DNA from: Rhizobium leguminosarum | GTDB lineage: Bacteria; Pseudomonadota; Alphaproteobacteria; Rhizobiales; Rhizobiaceae | DNA length: 64,000 bases | Direction: 5' to 3' | Assembly (NCBI RefSeq): GCF_017876795.1 | Contig: NZ_JAGIOR010000001.1 | Location: 310,001-374,000, forward strand | Part shown: positions 1 to 64,000 of the stretch, one piece after another | Layout of the letters: each line of letters opens with the position of its first letter | How positions within the stretch are numbered: position 1 is the stretch's first letter | Made by a program: the position numbers and the translations under genes | The notes under the pieces: generated by a model | Database searches by the model: none | What the model saw: only the letters and a program-made list of their open reading frames with translations | Told to the model about the DNA's origin: nothing

Positions 1-1467
1 CTGCGCGTCGGCGACGGGCGCCTCGCGGCGGCCATAGACTTTGTTGACTCGGTTGAGGAAGAAGGTTGCACCGTCATTCTCGGGGCTGAAATTGTCGTCC
101 GGCCGGTTGAGCTGATTGCGCGCCACCGGACGCACCAGATAGGGCGTTGCGATGATGACGAGCTCGGTTTCCTGACGCTCGAAACCCTTCTGGCGGAAGA
201 GGGTGCCGAGCAGCGGAATCTTCGAAACACCTGGGGTGCCGCCCATCGTCTGGGAAACGTTGTCGCGGATCAGGCCGGCCAGCGCGATCGAGCCGCCCGA
301 GGGCAGCTCCACCGAGGTCTCCGCCGAGCGGCGCTGATACGTAGCGTTGCCGCTGCCGGCCACCGGTTCGGAGACATTGGTCTTGATCTCAAGGCTGATG
401 CGTCCCGATGACAGCACGACCGGCTTGAAGGCGAGGTTGATACCGTAGTTGAACGGCACGACGGTGACGTTGCCGTTGCTGTCGGTTGTCGAATAAAGCT
501 GTTGGCCGCCGGAATTGAAGGTGGCGGCCTGGCCCGATATCGCCGTCAGCGTCGGCTCGGCGAGCGTCTTGACGACCTTGGCCTGCTCCAGCGCGTTGAG
601 GTAGGTCGAAATGTCGTATTTTCCGATCGTGCTCTTGAACAGCGCCGCCAGCCCGCCGCCCACCGTCGATGTCACGCTGTCGGTGCCGGGACTGCCGAGC
701 TGGGCGACCGTCATGCCGGAAGAATTGGAAACCAGATTGTCGAAGCCGAGCTGCTTCAGCACCTCGCGGCGGACCTCGGCGATCGTCACCTTGAGGGTGA
801 CCTGGTCCTCGCCCTCGATCTGCAGCAGGTTGACGACCTGCGAGGTCTGGCGGCCTTCGGCAAAGAGCGCCACCGAGCTGTCGCCGCCGGTGCCGGATGC
901 CGTCTCGGTTCTGGTCGTCGCTTCGCCGCCCTTGAGGAAGACCTGCGCCAGATCGGCCGCCTGCGTGGCATCCTGTGGGGTGCGCACGGTGCCGGTCAGC
1001 ACGATGTTGTCGGAGACGATTTCGACGTTGATGTTGGAGTCTGGAATGAAGCGGCGGAGATTGACCTCGAGGCCGGAAACGTCGCGCTCGATCTCGATGT
1101 CGAGATTGACTATTTCCTGTCCACCGGCGCCGAAGACGAAGATATTGGTCTGGCCGACCTTTTTGCCGAACAGGTAGATGCGCCGCGAGGTGCGGGTCAC
1201 GGCGTCGGCCATGGTCGGATCGGAGACGAGAATATCATGCGCATCCTCCGGCAGATCGACGACGACGGCCTTGTTCAGCCCGAGCTTCAGCCGGCGATGT
1301 GCATCGGGGCCGGTCTGCGAGATGCGGATCATGCTTTCGGAATCGGCACGCGCTTCGCCTGGTCCCAGAAGCGGCGCCAAAGAGGCCGGCACGATACCGG
1401 AGACGGCGACTGCCAGCGAGAGGCAGCCTGCCAGGAGAAGTCCGGCGCGCCGCGAAGAATTGCCCAT
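1..1467 (-). CDS. cpaC: CpaC, outer-membrane secretin of the Flp/Tad pilus (3' end cut by window edge)
   Basis: This gene reads leftward from an ATG at 1465-1467 and stays open to the window edge (about 489 codons seen; the stop lies outside). The start of the protein is a signal peptide of about 40 residues rich in Ala, Leu and Gly. Next comes a pilus-secretin N-terminal domain (LGLNKAVVVDLP, then ILVSDPTMADAV), a BON-like part (TGTVRTPQDA), and the conserved secretin beta-domain (VELPSGGSIALAGLI, then GVSKIPLLGTLFR). Secretins form the outer-membrane ring through which the Flp pilus leaves. cpaB ends 12 bp upstream, so the two are co-transcribed. The identification is firm; only the extreme C-terminus is missing. 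Confidence 0.93.
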   Translation of the reverse strand, partial: MGNSSRRAGLLLAGCLSLAVAVSGIVPASLAPLLGPGEARADSESMIRISQTGPDAHRRLKLGLNKAVVVDLPEDAHDILVSDPTMADAVTRTSRRIYLFGKKVGQTNIFVFGAGGQEIVNLDIEIERDVSGLEVNLRRFIPDSNINVEIVSDNIVLTGTVRTPQDATQAADLAQVFLKGGEATTRTETASGTGGDSSVALFAEGRQTSQVVNLLQIEGEDQVTLKVTIAEVRREVLKQLGFDNLVSNSSGMTVAQLGSPGTDSVTSTVGGGLAALFKSTIGKYDISTYLNALEQAKVVKTLAEPTLTAISGQAATFNSGGQQLYSTTDSNGNVTVVPFNYGINLAFKPVVLSSGRISLEIKTNVSEPVAGSGNATYQRRSAETSVELPSGGSIALAGLIRDNVSQTMGGTPGVSKIPLLGTLFRQKGFERQETELVIIATPYLVRPVARNQLNRPDDNFSPENDGATFFLNRVNKVYGRREAPVADAQ

Positions 1468-1479
1468 TTGCACGTCCTT

Positions 1480-2295
1480 TTACTCCGCCTTCGGCGCTGC
1501 GCTGGCATCGGTAACGATGGCGCCCGATTTGATGACCTGGATGCTCGCACTGCCGTTGTCGCCGCTCAGCAGATAGTCGGCGGCACTGGTATCCTGCTCC
1601 TGTGCATCGGCGACCGAGCGCAGCGCGAGCGATAGCCGGTCCGCCATCTGCTGGGCGACGGCGAGAACCTTCGTTTGATCGGGTGTGAGCTCGAGCGTCG
1701 CGGTCGTGCCGACCACGGCCTTCGAGCCGTCGTCCTTTTCCTGAATCTGCTGGTCGATGGCCAGAACACGAACATTGCTCAGCACGGTCTCGGTGATGAG
1801 CTTGTTGGCCTCAGTGCCCTTGCGGACCATGATGACGTCGACGCGGTCGTTCGGCAGGATGAAACCGCCGGCACCTGTTGCAACCGATATCTCGGTCGCG
1901 ACGGCGCGTTTGCCGGCCGGCAACAGCGAGGAAAGGATGCGGCTGCTGGAATCGGCGACCTTTTCCGGCCGGATCGGTTCGCCTTCGAAGATCGGCAGGC
2001 GCACGACGGCACCCTGCAGATCCTTGATCGCATCCGGCTTGTCGGCTTCGGTGATCAGGCCCGGGACAACGGCGCCCTGCGGCCATGCCATCCAATGAAC
2101 AGACTGGTCGCCCAGCCTTTCGCCGACCGCCAAATTGGCGCTCGAGACCAGAACGTTGACAGTCGGTTCCTTCTCGATCACCGACTGAACCTGGGTAACG
2201 ACACCGCCACTGCCTGCCATGCGCATCGCCAGGAGGCCGGCGAGGCCGGCTGCCACCACGGCGACAGCAAGAATTATAAGGCGGGCCGGTTTCAT
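1480..2295 (-). CDS. cpaB: CpaB/RcpC, Flp pilus periplasmic assembly protein
   Basis: This 271-residue protein starts with MKPARLIILAVAVVAAGLAG, a single N-terminal membrane anchor. An SAF/RcpC-type region follows (VLVSSANLAVGERLG, then WMAWPQGAVVPG and the PIFEGEPI segment), as in CpaB proteins that work with the CpaC secretin. A good ribosome-binding site (GAGGA) lies 8 nt before the ATG. It sits between cpaA and cpaC on the same strand. The family is clear; the exact role of CpaB (probably secretin gating or stabilisation) is known only from relatives. Confidence 0.92.
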   Translation of the reverse strand: MKPARLIILAVAVVAAGLAGLLAMRMAGSGGVVTQVQSVIEKEPTVNVLVSSANLAVGERLGDQSVHWMAWPQGAVVPGLITEADKPDAIKDLQGAVVRLPIFEGEPIRPEKVADSSSRILSSLLPAGKRAVATEISVATGAGGFILPNDRVDVIMVRKGTEANKLITETVLSNVRVLAIDQQIQEKDDGSKAVVGTTATLELTPDQTKVLAVAQQMADRLSLALRSVADAQEQDTSAADYLLSGDNGSASIQVIKSGAIVTDASAAPKAE

Positions 2296-2405
2296 CGATC
2301 ATTCCTCAGGGCACGATATGTTCGCCCCGCAGAATGCTCAGCAATTGGTATAATTATGGTTAATGGAACGCTTACATTTTAAGTTAACGGGCATTTAAAA
2401 TGCCG

Positions 2406-2918
2406 TTATTTCAGGCTTTCCAGCGCGGCGAGGAAGAGCGGCGAGGAAGGGAAGGCCATGAAGCCGCCGATCGCGATCGCGATGCCATAGGGGATCTTCT
2501 TGGCCAGCAGGACCGAATTCGGCACCGGCAGGCCGATGGCAAGGATGGTGTTCGATTGCGCTCTCACCAGTAGGATCAGCAAGGTTATCAGACCGCCGAT
2601 CATGGCGACGTCGACCATCAGGAAGGCGAGGGATTGATTCAGACCGAACCAGAGCGCGGTGGCGCTCAACAGCTTGGCGTCTCCGCCACCCATCACATTG
2701 AAGGCAAAAAGCGCGAAGCAGGCGAAAAATACGATTGCCGCAGCAGCAAGATGCATGCCGATCGCCTGCAGACCCAGGCCGTAGAGCGGCGCCAGCACGA
2801 GGAAGGAGCCGACGAGGATCAGAGAAACGCGGTTCGGGATCGTCATGGTGAACAGATCTGAGAACGCCGCCATGGCCAGGCAGAGTGGCAGTATCACGAA
2901 GATTGCAGCAGTGATCAT
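2406..2918 (-). CDS. cpaA: CpaA/TadV, A24 prepilin peptidase
   Basis: The 170-residue integral membrane protein starts MITAAIFVILPLC. I chose this start over an upstream in-frame one at 3098 because the extra 60 residues are hydrophilic and run through a hairpin terminator. It carries both aspartates of type IV prepilin peptidases: one in SDLFTMTIPN after TM1, the other in the GGGDAKLLSA (GxGD) motif. It should cleave the leader of the Flp pilin (3043-3246) and the TadE-like pseudopilins (4152-5368). It is short because it lacks the N-methylase part, as usual for TadV/CpaA. Confidence 0.92.
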   Translation of the reverse strand: MITAAIFVILPLCLAMAAFSDLFTMTIPNRVSLILVGSFLVLAPLYGLGLQAIGMHLAAAAIVFFACFALFAFNVMGGGDAKLLSATALWFGLNQSLAFLMVDVAMIGGLITLLILLVRAQSNTILAIGLPVPNSVLLAKKIPYGIAIAIGGFMAFPSSPLFLAALESLK

Positions 2919-2945
2919 GCGAATACCCGATCCCGACTTGATGCG

Positions 2946-2976
2946 AAAAGGCTCACGGCTGTTCAGCCTGTGAGCC
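2946..2976 (-). terminator. Intrinsic terminator after pilA
   Basis: On the minus strand an 11-bp stem (GGCTCACaGGCT / AGCCGTGAGCC) is followed by TTTT. It lies about 70 nt downstream of the pilA stop and upstream of cpaA. It would make pilA a mostly monocistronic, highly expressed transcript, with limited read-through into cpaA-B-C. Confidence 0.7.
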
Positions 2977-3042
2977 CGCTCGATATATCGGTCGAAGCGA
3001 ATTCGGCCGGAATTACCGAAAGCCGCTTGGCAGCACCTGCAC

Positions 3043-3246
3043 TTACGGAGTGGTGGTGGTCCCGGCAGCCTGGGTAGCGGCGTTATCCATCCGGTCACTC
3101 AGATTGTTGAACGTGTCGCCGATCTTGGTGCCTAGGGTCGTTGCGCCGGTGATCAGCGCTACGGAAATGAGGGCGGCGATCAGGCCGTATTCAATTGCGG
3201 TCGCGCCGGATTCGTCCTTCAGAAAACGGCTAAAAAGCTTGGTCAT
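3043..3246 (-). CDS. pilA: Flp/Fap major pilin
   Basis: This 67-residue pilin reads MTKLFSRFLKDESG / ATAIEYGLIAALISVALI. The processing site falls after the Gly of ESG, leaving ATAIEY with the conserved Glu at position 5 and Tyr at position 6 of the mature pilin. The hydrophobic helix and a short Thr-rich tail are typical of Flp pilins. The start at 3246 has TTAGGAG about 6 nt upstream and gives the usual leader length, so a longer in-frame start at 3315 is not used. Its peptidase (cpaA) is the next gene. Confidence 0.94.
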   Translation of the reverse strand: MTKLFSRFLKDESGATAIEYGLIAALISVALITGATTLGTKIGDTFNNLSDRMDNAATQAAGTTTTP

Positions 3247-3354
3247 GGTAACTCCTAACTCCAGTTGATGTTCAGCACGTCCGCCAACTGTTTGCCGTTG
3301 ATCGGATGGCATCAACCTAGCGAATGGGCGTTTCCATCGGCTTAAAGAAAAGAG

Positions 3355-3369
3355 TTAACGAGGCGTCAA
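3355..3369. promoter_or_regulatory. Candidate CtrA box upstream of pilA
   Basis: TTAA-N7-TCAA differs by one base from the CtrA consensus TTAA-N7-TTAA. It lies about 110 nt upstream of the pilA ATG. In Caulobacter pilA is a CtrA target; that this site works the same way here is inference. Confidence 0.35.
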
Positions 3370-3557
3370 CGAGACACCAGCCCGTTGCAGGGTAAGTATT
3401 TTCTTATGCGACTACTTCAATATTTAACAATCTTCCCGGAATAACCCGCCGGATTCATCCGGTAATAGCACAGGTCTTACTTCCAACCGGAGCGAGTGCG
3501 GCCCTAAGCCGTGCCAAATCGGATCATTGCGCCTCATCCCGGAACAGGAAGGCGGGC

Positions 3558-3572
3558 TTAAGGCTTCGTTCA
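3558..3572. promoter_or_regulatory. Candidate CtrA box upstream of the secretin N-domain gene
   Basis: TTAA-N7-TTCA, one mismatch from TTAA-N7-TTAA, lies 55 nt before the 3627 start, on the other side of the divergent pilus promoter region. The rest of the 380-bp intergenic stretch (3247-3626) is AT-richer than its surroundings and shows no ORF. Confidence 0.3.
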
Positions 3573-3626
3573 CCATTTTTTTCCATTCTATGCGGATATT
3601 GCGCTGTGATCGTGAAAGAGGACCAA

Positions 3627-4037
3627 ATGTCATCGAGCGGCAAAACCATTTTCTTTGCCGGCATGATCGCCGTTTTCGGTATTTCGGGAGTTTCCGCGGC
3701 CGCAGACGATGACATGCTGCGCGTCTATATGGATCACGCGCGCGTATTGAAGCTCGACCGCCCTGTCAGCAAGGTCATCGTCGGCAATGCCAAGGTCGCC
3801 GATGCGACCGTTGCCGACGCCAAGACCATCGTTCTCACAGGACGCAGCTTCGGCACCACCAATCTGGTGCTACTCGATGCCGATGGCAATGCGATCCTCG
3901 ACGAGCGTATTCTGGTGTCGATCGATGAGGGCAATACGGTGCGCGTCTACCGGCAGACCGAACGCTCCGTGCTGTCCTGCACGCCGAACTGCGAGCAGCA
4001 CGCCCAGCAGGCGACCACCGGCACCACCTCGCCCTGA
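3627..4037 (+). CDS. Stand-alone pilus secretin N-terminal domain protein
   Basis: A secreted protein of 136 residues. A signal peptide (MSSSGKTIFFAGMIAVFGISG...SAAADD) precedes one domain (RVLKLDRPVSKVIVGNAKVADA, then TGRSFGTTNLVLLDADG) that resembles the N-terminal domain of the CpaC protein at the window start. A C-terminal CTPNC motif may form a disulphide. The ATG at 3627 has AGAGG 6 nt upstream; a GTG at 3606 is a weaker alternative. It opens the rightward arm of the Tad locus and probably helps the secretin periplasmically. The function is inferred from domain and position. Confidence 0.75.
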   Translation: MSSSGKTIFFAGMIAVFGISGVSAAADDDMLRVYMDHARVLKLDRPVSKVIVGNAKVADATVADAKTIVLTGRSFGTTNLVLLDADGNAILDERILVSIDEGNTVRVYRQTERSVLSCTPNCEQHAQQATTGTTSP

Positions 4038-4151
4038 TTGGCTTATCTCTCTTCTTCGGCCAATCGTTAAAATCGTCGCCTCAGACTGAAACGGAAAATC
4101 AACGAACGGACCCTAGTGTGGCGGACAGAGAATGTCGCTCGGGTCCAGGCA

Positions 4152-4787
4152 ATGACGGTAATTGATCAGAAGACGGATAAAGCGCGCATCTCCGCGCCGT
4201 TCCGTTTCTCACGGTTTCGTGCTCTCGGCCGCTCCCGCGAGGGGGCTGCGGCGATCGAATTCGCCTTGCTCGCCATTCCCTATTTCCTGGTGATTTTCGC
4301 CATCCTCGAAACCTTTGTCGCCTTTGCTGCCGAGGAACTCGTATCCAACGCCGTCGATACGATGAGCCGGAAGATGCGAACCGGGCAGATCACCTATAAT
4401 CTCGGCCGCACGACCGATATGAACCGGACGCAATTCCGCCAGGCTTTCTGCGATGAGATCTCGATCCTGATCCGCTGCTCGACGAACGAAGTGGCTACGC
4501 CGAGCAAGCTCTACGTGGATGTGCAGACGTTCAGCAGCTTTTCGGCCATTCCGACGACGATTCCCAAGCTTTCGACCGACAAATATGCCGACCTCAACAC
4601 GGCGGCCTTCAAATATGCGCCGGGCGGCGCCGGCACCATCAACATGGTCCGCGCCTACTATCGCTGGGAAATCATCACGGATCTGGTCCGGCCTTACATC
4701 ACGACGATACGGCCCTCCGACGGTTCGATGCCGAGGGATTATCTGATCGTCGCAACCGCCGCCTTGCAGAACGAGCAGTATCCATAA
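4152..4787 (+). CDS. TadE-like pseudopilin
   Basis: A protein of 211 residues with a basic N-terminus and the TadE signature REGAAAIEFALLAIPYFL: cleavable leader, Glu at +5, then a hydrophobic helix. The rest is a soluble periplasmic domain with no motif I recognise. Such pseudopilins are processed by the CpaA peptidase and help in Flp pilus assembly. Its stop overlaps the next start by 1 nt (TAATG), so translation is coupled. The start is uncertain: a GTG at 4116 would add 12 residues, and neither has a strong ribosome-binding site. Confidence 0.82.
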   Translation: MTVIDQKTDKARISAPFRFSRFRALGRSREGAAAIEFALLAIPYFLVIFAILETFVAFAAEELVSNAVDTMSRKMRTGQITYNLGRTTDMNRTQFRQAFCDEISILIRCSTNEVATPSKLYVDVQTFSSFSAIPTTIPKLSTDKYADLNTAAFKYAPGGAGTINMVRAYYRWEIITDLVRPYITTIRPSDGSMPRDYLIVATAALQNEQYP

Positions 4788-5368
4788 TGGCGCTTCTCAA
4801 CCCGTTCACCAGACTGGTATTGACGGCGCGGCGGCTGGCCCAAGACCGCAAGGGTGCCGGAGCGATCGAATTCGCCATCCTCTTTCCCGTGCTCGTCATG
4901 CTCTATATCGGCGCTTTCGAGATCACGATCGGCCTCAGCGTCAGCAAGCGGGTGACGCGCGCCGCAGGCACGGTGGCCGACCTCGTCACCCAGCAGCAAT
5001 CCGTCACGAAGAGCGCGCTCGCGCAGATGCCGTCGGTCGCAAACTCGATCTTCGTGCCCTACAACACGACGTCGCTTAAATTGAAGATCACCGGAATCAC
5101 CGTCGACGCCGGCGCCAATGCGAAAGTGCTCTGGTCCTGGGCGCAGGACGGGACGGCGCCCTATGCCAAGAACACCGCTGTGAGTAATGTGCCGTCCGAT
5201 ATGAAGACGGCGAACAGCTTCCTTGTTCGCACCGAGCTCAGCATCCCCTATACGATGTTCCTATTTGCGCCGAACTTCATGCCGGACGGCATGCGCACGA
5301 TCACCATTGGCCGCAGTTATTTCTACCGCCAGCGGCAAGGCGACTCGATCGCCTGCAGCGACTGCTGA
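4787..5368 (+). CDS. TadE/TadG-type pseudopilin
   Basis: This 193-residue protein follows and overlaps the previous gene. It has the same architecture: basic N-terminus, the KGAGAIEFAILFPVLVMLY signature at about residues 23-41, and a periplasmic domain. It ends with two cysteines (IACSDC). It is probably the second minor pseudopilin of the Tad system and a CpaA substrate. The two pseudopilin genes look like a tandem duplication that has diverged strongly outside the helix. Confidence 0.82.
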   Translation: MALLNPFTRLVLTARRLAQDRKGAGAIEFAILFPVLVMLYIGAFEITIGLSVSKRVTRAAGTVADLVTQQQSVTKSALAQMPSVANSIFVPYNTTSLKLKITGITVDAGANAKVLWSWAQDGTAPYAKNTAVSNVPSDMKTANSFLVRTELSIPYTMFLFAPNFMPDGMRTITIGRSYFYRQRQGDSIACSDC

Positions 5369-5479
5369 CGCCGCTTTCCCTCTTCCCGAATTTGCCAAGC
5401 CGGCCGCAGCATTATATGGCTGAGGCTCTGCCGCCTCTGACATTTCCAGAGGCCGGCGATCGGCTCTCTCGGGTGTAAA

Positions 5480-6700
5480 ATGGCGCGTGCCTTTCTTTTC
5501 GTTCTGGATTCTTTCGGCGTCGGTGGAGCGCCGGATGCGGCGGCCTACGGCGACGAGGGCGCTGATACGCTCGGCCATATCGCCGAGTTCTGCGCAGCCG
5601 GAGCCGCAGATCGTGCCGGATTGCGCAGCGGGCCGCTTTGTCTGCCCAACATGTCGGAACTCGGGCTGACGCAAATCGCCCGATCGGCCTCCGGCCGGTT
5701 CCCAGCCGGCATGCCCGTTCCCGAGAAGGTCTACGGCATTTATGGCGCCGCCACCGAAATCTCTCGCGGCAAGGATACACCATCAGGTCATTGGGAGATC
5801 GCAGGAACACCTGTCAGTTTCGATTGGGGCTATTTCCCGATGGAGGGCGAGGCCTTTCCTGCCGAATTCATCGAGGCATTGTGCAGGGAGGCCGATGTGC
5901 CCGGCATTCTCGGCAACTGCCATGCCTCTGGAACGGAGATCATCGCCCGGCTCGGCGAGGAGCATATCCGCACCGGCAAGCCGATCTGCTACACCTCCTC
6001 GGATTCGGTCTTCCAGGTCGCTGCGCACGAGGTGCACTTCGGCCTCGATCGCCTGCTCAGTTTCTGCCGTTTGGCCCGCGGGATGCTCGATCGTTACAAT
6101 ATCGGCCGCGTCATCGCCCGGCCCTTCATCGGCCAGTCCACTTCGACCTTCCAGCGCACAGGAAACCGGCGCGACTTCTCCGTGCTGCCGCCGGAGCCGA
6201 CGCTGCTCGACCGACTTGTCGAACACGGCCGGCACGTGCATGCAGTCGGAAAGATCGGCGACATCTTCGCGCATCAGGGCATTTCCAGGGTCATCAAGGC
6301 AAATGGCAACGATGCGCTGATGGATGCATCGCTCGCAACCATCGACGAGGCCGAGGATGGTGATCTCGTCTTCACCAATTTCGTCGATTTCGACATGATT
6401 TACGGCCATCGCCGCGATGTGCCGGGTTATGCCGCAGCACTCGAAGCCTTCGATGCACGCTTGGCCGAAGTCCACAAGAAGCTGAAGCCAGGCGATCTCG
6501 TCGTGCTCACCGCCGACCACGGCTGCGACCCGACCTGGCGCGGCACGGACCATACGCGCGAGCGCGTACCTGTCATCGCCTATGGCCCCGGCATCCGGTC
6601 GCGTTCGATCGGCGTGCGCCGCAGCTATGCCGATATCGGCGAGAGCTTAGCGCGCCATCTCGGCATTCCGGCCGGACCGCATGGAAGGAGTTTTCTGTGA
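5480..6700 (+). CDS. deoB: Phosphopentomutase
   Basis: A 406-residue enzyme of the alkaline-phosphatase superfamily that interconverts (deoxy)ribose 1-phosphate and 5-phosphate. Metal-binding motifs are visible at both ends: [11 protein letters not shown] near residue 10 and [18 protein letters not shown] near residue 335. The substrate-site [10 protein letters not shown] is also present. Length fits DeoB. The stop overlaps the GTG of add (GTGA), so they are coupled. It links the phosphorylases encoded at 9109-11984 to central metabolism. Confidence 0.96.
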
Positions 6701-7665
6701 CGTCGCATTTAAAGAAGGTCGAGCTGCACTGCCATCTGGAGGGTGCGGCGCCTCCAGTTCTGACCGAGGCGCAGGCGCGCAAATACGGTGTCGACATTAG
6801 CGGCGAGCTTCGCGGCGGCGCCTATGTCTGGCATGATTTTGCAAGCTTCCTTGAATGTTACGACAAGGTTTCCGAGGTCTACAGGACCGAGGAGGACTAT
6901 GCGCTTCTGACCGAAACCTATCTCGACGAACTCGCCGGCATCAATACGATCTACAGCGAACTGATCGTTTCGCCCGACCACGGCAAACGCATCGGGCTGG
7001 GTGCCGACGCCTATATATCGGGCATCTGCGAGGGCATCCGGCGGGCCAGGGAAAAGAGCGGCATCGAGGCCCGGCTGATCGTCACCGGCGAGCGGCACTT
7101 CGGTCCGGAGAGCGTCATTGGCGCTGCCGAATACGCGGCAAAGGCCGGCAATCCTCTGATTACCGGCTTCAACCTCGCCGGCGAGGAACGGATGGGGCGC
7201 GTCGCCGACTATGCCAGGGCCTTCGATATCGCCCGTGATGCCGGCCTCGGGCTCACCATCCATGCCGGCGAGGTCTGCGGCGCCTTCAGTGTCACCGACG
7301 CGCTCGATGCCGTGCGCCCCTCGCGCATCGGCCATGGCGTGCGCGCCATCGAGGATCTCGATCTGGTGAAGCGGCTTGCCGATCTCGGCACCGTGCTCGA
7401 GATCTGCCCGGGCTCCAATATCGCGCTTCAGGTCTTTCCCGATTTCGCTTCGCATCCGCTGCGCCGGCTGAGGCAAGCCGGCGTGCGGGTGACGATCAGC
7501 TCGGACGATCCGCCGTTCTTTCATACCTCGCTGGAGCGGGAATACGAACTTGCCGCCGAGGCTTTCGGCTTCAGCGACGATGAGATCGATGCGATGACAC
7601 GAACGGCAATCGAGGCTGCCTTCGTCGACGATGAGACACGCAAGGCCCTGCTCGCTCGGCTTTGA
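6697..7665 (+). CDS. add: Adenosine deaminase
   Basis: This 322-residue protein deaminates (deoxy)adenosine to (deoxy)inosine. Family motifs are all present: LHCHLEGA (metal His pair) near the N-terminus, IHAGEVCG (His and catalytic Glu), RIGHGVRA, and ISSDDPPFF (metal Asp). It starts with GTG at 6697, inside the deoB stop, with a strong GGAAGGAG 7 nt upstream. The inosine product would feed the purine nucleoside phosphorylase encoded at 11187. It belongs to the deoB-add-upp transcript. Confidence 0.95.
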
Positions 7666-7778
7666 GAGCCAAATGTGGAGCGAGGCTGGGGATGATCGGC
7701 GCAAATTGGCCTCCACTCTTGCAGTCGGGCCGATTTCCGTGAAAGAAACAGTCGACAGAAAGAATGAAAGGCTTCCCC

Positions 7779-8408
7779 ATGGACGGCGTCACGGTCATCG
7801 ATCACCCGCTGGTGCAGCACAAACTCACCATCATGCGGCGCAAGGAGACATCGACGGGAAGTTTCCGGCGGTTGCTGCGCGAAATCTCGACGCTGCTCTG
7901 TTACGAGGTGACCCGCGATCTCGAACTGACGATGGAAACGATCGAGACGCCGCTGCAGACGATGGAATCGCCGATCCTCGAGGGCAAGAAGCTGGTCTTC
8001 GCCTCGATCCTGCGTGCCGGCAACGGTCTGCTCGAAGGCATGCTTGACCTCGTGCCTTCCGCGCGTGTCTCGCATATCGGCGTTTACCGCGATCACGAGA
8101 CGCTGCAGCCGGTCGAATATTACTTCAAGGCGCCTGAAGATGTGGCCGAGCGGCTGATCATCGTCGTCGATCCGATGCTTGCGACCGGCAATTCCTCGAT
8201 CGCCGCGATCGACAAGCTCAAGGAACGCGGCGCCCACAATATCCGCTTCCTCTGCCTGCTTGCCGCCCCGGAAGGCATCCGCAACTTCCGCGCCGCACAT
8301 CCCGATGTTCCGGTGTTCACCGCGTCGATCGATAGTCATCTCAACGAAAAGGGCTATATCATGCCCGGCCTCGGCGATGCCGGCGACCGCATGTACGGCA
8401 CCAAGTAA
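7779..8408 (+). CDS. upp: Uracil phosphoribosyltransferase
   Basis: A 209-residue enzyme making UMP from uracil and PRPP. It shows the PRPP loop DPMLATGNS (near residue 130) and the C-terminal uracil-site motif [13 protein letters not shown], ending as in other Upp proteins. I chose the ATG at 7779 because GAAAGG lies 6 nt before it and it matches family length; an ATG at 7764 adds five residues. A terminator follows. It salvages uracil released by pyrimidine nucleoside phosphorolysis. Confidence 0.95.
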
Positions 8409-8443
8409 TTTCAGCCTTCGTTTACCAAATCGAAAGACTTTGA

Positions 8444-8470
8444 GGCCCGGCGGTTCATTCCGGGCCTTTT
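8444..8470 (+). terminator. Intrinsic terminator after upp
   Basis: A 7-bp GC-only stem (GGCCCGG / CCGGGCC) with a 9-nt loop is followed by TTTT, 36 nt after the upp stop. It closes the deoB-add-upp operon. Confidence 0.85.
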
Positions 8471-8528
8471 CGTTGGCGATATTAGCAACTTGTCAGCACT
8501 TGCGGTTTAGCAATCCTGAAGCATGAGG

Positions 8529-8545
8529 CCCCGCATGAAGCGGGG
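8529..8545 (+). other. Short GC hairpin in the leader of the protease gene
   Basis: CCCCGC-ATGAA-GCGGGG followed by TTTATA sits just before the AGGAAGG ribosome-binding site of the gene at 8571. It could be a weak terminator or a leader structure; nothing else supports a regulatory role. Confidence 0.4.
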
Positions 8546-8570
8546 TTTATACAGGAAGGATTTCTGTTTC

Positions 8571-9104
8571 ATGCTCGTGCGTACCGTCCTATTCGCCAGC
8601 ATCGCCGCGGTGCTCGCAACACAGGTGCCTTCCTTCTTCGGAGACACCGGCCAGCAGCCTGCCGACGCACTTTCCGCCAATTATCTATCGACCGAAAGCG
8701 ACAAGCCCGCGGCACCCGCACCGGTCTCCGGCAGCAATGCGATCCGTTTGCAGGCGGATGCCCAGGGCCATTATACCGGCGGCTTCAAGATCAACGGCAA
8801 GCCGGTGCAAGGACTGATCGATACTGGCGCCACCTATGTCGCGCTCAACGAGACGCTCGCCCGCCGATTGGGCTTCACCGCCAACCAACTCGATTTCCGC
8901 TATGGGGTGAACACCGCAAACGGCCAGACGAAGGCGGCGCATGTGATGATCGACCGGGTCGAAATCGGCGGCATTCGCGTGCGCGACGTCGAAGCCTTCG
9001 TCCTCAAGGACGAAGCGCTGACGACGACGCTGGTCGGCATGAGCTTCCTGCAGAAGCTCGCCTCGTATTCCGTCGCCGACGGTTCGCTCAGCCTGAAGCA
9101 ATAA
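8571..9104 (+). CDS. Retropepsin-like aspartic protease, membrane-anchored
   Basis: The 177-residue protein begins with a hydrophobic anchor (MLVRTVLFASIAAVLATQVP), has an Ala/Pro-rich linker, and then a single retroviral-type aspartyl protease domain. The active-site motif is LIDTGATYVALNE at about residues 83-95. A downstream LVGMSFLQKL segment matches the second conserved block of the bacterial clan AA family (TIGR02281 type). Such proteins act as dimers. The ATG at 8571 has AGGAAGG upstream; an upstream in-frame ATG at 8523 would run through the hairpin. Substrate unknown. It converges with deoA, 4 bp between stops. Confidence 0.8.
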   Translation: MLVRTVLFASIAAVLATQVPSFFGDTGQQPADALSANYLSTESDKPAAPAPVSGSNAIRLQADAQGHYTGGFKINGKPVQGLIDTGATYVALNETLARRLGFTANQLDFRYGVNTANGQTKAAHVMIDRVEIGGIRVRDVEAFVLKDEALTTTLVGMSFLQKLASYSVADGSLSLKQ

Positions 9105-9108
9105 ACCA

Positions 9109-10416
9109 TCAGATCCGGGTCGAGATCACCGGCGGCAGCTCCGGCTTTTCCTCGGTGATGCGGTAATGCGCGGCGAGTGCCGCCGCTGCCCGTTCCGCCG
9201 CCGCTTCGTCGGCGGCGTGAACCAGCGCGATCGGTTCACCGGCGCTGACGCGGGTGCCAAGCGGCAGGAGTTCGGAAAAGCCGACGCGATGATCGATCCG
9301 GTCGGCCGGATGGCGTCTTCCGCCACCGAGATCGATGACGCTGACACCGATACCGCGCGCGTTGCAGGCGGCAAGCCAGCCGGACCGGGCGGCCGGGACA
9401 GACTTTTCCACAGGCGCCCTGGCCAGATATTTGCCGGGGTTTTCGATGAGATCGGCCGGACCGCCGAGCATGGAGACCATGCGGGCGAAAACCTCGGCCG
9501 CCTGTCCCGATGACAGCGCCTTGCGCGCCATCCCCTCGCCCTCATCAGCGGAAGGTGCAACGCCCGATTTCACCAACATTTCGGCGGCGAAGGCAAGAAT
9601 GACGGTTTCGAGCCGCGTGTCCGCCTTCCCACCCGCCAGGAAATCCAGGCAATTGCGCATCTCGACCGCATTGCCGGCGGCATCGGCGAGCGGCTGGTTC
9701 ATGTCGGTGATCAGCGCCGAGGTCGCGACGCCTGCGCCATTGGCGACCTCGACCAGCGACTGCGCCAGGATCTCCGCCTGGGTACGGTCGGCCATGAAGG
9801 CGCCGTTGCCGACCTTGACGTCCAGCACCAGCGTCTGAAGCCCGGCCGCAAGTTTCTTCGACAGGATGGAGGCGGTGATGAGGGGAATGGAATCAACGGT
9901 GGCGGTCACATCGCGCACGGCATAGAGCCTGCCGTCGGCAGGCGCCAAGGCCCCGGTCTGGCCGATGATGGCGCATCCGGCTTCTTTCACCACCTTGTGG
10001 AACAGGTCCGCATCCGGAGTGATCATATAGCCGGGAATGGATTCGAGCTTATCCAGCGTGCCGCCGGTATGGCCGAGGCCGCGCCCGGAAATCATCGGAA
10101 CGGCAAGACCGCAGGCGGCCGTGATCGGCGCCAGCATCAGCGAAACATTGTCGCCGACGCCACCGGTCGAATGTTTGTCGGCGATCGGGCGGTCGATATC
10201 GGCCCATTGCAGCCGGTCGCCGGAGTCGGCCATCGCCAGCGTCAGGGCGACGGTCTCGGCCCGCGACATGCCCTTGAACCAGACGGCCATGGCGAAGGCG
10301 CCGATCTGGCCTTCCGACAGTTGTCCGGCAGCGAGTGCCGCGATGAAGGACCGGATATCGTGGGGGTCGAGCTCGTCGCCATCGCGCTTGCGCCGGATGA
10401 TCTCCTGCGGGATCAT
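9109..10416 (-). CDS. deoA: Thymidine phosphorylase
   Basis: This 435-residue protein phosphorolyses thymidine and deoxyuridine to base plus deoxyribose 1-phosphate. Motifs DKHSTGGVGDNVSL (phosphate binding) and SGRGLGHTGGTLDKLESIPG are characteristic of nucleoside phosphorylase family 2. It is the last gene of the leftward nucleoside operon and starts 1 bp after the deoC stop. Its product deoxyribose 1-phosphate goes to DeoB and then DeoC. Confidence 0.96.
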   Translation of the reverse strand: MIPQEIIRRKRDGDELDPHDIRSFIAALAAGQLSEGQIGAFAMAVWFKGMSRAETVALTLAMADSGDRLQWADIDRPIADKHSTGGVGDNVSLMLAPITAACGLAVPMISGRGLGHTGGTLDKLESIPGYMITPDADLFHKVVKEAGCAIIGQTGALAPADGRLYAVRDVTATVDSIPLITASILSKKLAAGLQTLVLDVKVGNGAFMADRTQAEILAQSLVEVANGAGVATSALITDMNQPLADAAGNAVEMRNCLDFLAGGKADTRLETVILAFAAEMLVKSGVAPSADEGEGMARKALSSGQAAEVFARMVSMLGGPADLIENPGKYLARAPVEKSVPAARSGWLAACNARGIGVSVIDLGGGRRHPADRIDHRVGFSELLPLGTRVSAGEPIALVHAADEAAAERAAAALAAHYRITEEKPELPPVISTRI

Positions 10417-10417
10417 C

Positions 10418-11194
10418 TCAATAGCTCGACGCCACAGCCGGTGCAGACTGTGTTCCGCTCAGAATCGCCAGGATATCGTCAAGCAGGCCGGAAGCGCCGA
10501 AGCGGAAGGTCGACGGCATCGCCCAGTCTGGCGCCATGATGGTTTCGGCAAGACTCAGATAGAGCGCCGCATCGGCCACCGAACCAATGCCGCCGGCCGG
10601 CTTGAAGCCGACCTTGCGGCCGCTCTCGCGAATGGCGCGGATCATGATGTCGGCGGCTTCGAGCGTCGCGTTGACGGCGACCTTGCCGGTAGAGGTCTTG
10701 ATGAAATCGGCGCCGGCGTCGACGGCAAGTTCAGAGGCACGGCGGATCAATGCCACATCCTTCAACTCGCCGCTCTCGATGATGACCTTCAGAAGGACAA
10801 GGCCGGCGCATTCGGCGCGCACGGCCTTGACCATGTCGGTCACCGCCTTCTCATTGCCGGAGAGCAGCTTGCGATAGGGGATGACCAGATCGATCTCGTC
10901 GGCACCGTCGGCAATCGCCTCGCGTGTCTCGGCAGCGACGTCGGCCACTTCCATATCGCCGGAGGGGAAGTTGACGACGGTGGCGATGCGCACGGCATGG
11001 CCGGTGCCGAGGATATTGCGGGCCTGGGCGACGAAGCGCGGCCAGATGCAGATTGCAGCGCTGTTGCCGTAGGGCGTCTGCGCGCGGGCGCAGAGCACAT
11101 CGATCTGCGCCTCGGTGCAATCATCCTTCAAATTGGTGAGATCGAGAAGGGAAAGGGCGACAGCCGCCGTTTCCCGGATGGAATGGCTATTCAT
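10418..11194 (-). CDS. deoC: Deoxyribose-phosphate aldolase
   Basis: A 258-residue class I aldolase that splits deoxyribose 5-phosphate into glyceraldehyde 3-phosphate and acetaldehyde. The Schiff-base lysine is in DFIKTSTGKVAVNA; the proton-relay lysine is in VGFKPAGGIG. The ATG at 11194 has GGAGGAAAT upstream, so I prefer it to the in-frame start at 11215. The first 8 nt overlap the end of the purine phosphorylase gene, indicating translational coupling. Confidence 0.95.
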   Translation of the reverse strand: MNSHSIRETAAVALSLLDLTNLKDDCTEAQIDVLCARAQTPYGNSAAICIWPRFVAQARNILGTGHAVRIATVVNFPSGDMEVADVAAETREAIADGADEIDLVIPYRKLLSGNEKAVTDMVKAVRAECAGLVLLKVIIESGELKDVALIRRASELAVDAGADFIKTSTGKVAVNATLEAADIMIRAIRESGRKVGFKPAGGIGSVADAALYLSLAETIMAPDWAMPSTFRFGASGLLDDILAILSGTQSAPAVASSY

Positions 11195-11984
11195 CTTTAT
11201 TTCCTCCGGCCGCAATCATGTCTCTCAATATGGCGGCGAGACGGGCGCCGCCGATGGGCGCCATGTCCTTGGTTTCTTCATGGCTGAGTTCATTGCCGGT
11301 CATGCCAGCCCCATAGTTGGTGATAACCGAGGCGGCCGCAACCCTCAGGCCCAGCATTCTTGCGATGATGACCTCCGGCACCGTCGACATGCCGACGGCA
11401 TCGGCGCCGAGGATGCGGGCCATGCGGATTTCGGCCGGCGTTTCGAAGCTCGGGCCGGAGAACCACATGTACACACCTTGTGCCAGCTCGATCTTGAGCT
11501 TTGCGGCTGCCTTCTGCATCGCGGTAGCGAGGCCAGCATCGTAAGCGTTGGTCATGCCGACGAAACGATGATCGCTTTCCTCGCCGATCAGCGGGTTGAT
11601 GCCGGAATAGTTGATGTGGTCGGTGATCTGCATCACCGAGCCGGGCGGCAGGTCGTCGCGCAGCGATCCGGCCGAATTGGTCAGGATCAGCGCTTCGACG
11701 CCGAGCGCCTTCAGGACCTCGATCGGCAGGCGCATGGCGCTGGCATCGCCCTTCTCGTAATAATGCACGCGGCCGGAGAGCATAACGACCGGCACGCCTC
11801 CAAGGCGGCCGGCGACGACTTCGCCCGCGTGACCGGAGACGGCACTGACGGGAAAGCCCGGCAGGTCGCGATAGGGAACACGCACGGCGCCGACCAGGGA
11901 GCCGAGACCGGAGCCGAGCACGATGCCGTGGCGCGGCTTGATGCCGCCGAGCAATGCAGCGAGCAGGTTGACTGTCGCCTTCAT
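11187..11984 (-). CDS. punA: Purine nucleoside phosphorylase (trimeric, PNP I type)
   Basis: The 265-residue protein cleaves (deoxy)inosine and (deoxy)guanosine. Features of the trimeric family are IVLGSGLGSLVG (phosphate loop), GRVHYYEKGDA, LTNSAGSLRDD, FSGPSFETPAEIRM and VITNYGAGMTG. The usual Asn for 6-oxopurine binding is present in TNYGAG. It overlaps the start of deoC at one end and the end of cdd at the other. The symbol follows the family; it could equally be called deoD or xapA in other annotations. Confidence 0.9.
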   Translation of the reverse strand: MKATVNLLAALLGGIKPRHGIVLGSGLGSLVGAVRVPYRDLPGFPVSAVSGHAGEVVAGRLGGVPVVMLSGRVHYYEKGDASAMRLPIEVLKALGVEALILTNSAGSLRDDLPPGSVMQITDHINYSGINPLIGEESDHRFVGMTNAYDAGLATAMQKAAAKLKIELAQGVYMWFSGPSFETPAEIRMARILGADAVGMSTVPEVIIARMLGLRVAAASVITNYGAGMTGNELSHEETKDMAPIGGARLAAILRDMIAAGGNKDE

Positions 11985-12370
11985 CCGAGTTCGGCCTCGA
12001 AGCTGAAGGGAAGAAGCTCTTCCATCGTCATGGTCTTCTGCACGCCGGCCTCATCACAGAGATAGATCTTCGTCTCCTTGGAGGCGAATTCGGAGATCTT
12101 CTGGCGGCAACCGCCGCAGGGCGGGCAGAGCGGTAGCTTCTCGGCGATGACCGCCATTTCGACGATCTTCCTGGCGCCGCCCATGATCATGGCGCCGATC
12201 GCCGTCGGCTCGGCGCACCAGCCCTGCGGGAAGGAGAGGTTCTCGATGTTGGCGCCGGTATAGACTTTGCCGTCCTCGGCGCGGATCGCCGCACCGACCG
12301 GGAATTTCGAATAGGGCGCATGGGCGAAGGCCATGGCGCCGCGGGCCGCTTCGAACAGATCGTGGGACAT
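11981..12370 (-). CDS. cdd: Cytidine deaminase
   Basis: A small 129-residue homotetrameric-type cytidine deaminase. The zinc/catalytic motifs WCAEPTAIGAM and CPPCGGCRQ are intact, and the N-terminal APYSKFPVGAAI matches the family. The ATG at 12370 gives the expected length; the longer open frame upstream is only read-through into the permease. It supplies (deoxy)uridine for phosphorolysis. It overlaps the next gene by 4 nt. Confidence 0.95.
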   Translation of the reverse strand: MSHDLFEAARGAMAFAHAPYSKFPVGAAIRAEDGKVYTGANIENLSFPQGWCAEPTAIGAMIMGGARKIVEMAVIAEKLPLCPPCGGCRQKISEFASKETKIYLCDEAGVQKTMTMEELLPFSFEAELG

Positions 12371-12372
12371 GG

Positions 12373-13332
12373 TCAACGCTCCTTCGTATAAGGCACACCG
12401 CCGGCCTTCGGCGGGATCGCGACGCCGATGAAGCCGGCAAGCAGAACGCAGGTGAGGATATAGGGCAGCGCCTGGAAGATCTGCACCGGCACTTCGCCGA
12501 TCAGCGGCACCTGCTTGCCCTGCATGAAATTCGCCAGCGCATCGAGGAAGCCGAAGAGCAGGCAGGCGAGCATGACGGGCACCGGTTTCCACTTGGCGAA
12601 GACGAGGGCCGCGAGTGCGATATAGCCCTTGCCGGCCGACATGTCCTTGATGAAGGCGGCGGACTGGGCGATCGCCAGATAGGTGCCGGAAAAGCCGCAG
12701 AGAATGCCGGCGCACATGACGGCGCGGTAGCGCAGCCAGCTGACCGAAATGCCTGCCGTATCGACCGCACCCGGGTTTTCACCGACGGCGCGAAGCCTGA
12801 GGCCGAAGCGCGTGCGATAGAGCACCCACCACGAGAAGGGCACGGCAAGGAAGGCGAGATAGGTGAGGATATTGTTGCCCGATATGACGCCGGCATAAAG
12901 CGGACCGATGATCGGCACGTCACGGATGGCATCGGCGCCCGGCAGGATGATCGGCGCGAAGCGGGCCTCGGGCGCCAGCTGCGGCGTGCGGCCGCCCTGG
13001 CCGAACCAGGCCTGGCCGAGCACGATGGTGATGCCGGCGATGAAGAAGTTGATCGCCACGCCCGAGACGATCTGGTTGCCGCGATTGGTGATCGAAGCAA
13101 AGCCGTGCACCAGGCTCAGCGCCACCGAGCAGACGATGCCAGCACCGAGACCCAGCCAGGCCGAATCGGTGAGATAGGCGACGCAGGCCGAGCCCAGCAT
13201 CTTGCCCTCGAGGCCGATATCAAAAATGCCGGCGCGTTCCGAAAACAGGCCGGCAAGGGCGGTGAAGATCAGCGGGATCGACAGGCGGATCGTGGAGGCG
13301 AGAATGCTGATGAAAATTTCATAATAGTCCAT
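12373..13332 (-). CDS. Nucleoside ABC transporter permease 2 (BPD_transp_2 family)
   Basis: A 319-residue inner-membrane permease with about 8-9 hydrophobic segments and the conserved GIFDIGLEGKMLGSA motif near residue 35. It pairs with the larger permease encoded at 13344. This architecture (BMP-type binding protein, double ATPase, two permeases) is that of NupNOPQ-like nucleoside importers. It is followed 2 bp later by cdd. Confidence 0.9.
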   Translation of the reverse strand: MDYYEIFISILASTIRLSIPLIFTALAGLFSERAGIFDIGLEGKMLGSACVAYLTDSAWLGLGAGIVCSVALSLVHGFASITNRGNQIVSGVAINFFIAGITIVLGQAWFGQGGRTPQLAPEARFAPIILPGADAIRDVPIIGPLYAGVISGNNILTYLAFLAVPFSWWVLYRTRFGLRLRAVGENPGAVDTAGISVSWLRYRAVMCAGILCGFSGTYLAIAQSAAFIKDMSAGKGYIALAALVFAKWKPVPVMLACLLFGFLDALANFMQGKQVPLIGEVPVQIFQALPYILTCVLLAGFIGVAIPPKAGGVPYTKER

Positions 13333-13343
13333 CGTCCCGCTCC

Positions 13344-14447
13344 TTAGCCGCGCTTGAACTGCTGATAGAGGCGCACTATCGCCGGCCGGAACATATATTC
13401 CAGTGCACCCGCGAACAGGATAACCAGACCCTGGATGACGAGAATCATTTCACGGGTGATATTCGGCATTTCGAAGGATATCCAATCGCCGCCCTGATAG
13501 AGAACGCCGAAGAGGATCGCCGCAAAGATGATGCCGAGCGGATGATTGCGGCCCATCAGCGAGACCGCGATACCGACGAAGCCGGCACCGCTGACGAACC
13601 CCACCTGCAGGCGGGCAGAGGCGCCCATGACAGGATTGAGCGCCATCATGCCAGCCAGCGCGCCGGAAAGCATCATCGCGATCATTACGATCCGTACATA
13701 GGGAACACCGGCATAGGACGCGGCCGTCGGGCTGACGCCCAGAGTGCGCATCTCGAAACCGAGCTTGGTGCGCCAGATTAGAAGCCAGACGATATAGCAC
13801 ATAACCAGCGCGATGATAAAAGAGACGTTCAACGGAGCGGCACCGAGCTTTGCCCCGAATATTTCCATCAACCAAGTCAGCTTCGGTAACTGCCCACCCT
13901 CAAGGAACGTACGTGTTTCCGGTGCCATTTTGCCTGGCACGATCAATACGTGCACAAGCAGGTAGTTCATCAGTGAAGCGATGATGTAGTTGAACATGAT
14001 CGTCGTGATGACGATGTGGCTGCCCCGCTTCGCCTGAAGCCACGCTGGAATGAAGGCGGCAATTGCGCCGAACAGAGCAGCGCCGACGACGGCAATCGGC
14101 ATCGTCACATACCATGGCACGTAATTGTCGAGCGAAAGCGCCACCAGCGCACAGCCGAGGCCGCCGACATAAGCCTGGCCTTCTGAGCCGATGTTGAAGA
14201 GACCGGCATGGATCGCCACCGCGACGGAAAGGCCAGTGAAGATGAAGCTCGTCGCGTAGAACAGCGTCAAGCCTATGCCTTCGCCGCTGCCAAGCGCACC
14301 CTCGAGCAGCAGCGACAGCGCGTCGAGCGGGCTTTCGCCGATCAGCCAGACGACAAAACCAGAGATCAGGAAGGCGACGACGAGGTTCAAAAGCGGAATC
14401 AGGCCGTAGTTGATCCAGTGTGGTAGCGGAACGGAAGCAGTGCTCAT
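13344..14447 (-). CDS. Nucleoside ABC transporter permease 1
   Basis: This 367-residue permease begins MSTASVPLPHWINYG and has about 9-10 membrane segments, including the paired LFNIGSEGQAYVGGLG motif. The ATG at 14447 is preceded by GAGG and lies just after the ATPase stop; a start at 14465 would overlap that stop. It forms the heterodimeric channel with the product of 12373-13332. Confidence 0.9.
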   Translation of the reverse strand: MSTASVPLPHWINYGLIPLLNLVVAFLISGFVVWLIGESPLDALSLLLEGALGSGEGIGLTLFYATSFIFTGLSVAVAIHAGLFNIGSEGQAYVGGLGCALVALSLDNYVPWYVTMPIAVVGAALFGAIAAFIPAWLQAKRGSHIVITTIMFNYIIASLMNYLLVHVLIVPGKMAPETRTFLEGGQLPKLTWLMEIFGAKLGAAPLNVSFIIALVMCYIVWLLIWRTKLGFEMRTLGVSPTAASYAGVPYVRIVMIAMMLSGALAGMMALNPVMGASARLQVGFVSGAGFVGIAVSLMGRNHPLGIIFAAILFGVLYQGGDWISFEMPNITREMILVIQGLVILFAGALEYMFRPAIVRLYQQFKRG

Positions 14448-14454
14448 AAAGGCC

Positions 14455-15966
14455 TCACGCGGCAATGCCGGCCATCATCAGGCCGAGGGTCTGTTCACCG
14501 GCATCGGGCGTCTTCTCGCCGACCACATGGCCAGCAAACATGACAAGGATACGGTCTGAAAGGGAGCGGACTTCATCGAGTTCGACGGAGACGAGCAGGA
14601 TCGCCTTGCCGGCGTCACGCATTTCGATGATCCGGCGGTGGATGAATTCGATGGCGCCGATATCGACGCCGCGGGTCGGCTGGCCGATGATCAGCATCTT
14701 CGGATCGCGCTCGATCTCACGGGCAACGACGATCTTCTGCTGGTTGCCGCCGGAAAAATTCGCCGTCTTCAGCCGCGGGTTCGGCGGGCGGATGTCGTAT
14801 TTCTCGATCATCCCCATTGCATCCTTGCGGATCGCTTCAAGATCGAGCAGCGGGCCGTTGCTGTAGCCCGGGCGCCGGTGATAGCCGAGCACGGAATTTT
14901 CGTATTCCTCGAATTTCAGCACCAGACCCATGTGGTGGCGGTCTTCGGGAATATGGGCGAGACCGAGTTCGCGCAGGCGGGCCGGATCGGCCTTGTCGAT
15001 CGTCTGGCCGTCGAGAAGGATTTCGCCGGAGGCCGGCTTGCGGATGCCGGCAATCGCCTCCAGCAATTCGGACTGGCCGTTGCCGGCAACCCCGGCAATG
15101 CCGACGATCTCGCCGGCGCATACGTCAAAGGAGACGTTGTCGACCATGGTGACGCCGCGGTTGTCCTTGACCGAAAGGTTGCGGACGGAGAGCACGGCAG
15201 CTCCCGGCTTCGCCTCGCCTTTCTGCACGCGCAGCAGCACGCGACGACCAACCATCAGCTCGGCAAGCTCTTCCACCGTCGTTTCCGCCGTCTTGCGGGT
15301 TGCGACCATCTCGCCGCGGCGCATGACCGAGACCGTATCGGTGATCGCCATGATCTCGCGCAGCTTGTGGGTGATGAGGATGATCGTCTTGCCCTGGTCG
15401 CGCAGCACCTTGAGGATGCGGAAGAGATGGTCGGCCTCGGCCGGCGTCAACACGCCGGTGGGTTCGTCGAGGATCAGGATCTCGGCGCCGCGATACATGG
15501 CTTTCAGGATTTCGACGCGCTGCTGCAGGCCGACCGGAAGCTCTTCGATCAGCGCATCCGGATCGACCTCGAGGCCGTATTCCGTTTCCAGTCGCTTGAG
15601 TTCGGCGCGGGCCGAGGCAACGCCTCTCGCCAGCAGCATGCCGCCTTCGGCGCCAAGCATGATGTTTTCAAGCACCGTGAAATTGTCGACCAGCATGAAA
15701 TGCTGATGCACCATACCGATGCCGGTGGCGATCGCCGCCTGGCTGTCGCGAATAGTGACGGGATTGCCGTTGACGCGGATCTCGCCGCTATCGGCATGGT
15801 AGAAGCCGTAAATGATCGACATCAGCGTCGATTTGCCGGCGCCGTTTTCGCCGATGATGCCGTGGATCGTCCCCCTGGCAACGGTGAGGTTGATGTCCTT
15901 GTTGGCATGGACGGCACCGAATTTCTTATCGATGCCGACAAGCTCGATAGCGGGCTTATCTGTCAC
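14455..15966 (-). CDS. Nucleoside ABC transporter, double ATP-binding protein
   Basis: A 503-residue protein with two fused ATPase domains. The first has a canonical Walker A (GENGAGKSTLMS) and LILDEPTGVL Walker B. The second has a degenerate Walker A (GVAGNGQSELLE) and an intact FSGGNQQKIVVARE signature; this asymmetry is normal for BMP/sugar-type importers. I chose the GTG at 15966, 7 nt after GGAG; a TTG at 15978 is also possible. The gene follows a terminator-like hairpin after the binding-protein gene. Confidence 0.92.
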   Translation of the reverse strand: MTDKPAIELVGIDKKFGAVHANKDINLTVARGTIHGIIGENGAGKSTLMSIIYGFYHADSGEIRVNGNPVTIRDSQAAIATGIGMVHQHFMLVDNFTVLENIMLGAEGGMLLARGVASARAELKRLETEYGLEVDPDALIEELPVGLQQRVEILKAMYRGAEILILDEPTGVLTPAEADHLFRILKVLRDQGKTIILITHKLREIMAITDTVSVMRRGEMVATRKTAETTVEELAELMVGRRVLLRVQKGEAKPGAAVLSVRNLSVKDNRGVTMVDNVSFDVCAGEIVGIAGVAGNGQSELLEAIAGIRKPASGEILLDGQTIDKADPARLRELGLAHIPEDRHHMGLVLKFEEYENSVLGYHRRPGYSNGPLLDLEAIRKDAMGMIEKYDIRPPNPRLKTANFSGGNQQKIVVAREIERDPKMLIIGQPTRGVDIGAIEFIHRRIIEMRDAGKAILLVSVELDEVRSLSDRILVMFAGHVVGEKTPDAGEQTLGLMMAGIAA

Positions 15967-15983
15967 TGCAGGCTCCAAATAAG

Positions 15984-16022
15984 AAAAGGGCGTATGGCGA
16001 AAATCCCCTCCGCCATACGCCC
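15984..16022 (-). terminator. Strong hairpin between binding-protein and ATPase genes
   Basis: A perfect 12-bp stem (GGGCGTATGGCG / CGCCATACGCCC) followed by TTTTCTTATT on the minus strand. It should stop most transcripts after the binding-protein gene and let a minority continue into the transporter and enzyme genes, a common way to make excess binding protein. Confidence 0.85.
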
Positions 16023-16054
16023 GATCTCAATCGTCGATCACTTCCGGGCGCGGA

Positions 16055-17047
16055 TCACTTCGGGCAAGCATTGTCCGACGTGTAATCGTGAACCTTGATG
16101 GTCCCCGCGATGATATCGGCCTTGGCCTTGTCGACGGCCGCCTGCATTTCCGGCGTGATCAGCGACTTGTTGTTGTCGTCCATCGCTGCGCCGACCCCCT
16201 CTTCCTTGACGCCGAGCGCCTGGACGCCACCGGTGAACTTGTCGTTCTTGGTGTCGGTATAGGCGTTGTAGACGGCGAGATCGACGCGCTTGACCATCGA
16301 GGTCAGGACCGAGCCCGGGTGCAGATGGTTCTGGTTGGAATCGACGCCGATCGAAAGCTTCTTGTTGTCGGCGGCCGTCTGCAGAACGCCGAGGCCGGTG
16401 GCGCCAGCTGCCGCGTAAATGACATCGGCGCCTTGATCGATCTGGTTCTTGGTGAGCTCGCCGCCGCGAACCGGGTCATTCCAGGCTGCACCCGTGGTGC
16501 CGGTCATGTTCTGGAAAACTTCGACATCGGCCTTGGCGGCGCGTGCGCCCTGCTCATAGCCACACTCGAACTTGCGGATCAGCGGAATGTCCATGCCGCC
16601 GACGAAACCGACCTTGCCGGTCTTCGATGCCATGCCGGCGAGAATGCCAACGAGGTATGAACCTTCTTCTTCCTTGTAAACCACCGAGCGGACGTTCGGT
16701 TTATCGACGACGGAGTCGACGATGATGAACTTGGTGTCGGGGAATTCGGCTGCAACCTTCTCGATGGCCGAAGTCCAGGCGAAGGAAACGGCTACCACCG
16801 GATTGAAACCACGGCTTGCGAAGTTGCGGATGGCCTGTTCGCCCTGGGTGTCGCCCGTCGGCTCGAAGTCGCGATAGGCAATGCCGGTCTCGGCCTTGAA
16901 CTTCTCGGCGCCGTTGTAGGCCGCCTCGTTGAAGGACTTATCGAACTTCCCGCCGGTGCCGTAAACCAGCGCCGGCTTGACATCGGCAGCTAGTGCCGTC
17001 GTCGACATGGCCGCCACGGCAAGGAGAGTGAGAAGGGATTTTTTCAT
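16055..17047 (-). CDS. BMP-family nucleoside-binding protein of the ABC importer
   Basis: A 330-residue periplasmic protein with a signal peptide (MKKSLLTLLAVAAMSTTALAA) and the BMP/PnrA fold signatures: YGTGGKFDKSFNEAAYNG, VVAVSFAWTSAIEK, KVGFVGGMDIPLIRKFECGY. It has no lipobox Cys, so it is soluble rather than a lipoprotein. It is the first gene of the leftward operon; the downstream enzymes all act on nucleosides, which supports nucleosides as ligand. The exact ligand (purine or pyrimidine) cannot be read from the sequence. Confidence 0.92.
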   Translation of the reverse strand: MKKSLLTLLAVAAMSTTALAADVKPALVYGTGGKFDKSFNEAAYNGAEKFKAETGIAYRDFEPTGDTQGEQAIRNFASRGFNPVVAVSFAWTSAIEKVAAEFPDTKFIIVDSVVDKPNVRSVVYKEEEGSYLVGILAGMASKTGKVGFVGGMDIPLIRKFECGYEQGARAAKADVEVFQNMTGTTGAAWNDPVRGGELTKNQIDQGADVIYAAAGATGLGVLQTAADNKKLSIGVDSNQNHLHPGSVLTSMVKRVDLAVYNAYTDTKNDKFTGGVQALGVKEEGVGAAMDDNNKSLITPEMQAAVDKAKADIIAGTIKVHDYTSDNACPK

Positions 17048-17406
17048 TGTGCAGCCCTGTTGTTGCTATTCGTTAGGGGTCCTCCCGCAAGTCCTTTTCG
17101 GACATGTCTGCGGAACCACCGACCTCCCCCCGGAGGCCTGGCTGCGTGCATCCTTGCATGGCTCACGGAAAAATTCACCAGAAATTTTTCAGCTGGTAAA
17201 GATTTGCAGCGATTGCCGAAAATCCGTTCTCCGGGACTGATTTTTAGACATTTCCGCCGCCGGGATGCGAAATTTCCAGCCAATTCAGCGGCCAGAGTTG
17301 GAGCATGATGTCGCCCGAAAACCGCTCACACTTTTCGGCATCATGCTCCAGGGAAACATTGCCTGCCAATCAGATTCCCCGCCAGGTCATGGCGGCAAAG
17401 GCTTCC
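17048..17406. other. Intergenic region upstream of the nucleoside operon
   Basis: This 359-bp stretch has no credible gene. On the operon side it holds a 21-bp imperfect dyad at 17177-17197 (ACCAG...CTGGT around AAATTTTTCAG), which could be an operator, and a GC-rich CCTCC/GGAGG hairpin near 17127. The other half contains the large palindromic element at 17299-17350. I could not recognise a purine riboswitch. Confidence 0.4.
17299..17350. repeat. Rhizobial palindromic intergenic element
   Basis: Nested dyad: TGGAGCATGATG / CATCATGCTCCA outside, CCGAAAA / TTTTCGG inside. The wording (GCATGATG...CCGAAAACCG...CACACTTTTCGG) is one I recognise as recurring between genes in Rhizobium and Sinorhizobium genomes. 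It can fold into a long cruciform or RNA hairpin. Confidence 0.7.
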
Positions 17407-17724
17407 CTATGCGGTGAAGCGACCGGCCACCGGCGGCTTCTTATAACCGATCATCCAAAGAAGCAGCGCGATCACCAGGAAAACGGCAAAGGCCGGCTGG
17501 AGCATCAGCCATTGGAATATGAAGGTGTAGAAACGCGGATGGACATAATAGGAAAGGGAGGATTGCAGCGACATGAGGGTTGTCGGGCTTACATCCTGCC
17601 AGGCATCGGAGATCGGCGTCACCACCACTGTGGACGCCGCAACCGATTGGATCGAATCGATGGTCCCGGCAATAACGGCCGCCGCAAGCGCGACAAGGCT
17701 GGCCAGACGCAACAGGAAACGCAT
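17407..17724 (-). CDS. Small membrane protein, unknown function
   Basis: A 105-residue protein with an N-terminal hydrophobic helix (MRFLLRLASLVALAAAVIAG) and a second near the C-terminus (AFAVFLVIALLLWMIGY), ending in a short basic tail. The middle is a periplasmic stretch of about 50 residues. The ATG at 17724 is preceded by a strong GGAGGAATT, so the longer reading from 17856 is rejected. I do not recognise a named family; it looks like a conserved rhizobial two-helix protein. Confidence 0.75.
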   Translation of the reverse strand: MRFLLRLASLVALAAAVIAGTIDSIQSVAASTVVVTPISDAWQDVSPTTLMSLQSSLSYYVHPRFYTFIFQWLMLQPAFAVFLVIALLLWMIGYKKPPVAGRFTA

Positions 17725-17951
17725 CAATTCCTCCGACGCTCGATATGCCGGACAATTCCGGCCGGCCGCGCCATTCTCCACCTTGAGAATTACATAGTCA
17801 TCGATGAGGTGAAGCACAATGGACGGGTCGAGGCGAGTTTTATCGGAAGAAGTCAAAAAACTGTTAGATTTCGGTTGATCGACAAAAAATCATCGGTATA
17901 TATCGCGCCGTTCCGACGATTTGCTCCTATCCAGGCGCGAACGCCAAAGAA

Positions 17952-18041
17952 GGACAGGTGGCCGAGTGGTTTAAGGCGCACGCCTGGAACGCGTGTGTAC
18001 GTGAAAGCGTACCGTGGGTTCGAATCCCACCCTGTCCGCCA
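17952..18041 (+). tRNA. tRNA-Ser (anticodon GGA)
   Basis: A 90-nt tRNA. The acceptor stem GGACAGG / CCTGTCC pairs perfectly, and the CCA end is encoded. The anticodon stem CACGC / GCGTG holds loop CTGGAAC with GGA at 17986-17988, reading UCC and UCU. The long variable arm (TACG-TGAAAG-CGTA type) is a class II feature expected for serine. The T-arm GTGGGTTCGAATCCCAC is canonical. No integrase or att repeat is next to it. Confidence 0.97.
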
Positions 18042-18151
18042 TACCCCTCGTTTTCGATATTGATTTCAAACCGCGTCTAGAGCGGGACGCGGAAGTCTTT
18101 TTCGGCGGTCCACCGCAATCAGCAACATTTCCATCGGGTGCCCGCATCTTC

Positions 18152-18628
18152 TCAGGGACGCTGCAGCAGCGCGCGTCCGATCGGCTTCGGATTCTCGCTG
18201 CGCAACACAAGAGATGTCGTCACTGACCCAAAACGCCCGATCGTGTCAACGATCGTTTCCAGTTCTCCCGGAGACGGAACCAGCACCTTCAAGAGGAAAC
18301 AGTCCTCTCCGGTAAGGCGCAGGACTTCCATGACATGCGGCATCTCGGCAAACTGTTTCAGACAGGCCTTGATATGCTCATGCGTTGTGCGCAGGCGAAG
18401 CACAGCCATCATTCCAATTCCCAAAGCGGTAGGGTCGATACGGGCGGAGTAACCGACAATGATGCCGCGGTCTTCCAGCCGCTTGACCCGTTCCGATGCC
18501 ACCGGCTGAGAGAGCCCGACCCGTCGACCGAGTTCGGAAATCGCTATGCAGCCATTTTCCTGCATCGCTTCGATGATGGCGATATCGGTCGGATCAAGTG
18601 CGACCCGATGATTTTCCTGAAAAGCCAT
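18152..18628 (-). CDS. Lrp/AsnC-family transcriptional regulator
   Basis: A 158-residue regulator with an N-terminal helix-turn-helix (AIIEAMQENGCIAISELGRRVGLSQPVASERVKRLEDRGII) at about residues 18-58 and a RAM ligand-binding domain with MPHVMEVLRLTGEDCFLLKV. The effector is unknown but should be a small molecule such as an amino acid. It is divergent from the hydrolase gene at 18738. A perfect palindrome between them (18693-18711) is a likely binding site. Confidence 0.9.
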   Translation of the reverse strand: MAFQENHRVALDPTDIAIIEAMQENGCIAISELGRRVGLSQPVASERVKRLEDRGIIVGYSARIDPTALGIGMMAVLRLRTTHEHIKACLKQFAEMPHVMEVLRLTGEDCFLLKVLVPSPGELETIVDTIGRFGSVTTSLVLRSENPKPIGRALLQRP

Positions 18629-18692
18629 GGGACCACCTTAAAATCATCGAAGAGGGACGCGGTTTTCCGATGATTATCCATTCCGAAGCAAA

Positions 18693-18711
18693 TGAAAATG
18701 CATCATTTTCA
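18693..18711. promoter_or_regulatory. Candidate operator of the AsnC-type regulator
   Basis: TGAAAATG-CAT-CATTTTCA is a perfect 8+8 dyad, with GAAG/CTTC extending it on both sides. It lies between the divergent regulator and hydrolase genes, 27 bp before the hydrolase start. AT-rich dyads of this size are typical Lrp/AsnC sites. Confidence 0.5.
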
Positions 18712-18737
18712 CTTCCGTGGATGATCAGAGGGGACAT

Positions 18738-19289
18738 ATGAAGGATATCATCATATTGCCGGGGATTGGCGGCTCAGGCGAGGCTCATTGGCAAAGCCGC
18801 TGGGAAAGATCCAAGCCTGAAATGCGGCGTTTTCAACCTGCCGATTGGGATAGGCCCGACTTGGCGGACTGGATTTTAGCCCTGGATCGCACCGTCGCCG
18901 CATCGGCAACCCCTCCGCTGCTGGTCGCCCACAGCCTTGCCTGTCTGCTGGTCACTCATTGGCAACAGGTTTCATTGCATGCCGTTGCCGGAGCTTTTCT
19001 TGTGGCGGTCCCGGATGCGCGGTCCGCTTCATTCCCTGAGGAGGCCGCCGGATTTGCAAATCCGCCATCGCAAACGATGCGCTTCCCCACTCTGATTATC
19101 GCAAGTGCCGATGATCCTTTTGGCACGCTCGACTATGCCCATGCGCGAGCCGATGAGTGGGGTAGCGGTCTTGTCGAGATCGGCCCATTCGGGCATATTA
19201 ACGGACAAAGTGGCCTTGATGACTGGGGCCAGGGGAAGGCCTTGCTGACGGCCTTCTCCGCCGGATTGGCAAAGTCGCATCGGGCTTGA
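18738..19289 (+). CDS. Alpha/beta hydrolase, RBBP9/YdeN family
   Basis: A 183-residue small serine hydrolase. GIGGSGEAHWQSRWE at the start, VAHSLACLLVTHW (nucleophile Ser) near residue 70, ASADDPFG (Asp) and FGHINGQSGL (His) form the triad in the order of the family. The ATG at 18738 follows AGAGGGG, so the start at 18717 is not needed. Substrate unknown. Its divergent AsnC neighbour may control it. Confidence 0.85.
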   Translation: MKDIIILPGIGGSGEAHWQSRWERSKPEMRRFQPADWDRPDLADWILALDRTVAASATPPLLVAHSLACLLVTHWQQVSLHAVAGAFLVAVPDARSASFPEEAAGFANPPSQTMRFPTLIIASADDPFGTLDYAHARADEWGSGLVEIGPFGHINGQSGLDDWGQGKALLTAFSAGLAKSHRA

Positions 19290-19451
19290 GCTTTTCGCAA
19301 GCGTGGGTTCGGGGCTCTCGAACCGGTCGCTCCGATGGCGCTGCAAGGTTTTCAGCATCACAAGATTCCTGAATTTTTACCATGCCGCTTCACCGCGTCT
19401 TTGCACGTATCGGGTTACGCTCTGGAAAATTAAAAACCAGAGGTAAAACAG

Positions 19452-19661
19452 ATGGAAGAACTTTCGGTAACGTCGAAGATCATCAAATCCGTCTATTTCA
19501 GCCAGGACGACGGGCGGCTGAGGATTTGTTTCAAGAATGGCGAGGAGCGTCTGTTCGAAGGCGTTCCGTCCTCGGAAGCCCATGCGATGACGGTGGCGCC
19601 GTCTCCCGGCCATTATTACCTCGACCGGATCAGAACCCGGTTTCGGAGGTTGGCGGCCTGA
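19452..19661 (+). CDS. KTSC-domain small protein
   Basis: A 69-residue protein. The pattern VTSKIIKSVYFSQDDGRLRI, CFKNGEERLFEGVP and a final PGHYYLDRIRTRFR matches the KTSC domain, a short beta-rich domain found alone or next to nucleic-acid enzymes. The Cys of the KTSC name is absent here. AGAGGT precedes the ATG by 8 nt. Function is unknown in the family. It is monocistronic. Confidence 0.7.
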   Translation: MEELSVTSKIIKSVYFSQDDGRLRICFKNGEERLFEGVPSSEAHAMTVAPSPGHYYLDRIRTRFRRLAA

Positions 19662-20033
19662 AAACCTGAGAGAACGACCAGGTCGCCTCGAATTGAGACG
19701 ACTTCGGTGGATAGTAACCGTTGGTTAACCCTAGCGATCATCAGCATTGGATCGGCCCGAGTAGAAAGCGGCATCTGTCGATGCTGCCGGTTTTTGAGAT
19801 TCGGCCAGCCGGGAGGCTCGGTGGCGAACCCCAGCCAGGAAGCCGGGCCTCCCCGTCACGCTAGTCGTGATCGCGATCGCGATCGGGCGATCCTGACGGG
19901 ATTTCGCCGGGGATCGTGGAAAACTAGCAAATTAGAGCTAATCCTGTGAAAAACTCGAATTATCGCATCCGGACTCGACAATGCTTTATTAGGATGATTG
20001 CATAAAGCCTTCGAATTGACCCGGGGGGTGATG
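19662..20033. other. Intergenic region with a long imperfect hairpin
   Basis: No gene is seen in these 372 bp. At 19811-19853 a GGGAGGC / GCCTCCC stem encloses a second pairing, followed by GATCGCGATCGCGATCG alternation at about 19868-19886. No T-run follows, so it does not look like a terminator. It may be a leader or a structured RNA for the downstream Rmf/CrpP-like gene, or simply degenerate repeat DNA. Confidence 0.35.
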
Positions 20034-20273
20034 ATGTTCGAGAATCTGCTTGAGATGCAGGAGCGTGGCGTGCGGGACCGTGCACGTGGCCGCAGCCTGG
20101 CCGACAATCCGATGTCGAAGCCGGATATTCTGCCGATCGCCGATTTCCAGGAATGGTACTCGATGTTCGACGCCTGGCGCTTCGGCTGGTCGATCGAGGA
20201 CGCGATGGCGGGGCATAGCAATGCGCCACGGGATGGCGGCGCATTGTCGCTCGCCTACACCAGAACGGTCTGA
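20034..20273 (+). CDS. Rmf/CrpP-like small protein
   Basis: A 79-residue protein whose central pattern, [17 protein letters not shown] followed about 20 residues later by [17 protein letters not shown], matches the ribosome modulation factor / CrpP fold (Gly-x-x-Ala-Arg...Asn-Pro...Trp...Gly-Trp). Rmf dimerises ribosomes in stationary phase; CrpP was reported in quinolone resistance; rhizobial members are uncharacterised. Two adjacent ATGs (20031, 20034) follow a GGGGGG site; 20034 has better spacing. Its end overlaps the 3' end of pncB by 19 nt, tail to tail. Confidence 0.65.
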
Positions 20274-21559
20274 TCGATCCTGTCCTCGGCGCCGAAGAAT
20301 TTCAGGTAGCGCTCGACCTCCGCCGGTTCGCCGGTCGCCTTCTGCGGATTGTCGGAGAGCTTGACCGCCGGACGGCCGTTGGCGTCGCTGACCTTGCAGA
20401 CGACCGAGATCGGGTTGAGGCCGGATATTTCGATAGGCGCACAGCCGGAAAAATCGTTGGTCAGGTTTGTGCCCCAGCCGAAGCTCATGCGCACGCGGCC
20501 TTCGAAATGCCGGTAGGTATCGATGATGGCGTCGACATCGAGACCATCGGAGAAAATCAGCAGCTTCTGGCGCGGATCGCGGCCCATCTTCTTCCACCAG
20601 TCGATAATCTTTTCACCGCCTTCGATCGGCGGGGCACTGTCCGGGCGGAAGCCGGTCCAGTCGGCGACCCATTCCGGCGCATCGCGCAGGAAAGCGGCAG
20701 TGCCGAAAGCATCCGGCAGGACGATCAAAAGGTTGCCGCCGTAGAGCTTGTTCCAGTCACGCAGGATCTTGTAGGGCGCGTTGCGCAACTGCTCATCGGT
20801 TTGCGCAAGGGCGGCAGCCACCATCGGCAGTTCGTGGGCATTGGTGCCGACGGCCTCGAGATCGGAATCCATCGCTAGCAACACGTTGCTGGTGCCGGTA
20901 AAGGCCGGGCCGATGCCTTCCTTCAGCGCTTCGACGCACCAGCGCTGCCAGAGGAAACTGTGACGGCGGCGGGTGCCGAAATCGGAAATGCGCAAGCCCG
21001 GCAGTTCCTTCAGCCGTTCGACCTTCGACCACATCTTCGCCTTGGCGCGGGCATAGAGCACATCGAGGGTGAAGGGACCGAGCGCCTTCATCGCCGAGCG
21101 CGACCGCAGCTCGTTGACGATGGCGAGCGCCGGGATCTCCCACATGGTGGTTTCCTTCCAGGCCCCGTGGAAATCCAGCACATATTGCCCGTCCTTCTTC
21201 GACAGCTCGTATTCGGGGAGCTGAAAGTTGGAAAGCCAGGCGAGGAATTCGGGCTCGAAGATCTGGGCGCGGCCATAGAAACTGTTACCCGCCAGCCAGA
21301 TCATCTCCTTCTTGGCGAGTTTCAGCGTGCGGGCATGATCGAGCTGTTCGCGCAATTCGCCTTCGTCGATCTCATCGGCAAGGCGCACGCGCTTGGTGCG
21401 ATTGATGAGGGTGAAGGACGCGTTCACGTCAGGATAAAGCTTCCAGATCATCTGCAGCATCAGAAGCTTGTAGAAGTCGGTATCGATCAGGCTGCGAACA
21501 ATCGGATCGAGTTTCCAGGCGTGATTGTAGACGCGTCTTGCAATATCGGTCCTGGCCAT
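20255..21559 (-). CDS. pncB: Nicotinate phosphoribosyltransferase
   Basis: A 434-residue enzyme of NAD salvage that joins nicotinic acid to PRPP with ATP hydrolysis. Family segments include [14 protein letters not shown] at the start, [24 protein letters not shown], and [10 protein letters not shown] near residue 330. The ATG at 21559 follows CAGGA and gives normal PncB length; the longer open frame to 21793 runs through non-coding DNA. It is transcribed alone. Confidence 0.95.
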
Positions 21560-21746
21560 AAAATTCCTGCCCCTGTCCACTCCGGTCAGGTGCTGCCAAA
21601 TTCCCGGGTATTGCCAAGTCCGGGCCGGCGCACGAACCGGCTCGTGCGCCTTCTTATCGAAAAATCGACAGACAAAGTCCAGATAAAACAACAAGCATCC
21701 CGCGGCGCGAATGGCGGCGGGATGCGAGAGGTCATTTACCGAATGC

Positions 21747-22109
21747 TTATTGGGCCGGCGCTGCGGGTTGGGCCGGTGCTGCAGGCGTGACACCAGGGGC
21801 GGCCGGCGTAGTGTTTTGTGTCTCGGTCGGAACCGCAGTGCCGTTTTGCAGCGTTGGCGCAGGTGGCGTGTCAGGCTGCTGCGACTGCAGCTGCTGTCCG
21901 GGCTGCTGCGGCGCCACCTCGTTTGCTTCGCGCTTGCCCCAGATCTCCACCGGGATCCAAACCACGAAAGCCAGCACCAGTGCGGCGAGCAGCACCAGCA
22001 GAATGCGATAACCCGTGCGCCCCTGCCTTGCCTTCACCGGGGGGATCTGCTCGTCCTTGTGAAGCTTGCCGTCAGACTTTTCCCAGCGTGTTTCCGTCTG
22101 ATGCGCCAT
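21747..22109 (-). CDS. Single-pass membrane protein with Pro/Gln-rich tail, probable stress gene
   Basis: A 120-residue protein: a charged N-terminus of about 34 residues, one membrane helix ([26 protein letters not shown]), and a periplasmic low-complexity tail rich in Pro, Gln, Ala and Thr. I know no function for it. Two adjacent ATGs (22112, 22109) follow GGAAGGAAACG; 22109 has the better spacing. The gene is preceded by a consensus EcfG-type promoter (22166-22190), suggesting general-stress expression. Confidence 0.75.
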
Positions 22110-22165
22110 CATCGTTTCCTTCCGTGTCTTGACGGGCCGGATCCGACCCGAGAATTCCACAGGGG

Positions 22166-22190
22166 AACGGATGGCTGTCTGGAAGGTTCC
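22166..22190 (-). promoter_or_regulatory. EcfG-type general stress promoter
   Basis: Minus strand: GGAAC-N16-CGTT, an exact match to the alphaproteobacterial EcfG (RpoE2/SigT-type) consensus. The expected start point is near 22158, giving a leader of about 50 nt before the membrane-protein gene at 22109. Confidence 0.75.
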
Positions 22191-22242
22191 GGGGGCTTGG
22201 ATCCGGATGATGTTAGGCGCTCACAGGTTTCTGCATGATGCT

Positions 22243-23208
22243 CTAATAGCCGACGGCGCGGTCGACCGCGAATTGCAGCGGCTCGCCGCGCTCGAAACGG
22301 GCGATCTGCGTTTCGACATGACGGAACAGCGCGTTTTCTTCGGAAACCGCCGCGTCGTGCGGCGTGATGAAGACATTTTCCAGTTCCCACAACGGATTGT
22401 CGGGGCCAAGCGGCTCCGCCTCGAAGACATCCAGCGAAGCGCCGCCGAGGGTGCCGTCGCGGACGGCGGAAACGATATCGGCCTCGACCTGGCTCTTGCC
22501 GCGGCCGGCATTGATGAAGACCGGGCGCCCGAGCGCACCGCCGCGACGCAGCTTTTTGAATAGCCCGCCATCATAAAACCCTGTCGTCTCGGGCGTGAGA
22601 GGCAGCAAACCGACAAGAATGTCAGTCCTTGCGAGGAAATTGTCCAACGCGCCGGCATCGAAGGTTTCGACGCCATCGATTTCCTTGCGCGTGCGCGACC
22701 AGCCGATGACGTTAAAACCCATCACCTTCAGCTTGGCGACCGCATCCAACCCGAGAATGCCGAGACCCATGACGCCGACCGTCACCTCCGCCGCTTCCGG
22801 CGCGATCAGCTTGGCCCATTGGCGCTGCCGTTGATGGCTGTCATGGGCATATTGCCCCCGCAGATGCATCAGGCACTGCATGACCACCCATTCGCTCATG
22901 CGGGTCGTCAGGCTGCGATCGACGAAACGGACGATCGGGATTTCCGGCAGGCCGTCCATGCCGATAATATGGTCGACGCCGGCGCCGCCCGAGAAAATCA
23001 CCTTGAGGTTTGGCGCCCGCGCGAAAAGGTCAGCATCCGGCTTCCAGAGAAGCGCATATTCGGCCTCGCGGAGATCACGCTCCCGATCGGCGGGATCGGC
23101 GAGATTGATGCTGCCGCGATCGGAAAAGGCCGTCTTCAACACACGGGCGACGCCTTCGGGATTGAACTTGATATCGACGAGAACGGGAAGAGGTGTCGGC
23201 ATGATCAT
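22243..23208 (-). CDS. ghrA: Glyoxylate/hydroxypyruvate reductase A-like D-2-hydroxyacid dehydrogenase
   Basis: A 321-residue dehydrogenase with the NAD(P)-binding motif VGVMGLGILGLDA near residue 145, catalytic RPVFINAGRG and the late FITPHDAAVSEE segment carrying the catalytic His. It should reduce glyoxylate or hydroxypyruvate. It begins only 2 bp after the yejF stop, so it belongs to the yej transcript, which is unusual. An ATG two codons in (23202) is an alternative start. The exact substrate is inferred. Confidence 0.85.
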   Translation of the reverse strand: MIMPTPLPVLVDIKFNPEGVARVLKTAFSDRGSINLADPADRERDLREAEYALLWKPDADLFARAPNLKVIFSGGAGVDHIIGMDGLPEIPIVRFVDRSLTTRMSEWVVMQCLMHLRGQYAHDSHQRQRQWAKLIAPEAAEVTVGVMGLGILGLDAVAKLKVMGFNVIGWSRTRKEIDGVETFDAGALDNFLARTDILVGLLPLTPETTGFYDGGLFKKLRRGGALGRPVFINAGRGKSQVEADIVSAVRDGTLGGASLDVFEAEPLGPDNPLWELENVFITPHDAAVSEENALFRHVETQIARFERGEPLQFAVDRAVGY

Positions 23209-23210
23209 CT

Positions 23211-24848
23211 TTACTGCTGCACGGCGGGGGTCGGCACCGCCTCGATGTTGAAGGCGGCCGCCATCAGCGCCCTGGTGTATTCGTCCTTCGGCGCGCGGAA
23301 GATTTCTGATGACGGGCCCTGCTCGACCACCTTGCCGAAGCGCATGACGATGACGTCGTTCGCGAGCGCCTTCACCACTTTCAGGTCGTGGCTGATGAAG
23401 AGATAGGCGAGATCGTGCTTCTTCTGCAGATCGCGCAGAAGATCGACCACCTGGGCCTGCACGCTCATGTCGAGCGCGGAGGTCGGCTCGTCGAGCATGA
23501 CGAAGCGTGGCTTCAGCACCATGGCGCGGGCAATGGCGATGCGCTGGCGCTGACCGCCGGAGAATTCGTGCGGATAACGCCAGCGGGTCAGAGGATCGAG
23601 ACCGACTTCCTCCAGCGCCCAGCAGACGCGCTGGTCGCGCTCCTCCAATGTCAACGAGCGCTCATGCACCTTCAGCCCTTCGGCGACGATATCGCCGACC
23701 GACATACGGGGGCTGAGCGACCCGTAGGGATCCTGGAAGACCACCTGCAGCTGGTTGCGCAACGGCCGCATCTCGCTGAACGAATAGCCGGCTATTTCTT
23801 TGCCGACGAAGGCAATCCGCCCCTGCGAGGATATCAGCCGGGTGAGCGCCAGGCCAAGCGTGGTCTTGCCGGAACCGGATTCGCCGACGACACCGAGCGT
23901 CTGCCCGGCACGCAGCGAAAGATCGATGCCGTCGACCGCCTTCACGTGATCGACGACGCGGCGCATCAGCCCCGCCTTGATCGGGAACCAGACGCGAATG
24001 TCGGAACCTTCCATCACCATCGGCTTTGCGGGATCGGCAAGCGGCGGCTCGCCGCGCGGTTCGGAGGCGAGAAGGTGGCGGGTATATTCGTGCTTCGGAT
24101 TGGCGAAGACGTCCTCGACCGTTCCGGTTTCGATGATCCTGCCCTTGGTCATGACGCAGACGCGGTCGGCGAATTTGCGCACGATGCCGAGATCATGGGT
24201 AATGAACAACATCGACATGCCGTGCACGGCCTTCAACTGCCGGAGCAATTCGAGGATCTGCGCCTGCACGGTGACATCGAGGGCGGTGGTCGGCTCGTCG
24301 GCGATCAGCAATTCCGGCCGGTTGGCAAGTGCCATGGCGATCATGACGCGCTGACGCTGGCCGCCGGAGAGCTCGTGCGGATAGGCCTTCAATCGCTTTT
24401 CCGGCTCGCGGATGCCGACCTGGTTCAACAGTTCCAATATGCGCTGGCGCGCCGGCTGGCCGGTAAGGCCCTGGTGCAGCGCCAGGATCTCGGCGACCTG
24501 CTTCTCGATCGAATGAAGCGGATTGAGCGAGGTCATCGGCTCCTGGAAGATCATGGTGATGTCGTTGCCGCGCACCTCGCGCAACGCCCGTTCCGAGGCC
24601 TTCAGAAGGTCCTTGCCCTTGAACAGGATTTCGCCGGAGGGATGGCTTGCCGAGGGATAAGGCAAAAGCCGCAGGATCGAGTTGGCCGAGACCGACTTGC
24701 CGGAGCCGGATTCGCCGACCAGCGCCACGACCTCACCCTTGGCGATATCGAAGGAGATGTGGTCGACGGCGAGTGAGGTCTGGCCGCCCTGATGAAAGGC
24801 AACCGAGAGATCGCGGACGGAAAGGAGCGGTTCTGTCATATCACTCAT
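23211..24848 (-). CDS. yejF: YejF, double ATP-binding protein of a peptide importer
   Basis: A 545-residue protein with two complete ATPase domains: Walker [14 protein letters not shown] and [13 protein letters not shown], signatures LSGGQRQRV and FSGGQRQRI. Fusion of the two oligopeptide-type ATPases is characteristic of YejF. The ATG at 24848 overlaps the yejE stop by 4 nt (ATGA). In enterobacteria YejABEF imports microcin C and peptides; in rhizobia related systems take up peptides including plant NCR peptides. Confidence 0.93.
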
Positions 24849-25993
24849 TGAAACGTCTTCCTCGGATCGAAGGCATCGCGCACGGCTTCGCCGATGAAGA
24901 TCAGCAGGGACAGCATGATCGACATGGCGAAGAAGGCCGTCAGCCCGAGCCACGGCGCCTGCAGGTTGCTCTTGCCCTGAGCGATCATTTCACCGAGCGA
25001 GGGGGAGCCCGGCGGCATGCCGAAGCCGAGGAAATCGAGCGAGGTCAGGGTGGTGATCGAGCCGGAGAGGATGAAGGGCAGGAAGGTCAGCGTCGCGACC
25101 ATGGCATTCGGCAGCAGGTGGCGCCACATGATGGTGCGATTGTTGACGCCGAGCGCGCGGGCGGCGCGGACATATTCGAAATTGCGGGCGCGCAGGAATT
25201 CGGCGCGCACGATGCCAACGAAGCCAACCCAGGAAAAGAGCAGCATGATGCCGAGCAGCACGAAGAAGCCGGGCGGAAGGAGGGCGGCGATGATCAGCAG
25301 GATGTAAAGCACCGGCATCGACGACCAGATTTCGATGAAGCGCTGCAACAGCAGATCGGTCCAGCCGCCGAAATAGCCCTGCACCGCACCGGCGGTCACG
25401 CCGATGATCGCCGAGCAGATGGTCAGCACCAGGCCGAAGAGCACCGATATGCGGAAGCCGTAGATGACGCGCGCCAGCACGTCGCGGGCCTGGTCGTCGG
25501 TGCCGAGCCAATTGAGGTTGCCCAGCGTGCAATCCGGATCGTTCACGCCCTGCGGATAACCGGCGCAGCGTTCCTCCTTGGTCATCAGCCAGAAGGGGGC
25601 CGTCGGCGCCGAATGCGGAATATTCGAGTTGACCGAGCGGTAGGAATAGCGGATCGGCGGCCAGATCATCCAGCCATTGGCGTTGATCTCGTCCGATATC
25701 ACCGAGGAACGATAGTCGGTTTCGGCCAGGAAGCCGCCGAACTTGTCCTCGGGATAGTCGATAAGAACAGGCAAGAGGATCTCGCCCTTGTAGGAGGCGA
25801 TGATCGGCCGGTCGTTGGCGAGGAACTCGGCAAACAGGCTGAGTACGAACAGCAGCAGAAACAGCCAAAGCGCCCAGTAACCGCGGCCATTCGCCCGGAA
25901 ATTCTGCCAGCGGCGAATGTTGGTCGGCGACAGCAGGCCCTTGCGCGGCGGCTTGACGGGTGTTGCGACAGCAGGATTTGCGGCGGCGTCCAT
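24845..25993 (-). CDS. yejE: YejE, peptide ABC transporter permease
   Basis: A 382-residue DppC-type permease with a long periplasmic loop after TM1 (including DYPEDKFGGFLAETDY), typical of YejE, and the permease motif EFLRARNFEYVRAARALGV near residue 270. Its ATG shares one nucleotide with the yejB stop (TGATG). The long alternative reading to 26443 is not coding. It pairs with YejB. Confidence 0.93.
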   Translation of the reverse strand: MDAAANPAVATPVKPPRKGLLSPTNIRRWQNFRANGRGYWALWLFLLLFVLSLFAEFLANDRPIIASYKGEILLPVLIDYPEDKFGGFLAETDYRSSVISDEINANGWMIWPPIRYSYRSVNSNIPHSAPTAPFWLMTKEERCAGYPQGVNDPDCTLGNLNWLGTDDQARDVLARVIYGFRISVLFGLVLTICSAIIGVTAGAVQGYFGGWTDLLLQRFIEIWSSMPVLYILLIIAALLPPGFFVLLGIMLLFSWVGFVGIVRAEFLRARNFEYVRAARALGVNNRTIMWRHLLPNAMVATLTFLPFILSGSITTLTSLDFLGFGMPPGSPSLGEMIAQGKSNLQAPWLGLTAFFAMSIMLSLLIFIGEAVRDAFDPRKTFQ

Positions 25994-27081
25994 CAGACAT
26001 CCCTCCGCTCGAAATCGATGCGCGGATCGATCCAGGTGTAGATCAGGTCGGAAACCAGGCTGACGACAAGGCCGAGCAGCGAGAAGATGTAGAGCGTGGC
26101 GAAGACGATCGGGTAATCCCGGTTGACCACCGACAGATAGCCGAGACGGCCGAGGCCATCCAGCGAGAAGATGTTCTCGATCAGCAGTGAGCCGGTGAAG
26201 AAAGCCGAGATGAAGGCACCGGGAAAACCGGCGATAATGATCAGCATGGCGTTGCGGAAGACATGACCGTAGAGCACCTGCCGCTGGTTCAGGCCCTTGG
26301 CGCGGGCGGTGACCACATATTGCTTCTTGATCTCCTCGATGAACGAGTTCTTGGTCAGGAGCGTCGTCGTCGCGAAGGCCGACAGCGAAAGCGAGATCAG
26401 CGGCAAGGTGAGATGCCAGAAATAGTCGAGCGGCTTCTGCCACCAGGCCAGCTGGTCGAAATTATCGGAGACCAGGCCGCGCAGCGGAAACCAGTCGTAG
26501 AAGGAGCCACCAGCGAAAAGCACGATCAGCAGGATGCCGAAGAGGAAGCTCGGCACGGCGTAACCGACGACGATGACGCCCGACGTCCAGACATCGAAGG
26601 TCGATCCGTCCTTGACCGCCTTGCGGATGCCGAGCGGGATGGAGATGGCATAGGAGAAGATCAGGATCCAGATGCCGAGCGAGATCGACACCGGCAGCTT
26701 CTCCTTGACGAGTTCGAGCACCGAGGTATTGCGGAAGAAGCTCTCGCCGAAATCAAAGCGGATGTAATTCCACATCATCTCGCCGAAACGCGTCAGCGGC
26801 GGCTTGTCGAAGCCGAACTGCTTTTCGAGCTTGGCGATCAGTTCCGGATCGAGGCCCTGGGCACCGCGATATTTAGAGCCTTCGTCATTGCCGCCACCGC
26901 CGGGAAGATCGCCACCGCCGGACAGGCGCTGGTCGGCACTGTCGGCCTGACCGGTCAATTGGGCGATCACCTGCTCGACGGGACCGCCGGGGGCGAACTG
27001 AATGACGGTGAAGGAAATCGCCATGATGCCGATGATGGTCGGGATCATCAAAAGCAGGCGGCGAAAGATATAGGCGCCCAT
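25993..27081 (-). CDS. yejB: YejB, peptide ABC transporter permease
   Basis: A 362-residue DppB-type permease: [19 protein letters not shown] at the start, an inserted Gly/Asp-rich periplasmic stretch ([15 protein letters not shown]) and the [15 protein letters not shown] permease motif. It lies 150 bp after yejA and directly before yejE. It forms the inner-membrane channel with YejE. Confidence 0.93.
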
Positions 27082-27231
27082 CAGCCTTCAGCCTCCGGGA
27101 ATGTTTTTTCTGTCTGCCCGCCGTCCAGTCCAATGCCGCTCAATCCGTCAGCCTTCCCTTGCCGGCCCTGCCGACGTGTCGTGATTCGCTCGTGCCATTT
27201 GGAGCCCAGGGCCCCTGTATTGCAAGCCCGC

Positions 27232-29061
27232 TCATTTTGCCGAGGTCGACCACCAGGCGTCGGGGAAGCCAAGGCTGTAGGCCGGCAACTCGGCCGGATG
27301 CAGGACCGTGTTCCAATAGGCGATGTTGTAGGTATCGCGGTAGAACAGCGGGATGACGTAGTGATTTGCAAGCAAGACCCGGTCCATCGCCTTGATCGCA
27401 GCGACCTGTTCCTCGCGGTTCGGCGCGAAGATAATCATGCGAATGAGCTCATCGACGGCCGGGTTGGCAATGCCCGCATAATTGCGGGAGCCCTGCTGGT
27501 TGACCGAGCCGGATCCCCAATAGTCGGCTTGCTCGTTGCCCGGATTCATCGTCTCCGCCCAGACATTCCAGATCATATCGTAGTCAAAGCTGCGCTCGCG
27601 GTTGACAGCTTGCGAAGCGTCGACTGTCCGAACCCGCGCATCTATGCCGATTTTCTTGAGATTGCTGGCATAAGGCACCACCCAGCGCTCCAACATGGGG
27701 CTCGACAACAGTATCTCGAAACTCATCGGCTGGCCGGTCTTGGTATTGACCATGCGATTGCCCTTCAGCTCCCAACCAGCTTTTTTCAGCAGAGCAATCG
27801 CCTTGCGGAGGTTGTCGCGGCTCTTCTGCGGATCGCCGCCGACGGGATTGGTGTACGGCGTCGTGAAGACCTCCGGCGGAACCTTGTCTTTCAGGCCTTG
27901 CAGTAATTCGAGCTCACGGCCCTGCGGCAGACCGGACGAGGCGAGCTCGGTGTTCCAGAAATAGCTGTCGATGCGCTTGTAGCTATTAAAGGCAACGGTG
28001 CGGTTCAGCTCCTCGAAATCGAGGCCGTAGTTCAGCGCCTCGCGGACTCGCTCGTCCTTGAAGAGGTCACGGCGCATGTTGGGCACGAGCGCTTGCAGGA
28101 TGCCGGTGGAGCGTAGCGGATTTGCAACCTCTTGCTTCTTGACTCGTCCTTCCTTCACCGCGGGAAAATCATATCCCGTCGCCCAGCGGGAAGCCGTCGT
28201 CTCCTGCCAATAGTCGCTATTGCCGGCGCGAAAGGCTTCGAACTCCACATCTCGATCACCGAAATAGGTGTAGATGACGTTGCGGAAATTGTTCTGGCCG
28301 ACATTCACATTGAGATCCTTGCCCCAATAGTCGTCGCGCAGTTCATAGCGGATTGTCGCGCCGGGCGAGAAGGAAGCAATCTTGTACGGCCCGGACCCCA
28401 TCACCGGCTCCAGCGTCGTCTTGGTAATGTCGCGCGGCTTGCCGTCCGGTCCCGGCGCCTCCCACCAATGTTTCGGCACGATCATCAACTGGCCAAGAAT
28501 GTTTGGCAATTCGCGGTTGTTCTTCTCGTCGAAGGTGAAGGTGACGTCCCGATCGCCGGTCTTATCCGCCTTGACGACGTGATGGTAATAGTTGCCGGCG
28601 AGGGGGTTCAATTCCTTGGTCTTGTCCAGGCTGAAGATGACGTCTTCGGGCGTTACCGGCTGACCATCTGCCCATTTTGCTTCCTTGCGCAGGCGAAAGG
28701 TCGCGCTAGAGACGTCAGCGGGGTAGGATAGCCCCTCGGCAAGCAGACCGTAGGAGACCAGGAGTTCGTCATCGGCCGGCTTCATCAACGTGTCGTAAGC
28801 AAGCGACAGACCTATCGCTGTTTGGCCTTTTGCCAGCAGAGGGTTGAAGGTGTCGAAGGCGCCGCTTGCTGAAAGACGCAGATCTCCGCCTTTCGGTGCA
28901 TCGGGATTGACGTAGTCGAAATGGGCAAAGCCCGGCTTGTACTTCATCTCGCTGATGACGGAGCTGCCAATCTGAAAGGGCTGGTCCTGACCCGTTGCCG
29001 TCATGGGCGCCAGGGCCCCCGCAAGCGATAGAAATACACCGATCTTCGACCACAGAGCCAT
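27232..29061 (-). CDS. yejA: YejA, peptide-binding protein (SBP family 5)
   Basis: A 609-residue periplasmic solute-binding protein with a signal peptide (MALWSKIGVFLSLAGALAPMTATG) and family-5 features: YVNPDAPKGGDLRLSASGAFDTFNP, AEGLSYPADVSSATFRLRKEAKWADG, and the C-terminal INQQGSRNYAGIANPAVD-type block. GGGGAAAG precedes the start. It is first in the operon yejA-B-E-F-ghrA. Confidence 0.93.
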   Translation of the reverse strand: MALWSKIGVFLSLAGALAPMTATGQDQPFQIGSSVISEMKYKPGFAHFDYVNPDAPKGGDLRLSASGAFDTFNPLLAKGQTAIGLSLAYDTLMKPADDELLVSYGLLAEGLSYPADVSSATFRLRKEAKWADGQPVTPEDVIFSLDKTKELNPLAGNYYHHVVKADKTGDRDVTFTFDEKNNRELPNILGQLMIVPKHWWEAPGPDGKPRDITKTTLEPVMGSGPYKIASFSPGATIRYELRDDYWGKDLNVNVGQNNFRNVIYTYFGDRDVEFEAFRAGNSDYWQETTASRWATGYDFPAVKEGRVKKQEVANPLRSTGILQALVPNMRRDLFKDERVREALNYGLDFEELNRTVAFNSYKRIDSYFWNTELASSGLPQGRELELLQGLKDKVPPEVFTTPYTNPVGGDPQKSRDNLRKAIALLKKAGWELKGNRMVNTKTGQPMSFEILLSSPMLERWVVPYASNLKKIGIDARVRTVDASQAVNRERSFDYDMIWNVWAETMNPGNEQADYWGSGSVNQQGSRNYAGIANPAVDELIRMIIFAPNREEQVAAIKAMDRVLLANHYVIPLFYRDTYNIAYWNTVLHPAELPAYSLGFPDAWWSTSAK

Positions 29062-29174
29062 TCACGCTTTCCCCTGATTATTGATGGGTTCGACAATACG
29101 AAAAATACCGGCGAAAAACAGGTGAGAGTTTGGTTTTTGCCGGACTCGCGAAAATTTGAGCTATCGGGTCGGTG

Positions 29175-29804
29175 TCAAGGCGTCGCCTCTTCGAGCCGCC
29201 TTCGCAACATGCGGCGCAACTCGGCGGCGACGCGCGGGTCGCCGGCGCCATCGGGATCATAGGCGGCGGCAACGACGATACGCAGAAGCTCCAATATGAG
29301 GGCCGCAAGCAGATCGACATCGGGCTCCACCGAAGGATCGGCCTTCCTCAGCAAGGCGACGATGCTTGCCCGCATTTCGGCGCGCGAGCGTGCCTTGCGC
29401 TCCTTGGGAACGTCGCGCCTGGCCGCCAGAACAGGAAATTCCGGGAACTCCTCGATGAAACGCCCGAGCCTCGCGAAGACCGCATCGCCGATATCGGCGG
29501 CAGTCCTTCCCGCACATTCGTCCTCGAGCGCGGCCAGTGCCGCATTGAAATGCTGCAACCGGTCGACATGCAGCGCCTCGGCGAGAAGGAGCTTGGTCGA
29601 AAAGAATTGATAGAGCGAGCCGATCGAGGAACGGGCAGCGGCGGCGATTTCAGTCATCGTCGCGGCGTCGTAGCCTTTTTCCAGAAAGACCCCAGCGGCG
29701 GCTTCGAGCAGTGTGGCGACGCGCTCATGGCCGCGCTGGCGTTTCGGGAGACGGGTCTGCGGCTCGGGGCTTGATTTTTGTGAGGCTCCCCTCATATTTT
29801 TCAT
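29175..29804 (-). CDS. TetR-family transcriptional regulator
   Basis: A 209-residue repressor with an N-terminal helix-turn-helix (RVATLLEAAAGVFLEKGYDAATMTEIAAAARSSIGSLYQFFSTK) and a C-terminal TetR ligand domain. It is divergent from the isochorismatase-family gene, 35 bp between starts. Two identical-type 14-bp dyads flank its start codon, one within its first codons, which implies autorepression. An ATG three codons in (29795) is possible. The ligand is unknown. Confidence 0.9.
   Translation of the reverse strand: MKNMRGASQKSSPEPQTRLPKRQRGHERVATLLEAAAGVFLEKGYDAATMTEIAAAARSSIGSLYQFFSTKLLLAEALHVDRLQHFNAALAALEDECAGRTAADIGDAVFARLGRFIEEFPEFPVLAARRDVPKERKARSRAEMRASIVALLRKADPSVEPDVDLLAALILELLRIVVAAAYDPDGAGDPRVAAELRRMLRRRLEEATP
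29781..29794. promoter_or_regulatory. Candidate TetR operator O1
   Basis: TGAGG-CTCC-CCTCA, a perfect 5+5 dyad followed by TATTTT. It lies in the first codons of the tetR gene, 26 bp from an identical-armed second copy. Confidence 0.6.
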
Positions 29805-29806
29805 TG

Positions 29807-29820
29807 TGAGGATAGCCTCA
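29807..29820. promoter_or_regulatory. Candidate TetR operator O2
   Basis: TGAGG-ATAG-CCTCA, again followed by TATTTT. It lies between the two divergent start codons and overlaps the only GAGG that could serve as ribosome-binding site for tetR. The repeat spacing of 26 bp is compatible with two dimers on one DNA face or near it. Confidence 0.65.
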
Positions 29821-29839
29821 TATTTTATGGAGCCCTTTC

Positions 29840-30412
29840 ATGCCGCTTTACGATCCCAAAACCACCGCGCTCATTTCCATCGATCTGCAAGGCCTCGTCC
29901 TTGGCCGGGCGCTGGCGCCCCATTCCGGCCAACAGGTGGTCGAAAACACCGCCGCAATCGCCGCCAGCCTGAAAGCGGCCGGCGGAACGGTCATCCTCGT
30001 CACCGTCGGATTCTCCCCGGACTATGCCGATGCTGTCAACCAGCCGGCCGATGAGGCGCTGCACTTTCCGGAAGGCGGCCTACCGGCCGCAGCCCTTGCC
30101 GTGCCGCCGGAGATCGCGGCCCTTGCCGCCGACGTCCGCATCGTCAAGCATCACTGGAGCGCCTTTTACGGCACCGAGATAGATCTGCAGTTGCGCCGCC
30201 GCGGCATCAGGACGGTGATTCTTGCCGGCATCGCCACCAATTTCGGCGTCGAATCGACCATACGTGATGCCTTTGCGCATAACTACGCCGTCATTGCCGC
30301 CGAAGACGCGATGACCAGCTTTTCGCCTGAGATGCATGATTTTTCGTGTAAGCACATCCTGCCGCGGCTGGCGCGGATCCGGAAAACCGCCGAGATCGTC
30401 GCCAACGCCTGA
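29840..30412 (+). CDS. Isochorismatase-family hydrolase lacking the nucleophilic Cys
   Basis: A 190-residue protein of the isochorismatase-like superfamily. Asp15 (ISIDLQGL) and the Lys of RIVKHHWSAF match the catalytic Asp and Lys. At the position of the usual nucleophilic Cys (GIATNxCVEST) it has Gly: AGIATNFGVESTIRDA. That resembles true isochorismatase-type members rather than Cys amidohydrolases. GGAG lies 8 nt before the ATG. It is probably repressed by the divergent TetR regulator. Substrate unknown. Confidence 0.85.
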   Translation: MPLYDPKTTALISIDLQGLVLGRALAPHSGQQVVENTAAIAASLKAAGGTVILVTVGFSPDYADAVNQPADEALHFPEGGLPAAALAVPPEIAALAADVRIVKHHWSAFYGTEIDLQLRRRGIRTVILAGIATNFGVESTIRDAFAHNYAVIAAEDAMTSFSPEMHDFSCKHILPRLARIRKTAEIVANA

Positions 30413-30534
30413 GCCGCTGCGGCGATCCGTCACCGCCTTCTCCCCCTGCCGCCAGTCAAAACATCGATTCACCAAAATCCCTTTTCACGATAGATTCGAC
30501 GCAAATCACTTCGGCAGCAGTTCAAGGAAATAGT

Positions 30535-31611
30535 ATGGCTTTCGGCTTCGTGCAGGCTTTCAGGACATTCGGCAAACTGACGCTTGCCGGCGCAATCGGC
30601 GCAAGCCTTGCCGCCGGTGACGTCGGCGCTGAGCAGAAGACGCCAAGCCCCGGCAGCGCCAAAGGCCAATTCGGCGCCGTCAGCCTGCCGACGCAGGGAT
30701 CGGCGCAACCGATCGGCTTTTACGCCAAGGGCTGCATGACGGGGGCGGTGGCGCTTCCCACCGACGGGCCGACCTGGGAGGCGATGCGGCTTTCGCGCAA
30801 TCGCCGCTGGGGCAATCCGGCGATGATTTCGCTGCTCGAACGTCTTTCTGAGGACGGGGCCAAATATGCCGGCTGGCCGGGCATCCTCGTCGGCGATATT
30901 GCGCAGCCGCGCGGCGGGCCGATGTTCAACGGTCATGCCTCGCACCAGATCGGCCTCGATGCCGATGTCTGGTTCACGCCGATGCCGGCGCGCCGCATGA
31001 CGGCCAAAGAGCGCGAGGACCTGCCCTTCACCACCATGCTGCAGAAGGACAAGTTTCTGACCGTCGACCCGAATGTGTGGACGCAATCGCGGGCGCGGCT
31101 GTTGATGCTGGCCGCAAGCTATCCCGAGGTCGAGCGCATATTCGTCAACCCGGCGATCAAGAAGAAGATGTGCGACACCTGGACGGGGGATCGCACCAAT
31201 CTCGGCAAGCTTCGGCCGGAATACGGCCATGACTCGCATTTCCACATCCGCATCAAATGCCCGGCCGGTGCAGCCGGATGCACGCCGCAGGCCCCTGTTG
31301 CCGCCGGCGACGGCTGCGACAAGTCGCTCGCCTGGTGGTTCACCCCGGCACCCTGGGCGCCGCCGAAACCGCCGAAGCCCGGCGCCAAACCACCGAAGCC
31401 GCCGCGCGAGATGATGGTCTCCGACCTGCCGAAGGCCTGCTCCGCGGTGCTCGACGCCGCTTCCGTCGCCTCGATGCAGGCCGCCACCTATGGCGGACCT
31501 TCCGCCGCAAGCGCGCTCACCGCCGCTCCGGCAGCAGAGCCGGCCGCCGATCCCGACGGGGCACTGCCGGATGTCGGCCCGCTTCCAAACGACAAGCCGG
31601 CGATACAATGA
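30535..31611 (+). CDS. mepA: Penicillin-insensitive murein endopeptidase
   Basis: A 358-residue periplasmic zinc peptidase of the LAS group that cuts D-Ala-meso-DAP cross-links in peptidoglycan. The zinc ligands are visible: GHASHQIGLDADVW (His and Asp) and HDSHFHIRIKC (His-x-His). A signal peptide spans about residues 1-30. The C-terminus adds a proline/lysine-rich stretch (PPKPPKPGAKPPKPPRE) and a short Ala-rich tail, longer than the enterobacterial protein. AAGGAAAT precedes the ATG. A GC hairpin (31613-31627) follows the stop. Confidence 0.93.
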   Translation: MAFGFVQAFRTFGKLTLAGAIGASLAAGDVGAEQKTPSPGSAKGQFGAVSLPTQGSAQPIGFYAKGCMTGAVALPTDGPTWEAMRLSRNRRWGNPAMISLLERLSEDGAKYAGWPGILVGDIAQPRGGPMFNGHASHQIGLDADVWFTPMPARRMTAKEREDLPFTTMLQKDKFLTVDPNVWTQSRARLLMLAASYPEVERIFVNPAIKKKMCDTWTGDRTNLGKLRPEYGHDSHFHIRIKCPAGAAGCTPQAPVAAGDGCDKSLAWWFTPAPWAPPKPPKPGAKPPKPPREMMVSDLPKACSAVLDAASVASMQAATYGGPSAASALTAAPAAEPAADPDGALPDVGPLPNDKPAIQ

Positions 31612-31612
31612 A

Positions 31613-31627
31613 GGGGCCCGAGGCCCC
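31613..31627 (+). terminator. GC hairpin after mepA
   Basis: GGGGCC-CGA-GGCCCC directly after the mepA stop, without a T-run. It may be a weak or Rho-assisted terminator. Confidence 0.4.
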
Positions 31628-31721
31628 ACGCGCCGAGGGAAGGCTCGCTGTCTTTCAAATCGCAAATTCTTGGTATAGAAGCGGTCAAATCGATTGAATT
31701 GCTTGGGCGGAGATTGGGTTC

Positions 31722-32102
31722 ATGGCCGGCGGCAAATGCCTTGCATTGATTGCGCATGACCAGAAGAAAGACGACATGGCGGATTTCGCCCGCGCCCACA
31801 GGGACATTCTCTCCCGCTCGAAGATCGTCGCCACCGGCACGACCGGCGGGCGGGTGCTCGACGCCGCCCCGGATCTCGACGTCACCAGGCTGAAAAGCGG
31901 ACCGCTCGGCGGCGACCAGCAGATCGGCGCGCTGATTTCGACCGGCGAGGTCGACGCCCTGATCTTCTTTGTCGACCCCCTGACGCCGATGCCGCACGAT
32001 GTCGACGTCAAGGCGCTGATGCGGCTGGCGATCTTTTACGATATTCCGATGGCGCTCAACCACGCGACCGCTATAGAACTTCTTCCCACACTCGAAGCCT
32101 GA
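31722..32102 (+). CDS. mgsA: Methylglyoxal synthase
   Basis: A 126-residue enzyme turning dihydroxyacetone phosphate into methylglyoxal and phosphate. [13 protein letters not shown] at the N-terminus, the phosphate loop [12 protein letters not shown] and [14 protein letters not shown] with the catalytic Asp, and [17 protein letters not shown] match the family along its full length. It is 17 bp before glk, so the two are probably co-transcribed; the pair joins glucose phosphorylation with the methylglyoxal bypass used under phosphate limitation. Confidence 0.93.
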
Positions 32103-32119
32103 TCAGCACGGAACCGGCC

Positions 32120-33145
32120 ATGCCAAAACCGAACAACAGCACCGCTCCGCTGCCTTTCCCGATCCTGATCGGCGATATCGGCGGCACGAATGCCCGCTTC
32201 TCCATCCTGACCGATGCCTATGCCGAGCCGAAGCAGTTTCCGAACGTGCGTACCGCGGATTTCGCGACGATCGACGAAGCGATCCAGCAAGGCGTGCTCG
32301 ACAAGACAGCCGTGCAGCCGCGTTCGGCGATCCTTGCCGTCGCCGGCCCAATCAACGACGACGAGATCCCGCTGACCAATTGCGACTGGGTGGTGCGGCC
32401 AAAGACGATGATCGAGGGCCTCGGCATGGAGGACGTGCTCGTCGTCAACGATTTCGAGGCGCAGGCGCTGGCAGTCGCCGCCCTTTCGGATGAGAACCGC
32501 GAACGCATCGGCGACGCCACCGGCGACATGATCGCTTCGCGCGTCGTGCTCGGACCGGGCACCGGTCTCGGCGTCGGCGGGCTGGTGCATGCCCAGCACA
32601 GCTGGATCCCGGTTCCCGGCGAAGGCGGCCATGTCGATCTCGGACCGCGCAGCAAGCGCGACTATCAAATCTTCCCCCATATCGAGACGATCGAAGGCCG
32701 CGTCTCCGCCGAGCAGATCCTTTGCGGGCGCGGCCTCGTCAACCTCTACCATGCCATCTGCGTGGTCGACGGCATCCAGCCGACGATGAAGGATCCGGCC
32801 GACATCACCTCGCACGCACTTGCCGGCAGCGACAAGGCGGCTGTTGAGACCGTCTCGCTGTTTGCCACCTATCTCGGCCGGGTGGCGGGCGACATGGCGA
32901 TGGTTTTCATGGCGCGCGGCGGTGTCTATCTGTCCGGCGGCATCTCGCAAAAGATCCTCCCGGCGCTGAAGAGGCCGGAATTCCGCATCGCCTTCGAGGA
33001 CAAGGCGCCGCATACGGCGCTGCTTCGCACTATCCCGACCTATGTGGTGACGCATCCGCTGGCAGCGCTTGCCGGGCTTTCCTCCTATGCCCGCATGCCG
33101 GCGAATTTCGGCGTCTCGACGGAAGGCCGCCGTTGGCGGCGCTAA
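32120..33145 (+). CDS. glk: Glucokinase
   Basis: A 341-residue ROK-independent (Glk family) glucokinase. [14 protein letters not shown] is the ATP-phosphate motif, [12 protein letters not shown] holds the catalytic Asp, and [13 protein letters not shown] and [13 protein letters not shown] are further family blocks. It phosphorylates cytoplasmic glucose. It follows mgsA closely. A palindromic element follows its stop. Confidence 0.93.
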
Positions 33146-33163
33146 CCCCGGCGCGCAGAGCAA

Positions 33164-33206
33164 TAGAGCGCCCCTTTCGCGTCCTATCCGGACACGCGGC
33201 GCTCTA
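33164..33206. repeat. Palindromic element after glk
   Basis: TAGAGCGCC / GGCGCTCTA arms enclose a second dyad (CGcGTCC / GGACaCG). It has no T-run. Its arms resemble those of the elements at 41326 and 62471, so it belongs to the same kind of short dispersed rhizobial palindromes; it may stabilise or end the glk transcript. Confidence 0.6.
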
Positions 33207-33293
33207 GCCAAACCAGTCCCAACTCTTTATAGACCCGGCAAAAGTACGCGTCGCCCCCGCGCCGCGTTTGGTCCGAGACAGGAAACCCGATTT

Positions 33294-35081
33294 TTGGAAG
33301 CGGCGGAAAGCAGAACGCAGAGCGTCAGCAGCGATACCGTAACCGGCATCCTGAAGCGCATCATCGCTGAAAACGGCCGCGATCATCTCTGGGGCTATGT
33401 CTTTGCGATTGCCTGCCTGATCGTCGTGGCGCTTTCGACGGCGTTTACCGCCTGGATCATGCGGGCGATCATCGACGAGGCCTTCGCCAACCGGCGCGCC
33501 GATGTCGTCTGGATCATCTGTCTTTCGATCTTCATCGCCTTCGTGCTGCGCGGTTTTGCGAGTTACGGCCAGGCGGTGGCGCTTTCCAAAGTGGGCAACG
33601 ATATCGTCGCGCGTTACCAGCGCCGGCTCTATTCGCATCTGATGACGCTTTCGGTCGGCTTCTTCAGTGAGGCCCGTTCTGCTCATATCGCCGCGCAGGT
33701 GAGCCAGAACGTCAGCGGCATCCGCGACGTGCTCAACCTGACGATCACCTCGACGGTGCGCGACCTGCTGACCTTCATTTCGCTGCTGGCGGTGATGATC
33801 CTCCAGGATCCGTTGCTCAGTCTTGCGGTGTTCATCATGGCCCCGCCGCTGCTTTATGCGCTGCGTTATGTTTCCAAGCGGCTGCGCTCGGCGACGCGCG
33901 AGGCCGTACATTTGAACAGCCACGTTCTCGGCGCCATGCAGGAGACGATCCAGGGCATCGCCATCGTGAAAGCCTTCACCATGGAAGACGAGTTGGAACG
34001 CAAGGTCACCAAACTCATCAAGGGTGCCGAAAACAGGGCGAACCGGATTGCCCGGCTTTCCGAACGCACCTCTCCGCTCACCGAGAGTTTCGCGGGTTTT
34101 GCCGTCGCCAGCGTGCTGGCCTATGCCGCCTACCGCTCGATCTACTACAATGTGCCGCCCGGCGCCTTCTTCTCCTTCGTCACGGCGCTGCTGCTTGCCT
34201 ATGACCCGGCCCGCCGGCTTGCCCGCCTGCAGGTGCAGATGGAGCGAGCCGTCGTCAATGCGCGGATGATCTACGAATTGCTCGACATGGAGCCGCGCCA
34301 GCGCGACCTGCCGGATGCCCAGCCGCTGACGGTGACGCAAGCCAGGATCGAATTCCGCAACGTTTCCTTCGGCTATGGCAGTGAGAGCGTGTTGAGCGGT
34401 GTGAGCTTCATCGCCGAGGGCGGCGGGACCACGGCGCTGGTCGGCCCTTCGGGGGCCGGCAAATCCACCGTCATCAACCTCATTCCGCGCTTCTACGATC
34501 CGCGCGAGGGCGAAATCCTGATCGACGGACAGGATATTGCCCACATCACCAAGAAGTCGCTGCGCCATCAGCTCGCCTATGTCTCGCAGCAGCCCTACCT
34601 GTTCGAGGGCACGATCCGCGACAATATCCGCTATGGCCGGCCGGAAGCGACCGATGCCGAGGTGGAAGAAGCGGCGCGGCTTGCCTATGCGCATGATTTC
34701 ATCTGTGCGCAGCCGCAAGGTTACGAGACGCCGGTCGGCGAAAACGGCGTGACGCTTTCCGGCGGCCAGCGCCAGCGGCTGTCGATTGCGCGTGCCCTGG
34801 TGCGCAATGCGCCGATCCTGCTTCTCGACGAGGCGACATCAGCCCTCGACACCGAATCCGAAGCGGCCGTGCAGAAGGCCCTCGACGAGGCGATGACCGG
34901 ACGCACCGTCGTCGTCATCGCCCACCGGCTTTCGACCGTGGTGCGCGCCGACAAGATCGTCGTCATGCAGCAGGGCCGCGTCGTCGAGGAAGGCAATCAC
35001 GAGACTCTTGCGAAGGTCAGCGACGGTCTTTACGCTCGCCTCAACAATCTGCAGAGGCCTTCGGCCTCCGATTCAAACTGA
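33294..35081 (+). CDS. MsbA-like ABC exporter (fused membrane and ATPase domains)
   Basis: About 595 residues: six membrane segments in the first 320, then one ATPase domain with GPSGAGKSTVINLIPRFYDP (Walker A), [15 protein letters not shown] and LLLDEATSALDTESE. It is a homodimeric lipid/drug exporter of the MsbA/LmrA type. The substrate cannot be told from sequence. No ATG fits the start; I propose TTG at 33294, after AGGAAA. The open frame reaches back to 33069 inside glk, but that part is non-coding in character and crosses the palindrome. Confidence 0.85.
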   Translation: MEAAESRTQSVSSDTVTGILKRIIAENGRDHLWGYVFAIACLIVVALSTAFTAWIMRAIIDEAFANRRADVVWIICLSIFIAFVLRGFASYGQAVALSKVGNDIVARYQRRLYSHLMTLSVGFFSEARSAHIAAQVSQNVSGIRDVLNLTITSTVRDLLTFISLLAVMILQDPLLSLAVFIMAPPLLYALRYVSKRLRSATREAVHLNSHVLGAMQETIQGIAIVKAFTMEDELERKVTKLIKGAENRANRIARLSERTSPLTESFAGFAVASVLAYAAYRSIYYNVPPGAFFSFVTALLLAYDPARRLARLQVQMERAVVNARMIYELLDMEPRQRDLPDAQPLTVTQARIEFRNVSFGYGSESVLSGVSFIAEGGGTTALVGPSGAGKSTVINLIPRFYDPREGEILIDGQDIAHITKKSLRHQLAYVSQQPYLFEGTIRDNIRYGRPEATDAEVEEAARLAYAHDFICAQPQGYETPVGENGVTLSGGQRQRLSIARALVRNAPILLLDEATSALDTESEAAVQKALDEAMTGRTVVVIAHRLSTVVRADKIVVMQQGRVVEEGNHETLAKVSDGLYARLNNLQRPSASDSN

Positions 35082-35096
35082 CCTGGTGAGCCTGAC

Positions 35097-35921
35097 ATGA
35101 GCGATGCTGCGATGAAACTGGTGGTGGTTGGCGCAGCCGGGCGCATGGGGCAGACGCTGATCCGGCTCATCCATTCCATCGAGGGCGCCACGCTCCATGC
35201 CGCGGTCGAGCGCAGCGGTTCACCCTTTATCGGCAAGGATGCCGGCGAGATCGCCGGTCTCGGCCCGACCGGTGTCATCATCGGCGACGATCCGCTCAAT
35301 GCCTTTCTCGATGCCGAAGGCGTGCTCGATTTCACCTCGCCTGCCGCGACAGTGGAATTCTCGGGCCTGGCCGCGCAGGCCCGCATCGTCCATGTCGTCG
35401 GCACTACAGGCTGTTCGGCCGACGACAATGCCAAGATCACCGCTGCGGCCCGCCATGCCCGCATCGTCAAGTCAGGTAATATGAGCCTCGGCGTCAATCT
35501 GCTCAGCGTGCTCGCCGAGCAGGCCGCGCGTGCGCTCGAGCCAGCCGACTGGGATATCGAGATCCTGGAAATGCACCACAAGCACAAGGTGGATGCGCCT
35601 TCCGGCACTGCCCTTCTGTTCGGTGAGGCAGCCGCCAAGGGGCGCGGCATCGATCTGGCCTCCAAATCCGTGCGCGTGCGCGACGGCCATACCGGCGCCC
35701 GGCAAGCCGGCACGATCGGTTTTGCGACGCTGCGCGGCGGCTCCGTTATTGGCGAGCATTCGGTGCTTTTCGCCGGCGAAGGCGAGATCGTTACTCTGTC
35801 GCACAGCGCGGCCGACCGCTCGATCTTCGCGCGTGGCGCCATCAAGGCGGCGCTATGGGCGCGCGACAAGAAGCCGGGTCTCTATTCCATGCTCGACGTG
35901 CTCGGGCTTTCTTCCCAATAA
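35097..35921 (+). CDS. dapB: 4-hydroxy-tetrahydrodipicolinate reductase
   Basis: A 274-residue enzyme of lysine and diaminopimelate synthesis. The nucleotide loop [13 protein letters not shown] is at residues 8-20, and the substrate motif [15 protein letters not shown] carries the catalytic His and Lys. A second internal Met (residue 6) could also start it. It follows the exporter by 15 bp and precedes gpmA by 21 bp, so all three may share a transcript. Confidence 0.95.
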
Positions 35922-35942
35922 CGATATATCGGAGGCATATTC

Positions 35943-36578
35943 ATGAGCGGTACCCTCGTCCTCGTTCGCCACGGCCAGAGTGACTGGAATCTGAAGAATC
36001 TCTTCACCGGCTGGAAGGATCCCGATCTGACGGCGCTCGGCATCGAGGAAGCCAATGCCGGCGGTAAGGCGCTCGCCGAATACGGGATCAAATTCGACGT
36101 CGCCTATACCTCGGTGCTGGTGCGTGCGCAGCACACGCTGAAGCTCATCCTCGACAAGGTCGGCCAGCCCGATCTGCCGACGATCCGCGATCAGGCGCTG
36201 AACGAGCGCGATTACGGCGATCTTTCCGGCCTCAACAAAGACGATGCCCGCGCCAAATGGGGCGAGGAACAGGTGCATATCTGGCGCCGCTCCTATGACG
36301 TGCCGCCTCCCGGCGGCGAGAGCCTGCGCGATACCGGCGCCCGCGTCTGGCCCTATTACCTCACCGAAATCCTGCCGCGCGTGCTCAACGGTGAAAAGGT
36401 GCTGGTTGCCGCACACGGCAATTCACTGCGCTCGTTGGTTATGGTGCTCGACAAGCTGAGCAAGGAAGGCGTGCTTGCCCTCAACCTCGCAACCGGCGTT
36501 CCCATGGTCTACAAGCTTAAGGCGGATTCTACCGTGGCGTCGAAGGAAGTGCTCGGCGACATGTCCGGCGCGCACTGA
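35943..36578 (+). CDS. gpmA: 2,3-bisphosphoglycerate-dependent phosphoglycerate mutase
   Basis: A 211-residue glycolytic mutase. The catalytic histidine motif [20 protein letters not shown] is at residues 7-26, and the second His is in [18 protein letters not shown] precedes the ATG by 8 nt. At 211 residues it is the short dPGM form found in many alphaproteobacteria. It converges with phnF. Confidence 0.95.
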
Positions 36579-36621
36579 ATTCTGTCGTCCTGCCAGCCAG
36601 AATCGGCCGGCACGGCACATC

Positions 36622-37359
36622 TCAATTCTCGATGGTGAACTGCACCCGATCGGCCGCGAAGCGGCTGATCGAATATTGTACCGGCACGCCGTCGAGATCG
36701 GTGTTCATCGCCTTGGCGATCAGCAGGATCGCGCCGGGGGTGAGTTCCAGGTCGGCCATATCGGCTGCACTCGCGTGCGCGGCCGTCACCTCGGTCGTCG
36801 CCCGGACATAATCCGACAGGCCGAGTTCGGCGAAAGCCTTGGTGATCGATTCGTGTTTGCGGTAGGCCTCGCCGATCCCGGCGAAACGCCCAGCAGGAAA
36901 CCAGCTCGTCGCCTTTGACACCGGCCGCCTGTCGGCATGGCGCAATGTTTCCAGCCGGATCACCTGCTCCCCTGGCTTGAGATTCAGCCAGCGGGCGACA
37001 TCGGCGCTCGCCTCCTCCGTCGCCTCATCAAGCAGAAGGCTGCGCATCTCGCGCGCCTGATCGCCGATGCCGGCGGTGAAGCGGGTGCGCCGGGTGATCG
37101 GGAAATTCAGCCGCTCCTTGCGCTCGATCAGCGTGCCGCGACCTTGTACCGCGCGGACGATCCCTTCCTGCGCCAAGGCCGCCAAAGCGCTCCGCACCGT
37201 ATGCCGGTTGACGCCGAATTGCAGCGCCAGAACCGTTTCCGGCGGCACCATTCCGGTTTCGTCATAAGTTCCGCTGCTGATCGCTTCGCGGATCCGATCG
37301 GCGATCTGGCGCCAGAGCGCCACGCCGGTCTGCCTTTGCACCTGCTTCAATCCTGCCAT
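36622..37359 (-). CDS. phnF: PhnF, GntR/HutC-family regulator of phosphonate use
   Basis: A 245-residue regulator with an N-terminal winged helix (LWRQIADRIREAISSGTY...PPETVLALQFGVNRHTVRSALAALAQEGIVRAVQGRGT) and a UTRA ligand domain (LNFPITRRTRFT to the C-terminus). It is divergent from phnG, and two palindromes lie between them. I start it at the ATG at 37359 after GGGGGCGGA; a start at 37389 adds ten residues. It should repress the phn genes until a phosphonate-derived signal binds. Confidence 0.92.
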   Translation of the reverse strand: MAGLKQVQRQTGVALWRQIADRIREAISSGTYDETGMVPPETVLALQFGVNRHTVRSALAALAQEGIVRAVQGRGTLIERKERLNFPITRRTRFTAGIGDQAREMRSLLLDEATEEASADVARWLNLKPGEQVIRLETLRHADRRPVSKATSWFPAGRFAGIGEAYRKHESITKAFAELGLSDYVRATTEVTAAHASAADMADLELTPGAILLIAKAMNTDLDGVPVQYSISRFAADRVQFTIEN

Positions 37360-37393
37360 TCCGCCCCCATTTCGCGCGCCCGATGTCACACGC

Positions 37394-37422
37394 TTGTCAC
37401 GACATCGATTTAAGCGTAGGTA
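37394..37422 (+). promoter_or_regulatory. Candidate housekeeping promoter of phnG operon
   Basis: TTGTCA-N17-TAGGTA, running into the first PhnF-type palindrome. It would be blocked by a repressor bound there. Transcription would start near 37429. Confidence 0.4.
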
Positions 37423-37427
37423 TACCT
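37418..37427. promoter_or_regulatory. Candidate PhnF operator A
   Basis: AGGTATACCT, a perfect 10-bp palindrome overlapping the candidate -10 element. It resembles the GGTATA core known for mycobacterial PhnF sites. Confidence 0.5.
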
Positions 37428-37435
37428 TGTATTGT

Positions 37436-37453
37436 TGTCTATATCAATAGACA
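37436..37453. promoter_or_regulatory. Candidate PhnF operator B
   Basis: TGTCTAT-ATCA-ATAGACA, a perfect 7+7 dyad 17 bp before the phnG start and 9 bp after operator A. GntR/HutC regulators favour such GTCTATA-type arms. Confidence 0.55.
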
Positions 37454-37469
37454 TTTGAGGAAAGCAACA

Positions 37470-37946
37470 ATGATATCAGCGGACAGGACAAACGCTGCGC
37501 CACAGACGGTATCCGGGCGCAAACGCGCCGCCGATCTGCTGGCGCGCGCGGAACTGAGCGAACTCTCGGCGGTCTGGAATGCGTTGCCGGAAAAGCCCGA
37601 GGCACATCAGCTGCGCGGACCCGAAACCGGATTGGTGATGGTCCGCGGCCGCATCGGCGGCGGCGGCGCTGCCTTCAATCTTGGCGAAGTGGCAGTGACA
37701 CGGGCCACGGTCCGACTCGACTCCGGCTCGGTCGGCCATGCGCAGGCGCTCGGCACCGACCGTGAGAAGGCCCGGCTTGCGGCGATCTTCGACGCGCTCT
37801 GGCAGGAAGAGGCAACGAAGGATTTTGTCGAACAGGCACTGCTTTTGCCGATTGCCGAACGGATCGCCGATGCCGAACGCCGCAAGGCGGACGAGACGGC
37901 AGCGACCCGCGTCGATTTCTTCACCATGGTGCGGGGAGACAACTGA
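37470..37946 (+). CDS. phnG: PhnG, carbon-phosphorus lyase core subunit
   Basis: A 158-residue subunit of the PhnGHIJ core complex that attaches alkylphosphonate to the C1 of ribose in place of adenine and then cleaves the C-P bond. Matching segments are RAADLLARAELSEL, GLVMVRGRIGGGGAAFNLGEVAVTRA and VGHAQALGTDREKARLAAIFDAL. The ATG at 37470 follows GAGGAAAG. The stop overlaps the phnH start (TGATG). Confidence 0.93.
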   Translation: MISADRTNAAPQTVSGRKRAADLLARAELSELSAVWNALPEKPEAHQLRGPETGLVMVRGRIGGGGAAFNLGEVAVTRATVRLDSGSVGHAQALGTDREKARLAAIFDALWQEEATKDFVEQALLLPIAERIADAERRKADETAATRVDFFTMVRGDN

Positions 37947-38554
37947 TGGGTTTGAAGACAGAAGCCCTCACCGGCGGCTTTGCCGACCCGGTCTTCCACG
38001 CCCAGAGCGTCTTCAAGATGCTGATGGACGGCATGGCCCGCCCCGGCACGATCCAGACCGTCCGACCCGATGTCGCGCCGCCTGTGCCGCTTGGCGTCGC
38101 CGCCGGCGCCATCGCGCTGACGCTTTGCGACCACGACACATCAGTCTGGCTGTCCCAGGGGCTGACGAAATCCGCCGTGCCGGAGTGGCTCGGCTTCCAC
38201 ACCGGCGCGCCGCTGACCACGGAGAAGGCCGAGGCGCGCTTCGCCTTCACGGAGGCAGGCACCGCGCTTTGCCCCTTCAGCCTCTTCGCCTCAGGCACGC
38301 AGGAATATCCCGACCGCTCGACGACGCTCATCATCGGACTCACCGATCTCGAGGGTGGCCGCGGACTGGCGCTGATGGGTCCCGGCATCAAAAGCGTGAC
38401 GGAGATCGCGCCTGTCGGCCTGCCGGAGACCTTCTTGCGGCTCTGGACCGAGAACCGCGCGCTCTTCCCGCGCGGCATCGACATCGTGCTGACATCGGGC
38501 GAGCGTTTTCTCTGCCTGCCGCGCACCACCAAGATCACAGCAACGGAGATCTGA
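37946..38554 (+). CDS. phnH: PhnH, C-P lyase core subunit
   Basis: A 202-residue structural subunit of the C-P lyase core with a PLP-transferase-like fold but no cofactor. GGFADPVFHAQSVFKMLMDGMARPG at the N-terminus and the ALMGPGIK segment are typical. It overlaps phnG by 1 nt and is 4 bp before phnI. Confidence 0.93.
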   Translation: MGLKTEALTGGFADPVFHAQSVFKMLMDGMARPGTIQTVRPDVAPPVPLGVAAGAIALTLCDHDTSVWLSQGLTKSAVPEWLGFHTGAPLTTEKAEARFAFTEAGTALCPFSLFASGTQEYPDRSTTLIIGLTDLEGGRGLALMGPGIKSVTEIAPVGLPETFLRLWTENRALFPRGIDIVLTSGERFLCLPRTTKITATEI

Positions 38555-38558
38555 GCTC

Positions 38559-39665
38559 ATGTATGTTGCCGTCAAGGGTGGCGAGGCCGCCATCGCCAAT
38601 GCCCACCGCCTGCTGGCCGACCGCCGTCGCGGCGACCGTTCGCTGCCGGCAATCGGCATCGAACAGATCGTGGCGCAGTTGGCGCTCGCCGTCGACCGGG
38701 TCATGGCCGAAGCCTCGCTTTTCGACCGCACGCTCGCAGCACTTGCCGTCCGCCAGTCGCGCGGCGACATGATCGAGGCGATCTTCCTGCTGCGTGCCTA
38801 CCGCACGACGCTGCCGCGTTTCGGCTATTCCAGGCCGCTCGACACGGCTCATATGACGATCGAACGCCGGATTTCGGCGACCTACAAGGATCTGCCGGGC
38901 GGTCAGCTTCTCGGGCCGACCTTCGACTATACGCACCGACTGCTCGATCCGTCGCTGCTTTCAGACGAGGCGGTCGAGGCGCCCGCCCAGCGCGCCGCCG
39001 AGACCGGCCGCGTCATGCGCGTCTCCGAGATCCTCGGCGAGGAGGGTCTGATCGAGGCCGACGGCGACATGCCTGAGGATCATGAGATCGGCGACCTGAC
39101 TCGCGAGCCTATGGAGTTTCCGATGACCCGCGATCTGCGCCTTCAGGCGCTCGCCCGCGGCGACGAGGGTTTCCTGCTGGCGCTCGGTTATTCCACCCAG
39201 CGCGGCTACGGCCGCAACCACCCCTTCACCGGCGAGATCCGCATCGGCGAAGTCGAGGTGGAATTCGACGTGCCGGAACTCGGTTTTGCCGTCTCGCTCG
39301 GCACGATCCAGGTCACCGAATGCCAGATGGTCAACCAGTTCAAGGGTTCGGCCAAGGCGCCGCCGCAATTTACCCGCGGCTACGGCCTTGTCTTCGGCCA
39401 GAGCGAGCGCAAGGCGATGGCGATGTCGCTGGTGGATCGCGCATTGCGGGCTGAAGAGCTCGGCGAGGATATCACCGCCCCGGCGCAGGACGAGGAATTT
39501 GTCATCTCGCATGCCGACAACGTTCAGGCGACCGGCTTCGTCGAGCACCTGAAGCTGCCGCATTATGTGGACTTCCAGGCCGAACTCGATCTCGTCCGCC
39601 GCATGCGCCGCGAATTTGAAGCCGCCCGCGACACCGGCGAAGACATGAAGGAGGCCGCCGAATGA
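38559..39665 (+). CDS. phnI: PhnI, C-P lyase core subunit (nucleosidase)
   Basis: A 368-residue protein; in E. coli PhnI with G, H and L replaces adenine of ATP by phosphonate. It matches PhnI from MYVAVKGGEAAIANAHRLLADRRRGD through ALGYSTQRGYGRNHPFTGEIRIGEVEV to FVEHLKLPHYVDFQAELDLVRR. It overlaps phnJ by 4 nt (ATGA). Confidence 0.95.
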   Translation: MYVAVKGGEAAIANAHRLLADRRRGDRSLPAIGIEQIVAQLALAVDRVMAEASLFDRTLAALAVRQSRGDMIEAIFLLRAYRTTLPRFGYSRPLDTAHMTIERRISATYKDLPGGQLLGPTFDYTHRLLDPSLLSDEAVEAPAQRAAETGRVMRVSEILGEEGLIEADGDMPEDHEIGDLTREPMEFPMTRDLRLQALARGDEGFLLALGYSTQRGYGRNHPFTGEIRIGEVEVEFDVPELGFAVSLGTIQVTECQMVNQFKGSAKAPPQFTRGYGLVFGQSERKAMAMSLVDRALRAEELGEDITAPAQDEEFVISHADNVQATGFVEHLKLPHYVDFQAELDLVRRMRREFEAARDTGEDMKEAAE

Positions 39666-40537
39666 GCGATCTGGCCAGCTACAACTTCGCCTATCTCGAC
39701 GAACAGACCAAGCGGATGATCCGCCGCGCCATCCTGAAGGCGATCGCCATTCCGGGCTACCAGGTGCCTTTCGCTTCGCGCGAAATGCCGATGCCCTACG
39801 GCTGGGGCACCGGCGGCGTGCAGGTGACGGCCTCGATCATCGGACCCGATGACGTGCTGAAGGTCATCGACCAGGGTGCCGACGACACGACCAACGCCGT
39901 TTCCATTCGCGCTTTCTTCCAGAAGGTCGCCAATGTCGCGGTGACGACGCATACCAGCGAGGCGACGATCATCCAGACGCGCCACCGCATTCCGGAGGAG
40001 AAGCTTAGGGTCGGCCAGGTGCTCGTCTACCAGGTGCCGATCCCCGAGCCGCTGCGTTTCCTCGAGCCGCGCGAGACCGAGACCCGCAAGATGCATGCTC
40101 TCGAGGAATACGGCCTGATGCATGTGAAGCTATACGAGGACATCGCCCATAACGGCCGCATCTCCAAGACCTATGCCTATCCGGTGAAGGTGCACGGCCG
40201 TTATGTCATGGACCCGTCGCCGACGCCGAAATTCGACAATCCGAAGATGCACATGTCGGAGGCGCTGCAGCTCTTCGGCGCCGGACGCGAGAAGCGCATC
40301 TATGCGGTTCCGCCCTATACCGACGTCGTCAGCCTGGATTTCGAGGATTATCCCTTCGACATCCAGCGCTTCGACAAGCCCTGCGCCCTTTGCGGCGCTG
40401 AGGATGTCTATCTCGACGAAGTGGTTCTCGACGACAAGGGCGGGCGCATGTTCGTCTGCTCCGACACCGATCATTGTGAAGACCGCCGCGCCCACGGGCA
40501 TGCCGGCGAGATGCTGGCCCGGGAGGCTGCAGAATGA
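39662..40537 (+). CDS. phnJ: PhnJ, radical-SAM C-P lyase
   Basis: The 291-residue catalytic subunit that breaks the C-P bond. The four cysteines lie at residues 241, 244, 266 and 272 (CALC, then VCSDTDHC), the same numbers as in E. coli PhnJ, where three bind the 4Fe-4S cluster and Cys272 forms the thiyl radical. Gly32, the glycyl-radical site, is also conserved (PG at 31-32). It should be fully active. Overlaps of 4 nt on both sides couple it to phnI and phnK. Confidence 0.97.
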   Translation: MSDLASYNFAYLDEQTKRMIRRAILKAIAIPGYQVPFASREMPMPYGWGTGGVQVTASIIGPDDVLKVIDQGADDTTNAVSIRAFFQKVANVAVTTHTSEATIIQTRHRIPEEKLRVGQVLVYQVPIPEPLRFLEPRETETRKMHALEEYGLMHVKLYEDIAHNGRISKTYAYPVKVHGRYVMDPSPTPKFDNPKMHMSEALQLFGAGREKRIYAVPPYTDVVSLDFEDYPFDIQRFDKPCALCGAEDVYLDEVVLDDKGGRMFVCSDTDHCEDRRAHGHAGEMLAREAAE

Positions 40538-41310
40538 GCGATATCCCGCTTCTCAAGGTCCACGACGTTTCGAAATTCTACGGCAACCGGATCGGCTGCC
40601 GCGACGTTTCCTTCGAGCTCTGGCCGGGCGAAGTGCTCGCCATCGTCGGCGAGTCCGGCTCCGGCAAGACGACGCTGCTGAACTGCCTCTCCACCCGGCT
40701 GCTGCCGAGCACCGGCAGCGTCGAATATCATATGCGCGACGGCAGCTACCGCGATCTCTACCGCATGAACGAGGCCGAGCGGCGTTTCCTGATGCGCACA
40801 GACTGGGGCTTCGTGCACCAGAACCCGGCCGACGGCCTGCGCATGGCGGTGTCGGCCGGTGCCAATGTCGGCGAACGGCTGATGGCGATCGGCGACCGGC
40901 ACTATGGCAAGATCCGCGCCTCGGCGATCGACTGGCTGGAGCGCGTCGAGATCGACGCCGACCGCATCGACGACCAGCCGCGCGCCTTTTCCGGCGGCAT
41001 GCGACAGCGCCTGCAGATCGCCCGCAACCTCGTCACCGGCCCGCGCCTCGTCTTCATGGACGAGCCGACGGGCGGCCTCGACGTCTCGGTGCAGGCGCGC
41101 CTGCTCGATCTGGTGCGCGGCCTCGTCAACGATCTCGGCCTGTCGGCGGTCATTGTCACCCACGATCTCGCCGTCGCCCGCCTGCTCTCACACCGGATGA
41201 TGGTGATGAAGGACGGCTACGTCATCGAACATGGGCTCACCGACCGGGTGCTGGACGATCCGCGCGAACCATACACACAACTGCTCGTCTCCTCGATCCT
41301 GCAGGTCTGA
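40534..41310 (+). CDS. phnK: PhnK, ABC-type ATPase of the C-P lyase complex
   Basis: A 258-residue ATPase with Walker [16 protein letters not shown], signature FSGGMRQRLQIARNL and VFMDEPTGGLDVSVQ. PhnK binds the core complex at PhnJ rather than a membrane permease. A palindromic element and an 80-bp gap separate it from phnL. Confidence 0.94.
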   Translation: MSDIPLLKVHDVSKFYGNRIGCRDVSFELWPGEVLAIVGESGSGKTTLLNCLSTRLLPSTGSVEYHMRDGSYRDLYRMNEAERRFLMRTDWGFVHQNPADGLRMAVSAGANVGERLMAIGDRHYGKIRASAIDWLERVEIDADRIDDQPRAFSGGMRQRLQIARNLVTGPRLVFMDEPTGGLDVSVQARLLDLVRGLVNDLGLSAVIVTHDLAVARLLSHRMMVMKDGYVIEHGLTDRVLDDPREPYTQLLVSSILQV

Positions 41311-41325
41311 GCAATTCAAAGTTCT

Positions 41326-41364
41326 ACAGCGTCTTCGCGCGCCTTTTCAGGGGCGCGGCGCTGT
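41326..41364. repeat. Palindromic element between phnK and phnL
   Basis: ACAGCG / CGCTGT arms with an inner GCGCGCC / GGGCGCG dyad. It is similar in design to the element after glk. As RNA it would be a stable hairpin inside the phn transcript. Confidence 0.6.
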
Positions 41365-41390
41365 AATCCGAAACCGGGAAGGAAGACATC

Positions 41391-42098
41391 ATGCCAACGC
41401 CCCTCGTCGTTTCCGAGGTCTCGAAGAGCTTCACCATGCACCTGCGCGACGGCATCAGGCTGCCCGTCGTCTCCAACGTCGCCTTCTCTGTCGCATCGGG
41501 CGAATGCGTCGTGCTCGGCGGCCCCTCGGGCGTCGGCAAGAGTTCGCTGCTGAAAATGATCTACGGCAATTATGCCGTCGACACCGGCCAGATTCTCATC
41601 CGCCACGATCAGCGCATCGTCGATCTCGCCGCCGCCGATCCGCGGACCGTGCTCAATGTGCGCCGCCATACGCTCGGCTATGTCAGCCAGTTCCTGCGCA
41701 CCGTGCCGCGCGTCGCGGCGATTGATGTGGTTGCCGAACCGCTTGTGGCGCGCGGCGAAAACGCGGTCGCGGCGCGGGAAAAAGCAGGCGCCCTGCTTGC
41801 CAGGCTCAACCTGCCGGAAGCGCTCTGGCAGCTTCCGCCCGCCACATTCTCCGGCGGCGAGCAGCAGCGCGTCAACATTGCCCGCGGCTTCATCACCGAG
41901 CACACGATCCTGCTTCTGGACGAACCCACAGCCTCGCTCGATGCCAGGAATCGTGCCGTCGTCGTCGGTATGATCGAGGAGAAGAAGAAGGCGGGTGTCG
42001 CCCTTCTCGGCATTTTCCACGACGAGGAAGTCCGTGAAGCCGTCGCCGACCGCATCCTCGACGTACAGCTGTTCTCGCCTGGAAAGATCGCCGCATGA
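41391..42098 (+). CDS. phnL: PhnL, ABC-type ATPase of the C-P lyase pathway
   Basis: A 235-residue ATPase with Walker [15 protein letters not shown], the [14 protein letters not shown] signature and [14 protein letters not shown]. It takes part in the first step, formation of ribose 1-methylphosphonate 5-triphosphate. It overlaps the next gene by 4 nt. Confidence 0.94.
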
Positions 42099-42712
42099 GC
42101 CGCCAGCTGGGTATCGAGCCCTATGTCCACGAGACGGCATCCGTCAGCGATTCCACCTTCGGTCGTTATACGGAGGTCTCCGAACGCTGCCGGATCAGCG
42201 AGGCCGCCTTCGGTGACTATTCCTACATCATGCAGGATGGCTCCGTCTGGTGCGCGACGATCGGCAAATTCGTCAATATTGCCGCCGCCGTGCGCATCAA
42301 CGCCACCAACCATCCGACCTGGCGGGCGACGCTGCATCATTTCACCTATCGCGCTGCCGACTACTGGCCGGACGGCGACATGGAAACGGACTTCTTCGCC
42401 TGGCGGCGCGCAAACCGCGTGACGATCGGCAATGACGTCTGGATCGGCCATGGAGCGACCATCCTGCCCGGCGTCACCGTCGGCAACGGCGCAGTGATCG
42501 GCGCCGGCGCGGTGGTGTCGAAGGACGTCGCTCCCTATGCGATCGTCGGCGGCGTGCCGTCCAAACCAATCCGCGAGCGCTTTCCAAAAGAGATCGGCGA
42601 ACGGATGGACAGGCTTTCCTGGTGGGATTGGGAGCACGACCGGCTGCGCCTGGCACTGCAGGATTTCCGCAACCTGAGCGCGGAAGATTTCCTGGCCCGC
42701 TACGGCGGTTAA
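42095..42712 (+). CDS. Hexapeptide-repeat acyltransferase of the phn cluster
   Basis: A 205-residue left-handed beta-helix acetyltransferase. Repeats such as [22 protein letters not shown] and [24 protein letters not shown] form the acetyl-CoA-binding helix, and the [12 protein letters not shown] segment is typical of the phosphonate-linked family (TIGR03308 type). It may modify or detoxify an aminophosphonate or an antibiotic phosphonate; this is inference from its constant association with phn operons. Confidence 0.85.
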
Positions 42713-42745
42713 ACCGCCGATATAGATGCGGCACAAGTGCAGAGA

Positions 42746-42777
42746 TTTGTGACAGCACTTACACAAATATGACATGG
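42746..42777. promoter_or_regulatory. Possible PhoB box upstream of phnC
   Basis: GTGACAG and ATGACAT sites (reverse of the CTGTCAT half-site) flank an AT-rich TTACACAAATA core, just before phnC. Spacing is 20 rather than the ideal 22, so this is only a candidate for phosphate-starvation control. Confidence 0.3.
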
Positions 42778-42837
42778 GAGGTTCATCAAGCGGGACTAAT
42801 GCGATGCTGACCAAGGCCTGGAGTGCAAGGGGAAAGC

Positions 42838-43686
42838 ATGATGTTCGAGCTGAAGAATGTCACACGTCGTTTCGGAAAAAAGCTCGCTGTCGATTCCGTC
42901 ACGCTCGACATTCCTCAGGGCCAGATGGTCGGCATTATTGGCCGCTCCGGCGCCGGCAAGTCGACGCTCTTGCGCATGATCAACCGGCTGCAGGAACCGA
43001 GTTCCGGCTCCATTCATTTCGCCGGCGTCGAGGTCTCCGGGCTTCGCGGCCGGGCGCTGCGCAACTGGCAGCGCGATTGCGCGATGATCTTCCAGCAGTT
43101 CAACCTGGTGCCGCGCCTCGACGTTCTGACCAATGTCATGCTCGGCCGCCTTAACCACCGCTCGACGCTTCTGAGCCTGCTCAACATCTTCACCCGCGAG
43201 GAACGTGTGCATGCCATCGCAGCGCTCGAACGCCTCGGCATCGAGCAGACGGCCTTGCAGGCAGCCGGCACGCTTTCCGGCGGCCAGCAGCAGCGCGTAG
43301 CGATCGCGCGGGCGCTGATGCAGAACCCGAAGATGGTTCTCGCCGACGAGCCGATCGCTTCGCTCGATCCGCTCAACGCCAAGATCGTCATGGATGCGCT
43401 GCGCGACATTAACGAGCGCGAGGGCATCACCGTCATCACCAACCTGCACACGCTCGATACCGCCCGCAACTATTGTGAGCGCATCGTCGGCATGGCCGGC
43501 GGCCGCGTCGTCTTCGACGGCAAGGCCTCGGAGCTGACCGCCGAGGCGGTGAAGGCAATCTACGGGACGGACAAGGATGGCGCCGGCATCGACGAAACGA
43601 TGACCTCGACATCCATCAATATCGTTCCCGAACGGGCAGACAATCAATCCGCCGGCACCCAGCCGCTGGCGCTGGCCGGTCTCTGA
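42838..43686 (+). CDS. phnC: PhnC, phosphonate importer ATPase
   Basis: A 282-residue ABC ATPase with Walker [16 protein letters not shown], signature [15 protein letters not shown] and [26 protein letters not shown] precedes two adjacent ATGs (42838 and 42841). The C-terminal 25 residues are an unusual hydrophilic tail. It starts the transport part of the cluster, phnC-D-E-E. Confidence 0.94.
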
Positions 43687-43772
43687 GTGAGGCGGCCGCG
43701 ATCGAGCGCCCGCGTCAAGGGCACACTTCTTCGTAACGGAAGACCGGGCGCACCGGTCAATAGGAGAGACAC

Positions 43773-44678
43773 ATGTTGAAGAAAGCACTCTTTGCGGCAA
43801 CGGCGCTCTTCGCGCTCGCCGGCGCCGCCAACGCGGCAGATCTCAAGGAATTCCGCATTGGCATTCTCGGCGGCGAAAACGAAACCGACCGCCTGCGCAA
43901 CTATGCCTGCCTTGCAGACCACCTGAAGCAGGAATTCGGCTTCGAGAAGGTGTCGCTGTTCCCGGCCGCCGACTATGACGGTGTTATCCAGGGCCTGCTC
44001 GGCGGTACGCTCGACTTCGCCGAACTCGGCGCTTCCGGCTACGCAGCCATCTACATCAAGGACGAGAAAGCTGTTACGCCGATCCTGACGACGCAGCAGA
44101 AGGACGGCTCGACGGGTTACTACTCTGTCGGTCTCGCCCTGAAGTCCTCCGGCATCAAGACCATCAAGGACGCCAAGGGCAAGAAGCTCGGCTACGCCGA
44201 TCCGGATTCCACTTCGGGGTATCTCGTTCCGCTGACGCAGATCCCCAAGGACACGGGCATGCCGAACGACAAGTTCTTCGCCTCGACGCAGTTCAACGGC
44301 GGTCACGAGAACAACCTGCTTGCCGCTTATGACGGCAAGGTCGACGTTGCCGTCGACGACTCGTCGGGCATCGGCGAATTCAAGGACGGCTACACCTCCG
44401 GCACCTTCCGCAAGGAAGTCGACAAGGGCGCCGTCGATCCGAACAAGCTGGTTGAAGTATGGCGTTCTCCGCTGATCCCGAACGGCCCGCTCGTCGTTCG
44501 CAACGCCCTCGGCCAGGACTGGCAGACGAAGCTTGCAGCCTTCTTCACGGCTCTGCCGGAGAAGGATCACAAGTGCTTCGCGGCTGTCGAAGGCGGCGAC
44601 TACAAGGGTTACGCCCCGGTCAAGCACGACTTCTACAACGCCGTCGTCGAAGTCCGCAAAGCTGCCATCGGCGGCTGA
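43773..44678 (+). CDS. phnD: PhnD, phosphonate-binding protein
   Basis: A 301-residue periplasmic protein with a signal peptide (MLKKALFAATALFALAGAANA). The GILGGENETDRLRN, DYDGVIQGLLGGTLDFAELG and DPDSTSGYLVPL segments belong to the PhnD/phosphate-phosphonate-binding family. A strong hairpin after the stop should favour high PhnD level over the permeases. Confidence 0.94.
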   Translation: MLKKALFAATALFALAGAANAADLKEFRIGILGGENETDRLRNYACLADHLKQEFGFEKVSLFPAADYDGVIQGLLGGTLDFAELGASGYAAIYIKDEKAVTPILTTQQKDGSTGYYSVGLALKSSGIKTIKDAKGKKLGYADPDSTSGYLVPLTQIPKDTGMPNDKFFASTQFNGGHENNLLAAYDGKVDVAVDDSSGIGEFKDGYTSGTFRKEVDKGAVDPNKLVEVWRSPLIPNGPLVVRNALGQDWQTKLAAFFTALPEKDHKCFAAVEGGDYKGYAPVKHDFYNAVVEVRKAAIGG

Positions 44679-44695
44679 TCGCTTTCTGGAATGCG

Positions 44696-44720
44696 GGGCG
44701 GCCGGAAACGGCCGCCCTTT
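44696..44720 (+). terminator. Partial terminator between phnD and phnE
   Basis: A 9-bp GC stem (GGGCGGCCG / CGGCCGCCC) with a GAAA tetraloop and then TTTATCTTT, 18 nt after the phnD stop. It likely works as an attenuator. Confidence 0.8.
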
Positions 44721-44743
44721 ATCTTTGATCGGGCGAGGCGTCC

Positions 44744-45703
44744 ATGACTATTGCCGACACGCAGCCGCACATGCAGAGCACGCAGGAGATCGGCACCGCC
44801 TGGGAGCGGATGGTCGCCAGGCGCCGCTTCTACACCATCCTTGGCCTGGTAATTCTTGTTGTGGCTTTCGTGAGCTCCGTCCGCTTCGCCGACGAGAGCA
44901 ATGCCGGTCATTTCTTCGACCGCCTGCCGCACCTTTTCGACTTCCTGAGCTGGCTCATCCCCAAGGATTGGAACGATGTCTGGCGCGCGCTGTTCGACAT
45001 AGCCAACGTGAACGACAAGGGCGGCGAGGAATTCAATTTCGACAAGGGCCGCGTCTACGTCTGGGGTGCCTTCTACATACCCGAATATTTCGAACTCATG
45101 ATCGTCACCATCAACGTGGCGCTGATCTCGACGATCATCGCCTTCATCTTTGCCGTTCCGTTGAGTTTCTTTGCCGCCCGCAACCTGACGAGTTCATGGC
45201 CGCTGCGCATCGTCGCCAAACGCCTGATGGAATTTTTACGCGCCTTCCCCGAGATCGTCATCGCCGGCCTGTTTTCCGCGATCCTGTCGATCGGACCGGT
45301 CGCTGCCATCATCGCCATCAGCCTGCACACGATCGGCGCGCTCGGTAAACTTTTCTACGAGGTGGCCGAGAATATCGACATGAAGCCGCATGAGGGCATG
45401 AAGGCCGTCGGCGCCAACTGGTGGGAGCGCGTGCGCTTCGCCGCTCTGCCGCAAGTGTTGCCGAATTTCACCTCTTATGCGCTGCTGCGCCTCGAGATCA
45501 ACGTGCGCGCCTCGACCATCATCGGCGCCGTCGGCGGCGGCGGCATCGGCGAGGAGTTGAAGCTTTCGATCTCGCGCGGCTTCGGCGCCAAGACGATGGC
45601 GCTCGTTCTGCTGCTGTTCGTGACGATCGTCGCGGTCGACCAATTCTCCGCATGGCTGCGCCGCCGCCTCGTCGGCGAGCACGCCTTCCTCCTGCAACAT
45701 TGA
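44744..45703 (+). CDS. phnE: PhnE1, phosphonate ABC permease
   Basis: A 319-residue permease with a hydrophilic loop after TM1, then the typical PhnE core: PLSFFAARNLTSSWPLR, RAFPEIVIAGLF, and GRALGAxxGxxG-like EGMKAVGANWWERVRFAALPQ plus IIGAVGGGGIGEELK. It forms a heterodimeric channel with PhnE2, encoded 8 bp later. Confidence 0.93.
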   Translation: MTIADTQPHMQSTQEIGTAWERMVARRRFYTILGLVILVVAFVSSVRFADESNAGHFFDRLPHLFDFLSWLIPKDWNDVWRALFDIANVNDKGGEEFNFDKGRVYVWGAFYIPEYFELMIVTINVALISTIIAFIFAVPLSFFAARNLTSSWPLRIVAKRLMEFLRAFPEIVIAGLFSAILSIGPVAAIIAISLHTIGALGKLFYEVAENIDMKPHEGMKAVGANWWERVRFAALPQVLPNFTSYALLRLEINVRASTIIGAVGGGGIGEELKLSISRGFGAKTMALVLLLFVTIVAVDQFSAWLRRRLVGEHAFLLQH

Positions 45704-45710
45704 GGCCGCC

Positions 45711-47054
45711 ATGACGGTGATCGACGCAAACCGCATGCATGAGATAGAAACGCGCTATCCGGAATATTTCCACCGGTCTTTCCGCCAGCGGTTCGGCGGG
45801 CTGATGATCCTGATCGCGACGCTGCTCTATAGCCTCTATGCCGTCTGGTTCTTCGACCTGCCCAAGCTTTTCGCCGAAGCCCATTGGGAGCGCGTCGGCA
45901 TCTATCTCAGCCAATGGGTGAGCTATGATGTTCAGCCGGAATTCCGCATCGGGGATGACGGTTCGATCGACATCCGCTATCCACGCTTCTCGCCTCTCGG
46001 CGACAATCCGCATCCGGACTGGCTGGTCAACAATCGCGATGGCAGCATCACCGTTTCGATCAGCGGCACCAGCCGCACCGTCACCGTCTCGAAGAGCGAG
46101 ACGATCGTCACCGCGCATGGCATCAGCGTTCCCGTCGAGGTTTCGAGCGGTGCGCCGAAAGTTGTCGGGCCAGTGCCCGGCTGGATGACCGTCTATGACG
46201 ACAATGTGCTGGCCGATCTCGGCTTTGCCGGCGACGTCAGCATTTCCGTCGACCGGGTGAAGATTCGCAAGCGTTTCATCGGCTGGGCGAATTTCATCTT
46301 CGACACGCAATCGTCCTTCTTCGACAAGTCGGTCGGCGAGGTCGTCAGCCTCATCGTTTCCGGCCCGCGCATCAAGCCCGACCAGTCCAACCTGTCGCTC
46401 GCCTTCGACGACATCTGGAACAACAGCGAATGGCAGCACGGCGATGTCTGGACCAAGCTTTTCCAGACGATCGTCATGGCGTTCCTCGGAACGCTGCTCG
46501 GCTCGCTCGCCGCCTTCCCGCTCGCCTTCATGGCGGCGCGCAACATCACGCCGAACCGGCTGCTCAATCAAATCTTGAAACGCTTTTTCGATTTTCTGCG
46601 CTCGGTCGACATGCTGATCTGGGCGCTGTTCCTGACGCGCGCCTTCGGGCCCGGCCCGCTTGCCGGCAGCGGCGCGATCTTCCTCACCGAGACCGGCACG
46701 CTCGGCAAGCTCTATTCCGAAGGGCTCGAGAATATCGACAACAAGCCGCGCGAAGGCATCAAATCGACCGGCGCCCAGACCGTGCTCGTCCATCGTTACG
46801 GCATTATGCCGCAGATCGTTCCCGTCATCGTCAGCCAGACGCTCTACCAATGGGAATCGAACGTGCGCGGTGCGACCATCATCGGCGCGGTCGGCGCGGG
46901 CGGCATCGGCCTCAAATTGTGGGAGGCCATGCGCACCAACGCCAACTGGGAAAACGTCGCCTACATGGTCATCCTGATCCTGATCGTCGTCTTCATTTTC
47001 GACGCCGCCTCGAACGCGCTACGCCACCGGCTGATGGGCACGAAAACCCACTGA
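45711..47054 (+). CDS. phnE: PhnE2, phosphonate ABC permease with large periplasmic insert
   Basis: A 447-residue permease. After a first TM (about residues 28-48) there is an insert of roughly 180 residues, including repeated beta-like ITVSISGTSRTVTVS and SISVDRVKIRKRF segments. The permease core then follows (PLAFMAARNITPNRLL, SVDMLIWALFLTRAFG, REGIKSTGAQTVLVHRYG, IIGAVGAGGIGLKLW). The insert makes it far longer than usual PhnE. Confidence 0.92.
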   Translation: MTVIDANRMHEIETRYPEYFHRSFRQRFGGLMILIATLLYSLYAVWFFDLPKLFAEAHWERVGIYLSQWVSYDVQPEFRIGDDGSIDIRYPRFSPLGDNPHPDWLVNNRDGSITVSISGTSRTVTVSKSETIVTAHGISVPVEVSSGAPKVVGPVPGWMTVYDDNVLADLGFAGDVSISVDRVKIRKRFIGWANFIFDTQSSFFDKSVGEVVSLIVSGPRIKPDQSNLSLAFDDIWNNSEWQHGDVWTKLFQTIVMAFLGTLLGSLAAFPLAFMAARNITPNRLLNQILKRFFDFLRSVDMLIWALFLTRAFGPGPLAGSGAIFLTETGTLGKLYSEGLENIDNKPREGIKSTGAQTVLVHRYGIMPQIVPVIVSQTLYQWESNVRGATIIGAVGAGGIGLKLWEAMRTNANWENVAYMVILILIVVFIFDAASNALRHRLMGTKTH

Positions 47055-47072
47055 CCCATCCGCTCAAAAGGC

Positions 47073-47093
47073 GATGGCGGCGCTGCCGCCATC
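47073..47093 (+). terminator. Hairpin after phnE2
   Basis: GATGGCGGC-GCT-GCCGCCATC, a perfect 9-bp stem with a weak T-containing tail (ATCATTCTG). It may partly separate the transporter genes from the DUF1045-phnM-phnN part. Confidence 0.5.
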
Positions 47094-47197
47094 ATCATTC
47101 TGTCACGGAAATCTTTTAGCCGGGAGCCTGCTTGCGGTTCGCCGCCAAATCACTGCACATTGCGCTCCCCGTTTCGACGATCCCCAGGATAAAAGCC

Positions 47198-47893
47198 TTG
47201 CGCTACGCTCTCTATTTCTCGCCGCCGAAGGATGCCCCCTTGACCGGCGCGGCCTCGCTCTGGCTCGGCCGCGATGCGTTCACCGGCGAGACCTATTCTG
47301 CACCAGAACACGAGCGACTGGGTGCGGAAGAGCAGTTCGAGCTGACCGCGGATCCTCGCCGCTACGGTTTTCACGCGACGATCAAGGCGCCTTTTTCGCT
47401 CGCCGCCTCGGTCACCGAGAAGGATCTCATGGCCGTTGCCGAGGATTTTGCCGGGCGCACTGAAGCTTTCGAGATTCCTGAACTCGTGCTCGGACAGCTC
47501 GGCCGTTTTTTTGCCCTCGTTCCCGGTTCTGTTCATCAACCCCTTCAGGATTTCGCGGCGAAGGTGGTAAGGTCCTTCGAACCGTTCCGTGCAGCGCTTT
47601 CCGAGGCCGATATGGCGCGGCGCAACCCGGAGAAGCTCAGCGACAGCCAGCGCACCCATCTGCAGCGCTGGGGTTATCCCTATGTGATGGAGGATTTCGG
47701 CTTCCACATGACACTCACCGGCCAGGTGCCCGAGACACGCGCCGGAGTGATGAAAACCATTCTGACCGAGCGTTTTGCCGATTTCACCGGCCGGCCGCTT
47801 ACCATTTCCGGCCTTGCCGTCTTCACCGAAGAAACGCGCGGCGCGCCGTTCAAAGTTCATTCCTGGCTGCCGCTTGCCGGCGCCAAAAGCTGA
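47198..47893 (+). CDS. DUF1045 phosphonate-operon protein (2H phosphoesterase-like)
   Basis: A 231-residue protein starting MRYALYFSPPKDAPL from TTG at 47198 (AGGA 9 nt upstream), which gives the usual family length; a TTG at 47132 would add 22 residues unlike the family. It contains two H-x-T/S-like motifs of the 2H fold, GFHATIKAPFSL and GFHMTLTGQVPE, the pattern of cyclic phosphodiesterases and RNA ligase-like enzymes. It may act on a cyclic ribose phosphate made by the C-P lyase pathway. Confidence 0.85.
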   Translation: MRYALYFSPPKDAPLTGAASLWLGRDAFTGETYSAPEHERLGAEEQFELTADPRRYGFHATIKAPFSLAASVTEKDLMAVAEDFAGRTEAFEIPELVLGQLGRFFALVPGSVHQPLQDFAAKVVRSFEPFRAALSEADMARRNPEKLSDSQRTHLQRWGYPYVMEDFGFHMTLTGQVPETRAGVMKTILTERFADFTGRPLTISGLAVFTEETRGAPFKVHSWLPLAGAKS

Positions 47894-47906
47894 AAGACCC
47901 GACGAG

Positions 47907-49046
47907 ATGAGCAAAGAGACCGTGTTTTCCAACGCCCGCATCGTTCTTGAGGATGGCATCCTCTCCGGATCGATTCTCATTCGCGACGGCAAGATCGCCG
48001 ACATTTCCGAAGGTAACTCGGTAGCCGGCGAAGATTTCGAGGGCGACTACGTCATTCCCGGCCTCGTCGAGCTGCATACCGATCATCTTGAAGGCCATTA
48101 TCAGCCGCGTCCCGGCATTCGCTGGAACAAGACCGCTGCAGTCCAGGCGCATGACGCCCAGATCGTCACTTCAGGCATCACGACGGTGTTCGACTGCCTG
48201 CGCATGGGCGCGGACGAGGACGGCGGCTTCGAACATGGCGAGATGCGCGAGATGGCCGATGCCATCCAGTCGGCGGAGAAGGAAGGCCGGCTGCGCGCCG
48301 AGCACCTGATCCACCTGCGCTGCGAGGTCTCGGCCGACAATGTGCTCGAACATTTCGCCGATTTCGAAAACGACCGGCATGTGCGGCTCGTCTCGCTGAT
48401 GGATCATGCGCCCGGCCAGCGTCAATTCCAGACCATGGATCAATATATCTTCTACTACCAGAAGAAGCGGGGGCTGAGCGACGAGGTCTTCGCGCGTTTC
48501 GTCGCCAAGCGCCAGGCGGAATCGGCGCGCAACTCGACGCCGCATCGCAACGCCATCGCCAAGGTCTGCGCCGAGCGCGGCATCACCGTGGCAAGCCATG
48601 ACGACGCGACGCTCTCCCATGTCGGCGAGGCGATCGACAACGGCGTGCGGCTTGCCGAATTCCCGACCAGCTTCGACGCCGCCCGCGCCTCGCACGAACA
48701 TGGGATGAGCGTGTTGATGGGCGCGCCGAACATCGTGCGCGGAAAGTCCCATTCCGGCAACATCGCTGCCCGCGACCTTGCCGAGATGGGCGTGCTCGAC
48801 GTGCTTTCCTCCGATTACGTGCCGCTCAGCCTGCTGCATGCACCCTTCATCCTCGCCGATGAAGTCGAGAGCATTACCCTGCCGAAGGCGATCGCCATGG
48901 TGACGTCGACGCCCGCCCGCACCGTCAGCCTCGATGATCGCGGCCGGATCGCCACCGGACTGCGCGCCGATCTCGTCCGCGTCCACCGTTCGCATGGCGT
49001 GCCGGTGACACGCTCCGTCTGGCGCCAGGGACGCCGTGTCGCATGA
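47907..49046 (+). CDS. phnM: PhnM, ribose 1-(alkylphosphonate) 5-triphosphate diphosphatase
   Basis: A 379-residue amidohydrolase-fold enzyme releasing pyrophosphate from the phosphonate-ribose triphosphate before C-P cleavage. Metal-binding segments are visible: LVELHTDHLEGHYQPRPG, ASHDDATLSHV and LSSDYVPLSLLHAPF. The ATG at 47907 matches the family start; the longer open frame overlaps the DUF1045 gene. Its stop overlaps phnN by 4 nt. Confidence 0.95.
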   Translation: MSKETVFSNARIVLEDGILSGSILIRDGKIADISEGNSVAGEDFEGDYVIPGLVELHTDHLEGHYQPRPGIRWNKTAAVQAHDAQIVTSGITTVFDCLRMGADEDGGFEHGEMREMADAIQSAEKEGRLRAEHLIHLRCEVSADNVLEHFADFENDRHVRLVSLMDHAPGQRQFQTMDQYIFYYQKKRGLSDEVFARFVAKRQAESARNSTPHRNAIAKVCAERGITVASHDDATLSHVGEAIDNGVRLAEFPTSFDAARASHEHGMSVLMGAPNIVRGKSHSGNIAARDLAEMGVLDVLSSDYVPLSLLHAPFILADEVESITLPKAIAMVTSTPARTVSLDDRGRIATGLRADLVRVHRSHGVPVTRSVWRQGRRVA

Positions 49047-49639
49047 GCCCGTACGAACCCCATCCAGGAGCCGGAGCCGAGCGTGGCATCATGGTCGTCG
49101 TCGTCGGGCCGAGCGGCGCCGGCAAGGACACGCTGATGAACCTTGCCGCGCGGCATTTCGCCGGCCGCGCCGACGTACATTTCACCCGCCGCGTCATCAC
49201 CCGCCACCGCGACGCCGGCGGCGAGGACCATCTTTCCGTTTCCCTCGAAGGGTTTGCCGCGATGGAGCAGTCGGGCTCCTTCGCCGTCTGGTGGGAGGCC
49301 CACGGCCTGAAATACGGCATTCCGGCCGAGGTCTCGGTGGCATTGTCGCGCGGCCATGTCGTCGTCGCCAATGGTTCACGCTCGGCGCTGCACCGTTTCC
49401 AGGCGGCCTTCCCGCGGCTCAAGGTGATCAACGTCACCGCCCGCCCCGAAGTGCTCGCCGGCCGGCTGGAGGCGCGCGGACGCGAGACGCATGAAGATAT
49501 CATGGCGCGACTTGCCCGCGGGCCGCTGACGGTGCGCGGCGACTACGACGTGGCGGAGCTCGACAATAGCGGCTCGCTCGAAGAGGCCAAGCAGAAGATG
49601 GTCACGATCCTCGACGGACTGCTCGCCGAGGTGCATTGA
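49043..49639 (+). CDS. phnN: PhnN, ribose 1,5-bisphosphate phosphokinase
   Basis: A 198-residue guanylate-kinase-like enzyme making PRPP from ribose 1,5-bisphosphate and ATP. The P-loop is VVGPSGAGKDTLMN near residue 25; HFTRRVITRHRDAGGEDH and the lid LEARGRETHEDIMARL follow. It returns the ribose moiety to central metabolism and links the cluster to PRPP users such as upp and pncB. Confidence 0.94.
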   Translation: MSPYEPHPGAGAERGIMVVVVGPSGAGKDTLMNLAARHFAGRADVHFTRRVITRHRDAGGEDHLSVSLEGFAAMEQSGSFAVWWEAHGLKYGIPAEVSVALSRGHVVVANGSRSALHRFQAAFPRLKVINVTARPEVLAGRLEARGRETHEDIMARLARGPLTVRGDYDVAELDNSGSLEEAKQKMVTILDGLLAEVH

Positions 49640-49659
49640 CCGCAATTGAGAGGAAGGGC

Positions 49660-50163
49660 ATGCGCGCAATCAAAGTGGTCGACTACGATCCTTCCTGGCC
49701 GCGGCTCTTTGCTGAAATCAGCGCCGAAATCTCCATCCTGCTCGGCAATCTCGTGCTGTCCATCGACCATATCGGCAGTACGTCGGTGCCTGGCCTGGCG
49801 GCCAAGCCGAAGATCGACCTCGATGTGGTGATGATCTCTGATGAAATTCTGCCGATGGCGATCGAAATGGTGCGCGCTGCCGATTTCGTCTTCCACGGCG
49901 ATGCTGGAGAGAAACGATGGGCCTTCACCCGGGATCATGACGGTTACGGGTTCAAGCTCTATCTCTGCGGCCCCGATAACCGCGCCCATCAAGAGCGCAT
50001 CCTGTTTCGCGATTATCTCGTGGATCACCCTGAGAGAGCCGCAGCCTATGCCGACCTGAAACGCCGGCTGGCTGCGGAGGCAGACAGCAATTGGGACTTT
50101 TACACCGGCGGAAAGACCGAGTTCGTCAGCGAGACGGTGCGGTTGGCAATCTCAAGGATATGA
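49660..50163 (+). CDS. GrpB/UPF0157-family nucleotidyltransferase-like protein
   Basis: A 167-residue protein of the GrpB family, which has a nucleotidyltransferase fold. IDHIGSTSVPGLAAKPKIDLDVVM is the family hallmark (Gly-Ser and paired Asp). AGGAAGGGC precedes the ATG at 49660. It follows phnN by 20 bp and may be read through from the phn operon, but no link to phosphonates is known. Confidence 0.88.
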   Translation: MRAIKVVDYDPSWPRLFAEISAEISILLGNLVLSIDHIGSTSVPGLAAKPKIDLDVVMISDEILPMAIEMVRAADFVFHGDAGEKRWAFTRDHDGYGFKLYLCGPDNRAHQERILFRDYLVDHPERAAAYADLKRRLAAEADSNWDFYTGGKTEFVSETVRLAISRI

Positions 50164-50165
50164 AC

Positions 50166-50184
50166 GGAGTGCCTGGCGCACTCC
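50166..50184. terminator. Hairpin between convergent GrpB-like and ftsK genes
   Basis: GGAGTGC / GCACTCC stem with a 5-nt loop, only 2 nt after one stop and 8 nt from the other. It has no T-run and may help both ways. Confidence 0.45.
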
Positions 50185-50192
50185 GCGCCTGA

Positions 50193-52538
50193 TTAATCGC
50201 CGTCACCCCGCCCGGAAACGATCTCGCGCTTGCCGACGTGATTGGCCGGGCCGACCAGACCTTCCTTTTCCATGCGTTCCACCAATGAGGCGGCCCGGTT
50301 GTAGCCGATGCCGAGGCGGCGCTGGATGTAGGAGGTGGAGCACTTCTTGTCGCGCATGACGACCTTGACCGCCTGTTCGTAGAGCTCGTTGCCATCCTCG
50401 GAGGCCATGGCGCTCTTGTCGAAGACGGCGCCGGCTTCTTCCTCCTCGGTCTCTTCCTCCGCATCGGCGGTGACCGTGTCGAGATATTCCGGGCGGCCCT
50501 GGGTTTTCAGATGGGCAACGACCTTTTCAACCTCGACATCCGAGACGAAGGGACCGTGGACGCGGGAAATCCGCCCGCCGCCCTGCATATGCAGCATGTC
50601 GCCCTGGCCGAGCAGCTGCTCGGCGCCCTGTTCACCGAGGATGGTGCGGCTGTCGATCTTCGAGGTCACCTGGAAGGAGATGCGGGTCGGGAAGTTCGCC
50701 TTGATCGTGCCGGTGATGACGTCGACCGATGGGCGCTGCGTCGCCATGATCAGATGGATACCGGCAGCGCGGGCCATCTGAGCAAGGCGCTGGATCGCGC
50801 CCTCGATCTCCTTGCCGGCGACCATCATCAGGTCGGCCATCTCATCGACGATGACGACGATATAGGGCATCGGCGTCAAATCGAGCGCCTGGCTTTCCTC
50901 GATCGGGGCGCCGGTTCCCTTGTCGAAGCCGACCTGGACCATGACTTGGATGGTCTCATCCTTGTCACGGGCTTGCGCCACGCGGTCGTTGTAACCGTCG
51001 ATATTGCGCACGCCGAGGCGCGACATCTTGCGATAACGCTCCTCCATTTCGCGCACGGCCCATTTCAGCGCCATCACCGCCTTCTTCGGATCGGTAACGA
51101 CGGGCGTCAACAGATGCGGGATGCCGTCATAGACGGAGAGCTCGAGCATCTTCGGGTCGACCATGATCAGCCGGCACTGTTCCGGCGTCATGCGGTAGAG
51201 CAGCGACAGGATCATCGTGTTGATGGCGACCGACTTGCCGGAACCGGTGGTGCCGGCGACGAGCAAATGCGGCATCTTGGCAAGCTCGGCAATAACCGGC
51301 TCGCCGCCGATGGTCTTGCCGAGACCGAGCGCCAGCTTGTAGCCGCTCTTTTCGAAATCCTGGCTCTCGATCATCTCGCGGAAATAGACGGTTTCACGGG
51401 TGACGTTCGGCAATTCGATGCCGATGACGTTGCGGCCGGGCACGACGGCGACACGCGCCGAGAGCGCCGACATCGAGCGGGCGATATCGTCGGCAAGGCC
51501 GATGACGCGCGACGATTTCACGCCCGGCGCCGGCTCGAATTCATAAAGCGTGACGACCGGGCCGGGACGAACATGGATGATCTCGCCCTTGATGCCGAAA
51601 TCTTCAAGCACACTTTCCAGAAGCCCGGCATTCTGCTCCAGCGTCTCCTGCGACATGATCTCGCCGAGCCGTTCCGGCGGCTCCTGCAGGAGCGCACGCG
51701 GCGGGAACTCATAGCCTGATGCGTCGATCCTTTCGGGTCTTGCCACACGACGCGGCGAGGGCAGGACCGCGGCGACAGGCGGCGTGCGCTGGGGTGCCGG
51801 GGCGGGCTGAGGGGCTGACGCGACTTGAGGAGCCGGCGCTATCTGAGATGCCAGCGCAATCTGAGGGGCTGGTCCAACCGGTCCCTCGACGGGAATGCGC
51901 CGGGGCCGTTCCAGGGATATCGCGGCCGGAGGGCGGACGGCGAGCTTTGCGGAGACGGCGGCGGGCGGCGAGACCGGGCGGGCGGCGACGGGAGTGGGGG
52001 CCGGCCGGCCGGGGCGCCATTCCATGATACGGAACAGCGACGTGATCGATTCGGGCGCAGTCTCGACCTTTGGGAACGAGATCAAAGCAGGCGCGCGAAC
52101 CGGCTCACCTTCTTCGAAGGCCATGACTTCCCAGAAGGCGAAATCCGAAATGGAAGAAAGCTCGGCGCTGGCGCGGAAGGCAGGCGCGGCGGGCACTTCA
52201 GGCAATGGTGAAGCTTGCAGTTCGATCATATTCGGAGCTGCGGAAAGCTCGTAGGGCTCCGGCAGATAGACATCGAACGGCACATCGACGGCGACCGGCT
52301 CGATGCGTATCGCCTGCTGTCCAATCTGCGAATCATCGCGAACAAGCTCATTCGGCGCCCGCCGCTTGCTGATCAGCGTTTCCGGCGTGCGGGTGAAACG
52401 GACATTCGGCGCGAGAGAAAAATTGCTCTGCCAGATCGGTGCCGCCGGCTTTTCTCCGGGATTTACCTCCGGAAGCTCCGTTTCAATCTCGCTGGAAAAG
52501 TCCCCGGCGTCCGTCAAATTGGTTCTGGGAAAACGCAT
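50193..52538 (-). CDS. ftsK: FtsK/SpoIIIE-type DNA translocase without membrane domain
   Basis: About 781 residues. The first 280 are hydrophilic and rich in Pro/Ala with no membrane helix. Then the FtsK alpha/beta motor follows ([18 protein letters not shown]alker A near residue 430, [18 protein letters not shown]alker B) and the C-terminal gamma winged helix ([25 protein letters not shown]) that reads KOPS. The absence of the four N-terminal TMs suggests a cytosolic second FtsK paralogue. Start uncertain: ATG 52538 or GTG 52553. Confidence 0.88.
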
Positions 52539-52585
52539 GCGTCCGCTACTCACTCATGCCTAACAAATTACGACCCTACCGAGAT

Positions 52586-52634
52586 AGAAAAGGAAGGTTA
52601 ATAAGTTCCTTCCTGCCGTATCGTTCCGATACGG
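52586..52634 (-). terminator. Two adjacent hairpins between polA and ftsK
   Basis: On the minus strand a CCGTATCG / CGATACGG stem (52616-52634) is followed by AGGAAGG / CCTTCCT (52591-52614) and then TTTCT. This could end the polA transcript just before ftsK. Confidence 0.5.
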
Positions 52635-52716
52635 TTCCCGTGGTTAAATCGCTGCGATGTCAGTGAGTTGAGTTAAGCGGAAAAATCTTTGCCAATTTTG
52701 TGAGAGGACCTGAAGT

Positions 52717-52745
52717 GCTGCGCATCGACTCTGATGATGCGCAGC
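52717..52745. repeat. Perfect 10-bp inverted repeat downstream of polA
   Basis: GCTGCGCATC-GACTCTGAT-GATGCGCAGC. No T-run follows. Probably another short rhizobial palindromic element or a transcript-stabilising hairpin for polA. Confidence 0.5.
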
Positions 52746-52811
52746 GTCTCAGGCCTTTGTTTTATGCACGTCGTTTACCCAAAACCGCCGCACAGTTTTG
52801 GGCGACATGCA

Positions 52812-55811
52812 TCAATGCGCCTCGTCCCAATTGCTGGCAGCGCGCGCATCGACCCTCAGCGGCACGCGCATTTCGAGCGCCGGCATGGTGGCATTTTCCA
52901 TGACCGAGACGATGACCGGCATTGCCTTTTCGACATCCTCGTTCTCGACTTCGAAGATGAGTTCGTCATGCACCTGCAGCAGCATGCGGACGCGATCGCC
53001 AAGGCCGACTTCAACAAGCGCCGGCTCCATCTTTATCATCGCCCGGCGGATGACGTCGGCGGCCGAACCCTGGATCGGCGCGTTGATTGCCGCACGCTCG
53101 TTGAAGGCGCGCACCGACGGATTGGAAGAGCGGATTTCGGGGTAGTTGATTCGCCGCCCGAAGATCGTTTCGACATAACCCTTGTCGCGCGCCATGGCCT
53201 TTCGGCTTTCCATATAGTCGCGGATGCCGGGGAAACGCTCGAAATACTTCTTGATATAGTCGCCGGCTTCCGAGCGCTCGATCGACAGCTGGTTGGCAAG
53301 GCCGAAGGCCGAGATGCCGTAGATGATGCCGAAATTGATCGCCTTGGCGCGGCGACGCACCTCGCCCGGCATGCCCTCGACCGGCACGCCGAACATTTCC
53401 GACGCGGTCATGGCGTGGATGTCGACGCCATCCTCGAAGGCCTTGGTCAGCTGCGGGATCTCGGCCACATGGGCAAGCACGCGCAATTCGATCTGGCTGT
53501 AGTCGGCGGAAATCAGCTTGTGGCCGGGCGTCGAGATGAAGGCAGTGCGGATCTTGCGGCCTTCGGCGGTGCGCACGGGAATGTTCTGCAGGTTCGGCTC
53601 GGAGGAGGACAGGCGCCCCGTCGTCGTCGATGCCAGCGAATAGGAGGTGTGGACCCGCTTGGTCTCCGCGTGGACATAGCCGGGGAGCGCGTCGGTATAG
53701 GTGGATTTCAGCTTGGTGACCTGGCGCCAGTCGACGATCTTGCGCGGCAGCTCGAAACCGGCGGCGGCCAGATCCTCGAGCACAGATGCGGAGGTCGACC
53801 ATTGCCCGGTTTTCGTCTTGCTGCCGCCGGCAAGGCCCATCTTGCCGAACAGAATATCGCCCAGCTGCTTCGGCGAGCCGATATTGAACCGCTCGCCGGC
53901 CAGCACATAGATCTCGTCTTCCAGCCGCGCGGCGCCCTGGGCCAACTCGCCGGACAGGCGCGACAGGATCTGCCGGTCGACGGTGATGCCGCGCGCTTCC
54001 ATGCGCGCCAGCACCGGCAGCAGCGGCCGCTCCAGCCGTTCATAGACGCTGGTCAGTCCTGCCGCCGCCAGCCGCGGCTTCAGCACCAGCCAGAGCCGCA
54101 GCGTCACCTCGGCATCTTCGGCCGCATAATAGGTGGCGCGGTCGATATCGACGAGATCGAAGGTGACGTTCGCTTTGCCGCTGCCGGCCACGTCCTTGTA
54201 GGGGATGGGCGTATGGCCGAGGAATTTTTCCGAGAGCGGGTCCATGCCATGTGCGCCGGTGCCGGCGTCGAGCACGTAGGAGATCAGCATCGTGTCGTCG
54301 AAACTCCTGGTCTCGATGCCGTAACGCTTCAACAGCAGATAGTCGTATTTCAGGTTTTGCGCGACCTTGAGGACCGCCCCGTCCTCCAGCAAGGCCTTCA
54401 GCCGAGGCAAGGCATCACGCATGGCGACCTGGTTTTCGACAAGGCCACCGCCGAGCAGATCGCCGACGCCGTTCTTGTGGGTGAGCGGCACATAGGCGGC
54501 GCGGATCTTCGTGCCGGTGGGATCGGCCACATTGTCGGCGATCGCCAGCGAAAAGCCGACAAGCTCGGCCTGCATCGCATCGAGCGAAGTGGTCTCGGTA
54601 TCGAAAGCGACGAGGCCGGTATCGCGCGCATCGGCGATCCACCGGTCGAGCGTCGCCAGATCGCGGATCGTGACATAGGCCGAATGATCGAAGGGCAGCG
54701 TCGCAAAGGCGTCGGCGCGCGCCTTGGCAAGATCGGCGGGTGAGAAGGCGCCTTCGACGGCGGTCTTTGCCTTCGCACGGGCCGGCACCGGCACCGATTC
54801 GCCGGAAACCTCGGGGATGCCGCCGGCAACGGGGGCCGGCTCGGCCGCATCGAGATCGGGGCCGTGGGCAGATTTACCCCATTCGACGCGGACGATCGCC
54901 GGCTCGATGGCGTTCGCATCGCAATCGCAGACTTCGGCGACGCGACGTGTCAGGGTCGTGAATTCCATCGTCTTAAGGAAGCCGATCAGCTTCGGGCCGT
55001 TCTGCGGCTCCAGCACCAGCGCGTCGAGATCGAGGTCGAGCGGCACATCGGTGCGCAGCCGCACGAGATCGCGTGAGAGCCTGGCCATATCGATATTGGC
55101 GAGGATCGTCTCGCGGCGCTTGACCTGCTTGATCTCGGTGGCGCGTTCGAGCAGCGCGTCGAGGTCACCATATTCTTCGAGGAGCTGGGCGGCGGTTTTC
55201 GGGCCGATGCCGGGAATGCCGGGCACATTGTCGACGGAATCGCCGGTCATCGCCTGCAGGTCGATCATCTTTTCCGGCGGCACGCCCCATTTCTCGATGA
55301 CGTCGGGAATGCTGATCTGCTTGTCCTTCATGCTGTCATACATATGGACATTCGGGCTGACGAGCTGCATCAGATCCTTGTCGGAGGAGACGATGGTGAC
55401 ATCGGCGCCTGATGCCTCTGCCTGGCGGGCATAGGTGGCGATGATGTCGTCGGCCTCGAAGCCTTCGGTCTCGATGCAGGGCAGATTGAAGGCGCGGGTC
55501 GCCTCTCTTATAAGGCCGAATTGCGGGATGAGCTCTTCCGGCGGGGCGGAACGGTTCGCCTTATAGGCGTCGTAGAGGTCCTTGCGAAACGTCTTGGCGG
55601 AATAATCGAAGATGACGGCAAGGTGCGTCGGCGTCACGCCGACATCGGTGTTGCGCGCATCCCTCAACAACTTCCACAGCATGTTGCAGAAACCGGAAAC
55701 GGCGCCGATCGGCAGGCCATCGGTCTTGCGGGTCAGCGGTGGCAGTGCATGAAACGCCCGGAAGATGAATCCGGAACCATCGATTAGGAAGAGGTGATCG
55801 CCTTTTTTCAT
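52812..55811 (-). CDS. polA: DNA polymerase I
   Basis: A 999-residue three-domain polymerase. The 5'-3' exonuclease is at about 1-290 (TEGFEADDIIAT, SSDKDLMQLV). The 3'-5' exonuclease follows at about 375-570 and retains the catalytic Asp and Glu (LVAFDTETTSLD), so proofreading should work. The polymerase domain is at about 600-999 (SADYSQIELRVLAH, RRAKAINFGIIYG, QVHDELIFEVE). It replaces RNA primers and fills repair gaps. Confidence 0.97.
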   Translation of the reverse strand: MKKGDHLFLIDGSGFIFRAFHALPPLTRKTDGLPIGAVSGFCNMLWKLLRDARNTDVGVTPTHLAVIFDYSAKTFRKDLYDAYKANRSAPPEELIPQFGLIREATRAFNLPCIETEGFEADDIIATYARQAEASGADVTIVSSDKDLMQLVSPNVHMYDSMKDKQISIPDVIEKWGVPPEKMIDLQAMTGDSVDNVPGIPGIGPKTAAQLLEEYGDLDALLERATEIKQVKRRETILANIDMARLSRDLVRLRTDVPLDLDLDALVLEPQNGPKLIGFLKTMEFTTLTRRVAEVCDCDANAIEPAIVRVEWGKSAHGPDLDAAEPAPVAGGIPEVSGESVPVPARAKAKTAVEGAFSPADLAKARADAFATLPFDHSAYVTIRDLATLDRWIADARDTGLVAFDTETTSLDAMQAELVGFSLAIADNVADPTGTKIRAAYVPLTHKNGVGDLLGGGLVENQVAMRDALPRLKALLEDGAVLKVAQNLKYDYLLLKRYGIETRSFDDTMLISYVLDAGTGAHGMDPLSEKFLGHTPIPYKDVAGSGKANVTFDLVDIDRATYYAAEDAEVTLRLWLVLKPRLAAAGLTSVYERLERPLLPVLARMEARGITVDRQILSRLSGELAQGAARLEDEIYVLAGERFNIGSPKQLGDILFGKMGLAGGSKTKTGQWSTSASVLEDLAAAGFELPRKIVDWRQVTKLKSTYTDALPGYVHAETKRVHTSYSLASTTTGRLSSSEPNLQNIPVRTAEGRKIRTAFISTPGHKLISADYSQIELRVLAHVAEIPQLTKAFEDGVDIHAMTASEMFGVPVEGMPGEVRRRAKAINFGIIYGISAFGLANQLSIERSEAGDYIKKYFERFPGIRDYMESRKAMARDKGYVETIFGRRINYPEIRSSNPSVRAFNERAAINAPIQGSAADVIRRAMIKMEPALVEVGLGDRVRMLLQVHDELIFEVENEDVEKAMPVIVSVMENATMPALEMRVPLRVDARAASNWDEAH

Positions 55812-56065
55812 GGGTGCATGGATAGCGCGGGCACGGGACGAGGTCCATATAAAGTTCGACGGGCAAAAAGGATTATGGCGCTGGCGGCGCGACAGCTTTT
55901 TGAATGGCTGTATAATTTTCTCCCTGAACCGAGTTCCGATTTAAGGAATTAAGGAGCGGAGATTCCGCTCACCAAACTGTTACCGATTTGTAACGGTCGC
56001 TCTCCCTTGAAAAACCACATTCGCAGTCACAAATCCATGTCACCGGCGCTTGATCGCGCCGCGGG
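55812..56065. other. Intergenic region upstream of polA and of the sRNA
   Basis: No gene seen. It holds two short hairpins without T-runs: GAGCGGA-TTCCGCTC near 55954-55970 and GTTACCGATTTGTAAC near 55978. A second, tandem AbcR-type sRNA, as known in some relatives, is not apparent because there is no second terminator. Confidence 0.4.
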
Positions 56066-56190
56066 TCTGACTACCGGCTTGTCCCCCGCCGCGTCAGGCT
56101 TGGACAAAGGCCTTATCCCCCTCTCCGGGCCTTTGTCCCCACTTTAAGGTCGCCATGGCCAACCTCCAGGCCATGGCGACTTTTGTTTTT
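56066..56190 (+). ncRNA. AbcR-like (alpha-r15 type) trans-acting sRNA
   Basis: About 120 nt with three hairpins. Hairpin 1 is CTGAC / GTCAG (56067-56097) with loop TTGTCCCCCGCC. Hairpin 2 is an 11-bp stem GGACAAAGGCC / GGCCTTTGTCC (56102-56138) with loop containing ATCCCCCTCTCC. Hairpin 3 is the terminator GTCGCCATGGCC / GGCCATGGCGAC (56149-56180) with loop AACCTCCA and tail TTTTGTTTTT. All loops are anti-Shine-Dalgarno-like. AbcR1/2 of Sinorhizobium and Agrobacterium lie, as I recall, between polA and a marR gene, exactly this setting; they silence ABC-transporter mRNAs with Hfq. The 5' end is estimated. Confidence 0.8.
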
Positions 56191-56289
56191 CCAGGCACTC
56201 GAAATTATCATCGCCGCTCGCATATTATGAAGCATCGCATACGATTTGCTGCATTGTCTCCGGCATGGTTTTGAGCCTAACTTGCAATC

Positions 56290-56721
56290 ATGGGATTTAA
56301 CCGCATGGATTCGGGAGCCTACCTTGCCAGCCAGCTGGCGAAGGGTTTTGCCCGCTCGCTGCACCAGCGCGCGGCCGGGCTCGGTTTTTCTCCGGGCCAG
56401 TTCCCCATTCTGCTGGAACTCTGGGCCGAAGATGGGCTCACCCAGAAACAGCTTCTCGAGCGGGTCGATATCGAGCAGGCAACAATGGCGAACACGCTTT
56501 CGCGCATGGTCCGCGACGGGTTGATCGAACGCCGGCCACATCCATCCGACAAGCGGGCGCAACTGCTGTTCCTGACACCGAAGGCCCGGGCCATGGAGGC
56601 CGAGGCGATCGAGACCGCGCGTGAGGCCGACCTTGCGCTGTTTAAAGGTTTTCGGGTTTTCGAGCGCGAGCTGACACTTGAATATATCCGCCGGCTTCTG
56701 GAAAACGCCAAGGCGCTCTGA
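56290..56721 (+). CDS. MarR-family transcriptional regulator
   Basis: A 143-residue regulator with a winged helix-turn-helix (LTQKQLLERVDIEQATMANTLSRMVRDGLIERRPHPSDKRAQLLFLTPKA, about residues 50-100), including the DKR wing motif. The ligand is unknown. An ATG at 56305 would shorten it by five residues. It is next to the AbcR-like sRNA and ends 20 bp from the convergent c-di-GMP gene. Confidence 0.92.
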   Translation: MGFNRMDSGAYLASQLAKGFARSLHQRAAGLGFSPGQFPILLELWAEDGLTQKQLLERVDIEQATMANTLSRMVRDGLIERRPHPSDKRAQLLFLTPKARAMEAEAIETAREADLALFKGFRVFERELTLEYIRRLLENAKAL

Positions 56722-56740
56722 CCGAGATTATTCGCTGAGA

Positions 56741-59125
56741 CTATTCGCTGACAAGGCGTGTGCGCCGTCGCGGCGGCATGCCGGGTCCGGCCTGCAGCGA
56801 CAGGACGCTTTCACGAACGGCTGGCTTCAAGCTCGGCTCGATATCCGGCTTGCCGAGCAACAGGCCCTGCACCTGCGCGCAACCTTCCTCGACGACGATC
56901 TGGCGCTGCATCTCCGTCTCCACACCCTCGGTGACGACGGGCATGCCGAGGCTGTGGCCGAGACCGATAATAGCGCGCACGATCGATCGCGCCGCCGCAT
57001 CATGCTCCAGCACGCCGGTGAAGCTGCGATCGACCTTGATCTTGTCGAAGGGAAACGAGCGCAGGTTCGAGAGCGAAGAGTAGCCGGTGCCGAAATCGTC
57101 CATGACAATGTGCACCCCCACCTTACGCAGGCGCTGCAGCGTTGCCATCACCCGGTCGCGATCGCGGATCAGGGCTGTCTCGGTGATCTCGAGCTCCAGT
57201 CGATCGGGTGCGAGCCCCGTCTCGGCGAGGACCGCCTCGACCCGCTCGCACAGGTTGGGCAGCATGAACTGCACCGGCGAAACATTGACTGCAATCGTCA
57301 GCGGCTGCGGCCAGCGCACGGCCTCCATGCAGGCCTGCCGTAATATCCATTCGCCGAGTTGAACGATCGAACCGCTTTCCTCGGCGATCGGGATGAAAAT
57401 ATCGGGCTCAGTCATGCCGTGGCCCGGCCGGTGCCAGCGCATCAAGGCCTCGTAGCCGCTGATCTCGCCACTCTGCGCATTGAGGATCGGCTGATAGCTG
57501 ACATGGAGTTGATTGCGGATGATCGCATGGCGCAGGTCGCTTTCGATCTGGCGGCGGTTCCGCGCCGCTTCGTCCATCTCCGCGTCGAAGAAACATGCCC
57601 TGCCGCGACCATCATGCTTGACGCGATAGAGTGCGGTATCGGCGTTGTTGCAGAGTTCTTCGGCCGTGCGCCCATCTCTTGGATAGAGTGCGATGCCGAG
57701 GCTGACGCCGACGGCTGTGGGGTCACGAGCCGTGTCCATCTCGGCGGCAAATTCGTCGATGATCGCTGCCGCAAGCTTTTGCGCCGACGCCGGCTGCTGC
57801 CCAGCAGACCGGATGATGGCGAATTCGTCGCCGCCGAGCCGGGCGATCGTATCGCTTTCACCGGCCACCTGGCGCAGGATGGAGGCAACCTTGCGGAGAA
57901 TGCGGTCGCCTTCGGCGTGGCCGAAGATGTCATTGACGGCCTTGAATCGATCGAGGTCGAGACAAAACAGCGCCACCTCGGTGTTCTTTCGTTCCGCCAC
58001 CTGCAGCGCCTGCCGGATGCGGGTGTCGAACAGCGACCTGTTCGGCAGATCGGTGAGCACGTCGTGGTGGGCGAGATGCTCGATCATCTCCTCGGCCTCC
58101 TTGCGCTCGGTGAGATCGCGCACCGCCAGCACCTCGCAATTGCGGCCACGATAAACGATCCTGCTGGAGCTCGCTTCTACCGCAATCTCTCTGCCTGTGC
58201 GGGTGTTCAGCAGCGTCTCGCCGGGCCGGTTCTCGCGGGGGGCCTGAACGACGGTCAGCACATCCGAAGGCGCCTTACCCGAGAGATCGGCAAGCTTCCA
58301 GCCTGATAGGGCCTGGAACCGCTCATTGGCATCGATGATCCGGCCTTCGCGCAGGATCAGCAGTCCCTCCTGCGAGGCATTGGCAAGTCCGCGCAGATCC
58401 GTCAGATGGCTTTGGACGAAGACCACGGCAAGGGCGACCAGGATAAGAGCCGTTGCCGCCACCACGACGATCGCGGCGAGCACCCTGGTGTCGAGCACCG
58501 ATGTGGGAACCTCCATGCCGGGGTCCGGCACGAGCGTAATGCTGCCCATCGAAATGAAGTGAAGAGTGCAGATGGCGAGGACGAATACCAGCGATGAGGT
58601 GAGGAGACGCCTCATGCCCTTCAGACTGAAAAAGATATGGAAGGCGGCGCTCGACAGAAGCATTCCGGCAACGACCGCTATCAGCGTCATCAGAGGATCG
58701 TAGAGGATTGCCGCCTGCGCCTCGATCGCCTGCATGCCGGTCAGGTGCATGGAAGCGATGCCGAACGCCATCAGGACGCCGCCGCGGATAGAGGAAAACC
58801 GTCCGTCACGTTGCGAAGCGGCGAGGATCGCCACCCATGAGCCGACCACCGACAGGAGAAAGGAAAGCAGCGTCAGGTCGAGCGCGTAGCTGATCGGCGT
58901 GCCACCGTCATAAGCGAGCATCGCGATGAAATGCGTCGCCCATACGCCGGTGCCGAAGGTAAAGCCCGACGCGCCGATCCAGAGTTTGCGCCGTCCGGCG
59001 TCGCAGTCCTGGGCACGGGAAAACAGCAGCATCGCCGCCATGACGCCAACCAGGCAGACCGCGGCCGCCGCTATGACCAGCCGCCAATCGTGATTGTCGC
59101 GAATACATGCAATGACCGAAAACAT
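56741..59125 (-). CDS. MHYT-PAS-GGDEF-EAL c-di-GMP turnover protein
   Basis: A 794-residue membrane sensor. Residues 1-250 form the seven-helix MHYT domain with its repeated His...Met motifs (ATHFIAMLAY, SMHLTGMQA, LHFISMGS), thought to bind copper and sense a gas or redox signal. A PAS-like part (ANERFQALSGWK) follows, then GGDEF with an intact RLGGDEFAII, and EAL with EALMRWHRP, EITETALI and DDFGTGYSSL. Both catalytic sites look intact, so it may make and degrade c-di-GMP. GGGGGCGC precedes the ATG. Confidence 0.93.
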   Translation of the reverse strand: MFSVIACIRDNHDWRLVIAAAAVCLVGVMAAMLLFSRAQDCDAGRRKLWIGASGFTFGTGVWATHFIAMLAYDGGTPISYALDLTLLSFLLSVVGSWVAILAASQRDGRFSSIRGGVLMAFGIASMHLTGMQAIEAQAAILYDPLMTLIAVVAGMLLSSAAFHIFFSLKGMRRLLTSSLVFVLAICTLHFISMGSITLVPDPGMEVPTSVLDTRVLAAIVVVAATALILVALAVVFVQSHLTDLRGLANASQEGLLILREGRIIDANERFQALSGWKLADLSGKAPSDVLTVVQAPRENRPGETLLNTRTGREIAVEASSSRIVYRGRNCEVLAVRDLTERKEAEEMIEHLAHHDVLTDLPNRSLFDTRIRQALQVAERKNTEVALFCLDLDRFKAVNDIFGHAEGDRILRKVASILRQVAGESDTIARLGGDEFAIIRSAGQQPASAQKLAAAIIDEFAAEMDTARDPTAVGVSLGIALYPRDGRTAEELCNNADTALYRVKHDGRGRACFFDAEMDEAARNRRQIESDLRHAIIRNQLHVSYQPILNAQSGEISGYEALMRWHRPGHGMTEPDIFIPIAEESGSIVQLGEWILRQACMEAVRWPQPLTIAVNVSPVQFMLPNLCERVEAVLAETGLAPDRLELEITETALIRDRDRVMATLQRLRKVGVHIVMDDFGTGYSSLSNLRSFPFDKIKVDRSFTGVLEHDAAARSIVRAIIGLGHSLGMPVVTEGVETEMQRQIVVEEGCAQVQGLLLGKPDIEPSLKPAVRESVLSLQAGPGMPPRRRTRLVSE

Positions 59126-59334
59126 CTGCGCCCCCGAACAGCTGGTTTCGGCCGATGCTATTTAGGTTGTACTAATTAACTGTAAATTGAATTAGACCTT
59201 TCTTTTTTGTCGTGAGAAGCCCCTCACAAGATCGATCCACGCACCCCTGCGCCCCCCTGATTTTTACGTTTTCCGCCTCGCCTGCTTTCCTGGATTGGTC
59301 TATCGTCCCGCCAAATTTCGAAAAGGAGTCGAAA

Positions 59335-60724
59335 ATGACCGACATACAACCGGTGCTTTCGCGTGCGGACCAGAACCTTTCATCGAGCCTCGAAAAACTG
59401 TTCGAGCTGCTGCGCATCCAGTCGATTTCCACCGATCCCGCCTACAAAGCCGAATGCCGCAAGGCCGCCGAATGGCTCGTCGCCTATCTCCAGACGCTCG
59501 GCTTCGAAGCCTCGGTGCGCGACACACCTGGCCATCCGATGGTGGTCGCCCATCATGCCGGCGCGTCTACCGACGCGCCGCACATTCTCTTCTACGGCCA
59601 TTACGACGTTCCAGCCGGTCGACCCGATCGAACTCTGGGAAAACGACCCCTTCGAGCCATCGATCAAGGATGTCGGCGACGGCCGCAAGATCCTGACCGG
59701 CCGCGGCACCTCCGACGACAAGGGCCAGTTGATGACTTTCCTCGAGGCCTGCCGTGCCTATAAGGAAATCCACGGCGCGCTTCCCTGCCGCGTCACCATT
59801 CTCTTCGAGGGCGAGGAAGAATCCGGTTCGCCGTCGCTGAAGCCCTTCCTCGAAGCCAATGCCGCCGAGCTCAAGGCCGACTATGCGCTGGTCTGCGATA
59901 CCGGCATGTGGGACCGCGACACGCCGGCGATCGCCGCAGCGCTGCGCGGCCTTGTCGGCGAAGAAGTGACCGTGACGGCCGCCGACCGCGACCTGCATTC
60001 CGGTCTGTTCGGGGGCGCTGCCGCCAACCCGATCCATATTCTCGTCGAAGCTCTCGCCGGCCTGCATGACGAGACCGGCCGCATCACGCTCGACGGCTTC
60101 TACGACGGCGTCGAGGAAACCCCTGAGAACATCAAGGCGTCATGGGAGACGCTGGGCAAGACCGCCGAGAGCTTTCTCGGCGAAGTTGGCCTTTCCGTTC
60201 CCTCGGGTGAAAAGGGCCGTTCAGTGCTCGAACTTACCTGGGCGCGGCCAACCGCCGAAATCAACGGCATCTGGGGCGGATATACCGGCGAAGGCTTCAA
60301 GACGGTGATCGCCGCCAAGGCTTCGGCGAAGGTTTCGTTCCGCCTCGTCGGCACGCAGGATCCGGCCGCCATCCGCGAGGCTTTCCGCAGCTATATCAGC
60401 TCGAAGATTCCCGCCGATTGCTCGGTCGAGTTCCATCCGCATGGCGGCTCGCCGGCGATTCATCTCTCCTATGATTCGCCCGTTCTGACCAAAGCGAAGA
60501 CCGCGCTTTCCGACGAGTGGCCGAAACCCGCCATCGTCATCGGCATGGGCGGCTCGATCCCGATCGTCGGCGACTTCCAGAAGATGCTCGGCATGGAATC
60601 GCTGCTCGTCGGCTTCGGCCTCGCCGATGACCGCATCCATTCGCCGAACGAGAAATACGAGCTCGTCTCCTACCACAAGGGCATCCGCTCCTGGGTGCGG
60701 ATTCTTCGGGCGCTTGCCGCCTGA
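59335..60724 (+). pseudogene. M20 family dipeptidase, broken by a single-base frameshift
   Basis: The N-terminal part (MTDIQPVLSRADQNLSSSLE to LFYGHYDV) is in one frame and the rest (PVDPIELWENDPFEP to the stop at 60724) in the next. The join is at 59611-59612, where GTTCCAGCCG has one C more than the expected GTTCAGCCG (coding V-Q-P-V). With the C removed the protein would have about 462 residues and all M20 metal motifs: GHYDVQ, GRGTSDDKGQ, LFEGEEESGS and the late GFGLADDRIHSPNE. AAGGAG precedes the ATG. It is either a recent mutation or a sequencing error. Confidence 0.85.
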
Positions 60725-60752
60725 ACGAAACGGCGTGACAGATCGCAATAAC

Positions 60753-60779
60753 AAAAAGGCCGGTTAAAACCGGCCTTTC
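60753..60779 (+). terminator. Intrinsic terminator after the M20 gene
   Basis: AAAGGCCGGTT-AA-AACCGGCCTTT, a near-perfect 11-bp stem about 30 nt after the stop; bidirectional in appearance. The remaining 318 bp up to 61097 show no gene or clear element. Confidence 0.85.
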
Positions 60780-61097
60780 GTCATCCGCTCGCTCAGTGCC
60801 AGTTCATCCGTGGTCAAGGAGAAGCGGGTATTGCAGCCAGACTGCCTCCGAAAGGTTAACGGATCGTTACCGGCACGCGCAGTCGCCAGGTTGTCGAAAG
60901 CACTGCGCCGCATCGATAGAAATTTCCCCGTTCAAGCTACGTTCATCGCGGGCCACTATAAGCCATTGAAAGACAAGGTGAATGATAACGCTCTTGCAAG
61001 TGCGGGGCGGTCGTTCCACCTTTCCTTTCAGACGGCGGATGCCAGGCAAGTGCAGCCGGGCGCAGCCTCAAAATGCGCCTACGAGGAGTGAGAACGC

Positions 61098-61742
61098 GTG
61101 AAAAATCTGTTTGCTAAAATCGCGGCGGCCGGCCTGTTCCTGCTGGCGCCTGTGATCGCGCAGGCTGCCGAGGGCTATTCGACGGCGAACGTCAACATGC
61201 GCGCCGGTCCGAGCACCCGATATCCCGCCGTTGCGGTGATACCCGCCGGCTCTTCCGTCGAGATTCGCGGCTGCCTTTCCGATCTCAACTGGTGCGACGT
61301 GGAGTTCTATGGCGGCCGCGGCTGGGTTTCCGGCCAATATGTGCAGGCTCTCTACCAGCAGCGCCGGATCTATGTCGGTCCGCAATATTACCGTCCGCTC
61401 GGCATCCCGGTCATCCGCTTCAGCGTCGACAATTACTGGGATCGCTACTATCGCAACCGCGATTTCTATCGCGAGCGCGACCGCTGGAGCCGCGGCCCCG
61501 ACTACTATTATCGCGACCGCGACAATCGGGATCGCGACTACCGCGATCGGGACAACCGGGATCGCGATCGGAACTGGCGCGACGGGGATCGTAACCGGGA
61601 CGGCGATAGAGACTGGCGCAATCGAAATGGCGATCAGGATCGGCGCGACGACAATCGACGGGGCGACCGGAGAGATGGAGATCGCAGACCCGATGGCAGG
61701 GATTTTGATTGCCGGCCCGGCGATCCCTCCTGCGACCAATGA
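61098..61742 (+). CDS. Secreted SH3-domain protein with Arg/Asp repeat tail
   Basis: A 214-residue protein starting at GTG (AGGAG about 10 nt upstream). A signal peptide (MKNLFAKIAAAGLFLLAPVIAQA) is followed by one bacterial SH3 domain (TANVNMRAGPSTRYPAVAVIPAGSSVEIRGC...WVSGQYVQALY, about residues 26-90). After a Tyr-rich linker the last 100 residues are a zwitterionic low-complexity tail of RDRD/RDNRD units, ending CRPGDPSCDQ. SH3b domains often bind peptidoglycan. The tail's DNA is a degenerate GATCGCGACCG repeat. Confidence 0.85.
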   Translation: MKNLFAKIAAAGLFLLAPVIAQAAEGYSTANVNMRAGPSTRYPAVAVIPAGSSVEIRGCLSDLNWCDVEFYGGRGWVSGQYVQALYQQRRIYVGPQYYRPLGIPVIRFSVDNYWDRYYRNRDFYRERDRWSRGPDYYYRDRDNRDRDYRDRDNRDRDRNWRDGDRNRDGDRDWRNRNGDQDRRDDNRRGDRRDGDRRPDGRDFDCRPGDPSCDQ

Positions 61743-61787
61743 GATATAAAGGGGCGGCGACGCCGTGCCTTTCGAGGTTTTCCTCAA

Positions 61788-61895
61788 GAAAAAGCCCGGC
61801 GCTCCCAAGAGGGATGCACCGGGCCTGATGTCGATCGGCGCGTGTTGAGGGGAGACGGCCGATCATGCGCGGGACGTGAGGGGTTGTCCCGCTTC
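61788..61895 (-). ncRNA. EcfG-controlled sRNA candidate with two C-rich anti-SD loops
   Basis: Leftward, about 108 nt, 5' end estimated from the promoter. Hairpin A (61892-61869) is a 7-bp stem GCGGGAC / GTCCCGC with loop AACCCCTCAC. Hairpin B (61864-61833) is GATCGGC / GCCGATC with loop containing TCTCCCCTCAAC. The terminator (61824-61789) is GCCCGG / CCGGGC with an inner TCCC/GGGA pairing, then TTTTT. No ORF of coding character fits. Exposed CCCCUC in both loops would pair with ribosome-binding sites. The layout (EcfG promoter, about 105 nt, C-rich loop, terminator) resembles Caulobacter GsrN. Confidence 0.75.
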
Positions 61896-61900
61896 TTCCT

Positions 61901-61926
61901 AAACAATCGCGGCGCCAATTGGTTCC
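61901..61926 (-). promoter_or_regulatory. EcfG-type promoter of the sRNA
   Basis: Minus strand: GGAAC-N16-TGTT (61926 to 61902), one base from the GGAAC-N16-CGTT consensus and identical in spacing to the promoter at 22166-22190. A start near 61895 would place hairpin A almost at the RNA's 5' end. Confidence 0.7.
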
Positions 61927-62236
61927 GATTAGCAGACAGAAGATCTGCGGCGAAAGCAGCGCGCGCATTTCTGCCAACGCCCGAGAAGATCTTCCGCCGG
62001 CTTTGCTCCGTCCTGTCGAGCCGGTATTGCCGCGCGAAAGCATGCACGTGGCAAGCGCAATTCGGGGCGATCCATGTGAGATTTTTGACAGTCGCCATGA
62101 CTGGCATCCATGCCTGCAACAGGCCCCATCGACAATTTGATGTGAGAGCACCGTGATGCTCTTGTCTTGCGGGATTCTTTGTTGCAGTTTTGAGACGTTG
62201 CGGATTCGATTTTGATCCGTTCGAGGCTGGACCCTG
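61927..62236. other. Intergenic region, no feature seen
   Basis: These 310 bp between the sRNA promoter and the small ORF at 62237 hold overlapping open frames on both strands, none with a ribosome-binding site or protein-like composition. I see no strong hairpin or promoter. Confidence 0.3.
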
Positions 62237-62458
62237 ATGACGCAAGACTACCTGGCTTTCCCAAGGCTTTTCGGCGCTCGGGCAGCCGCGAGAGATGTGA
62301 CCGTTTGGCATAAACACAACCCACTCCTTCCTGTGCGACTTACCGATGGGGCGAAGCTCAACCCTTCCGGCCAGATCTGGCGCCGCTTTCATTTCGGCGA
62401 GTGGGAATATAAGCAGGACCCGGAAACCCTCGACGATTACGAGGCCCGCCAGTTCTGA
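62237..62458 (+). CDS. Small hypothetical protein
   Basis: A 73-residue protein. The second half (NPSGQIWRRFHFGEWEYKQDPETLDDYEARQF) looks like a real folded, charged sequence, but I recognise no family. The ribosome-binding site is weak (GAGGCTGG 10 nt upstream). It stands alone between the sRNA region and a palindrome. Confidence 0.5.
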   Translation: MTQDYLAFPRLFGARAAARDVTVWHKHNPLLPVRLTDGAKLNPSGQIWRRFHFGEWEYKQDPETLDDYEARQF

Positions 62459-62470
62459 CATGCATAGAGT

Positions 62471-62512
62471 TAAAGCGCATCGTATAAAACCGGAATGACG
62501 CGACGCGCTTTA
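62471..62512. repeat. Palindromic element
   Basis: TAAAGCGC / GCGCTTTA arms with an inner TCG/CGA pairing, 13 nt after the small ORF stop. The design matches the other short rhizobial palindromes in this window (33164, 41326). Confidence 0.5.
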
Positions 62513-62636
62513 TCGACGCGTTCTGCTTTGCTTTCCATTATTAACACCCCGTTAAATCGCCGCATTTACAGTTCAGTCGGGTGATCACGGCGCCTGCAAG
62601 AGTGCCGTTATGCGAAGCCGGGCTTCGCGATCGAAC

Positions 62637-64000
62637 ATGGGGTATGACCGGTCGGCGATGGCAGGCAGAGGCAGATCAAGCGACAGAATCGAACCGTCCT
62701 TCAACGGCCGCCCGGCACGCGACGATGACGCGTTTTCGCTCGATGCCGACGATCGCATTGCCGGAAGCCGATCCCCGCGGCGCGGCGGCTCAAAACCGCC
62801 GCCGCAGCGTGCCGCCCCCCGGCGGCGGCGCGAGCCGCGGGAGCGCGAAGGTAGCGGCTTTTTCGGCTTCCTGCGCCGCGTGATCTACTGGTGCGTCGTG
62901 CTGTTCATCTGGGCCGGCATCGGCGTTGCCGGGCTTGTCGTCTACTACGGCTCGCGCATGCCGAGCGCCAGCACATGGGCGATCCCGGAACGGCCGCCGA
63001 ACGTCAAGATCACTGCCGTCGACGGCAGCGTCATCGCCAATCGCGGCGCCACCGGCGGCGAGGCGCTGTCGCTCGAAAACATGTCGCCCTATATTCCGGA
63101 AGCCGTCATCGCCATCGAGGATCGGCGTTTCTATTCGCATTTCGGCGTCGATCCGCTCGGCCTCGGCCGGGCGATCGTGACCAACTTTACGGCTGGCCAC
63201 ATGGTGCAGGGTGGCTCGACGCTGACGCAGCAGCTCGCCAAAAACCTCTTCCTCTCCCCTGAAAGGACGTTGGAACGCAAGGTGCAGGAGGTGCTGCTCT
63301 CGCTCTGGCTGGAGCAGAAATACACCAAGGACCAGATCCTTGCGATGTATCTCAACCGGGTGTTCTTCGGATCGAACGCCTATGGCGTCGAAGCGGCTTC
63401 ACGCCGTTATTTCAATAAATCGGCGCGTGACGTAAACCTCGGCGAGGCCGCGGTGCTGGCCGGCCTGCTCAAGGCGCCGTCGCGACTTTCGCCGGCCCGC
63501 GACCCGGAAGCCGCGAATGCGCGCGCCCAACTCGTGCTTGCGGCAATGCGCGAGCAGGGCTTCATCACCGATTCCGAAGTCAAGACCGCAATGTCGCAGA
63601 CCCCGGCTTCGGCCAAGAGCTATTGGTCGGGGGCCGGACACTACGTCGCCGACATGGTGATGGACGAGCTGCCGGGCCTGATCGGCGACGTCAAGGAAGA
63701 CGTCATCGTCGATACGACCATTGACAAGTCGCTGGAAAAGAAGGCCGAGCAATCGCTGGTCGACGTGCTCGACAAGGAGGGCGGAAAGCTCGACGCTTCG
63801 CAGGCGGCCCTCGTGTCGATCGACGGCACCGGTGCGATCCGGGCGCTCGTCGGCGGCAGAGACTATGCGACGAGCCAGTTCAACCGCGCCGTCAAGGCCA
63901 AGCGCCAGCCGGGCTCCTCATTCAAGCCCTTCGTCTATGCTGCCGCACTGGAGAAGGGGCTGACGCCCTATTCGGTGTTCAATGACGCGCCGATCCGGAT
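62637..64000 (+). CDS. Class A penicillin-binding protein (PBP1A type), 3' end cut by window edge
   Basis: Over 450 residues are visible. A basic, Arg/Pro-rich cytoplasmic tail of about 80 residues precedes one TM (VIYWCVVLFIWAGIGVAGLV). The GT51 transglycosylase domain has its motifs intact: IAIEDRRFYSHFGVDPLG (catalytic Glu), QGGSTLTQQLAKN, and KYTKDQILAMYLNRVFFG. The transpeptidase domain begins before the edge, with the active-site Ser-x-x-Lys region at QPGSSFKPFVYAAAL. It polymerises and cross-links peptidoglycan. Start ATG at 62637; the second ATG at 62658 is possible. Confidence 0.92.
   Translation, partial: MGYDRSAMAGRGRSSDRIEPSFNGRPARDDDAFSLDADDRIAGSRSPRRGGSKPPPQRAAPRRRREPREREGSGFFGFLRRVIYWCVVLFIWAGIGVAGLVVYYGSRMPSASTWAIPERPPNVKITAVDGSVIANRGATGGEALSLENMSPYIPEAVIAIEDRRFYSHFGVDPLGLGRAIVTNFTAGHMVQGGSTLTQQLAKNLFLSPERTLERKVQEVLLSLWLEQKYTKDQILAMYLNRVFFGSNAYGVEAASRRYFNKSARDVNLGEAAVLAGLLKAPSRLSPARDPEAANARAQLVLAAMREQGFITDSEVKTAMSQTPASAKSYWSGAGHYVADMVMDELPGLIGDVKEDVIVDTTIDKSLEKKAEQSLVDVLDKEGGKLDASQAALVSIDGTGAIRALVGGRDYATSQFNRAVKAKRQPGSSFKPFVYAAALEKGLTPYSVFNDAPIR

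Follow-up and report, generated by a model that had tools for sequence, protein, structure and literature searches.

A conserved putative small RNA gene with an EcfG-type promoter, apparently confined to part of the genus Rhizobium

Results

A three-hairpin element lies between an SH3-domain gene and a penicillin-binding protein gene

The window, the whole stretch of 64,000 nucleotides of Rhizobium leguminosarum DNA analysed here, holds two plus-strand genes near its right end. One encodes an SH3-domain protein (61098-61742; Pfam SH3_3, 7e-14) and the other a penicillin-binding protein (PBP) with transglycosylase and transpeptidase domains (62610-63998; Pfam), which extends past the window end. 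Between them, on the minus strand, lies the element described here, with the SH3 gene converging on it and the PBP gene on its upstream side.

Read on the minus strand, the element opens with an EcfG-type −35 motif, GGAAC (61922-61926), followed 16 nt downstream by a −10 motif, TGTT (61902-61905). The putative sRNA gene of about 108-111 nt (61786-61896) takes its 5' end from this promoter spacing and is matched by the covariance model R1 described below. Its predicted fold comprises hairpin SL1, with 7 bp GCGGGAC/GTCCCGC (61892-61886 with 61875-61869) and the loop AACCCCTCAC (AACCCCUCAC, seed 1), and hairpin SL2, with 7 bp GATCGGC/GCCGATC plus three inner pairs (61864-61858 with 61839-61833) and the near-invariant loop CGTCTCCCCTCAACACGC (CUCCCCUCAAC, seed 2). 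An intrinsic terminator (61824-61786), recognised in the sequence, the fold and a terminator scan, follows with the stem GCCCGGTGC/GCGCCGGGC and the run TTTTTCTT (TTTTT). Direct reading of the sequence thus confirms the anatomy given in the first-pass annotation, namely GGAAC-N16-TGTT, two perfect 7-bp CCCCUC hairpins and a five-T terminator.

The region 61780-61900 is predicted to fold at −59.5 kcal/mol (z −4.5; none of 200 shuffles folds that low), and the partition function predicts the CCCCUCA seeds of SL1 and SL2 to be more than 99% unpaired each. Pairs of 7-bp CCCCTC hairpins within 60 nt occur in 0 of 100 shuffles of the window, whereas single CCCCTC hairpins arise 0.75 times per shuffle, and two more are present elsewhere in the window. 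The counts in the window are unremarkable both for GGAAC-N16-YGTT (3 against 0.81 expected, with 4 of 100 shuffles reaching 3) and for CCCCTCA (7 against 6.9), so either motif alone means little. It is conservation, rather than the promoter motif, weak evidence by itself, that decides whether the sRNA gene is real.

Several other elements of the window resemble parts of this one. Further GGAAC-N16-YGTT matches lie at 22166-22190 (minus strand) and 44970-44994 (plus strand), and a perfect 11-bp hairpin with the loop AAAATCCCCTC at 15989-16021 (plus strand). At 56041-56185 (plus strand) an Rfam alpha-r7 sRNA (124.9 bits) holds a CCCCTC-loop hairpin at 56104-56136.

The element is conserved in sequence and structure within part of Rhizobium

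A BLAST search of 61 genomes with promoter and transcript together (61780-61935) gives strong matches in 21 of the 37 Rhizobium genomes, the own genome included; the 24 genomes from the order's other families yield no match below E 0.012. We built the covariance model R1 from 21 sequences, the window copy among them; it matches that copy, itself a model member, at 127.7 bits (61787-61899). One strong R1 copy each (E ≤ 1.5e-14) is found in 80 of 120 Rhizobium genomes, an 81st having a weak hit only. Two samples that overlap, with 297 genomes from the family and 297 from the order, contain no strong hit beyond the genus: the strong hits, 5 and 4, are all in Rhizobium, and the remainder score 38.2 bits or less. 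Because the searches beyond Rhizobium scored no more than 12 candidates in each genome, they may miss more distant family members. A scan for the SL2 pattern likewise matched 61 records, all Rhizobium or Rhizobiales isolates by title, including R. johnstonii 3841, R. leguminosarum, R. phaseoli and R. tibeticum. The covariance search of the three-hairpin model, which the first-pass annotation had proposed across Rhizobiales, bears out conservation in part of the genus.

Conservation extends to the structure. GGAACC is present in every row of alignment A1 (20 rows), and the SL2 loop is near-invariant in both A1 and A2 (21 rows). When the structure of the window transcript is applied to the alignment, 96.1% of cells are paired; sliding the structure lowers this to 35-45%. 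The rows are related, so shuffle counts for this pairing are not probabilities. Compensatory change, with both sides altered, is seen in 6 of 27 pairs, and the SL1 stem occurs in the compensatory variants GCGGGAC/GUCCCGC, GCGAGGC/GCCUCGC, GCGAAAC/GUUUCGC and GCGGAAC/GUUCCGC. Conservation and covariation together support an sRNA gene that is conserved and structured, has an EcfG-type promoter and a terminator of its own, and exposes C-rich loops. As judged from sequence, the reality of this gene is well supported; it is apparently undescribed so far and apparently confined to part of the genus.

The promoter and the SL2 loop are the most constant parts of the element

We gathered 83 distinct copies by a relaxed pattern of the SL2 core, without using the promoter as a criterion, and GGAAC precedes all 83 at fixed spacing. 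Information per column is near random, at 0.18 bits, in positions −60 to −11 before GGAAC, and reaches 2.0 bits in GGAAC itself and 1.73 bits in the three NTT columns. At the −10 position, 62 of the copies carry a GTT type (TGTT 38, AGTT 17, GGTT 5 and the canonical CGTT only 2) and the other 21 an ATT form. Agreement with the EcfG-regulon promoter, GGAAC-N16/17-cGTT, is thus complete for the −35 motif and spacing and looser for the −10 motif, given CGTT in 2 and ATT in 21 of the 83. The promoter is also present in 20 of 20 further stretches around R1 hits, low-scoring ones included, although the script sought the promoter first and some of these genomes overlap the 83. A study of R. etli reports ggAAC-N16-cgTT among units up-regulated by heat or salt (PMC4167512). 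The genome that holds the window encodes NepR (Pfam; nepR at G000:C1:1935106), beside which the translations read as a two-domain regulator resembling PhyR and a sigma factor resembling EcfG, and its phyR is preceded by GGAAC-N16-CGTT.

The two loops differ in constancy. The SL2 core CGUCUCCCCUCAA is found in 75 of the 83 copies, together with four minor variants, the search pattern itself having required a relaxed form of it. The SL1 loop carries CCCCUC in 55 copies, CCCUC in 8, CCCU in 7 and none of these in 13. The earlier claim of two CCCCUC-exposing seed loops therefore holds for the window and most copies, with SL2 alone retained throughout. From these frequencies, SL2 probably serves as the principal seed, with SL1 in an auxiliary role. 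We further note that in two genomes (L011 and L012) the seed is duplicated in tandem within the SL1 loop (CCCCTCAACCCCTCA).

The sRNA maps to one branch of the PBP tree

Gene order is largely kept at the locus, with the sRNA near the PBP and SH3 genes and an M20 peptidase gene after the SH3 gene. In 22 loci searched, the PBP gene is found at 21, the M20 peptidase gene at 20 and the SH3 gene at 17. Proximity to a locus end accounts for one PBP miss and both M20 misses but not for the five SH3 misses, so the SH3 gene seems lost or diverged at those loci. On the far side of the SH3 gene, the window holds a match to the Rfam alpha-r35 sRNA (60748-60884, minus strand; 45.7 bits, cut-off 45), and 15 of the 16 sRNA loci tested have an alpha-r35 match, above the cut-off in 11 cases.

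Of the 40 Rhizobium genomes (out of 120) lacking a strong R1 match, 19 were read at the locus, 18 with no match and one (G030) with a weak one. The PBP gene is there in all 19, and the sRNA is not seen within 1.5 kb upstream; absence was judged by pattern, which could overlook a copy that has diverged strongly. Four of these 19 were read from an EcfG-like promoter (GGAACTTTT, CATT), and each has a 62-aa open reading frame (ORF) behind it at the spot of the sRNA; a fifth locus (L214), read without the promoter anchor, shows no 62-aa ORF. The intact ORF of L218, L219, L224 and L227, all lacking the sRNA, is followed by a second small ORF (MWKRFELWL...). By eye, the window carries a degraded relic of the 62-aa ORF at about 62045-61935 (minus strand).

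A PBP tree drawn from 100 loci and the window, after removal of identical rows and of loci with only short PBP pieces, comprises 72 distinct rows (53 with and 19 without the sRNA). The presence label needs a single change on this tree (support 98/93), and the sRNA maps to one branch. With the midpoint root, this is suggestive of one gain of the sRNA.

The element is unlikely to be a terminator of the SH3 gene or a small-protein gene

The position of the SH3 gene raises the question of whether the hairpins are mere terminators or 3'-UTR structures of that gene, which converges on the element and has a terminator-like call on its own strand at 61869-61892. Yet the constant features belong to the minus strand, which carries the GGAAC motif at fixed spacing in 83 of 83 copies, the near-invariant SL2 loop and the T-run. 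Moreover, no SH3 gene is found beside 5 of 22 copies; at the others, some 90 to 675 nt separate the SL2 core from the end of the SH3 alignment, which often stops short of the C-terminal part. We consider this reading quite improbable. A small-protein gene is hardly credible at all. A 225-aa minus-strand frame is open across the element in the window and stops are infrequent among the copies (33, 23 and 5 of 84 in the three frames), but promoter-to-SL2 distances do not change in multiples of three (64, 66-70, 76 and 77; a distance of 33 in three copies arises because a nearer GGAAC was picked), and sequence changes preserve the stems. Promoter spacing, SL2 loop and stem-keeping changes lead us to reject both readings in favour of an sRNA gene.

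The sRNA is distinct from the GsrN-like RNA of the GSR locus

The first-pass annotation had identified the element as the rhizobial general-stress sRNA, the counterpart of Caulobacter GsrN. That identification is not supported, as the published GsrN-like RNA, ReC64, sits at the phyR-ecfG1 locus and its positional counterpart here is 1.56 Mb away. According to the R. etli work, ReC64 is EcfG1-dependent, lies downstream of phyR-tcrY and measures 88 nt by Northern blot (PMC3892343). Tien et al. (2018) proposed GsrN-like RNAs in Rhizobiaceae by position at the phyR-ecfG1 locus, citing the ReC64 work (PMC5869019); from position and citation, ReC64 would be the GsrN-like RNA meant by their criteria. 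The GSR locus of the host genome has GGAAC-N16-CGTT followed by a predicted C-rich hairpin RNA (L132:4600, plus strand). This RNA contains stretches of GCGCCCCCAACCC and TCCCCTCCC, and we call it the ReC64 counterpart by position alone. The window sRNA lies 1.56 Mb from nepR and this RNA, and R1 does not match at L132:4600. R1 has one stray, weak match at another place in the GSR stretch (L132:11574-11706, 17.2 bits, E 0.04).

An EcfG-type promoter and exposed C-rich loops might nonetheless suggest that the sRNA is the GsrN orthologue of Rhizobium and mainly protects or activates katG-like mRNAs, since GsrN is described as having a general-stress sigma promoter and a C-rich seed loop (PMC5869019). 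The same work describes GsrN-type RNAs as typically near ecfG-nepR-phyR, with C. crescentus itself an exception, and BLASTn hits of GsrN as ending at Caulobacteraceae. Against orthology stand the distance of the window sRNA from the GSR locus, the presence there of the ReC64 counterpart, unmatched by R1, and the lack of conservation of the SL1 seed. By description, the window sRNA is further set apart by its other genomic position, by four rather than six tandem C and by a conserved seed in SL2, where GsrN has its seed in the 5' loop. We therefore regard a GsrN orthologue as highly improbable and return to the reading of a separate sRNA gene. ReC64 does share with it the EcfG-type promoter, the genus and, in its positional counterpart, predicted C-rich loops; locus and length (88 nt) differ.

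Other regulatory RNAs resemble the window sRNA in part. GspR (SmelC775) of S. meliloti is described as a three-hairpin regulatory sRNA with separate seeds, but it lies at a different locus, measures 143-144 nt and reportedly has no known promoter signature; locus and promoter rule it out as the identity of the window sRNA. PmaR of Agrobacterium is a stationary-phase sRNA that binds targets via a C-rich loop (PMC6234868); its single-loop, long-stemmed spoon-like structure, compared by description, differs from the two short hairpins here. Among the papers turned up by literature searches we recognised none as a description of the window sRNA, which may figure under a ReC number in the R. etli table of 89 ncRNAs (PMC2881028). 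None of the 18 newly transcribed R. etli regions in Table 1 of PMC4167512, some of them protein-coding, lies near 158 kb, the position of the copy in G009, a comparison valid only if G009 is R. etli CFN42. Jans et al. report ReC64 as the only down-regulated ncRNA with an EcfG1 motif in ecfG mutants (PMC3892343); their ncRNA set may lack the window sRNA.

The closest known family is alpha-r14

At gathering score, Rfam places no family at the sRNA position. The nearest family is alpha-r14 (RF02344; SmelA075, NfeR1), with a full-length match of 37.2 bits, below the gathering score of 58.8. The two share two hairpins plus a terminator, a similar length (model 123 nt), weak reciprocal matches and C-rich loops complementary to Shine-Dalgarno regions. 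Reinkensmeier et al. describe such RNAs as having three or four hairpins with CCUCCUCCC in each loop and as presumed blockers of ribosome-binding sites (PMC3927594), and NfeR1 of S. meliloti silences ntrB through anti-Shine-Dalgarno seeds (PMC10746234). The window sRNA is without CCUCCUCCC: the unpaired C-rich motifs of SL1 and SL2 carry CCCCUCA, and its terminator loop is short and variable. It differs also in copy number, one against the nine alpha-r14 copies above cut-off in the host genome, and in having an EcfG-type promoter where NfeR1 is described with a sigma70-type one (PMC10746234). By analogy it may work like alpha-r14, although by Rfam's test it is not a member.

The sRNA may have originated as a strongly diverged alpha-r14 (SmelA075-type) paralogue that gained an EcfG promoter and whose seed shifted from CCUCCUCCC to CUCCCCUCA, an origin compatible with our preferred reading that we hold possible though tentative. 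The full-length sub-threshold match points this way, as do matches of the alpha-r14 model at 32-43 bits to 10 of 16 sRNA loci, weak R1 matches to the alpha-r14 copies of the host genome (best 28.4 bits) and the common layout of hairpin, hairpin, terminator. The alpha-r14 motif CCTCCTCCC is moreover present in 11 of the 15 weak R1 loci listed, all in other genera (one of the 15, L086, is not legible). However, every match stays below 58.8 bits, the remaining 6 of the 16 loci give none at E ≤ 1, GGAAC is absent from the 70 nt upstream of each of the nine alpha-r14 copies, and short G+C-rich hairpins could converge.

petB is the best candidate target

The first-pass annotation had pointed to target prediction with the CCCCUC loops. 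Sites at petB and at an L,D-transpeptidase gene recur in 3 of 3 genomes with the sRNA among 20 seed sites fetched, but seed sites as such are equally common where the sRNA is absent. The pattern TGAGGGGA-N3-12-ATG occurs 34, 19 and 23 times in three genomes with the sRNA and 24 times in one without it (reversed seed pattern: 4, 1 and 2, and 2), so that ribosome-binding sites matching the seed are common with or without the sRNA. The seed site of metK is found in all four genomes, and metK is rejected as a specific target because the genome lacking the sRNA has the site too.

The ribosome-binding site of petB, GTTGAGGGGAGAC, is a perfect 13-nt complement of the SL2 loop. Its duplex is predicted at −27.2 kcal/mol; a background of 91 ORF starts called mechanically gives −9.7 ± 2.8, the lowest being −17.4. 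This is no unbiased test, since petB was found via the seed search. Predicted duplexes of the ABC permease (−18.4), L,D-transpeptidase (−16.6 to −17.1) and metK (−16.4 kcal/mol) sites are weaker. The sequence TTGAGGGGAGA occurs four times in the genome, once as the sRNA's own antisense. Of the other sites, only petB has an ORF beginning within 20 nt; at a site on a plasmid, a possible 129-aa ORF begins 50 nt further along.

The distribution of the petB site, which overlaps a Shine-Dalgarno sequence, follows that of the sRNA only partly. In 15 sampled genomes with the sRNA it is full in 9 and reads TTGAGGGGGAC in 5, a second paralogue having been read in one (G630); in 15 genomes without the sRNA it is full in 1 (G025) and shortened to TTGAGGGGG in 14. 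Both site and sRNA follow phylogeny, and we reject petB as a diagnostic co-evolving target. It remains a candidate, as the distribution of the site follows phylogeny as well as function, and sequence complementarity tentatively makes it the best one.

Discussion

These observations lead us to consider it likely that the element is a trans-acting, EcfG-promoted sRNA that blocks ribosome-binding sites and is found only in part of Rhizobium. EcfG, the alphaproteobacterial general-stress sigma factor, would transcribe it from GGAAC-N16-N(G/A)TT, and the transcript of about 110 nt is predicted to fold into SL1, SL2 and the terminator with loops displaying CCCCUCA. These loops, chiefly SL2, would pair with G-rich UGAGGGGA at ribosome-binding sites and thereby block translation of several mRNAs, much as anti-Shine-Dalgarno sRNAs of the alpha-r14 type do, with petB (cytochrome b of the bc1 complex) as the best candidate among them. 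A more far-reaching scenario, which we offer as doubtful, is that a Rhizobium lineage once, at one locus, rewired the alpha-r14 architecture by giving it a new seed and placing it under the stress sigma factor, so that petB and a few envelope and transport genes are shut down under general stress through a direct RNA link from EcfG to respiration.

If transcribed as predicted, the sRNA would give a major group of legume symbionts one more general-stress sRNA gene, at a locus distinct from that of ReC64; its origin appears to be single, and its seed lends itself to a clean test. If so, it would also be an example of how an sRNA layout widespread among rhizobia can acquire a new seed and come under another sigma factor, and petB would be a concrete candidate for how the general stress response may slow respiration.
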